DNA of 6,740 nucleotides from Bacteroidota bacterium. GTDB lineage: Bacteria; Bacteroidota; Bacteroidia; Bacteroidales; VadinHA17. The DNA is taken from contig VGGM01000086.1 in assembly GCA_016868515.1 (NCBI GenBank), positions 1 to 6,740 of the forward strand, read 5' to 3'. This document shows, in pieces, positions 1-6,740 of this stretch. The notes under the pieces are model-generated. The model had not been told where the DNA came from. It saw nothing but the letters and a program-made list of their open reading frames with translations, and searched no databases. The position numbers and the translations under genes were made by a program. Positions within the stretch are counted from its first letter, which is position 1, and every line of letters starts with the position of its first letter.

Positions 1-1354
1 TGATCATCCCCAGGAAAAACCCTGCCACAAGACCCGCTAAACCTGCTGCCGGTGTAGTTCTCTTCGAAAGAACACCAAGAAGGAATACTGCTGCGATGCC
101 CGGGGCGAGCAGCGACTGCACATCCTGCAGATAGGCATACAATACCTGACCCATCCCTTTCATTACCGGAATCCAGAGCACGCCCAGCACTACTATAACC
201 ACTGTGGCAATGCGTCCTACCTTAACCAGGTGCGACTCACTGGCATCAGGCCTGTATTTCTTATAAAAGTCAACCGTAAAAAGTGTTGCCGATGAATTGA
301 ACAATGAGGCCAGAGAACTCATCAGGGCTGCAAGCAGGCCGCCTACAACTATGCCCTTGAATCCTGACGGCAACAGTTCCTTAACCAGTGTCGGAAAAGC
401 TGCATCACTGTGAGTAAGGTTCATCAGGCCCCTCTCGTTTAGAGCAAATGCGAGCATCCCGGGTATCAGAAATATGAATACCGGTGTAAGTTTTAGGTAA
501 GCTCCGAATATTGTACCTCTGCGGGCCTGCTTCTGATCACGCCCCGATAAAACCCTTTGAACTATATACTGATCGGTACACCAGTACCAGAATCCGATGA
601 TGGCCGAGCCGAGAAGAACACCTGTCCAGGGAAAATCAGGATCCCTGGGAGATCTGATAAGTGAGGTCATGGTATCTCCGAATTCGTTAACCGGAGTTGT
701 TCGGCAAATCTCCATCATCTCACCCCAGCCACCCAGTTTCACCAATCCTATTACCACTACCGCCAGTGATCCTATAAGTAAAACCGGCGTCTGCAGAACC
801 GAGGTGTACAGCACCGCCTTCATACCACCAAAAACCGTATAGAGCCCCGTAAGAACCACAAGACCTATCGCACTTATCCAGAAGAAGTCAATACCCATTA
901 TCGACTCAATGCCGAATACCTGCTTGAATACCACACCCCCGGCATATACCGTTACCGCTACCTTCGTCAGAACATAGCTTACAAGTGAGATTATGGAAAG
1001 GAATCCTCTCGATTGTGAATTGTACCTTCGTTCAAGAAATTCAGGCATGGTAAAGACACCGCTGCGCGCATAGAAAGGAACAAAAAGCCATCCAAGCAGC
1101 AGTATAAGCCAGGCCTGTATCTCCCAGTGAGCCATGGCCATACCACTCGACGCGCCTGCACCAGCAAGGCCCACAAGATGCTCCGACCCGATGTTTGAAG
1201 CAAAAATCGATGCCCCTATGGCAATCCATGTGGCATCCCTCCCTGCAAGAAAATAATCTGCCGAAGTATCTGACTTCTTCCTGACTACCCAAATGATTAC
1301 CCCTACCAGTCCGGCACCGAATAATCCCAATACTAACCAGTCAATTGTTGTCAT
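1..1354 (-). CDS. Sodium/sugar symporter, SGLT branch of the SSS family (partial, C-terminus off the left edge)
   Basis: An inner-membrane transporter predicted to couple Na+ influx to uptake of a sugar or similar solute. The frame is open from the ATG at 1354 to base 2, giving 451 residues of a family usually over 500, so the last helices are missing. The protein is a run of hydrophobic helices. DYFLAGR (33-39) is the classic SSS motif. The stretches ASNIGSEH (52-59) and WYWCTDQ (256-262) resemble animal SGLTs. By alignment from memory with vSGLT and human SGLT1, sugar-site equivalents Asn54, His59, Glu78, Tyr257, Trp258, Lys288 and Gln410 are present, as are Na2-site equivalents Ala52, Ile55, Ala343, Ser346 and Ser347. 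The start fits the position of the first helix; there is no Shine-Dalgarno, only an A-rich leader, as is common in Bacteroidota. It is divergent from the next gene. The exact substrate (glucose, galactose, inositol or other) cannot be told. Confidence 0.93.
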   Translation of the reverse strand, partial: MTTIDWLVLGLFGAGLVGVIIWVVRKKSDTSADYFLAGRDATWIAIGASIFASNIGSEHLVGLAGAGASSGMAMAHWEIQAWLILLLGWLFVPFYARSGVFTMPEFLERRYNSQSRGFLSIISLVSYVLTKVAVTVYAGGVVFKQVFGIESIMGIDFFWISAIGLVVLTGLYTVFGGMKAVLYTSVLQTPVLLIGSLAVVVIGLVKLGGWGEMMEICRTTPVNEFGDTMTSLIRSPRDPDFPWTGVLLGSAIIGFWYWCTDQYIVQRVLSGRDQKQARRGTIFGAYLKLTPVFIFLIPGMLAFALNERGLMNLTHSDAAFPTLVKELLPSGFKGIVVGGLLAALMSSLASLFNSSATLFTVDFYKKYRPDASESHLVKVGRIATVVIVVLGVLWIPVMKGMGQVLYAYLQDVQSLLAPGIAAVFLLGVLSKRTTPAAGLAGLVAGFFLGMI

Positions 1355-1420
1355 GTCAGTTTGTTTTGTATATCATTTCTATATCCCCTAAAAAGGAATT
1401 TTTCCGATGACCAATATAAA

Positions 1421-1439
1421 ACAATTTTATTTTAATTGT
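1421..1439. promoter_or_regulatory. Possible operator palindrome upstream of the symporter
   Basis: ACAATT (1421-1426) and AATTGT (1434-1439) form perfect 6-base inverted arms around a 7-base TTATTTT spacer, about 67-85 bases upstream of the symporter ATG. The size and symmetry would suit a dimeric repressor or activator. The region is so AT-rich that such an arrangement could arise by chance, so this is only a candidate. Confidence 0.25.
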
Positions 1440-1495
1440 ACTATTTACACTTTAAATTTTTATTTTTAATGCTGTAGAATATCAGTCCTGGTCAA

Positions 1496-1570
1496 AAAAA
1501 CCGTAGGAAAAGGTTCAGGCCCGGTTTTTGCTGTTAACCAACTATGATATATATTTGGTGAAAAAACCGG
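1496..1570. repeat. Three AAAAACCG blocks in direct and inverted orientation around the operon promoter
   Basis: AAAAACCG occurs at 1496-1503, its inverted form CCGGTTTTT at 1521-1529, and AAAAACCGG again at 1562-1570. The middle copy can pair with either neighbour: an 8-base stem with an 18-base loop on the left, or a 9-base stem with a 32-base loop on the right. The middle copy overlaps the predicted -33 element. The right copy lies at the predicted transcription start, so the right-hand pair brackets the -7 box. This could be an operator with paired half-sites; only the symmetry is seen directly. Confidence 0.45.
1527..1557 (+). promoter_or_regulatory. Bacteroidetes-type housekeeping promoter for the four-gene operon
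   Basis: TTTG at 1527-1530 is followed after exactly 19 bases by TATATTTG at 1550-1557. This matches the known Bacteroidetes primary sigma consensus (TTTG at -33, TAnnTTTG at -7, spacing about 19-21) at every defined position. Transcription should start near 1561-1564, giving a leader of about 80 bases before the ATG at 1643. It faces the propeller gene and is the only promoter of this quality noticed in the intergenic region. Confidence 0.75.
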
Positions 1571-1642
1571 ACACCATTCTCAATAGTGCAACCGGAGTAC
1601 TTAGTCAGGAATTTTAATCTGTTGTACCAATTCAGATGGATT

Positions 1643-2626
1643 ATGAAAACATTAACCCGGATTCTCTGCCTGATCGTATTAGCCGCTCCTCTCTCATGCA
1701 ATAAGACTGAATACGAACTGGCCGACGCTGCCGAAGCAGGCGTATGGACCCTTCTCGATACCGGGTCGGGTCTGCCTTCAAATCAGGTTCAGGATATAAC
1801 CCTCGACCGCGACAACAACCTTTGGGTTACCTTCCCTTCAAACGGAGCGGCAAGACTCAGAAACAGCGCATGGACCGTCTTCAGGACCTCAAACAGTTCA
1901 ATTCTCAGCAACGCTGTCACTGCAGTGGCATCTGACAGCGGGGGAACAATAATTATCGGAACTACCGACGGTATCTCGATCCTCTCTGCAAACGATCAGT
2001 GGACCTCCTACCGTGACCCCGACGCTGCTGCGATGATTATTAACTGCATTAAGGTAACAAGAGCCGGGCATATCTATGCAGGAACACCTGACAGGGGCCT
2101 TTACATAAATACCGGTTCGGGATTCACGCGGCTCGATGAATCGGCATTTCCCAATGTCAGAGCCATTGAGGAGGACGTCAACCGGAACGTGTATGTGGGT
2201 ACCGAGAATGGCATCAGAAGATGGAATGGTTCAGCATGGTCGGTTATCACTACTTCATCGGGATTACCGTCAAACAAGGTAACAGCCCTGCGTTCCGACA
2301 GTCGCAACCGCCTGTGGGTAGGAACTGCCGACGGTAACAGGGTTGCATATATCGACCAGACGGGTGTAAGGCAGATATCGCTTATGGCCGGCATAACCGC
2401 TACTTCTGTTTCCGATATTCACGAAGACAGAAGCGGGAACATCTGGTTCGCAACGAACGGAAAGGGGTTGATAAGGTACGACGGTGTCATTCCTCACTCT
2501 TACAAGGTTTACAACGGGTTCTTTGAAGATGTTGTTAACTGCATTGAAGAAGATGCCGACGGGAACCTCTGGTTCGGGCTCAACAGCAAGGGTCTCGTAA
2601 AGTACACCCTTCCAATTAACAAGTAA
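1643..2626 (+). CDS. Lipoprotein with seven Reg_prop repeats (predicted single seven-bladed beta-propeller)
   Basis: A predicted membrane-anchored propeller of 327 residues. Residues 1-18 form a signal peptide (MKT..., hydrophobic core 7-17). Cys19 in APLSC is the likely lipidation site, although Pro at -3 departs from the strict lipobox. The rest divides into seven repeats of 38-44 residues, at about 35-76, 77-119, 120-160, 161-198, 199-241, 242-283 and 284-327. Most follow the Reg_prop pattern, for example GLPSNKVTAL then D..NRLWVGTADG, or D..GNLWFG..SKGL. In hybrid two-component sensors such propellers come in pairs joined to a membrane helix and kinase; here there is no kinase, so the protein is free-standing. 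Lys at +3 and Glu at +5 and +7 after the Cys loosely recall the Bacteroidetes surface-export signal. An in-frame GTG at 1586 would add 19 residues; ATG 1643 is preferred because it places the signal peptide at the N-terminus. It is the first gene of the operon; the ligand is unknown. Confidence 0.88.
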   Translation: MKTLTRILCLIVLAAPLSCNKTEYELADAAEAGVWTLLDTGSGLPSNQVQDITLDRDNNLWVTFPSNGAARLRNSAWTVFRTSNSSILSNAVTAVASDSGGTIIIGTTDGISILSANDQWTSYRDPDAAAMIINCIKVTRAGHIYAGTPDRGLYINTGSGFTRLDESAFPNVRAIEEDVNRNVYVGTENGIRRWNGSAWSVITTSSGLPSNKVTALRSDSRNRLWVGTADGNRVAYIDQTGVRQISLMAGITATSVSDIHEDRSGNIWFATNGKGLIRYDGVIPHSYKVYNGFFEDVVNCIEEDADGNLWFGLNSKGLVKYTLPINK

Positions 2627-2631
2627 AGGCC

Positions 2632-3696
2632 ATGAAAAAACAAACACTCCTCACGGTTCTTCTGGCAGCAGTGTACGTTGTGGCAAATGCACAGACCTCT
2701 GTAATCAGACCCGATAAATATACTCTCCTCACCATGCCGTACAACCAGAGGCAGCTTACACTTTACAAAGGCCAGGTTCAGGCCAATGCCGGGTATAAAT
2801 TCTCGGTAATGGCACGGCAGTTCAGCTCAGCCGGCGACCTTGAAGTGCTGCGTAATATGGGCATCGCTTCGGTTTATCACTATTATTTCGCTGAGATGAA
2901 GTATGGAGTTGCACCGTTCCTCGAGGTCGGTGCAATGACGAACTTCATGAAAAGGGGTGTGCGATCTCAAACCGTAACCTATGTAAGTGCTGACGAAACT
3001 GTTAAGGTTAATAACCTTACAGAGGAAAAGGGGATGGGCGATTTGCTCCTTACAGCCACTCTCCGGCTGCCGGTTGAATTCAGGATTGCCGACATAAGCG
3101 CCGGTGCAGGTTTGTTAATCCCTTCTGCAAAACATGAACCCGAAAAACCGACACATACGGTCTCAAATGTTCTTTCTGAATCATCATATACCGTCAACTA
3201 CCAGTATCACAATACTATAGGCAACGGAGTGCCTGTGTATCTGTTCTCGGCAAATGCCAAAATAACACTATCCGGTTTCACCCTGGCAACCTCATTCCTC
3301 ATGAAGGATCCCGTTCGTGAAGGTGAAAACTTCAGGTGGAACCAGAATCTTACCGCCAACCGGACTTTCGATTACTCAACCAGTACTTACAAATTTCTTC
3401 CCGACAGGTCATTTGAAATCGGAACTGCGCTCCATTTCCAGGCAACCGGGTGGCTGAACGCATTTATGAACCTGGGGTACATGAATTCAGGCGGCGGTTG
3501 GACGGAATACTGGGGCAAGAGATACCGGAACCCCGATAGGTGGATGATTTCGCTTGAACCGGGACTTGAAATCCAGGTATCTCCGGCTGTTACAATTTAT
3601 CAGAAGGCCGGATTCCCGTTATCAGGCAAAAATACATACGCACCTTTTTATATGTATATTACTGCCAGCTTCAACACCTTCGCGTTTTACAGATAA
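2632..3696 (+). CDS. Predicted outer-membrane beta-barrel protein, first of two
   Basis: A 354-residue exported protein. Residues 1-20 are a typical signal peptide (MKKQ, hydrophobic core, ANA|QTS cleavage), leaving a mature chain of about 334 residues. It is rich in alternating polar/hydrophobic and aromatic strands with no further transmembrane helix, which fits an outer-membrane barrel. The G-M-G-D-L-L-L segment at 134-140, followed by a strand and then a PSAK turn, resembles Bacteroidota and proteobacterial 'transporter' barrels of the MetA-pathway type (PF13557-like, from memory). The chain ends in ...FAFYR rather than a final Phe, so its barrel-assembly signal is atypical. The ATG at 2632 lies 5 bases after the previous stop; AAAGG just upstream is too close for an ideal ribosome site. 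It shares its layout with the next gene and probably arose by an old duplication. The cargo, if any, is unknown. Confidence 0.75.
   Translation: MKKQTLLTVLLAAVYVVANAQTSVIRPDKYTLLTMPYNQRQLTLYKGQVQANAGYKFSVMARQFSSAGDLEVLRNMGIASVYHYYFAEMKYGVAPFLEVGAMTNFMKRGVRSQTVTYVSADETVKVNNLTEEKGMGDLLLTATLRLPVEFRIADISAGAGLLIPSAKHEPEKPTHTVSNVLSESSYTVNYQYHNTIGNGVPVYLFSANAKITLSGFTLATSFLMKDPVREGENFRWNQNLTANRTFDYSTSTYKFLPDRSFEIGTALHFQATGWLNAFMNLGYMNSGGGWTEYWGKRYRNPDRWMISLEPGLEIQVSPAVTIYQKAGFPLSGKNTYAPFYMYITASFNTFAFYR
3003..3019. repeat. Near-perfect palindrome inside the first barrel gene
   Basis: TAAGGTTA and TAACCTTA form 8-base perfect arms around a single A. The site encodes part of a polar stretch (VKVNNLT) just before the GMGD motif, probably a loop. 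It may be a binding site or a chance effect of the codons; nothing nearby supports a role. Confidence 0.3.
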
Positions 3697-3706
3697 CCCT
3701 TACCCG

Positions 3707-4675
3707 ATGGCAAGATCATTTGTCGCATACCTGCTTTCAATCTTAAGTCTGACCGCAACCGGTCAGATTGAAAAGCAGCTCCTCCCTTCCGACATCAAAC
3801 AACAAACCGTGGTAACGGAACCTGTTACCCTCTCACGCGGCTTCTTTCGATCAGGATTCTGGGTTTCGTACGGGGTGGTCGACAAGTATTTCGATTACGA
3901 GGGAACCAAAAAGTACTACCTCAACAGCACCTGGGGATCTGCGACATCATATCTCTTCAATTTTCAGTATGGCATTACATCGCGTCTGATGGTCGACATA
4001 AACATTCCGGTGAATTCAGCAAGGGAACAGTTCAGCGGACTAACCGTACAGCCTGAAATAAATGCCGATGCACCAGAGACCTCAAACCTGAAAGGCAAAG
4101 GTATCGGCGATGGAAGTGTCAGGCTGGCCTTTCAGGTAATTGATGAGAAGAATCACAGAATCTCACTTACGGGCACCCTTGAGGCAACAATACCCACAGG
4201 CGAAAAAAACCCGACCAATATAAGGAACCTGCGGGAATACAATCTTCCAACCGGAAGCGGCTTCTGGTCAACAGGCGGAAAGCTGATGGCACGTACCATA
4301 CTATACCCATATTCAATAACCGCATACGCTGGTTATGTAAGCAGGTTTTCCGGCAAGAAGCTGGCTACCCCGTCCGATCTTGCCGAAACCGAATTCCGCG
4401 ATGGTAACTCATTCGAAGCCGGCGGGAGTTTTAACCTGCACCTGAATGACTGGATTGTAACCGCCAATCACATCAGGTACCTTTACAAGGGTGAAGGTGA
4501 AATACGCGAACCATTTAACATTACCGTTCCACCGGTAACCGCCCTGTTCTTTGAAACACAGCTTATATTCCAGGTGGGGCAGCTCAGAATCGGAGAATCT
4601 GTCAGAATACCACTGGCGGGGAAAAGGATTTCAGCCGATCCCCGCTTCGAAATGCTTGTGCAATATGTCTTCTGA
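3707..4675 (+). CDS. Predicted outer-membrane beta-barrel protein, second of two
   Basis: A 322-residue exported protein with signal peptide 1-19 (MARSF, hydrophobic core, ATG|QIEK cleavage). The mature chain alternates aromatic and polar residues in strand-like runs and ends in VQYVF. A terminal Phe with hydrophobic residues at alternate positions is the usual recognition signal for the BAM machinery. KGKGIGD (129-135), then a strand and P-T-G-E-K, match in order the KGMGD and PSAK segments of the preceding protein, as do YGIT and YGVA turns upstream, so the two are probably distant paralogues. An upstream extension to 3554 would overlap the previous gene by over 140 bases and bury the signal peptide, so ATG 3707 is chosen. 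There is no Shine-Dalgarno. It begins 10 bases after the previous stop, and its last 11 bases overlap the start of the TPR-CHAT gene. The role is unknown; a pore or a structural partner is possible. Confidence 0.8.
   Translation: MARSFVAYLLSILSLTATGQIEKQLLPSDIKQQTVVTEPVTLSRGFFRSGFWVSYGVVDKYFDYEGTKKYYLNSTWGSATSYLFNFQYGITSRLMVDINIPVNSAREQFSGLTVQPEINADAPETSNLKGKGIGDGSVRLAFQVIDEKNHRISLTGTLEATIPTGEKNPTNIRNLREYNLPTGSGFWSTGGKLMARTILYPYSITAYAGYVSRFSGKKLATPSDLAETEFRDGNSFEAGGSFNLHLNDWIVTANHIRYLYKGEGEIREPFNITVPPVTALFFETQLIFQVGQLRIGESVRIPLAGKRISADPRFEMLVQYVF
3735..3773 (+). repeat. Possible mRNA hairpin near the start of the second barrel gene
   Basis: TCTGACC (3748-3754) pairs perfectly with GGTCAGA (3761-3767) across a 6-base loop. 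TTTCAA (3735-3740) pairs with TTGAAA (3768-3773) as an outer stem, leaving a 7-base bulge on the left side. It starts 28 bases after the ATG and covers the signal-peptide cleavage site. No T-run follows, so it is not an intrinsic terminator. An effect on translation or mRNA stability is possible but unproven. Confidence 0.35.
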
Positions 4676-6740
4676 AAGTCTCAGCCACAGACCGCAACCA
4701 GCCTCCGGTCTCATCCGGCCGCTCTTCCAGGTATGGGGTATTATTTCACTTATTATTCTATTATCAGGCTGCGCCACACCGTCAATCATGGTTACCCAGC
4801 AGCAGCGCAAAGGCGACCAGTACTTCAACATCCACAGGTATGAAGAGGCCGCCCGCCACTATATGCAAATGATTGATGCAAGTCAGAAACTGGGTATCTA
4901 CAGGAACATCGGAACCGAGGCTGCCGTAAGACGCAAGACTGCCAACTGCTTCGAAATGACCGGCGATTATGAGTCGGCTCTTCTGCACGTAAGAGAAGCC
5001 ATGCTTCTTGACTCTGTTGAGAATAACATAATTAATCTGATTGAGGATTACAGGCAGGAGGGCAGGATATTCATATATATGGGATCATACAACAAGGGGA
5101 TTGTCTCACTCAGCAAAGCACTGAATCTTGCCGGTTCGCTGAAGGGTTCGCTGAAGGACGACCGTAAGCTGGCAATGGCCGATACATACCTGGCCCTGGG
5201 CCAGCTTTACGCAGCAACGGGAAAGTATAAAGACGCCCTGAACTATTCTGATCTGGCTGCCGGCATTTTCAGACAAACAGGTGACACCCGCGGGGAAATG
5301 GAGGCTTATCTGAACACGGGGTCGGTATGGGCCGATCTGGGTGACCACCAAACCGCCCTTGGTTACATAAACCGTTCACTCGAAATTGCCGTGGCAGGGA
5401 AAATGGGTGTCTACAGGCACCATCAGCTCATTGCTTCAATACTTACATCCTCGGGAAGGTATGATGAAGCTATAAGCAGCCAGGAAAAGGCTCTGGCCGA
5501 TGCCAGAAAATATGGTATCCGCGGCCAGATTGTATGGGCAACCATCGGTCTCGGAGACATCTACAGCAACCTGGGAGATAATGCCAGGGCCGAATTACAC
5601 TACATTCAGGCCCAGAAGCTCAAGGATACAATCCCAATGCAGGCTGGTAGCCTGAAAGCTTCGCTCGATATGAGAATCGGCGAGGTAATTGAGGCCGGTA
5701 ACTATTTCAGCTCCGAGAAACTTCTCACCGGTGATGGCATCAGTTCGATGCGCCTGGCCGAAATTATGGCGCTGAAAAATGAAGCCGACAGTGCTGTTAT
5801 TCTCCTTGACAGGGCAGGTAACGCCTTCAGAACCGCCGGGAACATGCAGGGGCTGGCAAGAGTGAAGGTGCTGAAAGGCAAATTGCTTATCGACAAGTAT
5901 GAGTATTCTGAGGCAGGAGTTGTTCTCGATTCGGCCCTGATGTGGAAAGTATTCCCTGAAACTACATGGCAGGCCTACTATTATAAGGGTATTATGCTGG
6001 AGACTCTTAACAAAACAGGCGAAGCCCTTGAATCATATAAAAGTGCCGTACGGGTTATTGAAGACGTTAGGGGGAACCTTACATCGGAAGAGTTCAGGAG
6101 TATATTCCTTGATACAAAAAGAGAGGTATACGAAAGGCTTATAAGCCTTCTTATAAGGCTGGGACAAACCAGCGAAGCATTCTACTACTCCGAAAACGCC
6201 AGGGCAAGGGCATTCTACGAAATGCTGGCAGGCAGGAATATCAATTTCGGCAGGGCTTCGGCCGATGACCTGATAATAACTGAACAGGAAAAGCGAAATG
6301 AAATCGGGAAGCTCCAGAGACTTCTGCAGGTAACAGAAACCCCTGATCACCAAAACCGCGCAGGAACAGAAGATGAACCGGAATCTCTCAGAAGATCTCT
6401 TGACAGGGCAAGGGAGGAGTATAACTCAATTCTGCAGCAGATAAGGACATCAAAGCCCGAGTATGCCGAACTCATTGCCAGTAAACCGGCATCTGTCGAT
6501 GAAATAAGGAAGAACCTCGATGAAGGTTCCTCAGCCATTGCCTACTGGGTTTCTGTAGAAAACTGCTATGGATGGCTTATCTCAGGGAACTCAGTTCTCT
6601 GCATTCCTCTCGGGACGGGCAGGGATAACCTAATAACCATGATTGAAGAGGCGAGAAAAGCTATCAGGTCGCTGTCGCCTGATGCCGGAGTACACCTGGG
6701 GCGACTCTATAACCTGCTGATAAAGCCATTTGAGAACCAT
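4665..6740 (+). CDS. TPR-CHAT lipoprotein, predicted envelope caspase-like protein (partial, 3' end off the right edge)
   Basis: The frame is open from ATG 4665 to the last base, giving 692 residues; about 200 more would be expected to complete the CHAT domain. Residues 1-35 are a long signal peptide with hydrophobic core 23-33, and LLSG|C36 is a textbook lipobox. No acidic residues follow the Cys. About nine TPR-like helix pairs lie near 46-72, 86-116, 124-156, 171-205, 212-242, 250-284, 289-325, 399-430 and 434-465, with patterns such as LGQLYAATGKYKDAL. Residues 466-525 hold the conserved pre-CHAT block, including ENARARAFYEML (510-521). A charged, probably coiled-coil linker leads to PEYAEL (598-603). 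CHAT begins near 609 (EIRKNL..GSSAIAYWV). The window ends at His692 in LIKPFENH, before the family's catalytic His and Cys, so activity cannot be judged. The start overlaps the previous gene by 11 bases, suggesting translational coupling. Known CHAT proteins are proteases such as separase-like or Csx29-type enzymes; some are scaffolds. Confidence 0.92.
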   Translation, partial: MSSESLSHRPQPASGLIRPLFQVWGIISLIILLSGCATPSIMVTQQQRKGDQYFNIHRYEEAARHYMQMIDASQKLGIYRNIGTEAAVRRKTANCFEMTGDYESALLHVREAMLLDSVENNIINLIEDYRQEGRIFIYMGSYNKGIVSLSKALNLAGSLKGSLKDDRKLAMADTYLALGQLYAATGKYKDALNYSDLAAGIFRQTGDTRGEMEAYLNTGSVWADLGDHQTALGYINRSLEIAVAGKMGVYRHHQLIASILTSSGRYDEAISSQEKALADARKYGIRGQIVWATIGLGDIYSNLGDNARAELHYIQAQKLKDTIPMQAGSLKASLDMRIGEVIEAGNYFSSEKLLTGDGISSMRLAEIMALKNEADSAVILLDRAGNAFRTAGNMQGLARVKVLKGKLLIDKYEYSEAGVVLDSALMWKVFPETTWQAYYYKGIMLETLNKTGEALESYKSAVRVIEDVRGNLTSEEFRSIFLDTKREVYERLISLLIRLGQTSEAFYYSENARARAFYEMLAGRNINFGRASADDLIITEQEKRNEIGKLQRLLQVTETPDHQNRAGTEDEPESLRRSLDRAREEYNSILQQIRTSKPEYAELIASKPASVDEIRKNLDEGSSAIAYWVSVENCYGWLISGNSVLCIPLGTGRDNLITMIEEARKAIRSLSPDAGVHLGRLYNLLIKPFENH
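5133..5156 (+). repeat. In-frame 12-base tandem duplication in the TPR region
   Basis: GGTTCGCTGAAG occurs twice in a row (5133-5144, 5145-5156) and encodes Gly-Ser-Leu-Lys twice at residues 157-164, between the third and fourth TPR units. Identity at all bases including wobble positions indicates a recent slippage event. It lengthens an inter-repeat loop and keeps the frame. Confidence 0.85.
6134..6160. repeat. Perfect 16-base palindrome with a repeated CTTATAAG core
   Basis: AAGGCTTATAAGCCTT at 6134-6149 is identical to its reverse complement. The core CTTATAAG recurs at 6150-6157, and AGCCTT (6144-6149) can also pair with AAGGCT (6155-6160). The site encodes the ERLISLLIRL helix of the conserved pre-CHAT block, so it may simply reflect repeated Leu-Ile codons. 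No regulatory context is visible. Confidence 0.45.

Follow-up and report, generated by a model that had tools for sequence, protein, structure and literature searches.

The stretch of DNA analysed here (the window, 6,740 bases) is an entire contig from a source genome of 2,250,735 bases in 505 contigs that is 77.82% complete, and its 3′ end falls within the last of four genes on the + strand. These are open reading frames for a propeller lipoprotein (1643–2626, 327 aa), two outer-membrane barrels (barrel 1, 2632–3696, 354 aa; barrel 2, 3707–4675, 322 aa) and a TPR-CHAT protein (4665–6740, 692 aa, still open where the window stops). The successive gaps are 5, 10 and −11 bases and the N-termini of all four proteins look export-like when judged by eye (leaders on both barrels, LLSGC in the CHAT protein), which bears out the original prediction of four tightly packed genes encoding exported products. 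Upstream, on the opposite strand, lies a sodium-solute symporter gene (PF00474, 1.3e-86). A single exact match (1527–1557, + strand, 85 bases 5′ of the propeller ATG) was found to TTTG-N19-TANNTTTG, which we take to be the Bacteroidota promoter consensus, against 0.09 matches expected in shuffles. A sigma-70 scan (18 sites compared with 7.2 in shuffles) was discarded as the sites lay on both strands and within genes.

The propeller is of the Reg_prop type (PF07494, 4.5e-31), and its 327 residues match propeller families only, with no kinase. Against the PDB its profile gave the best match to the two-component sensor propeller 4a2l (2.3e-75); 5m11, which we take to be PorZ, was matched at 4.5e-9. 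The Cys for lipid attachment is invariant in all 20 rows of the alignment, and in the window the residue at −3 to it is Pro, which is unusual.

Barrel 1 matched no Pfam or NCBIfam family and its profile found nothing in the PDB other than a ribosomal protein at E 0.89; its AlphaFold (AF2) model has a FapF-type fold. The profile of barrel 2 matches FapF itself (5o67, 2.4e-11) and the protein contains FapF-like PTG motifs. Comparison of the two profiles gave a probability of 99.7, and barrel 2 is, as judged by sequence, a paralogue of barrel 1. In both barrels conservation peaks at the mature N-terminus, the most conserved 20-residue stretch in the alignment being residues 32–51 of barrel 1 (2725–2784, + strand), which would overlie the FapF plug position, and PSDIKQQTVVTEPVTLSRGF near the mature N-terminus of barrel 2 (3785–3844, + strand). 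When the barrel 1 model was aligned to three FapF entries the first residues aligned were 31–34, against 88–89 of FapF, and the FapF plug helix spans A89–G101 (PMC5557850). As the conserved N-terminus coincides with the location of this plug we read it as a plug in turn, and it is likely, by modelling and analogy, that both pores are plugged; for barrel 1 the position is suggested by its AF2 model and the first residues to align in it, and for barrel 2 the role is proposed by analogy. Against this, the FapF plug is preceded by a long coiled coil and linker, which both barrels lack, and only about 11 predicted mature residues precede the conserved segment of barrel 1 compared with about 82 before the FapF barrel construct.

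As the window is a complete contig, the TPR-CHAT gene breaks off short of the codons for the catalytic His and Cys; its truncated product (692 aa) does not match the CHAT family PF12770. A database protein of 908 aa (P0001) is identical to it over 651/651 shared residues and continues into a full CHAT domain; PF12770 (CHAT peptidases, clan CD) was found in full-length P0001 and in most relatives among the matches listed. The search scored the 7997 best word-sharing candidates and listed the best 120 of 157 matches, among which P0001–P0109, fragments included, form a close group (44–100% identity), followed by proteins at 34% or less. In an alignment of 113 members the catalytic His is present in 110/110 and the Cys in 109/109 of those with a residue at the site, and in alignment the two correspond to H585 and C627, the catalytic pair of the Craspase TPR-CHAT protein. 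The CHAT part has the Craspase/separase fold with the His–Cys dyad kept, and the protein is predicted to be an active protease. One relative, P0062, carries a T9SS sorting tail (PF18962) in place of the usual C-terminal residues and may be either a genuine fusion or a chimera created in assembly at a YPxP stretch. Among the PADLOC anti-phage models, three matched the truncated TPR-CHAT protein, a query without the CHAT domain (best a TPR model, 1.1e-10), and none matched the propeller or either barrel.

A profile scan of genome contigs yielded 40 loci, of which 19 (L003–L021) hold an essentially complete CHAT gene of this family; L022, which starts within CHAT, was left out. At 19/19 of these loci the genes run propeller, barrel 1, barrel 2, CHAT along one strand, with both barrels present at each (the contig of L018 ends within barrel 1) and the propeller at 17 of the 18 testable (the L017 copy is partial and L018 lay outside the test). 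Gaps within the module range from −62 to 121 bases, varying with the start codons chosen. Three loci (L018–L020) are from Cytophagales, Cyclobacteriaceae and Flammeovirgaceae, and the remainder are from Bacteroidales, Bacteroidia or Bacteroidota bacteria. At L014 an 81-residue propeller ORF fragment with a masked run (7573–7818) lies before barrel 1, and the propeller there is lost, short or masked. A further, distant module (L078, genome G824) from another family of the window's order keeps both order and strand. At this locus a 1039-residue protein (4367–7486), which matches the propeller at 45.8 bits, is encoded convergently to CHAT at a distance of 2 bases and is possibly a linked regulator. 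Contig sizes give an independent hint of the pairing: 19 of the 120 listed barrel 1 proteins come from a contig of the same size as that of one of the 109 listed CHAT proteins, against 0 to 2 when the sizes were shifted by 1–20 bases.

The arrangement is beyond chance, since the four genes recur in the same order and on the same strand in related genomes, and a chance neighbourhood is ruled out as an explanation by this recurrence together with the CHAT control loci. Separation of the genes in related genomes had been named beforehand as a finding that would speak against a module; they proved to be adjacent at 19/19 loci and at L078. The expected recurrence of the propeller and both barrels beside TPR-CHAT homologues was likewise seen at the 19 loci (with the propeller count given above) and at 0/20 distant CHAT loci, and to the question whether the CHAT gene usually occurs without its partners the answer is that no member of this CHAT family was found barrel-free in the genomes searched.

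No additional gene adjoins the module at all of the 20 loci compared, which leaves the barrels and propeller as the only co-encoded substrate candidates. Among ten loci (L003, L004, L005, L007, L008, L010, L011, L012, L013 and L015), one upstream gene family was found at 8, one downstream family at 9 and both at 7. These recurring flanking genes, presumably a permease and an rRNA-methylase-like gene, place the module at a fixed chromosomal position within one clade. An additional opposite-strand gene lies 3′ of CHAT at L005, L011 and L015.

The 20 more distant CHAT loci (L023–L042), several with contigs ending near CHAT, gave no propeller or barrel 1 match; at L035 a weak barrel (55 bits) lies about 4 kb away. 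No barrel was found near the seven other CHAT matches of at least 100 bits in five module genomes (the seven lie in G017, G824, G025 and G035), and neither barrel nor propeller in 20 wider stretches taken for next-best CHAT genes in the order (16/20 with more than 2 kb upstream). At L072, one of the seven, a large propeller protein (61 bits) lies 1.7 kb from the CHAT gene with two genes between. The TPR-CHAT profile, run against 393 genomes of the order with at most two candidates scored per genome, gave three matches of at least 880 bits, all in modules, the next among the matches listed being 288 bits. Strong barrel 1 matches (at least 148 bits) were obtained in four genomes, at six places, among 99 relatives and in three of the 393 genomes of the order, in every case in modules, and in a phylum sample of 395 genomes only in the window's own genome (at most five candidates scored per genome in the order and phylum searches). 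Weak barrel 1 matches (31 bits or less) at L049, L050, L051 and L054 were set aside as other barrels with no module there. As strong barrel 1 or CHAT matches occur in so few genomes of the order and phylum samples, the module is rare and patchy in the genomes sampled. Exported TPR-CHAT proteins as such seem common in Bacteroidales, since the TPR-CHAT profile reached E ≤ 1e-40 in at least 151 of the 393 genomes searched and most of 20 fetched Bacteroidales CHAT proteins start with a signal-peptide-like leader (by eye). The original prediction treated an exported CHAT protein as exceptional, which is not so in this group; the unusual feature is the module.

In Bacteroidota a short acidic signal after the lipid Cys routes lipoproteins to the outside, with minimal export signals given as K-(D/E)2 or Q-A-(D/E)2 for Capnocytophaga and SDDDD for Bacteroides (PMC5080379). 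Counts over positions +2 to +8 were anchored on the aligned Cys, as a cruder lipobox pattern (at least two acidic residues in 16/18 propellers and 4/110 CHAT proteins) took some wrong cysteines. On this basis 19 of 20 aligned propellers have at least two acidic residues, as has that of the window (CNKTEYEL, 1697–1720, + strand); adjacent acidic residues occur in 6/20 only, and the window propeller has no such pair. In the family alignment the lipobox of the window TPR-CHAT protein, LLSGC (4758–4772, + strand), is followed by ATPS with no acidic export tract; a CxTPS anchor was found in 106/113 CHAT proteins, and 106/106 of these have no acidic residue at +2 to +8. From an acidic tract after the propeller Cys and none after the CHAT Cys, it is likely that the propeller is surface-exposed and the TPR-CHAT lipoprotein faces the periplasm. 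The envelope module as first proposed, with its propeller lipoprotein, its two barrels in the outer membrane and its TPR-CHAT lipoprotein, is supported in its composition; given the CHAT anchor tract, however, cutting on the periplasmic side of the outer membrane is more likely than the suggested proteolysis of the cell surface.

Three loci (L013, L015 and L020) carry the propeller–barrel–barrel triplet in tandem 5′ of a single CHAT gene, and L013 additionally holds the end of a third barrel 2. Trees were built from 21 triplets; read for topology alone, propeller, barrel 1 and barrel 2 all group {L011, L013c, L015b} against {L003, L005, L008, L013b, L015a}; thus in all three trees the triplets next to CHAT at L013 and L015 join L011 and the upstream ones join L003, L005 and L008. 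The two L020 triplets are separate in the trees. Distances of the four genes correlate with Pearson coefficients of 0.79–0.91, shared species history being ignored. The common grouping of the tandem copies implies that the triplet acts as one duplicated and retained unit with one shared protease, and fits several interchangeable sensor–channel cassettes served by a single protease.

Our preferred reading, to which we give a probability of about one in three, is that the conserved four-gene module builds a surface-sensing, protease-controlled outer-membrane channel. The surface propeller lipoprotein would sense an outside signal and control the periplasm-facing, caspase-like TPR-CHAT protein through the two FapF-type barrels, which are predicted to be plugged; the TPR repeats may dock on the conserved barrel N-termini, and the CHAT protease would cut its putative substrates, the barrel plug segments or barrel cargo, with opening of the outer-membrane channel as the result. 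In the Fap system the periplasmic Cys protease FapD is required for secretion through FapF, which a C38A mutant abolishes, and a site close to the FapF plug may be cut by FapD (PMC5557850). Several points count against a protease-controlled channel: the window promoter match recurs 5′ of the propeller at just 1/19 related loci (L021), the window propeller and 14/20 lack the adjacent acidic pair of the minimal published export signal, and matching gene trees may stem from shared species history. Furthermore the studied Craspase TPR-CHAT protein cleaves a separate neighbour protein, Csx30, which is no pore (PMC10028731).

Cleavage of Csx30, a sigma-factor inhibitor, is the model for a possible if rather unlikely alternative in which propeller and barrels relay a surface ligand, the barrels are not pores and CHAT cuts a periplasmic regulator encoded elsewhere; no linked regulator is apparent, as no gene is kept beside the module at all loci, and a signal would need fewer than two channel-type barrels. 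The FapF-type barrels with their PTG motifs, and the fact that Fap likewise pairs such a barrel with a periplasmic Cys protease, would suit a dedicated Fap-like exporter with two channels, its cargo being matured by CHAT in the periplasm and received outside by the propeller. This we consider unlikely, as the Fap operon includes a cargo gene and no extra gene recurs with the module at all loci. It is doubtful that the preferred channel takes the stricter form of a caspase-gated outer-membrane pore, where a signal from the propeller would make TPR-CHAT cut both FapF-type plugs and interchangeable sensor–pore cassettes would share one protease; the caspase–gasdermin pairing would be its counterpart. 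Uptake, with the barrels importing a hydrophobic or polymeric nutrient bound by the propeller and TPR-CHAT serving mainly as scaffold, is improbable because the catalytic dyad is invariant in every member with residues there, which a scaffold would not require. That the module is a variant of the T9SS attachment complex, or an accessory to it, is very improbable: the parts are of similar kinds (PMC8545088), the propeller matches the PorZ model weakly (45.3 bits) and a true PorZ occurs in 5/5 module genomes searched, but that score is far under the PorZ cut-off of 260 bits, the barrels are FapF-type, the protease is CHAT and a strong barrel 1 match was found in only 1/395 phylum genomes.

If the link among the four proteins is physical, it would offer a route from an outside signal, across the outer membrane, to proteolysis, or a means of opening a channel by cutting. 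Caspase-like proteases are best known as intracellular enzymes; here gene order links a caspase-like family (109 close database proteins, fragments included, among the matches listed) with two channel-type barrels and a surface propeller, and its predicted place is the periplasmic side of the outer membrane. The catalytic dyad, conserved barrel N-termini and triplet cassettes are defined handles for tests. No description of this combination of propeller, two barrels and TPR-CHAT was found in open-licence literature and membership of Fap, T9SS and Craspase fails, in agreement with the original prediction that no such system had been described; each fold by itself is known.

Among known systems, the Bacteroides hybrid two-component sensors share the Reg_prop propeller (4a2l, the best PDB profile match), but the module propeller is a lipoprotein of 327 aa that is not fused to a histidine kinase or regulator, and a hybrid two-component system was rejected as this protein matches propeller families only. 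DdvA (8rot) is the PDB chain closest by sequence to the CHAT domain (1.9e-5, about 110 residues matched) and differs in being, by its PDB title, a transmembrane anti-sigma factor; no relevant paper on it was found in open-licence literature. The Craspase TPR-CHAT protein (Csx29, type III-E CRISPR) shares TPR, CHAT fold and His–Cys dyad, but the module protein is an exported lipoprotein with a propeller and barrels as neighbours instead of gRAMP/Cas7-11, and Craspase, which has gRAMP/Cas7-11 and Csx30 adjacent, was rejected since the genes 5′ of CHAT (the side scanned) are barrels at 19/19 loci. PorU of the T9SS is a C25 family protease with a caspase-like fold. The T9SS attachment complex comprises the propeller PorZ, the barrels PorV and PorQ and the sortase PorU (PMC8545088), and thus resembles the module in uniting a propeller and a Cys protease with two barrels of the outer membrane. 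It was rejected because the module propeller is not PorZ (45.3 against 260 bits), the true PorZ is encoded elsewhere in the module genomes searched, and a TPR-CHAT protease with Craspase/separase fold replaces PorU; the FapF-type module barrels gave no match to PorV or PorQ at E ≤ 1 in NCBIfam, a collection that may lack a model for one or both. Fap membership fails on the N-terminal periplasmic coiled coil and linker, which the module barrels lack, on FapD, which is a C39 protease and not CHAT, and on amyloid subunits, genes for which were not found beside the module; the module also has two barrels to the one of Fap and adds a propeller lipoprotein. Pseudomonas FapF is nevertheless a channel of 12 strands that is plugged from the periplasm, and since the module has barrels of FapF type, with PTG motifs in the second, and an exported Cys protease alongside, Fap is, by analogy, the nearest working model for the module.
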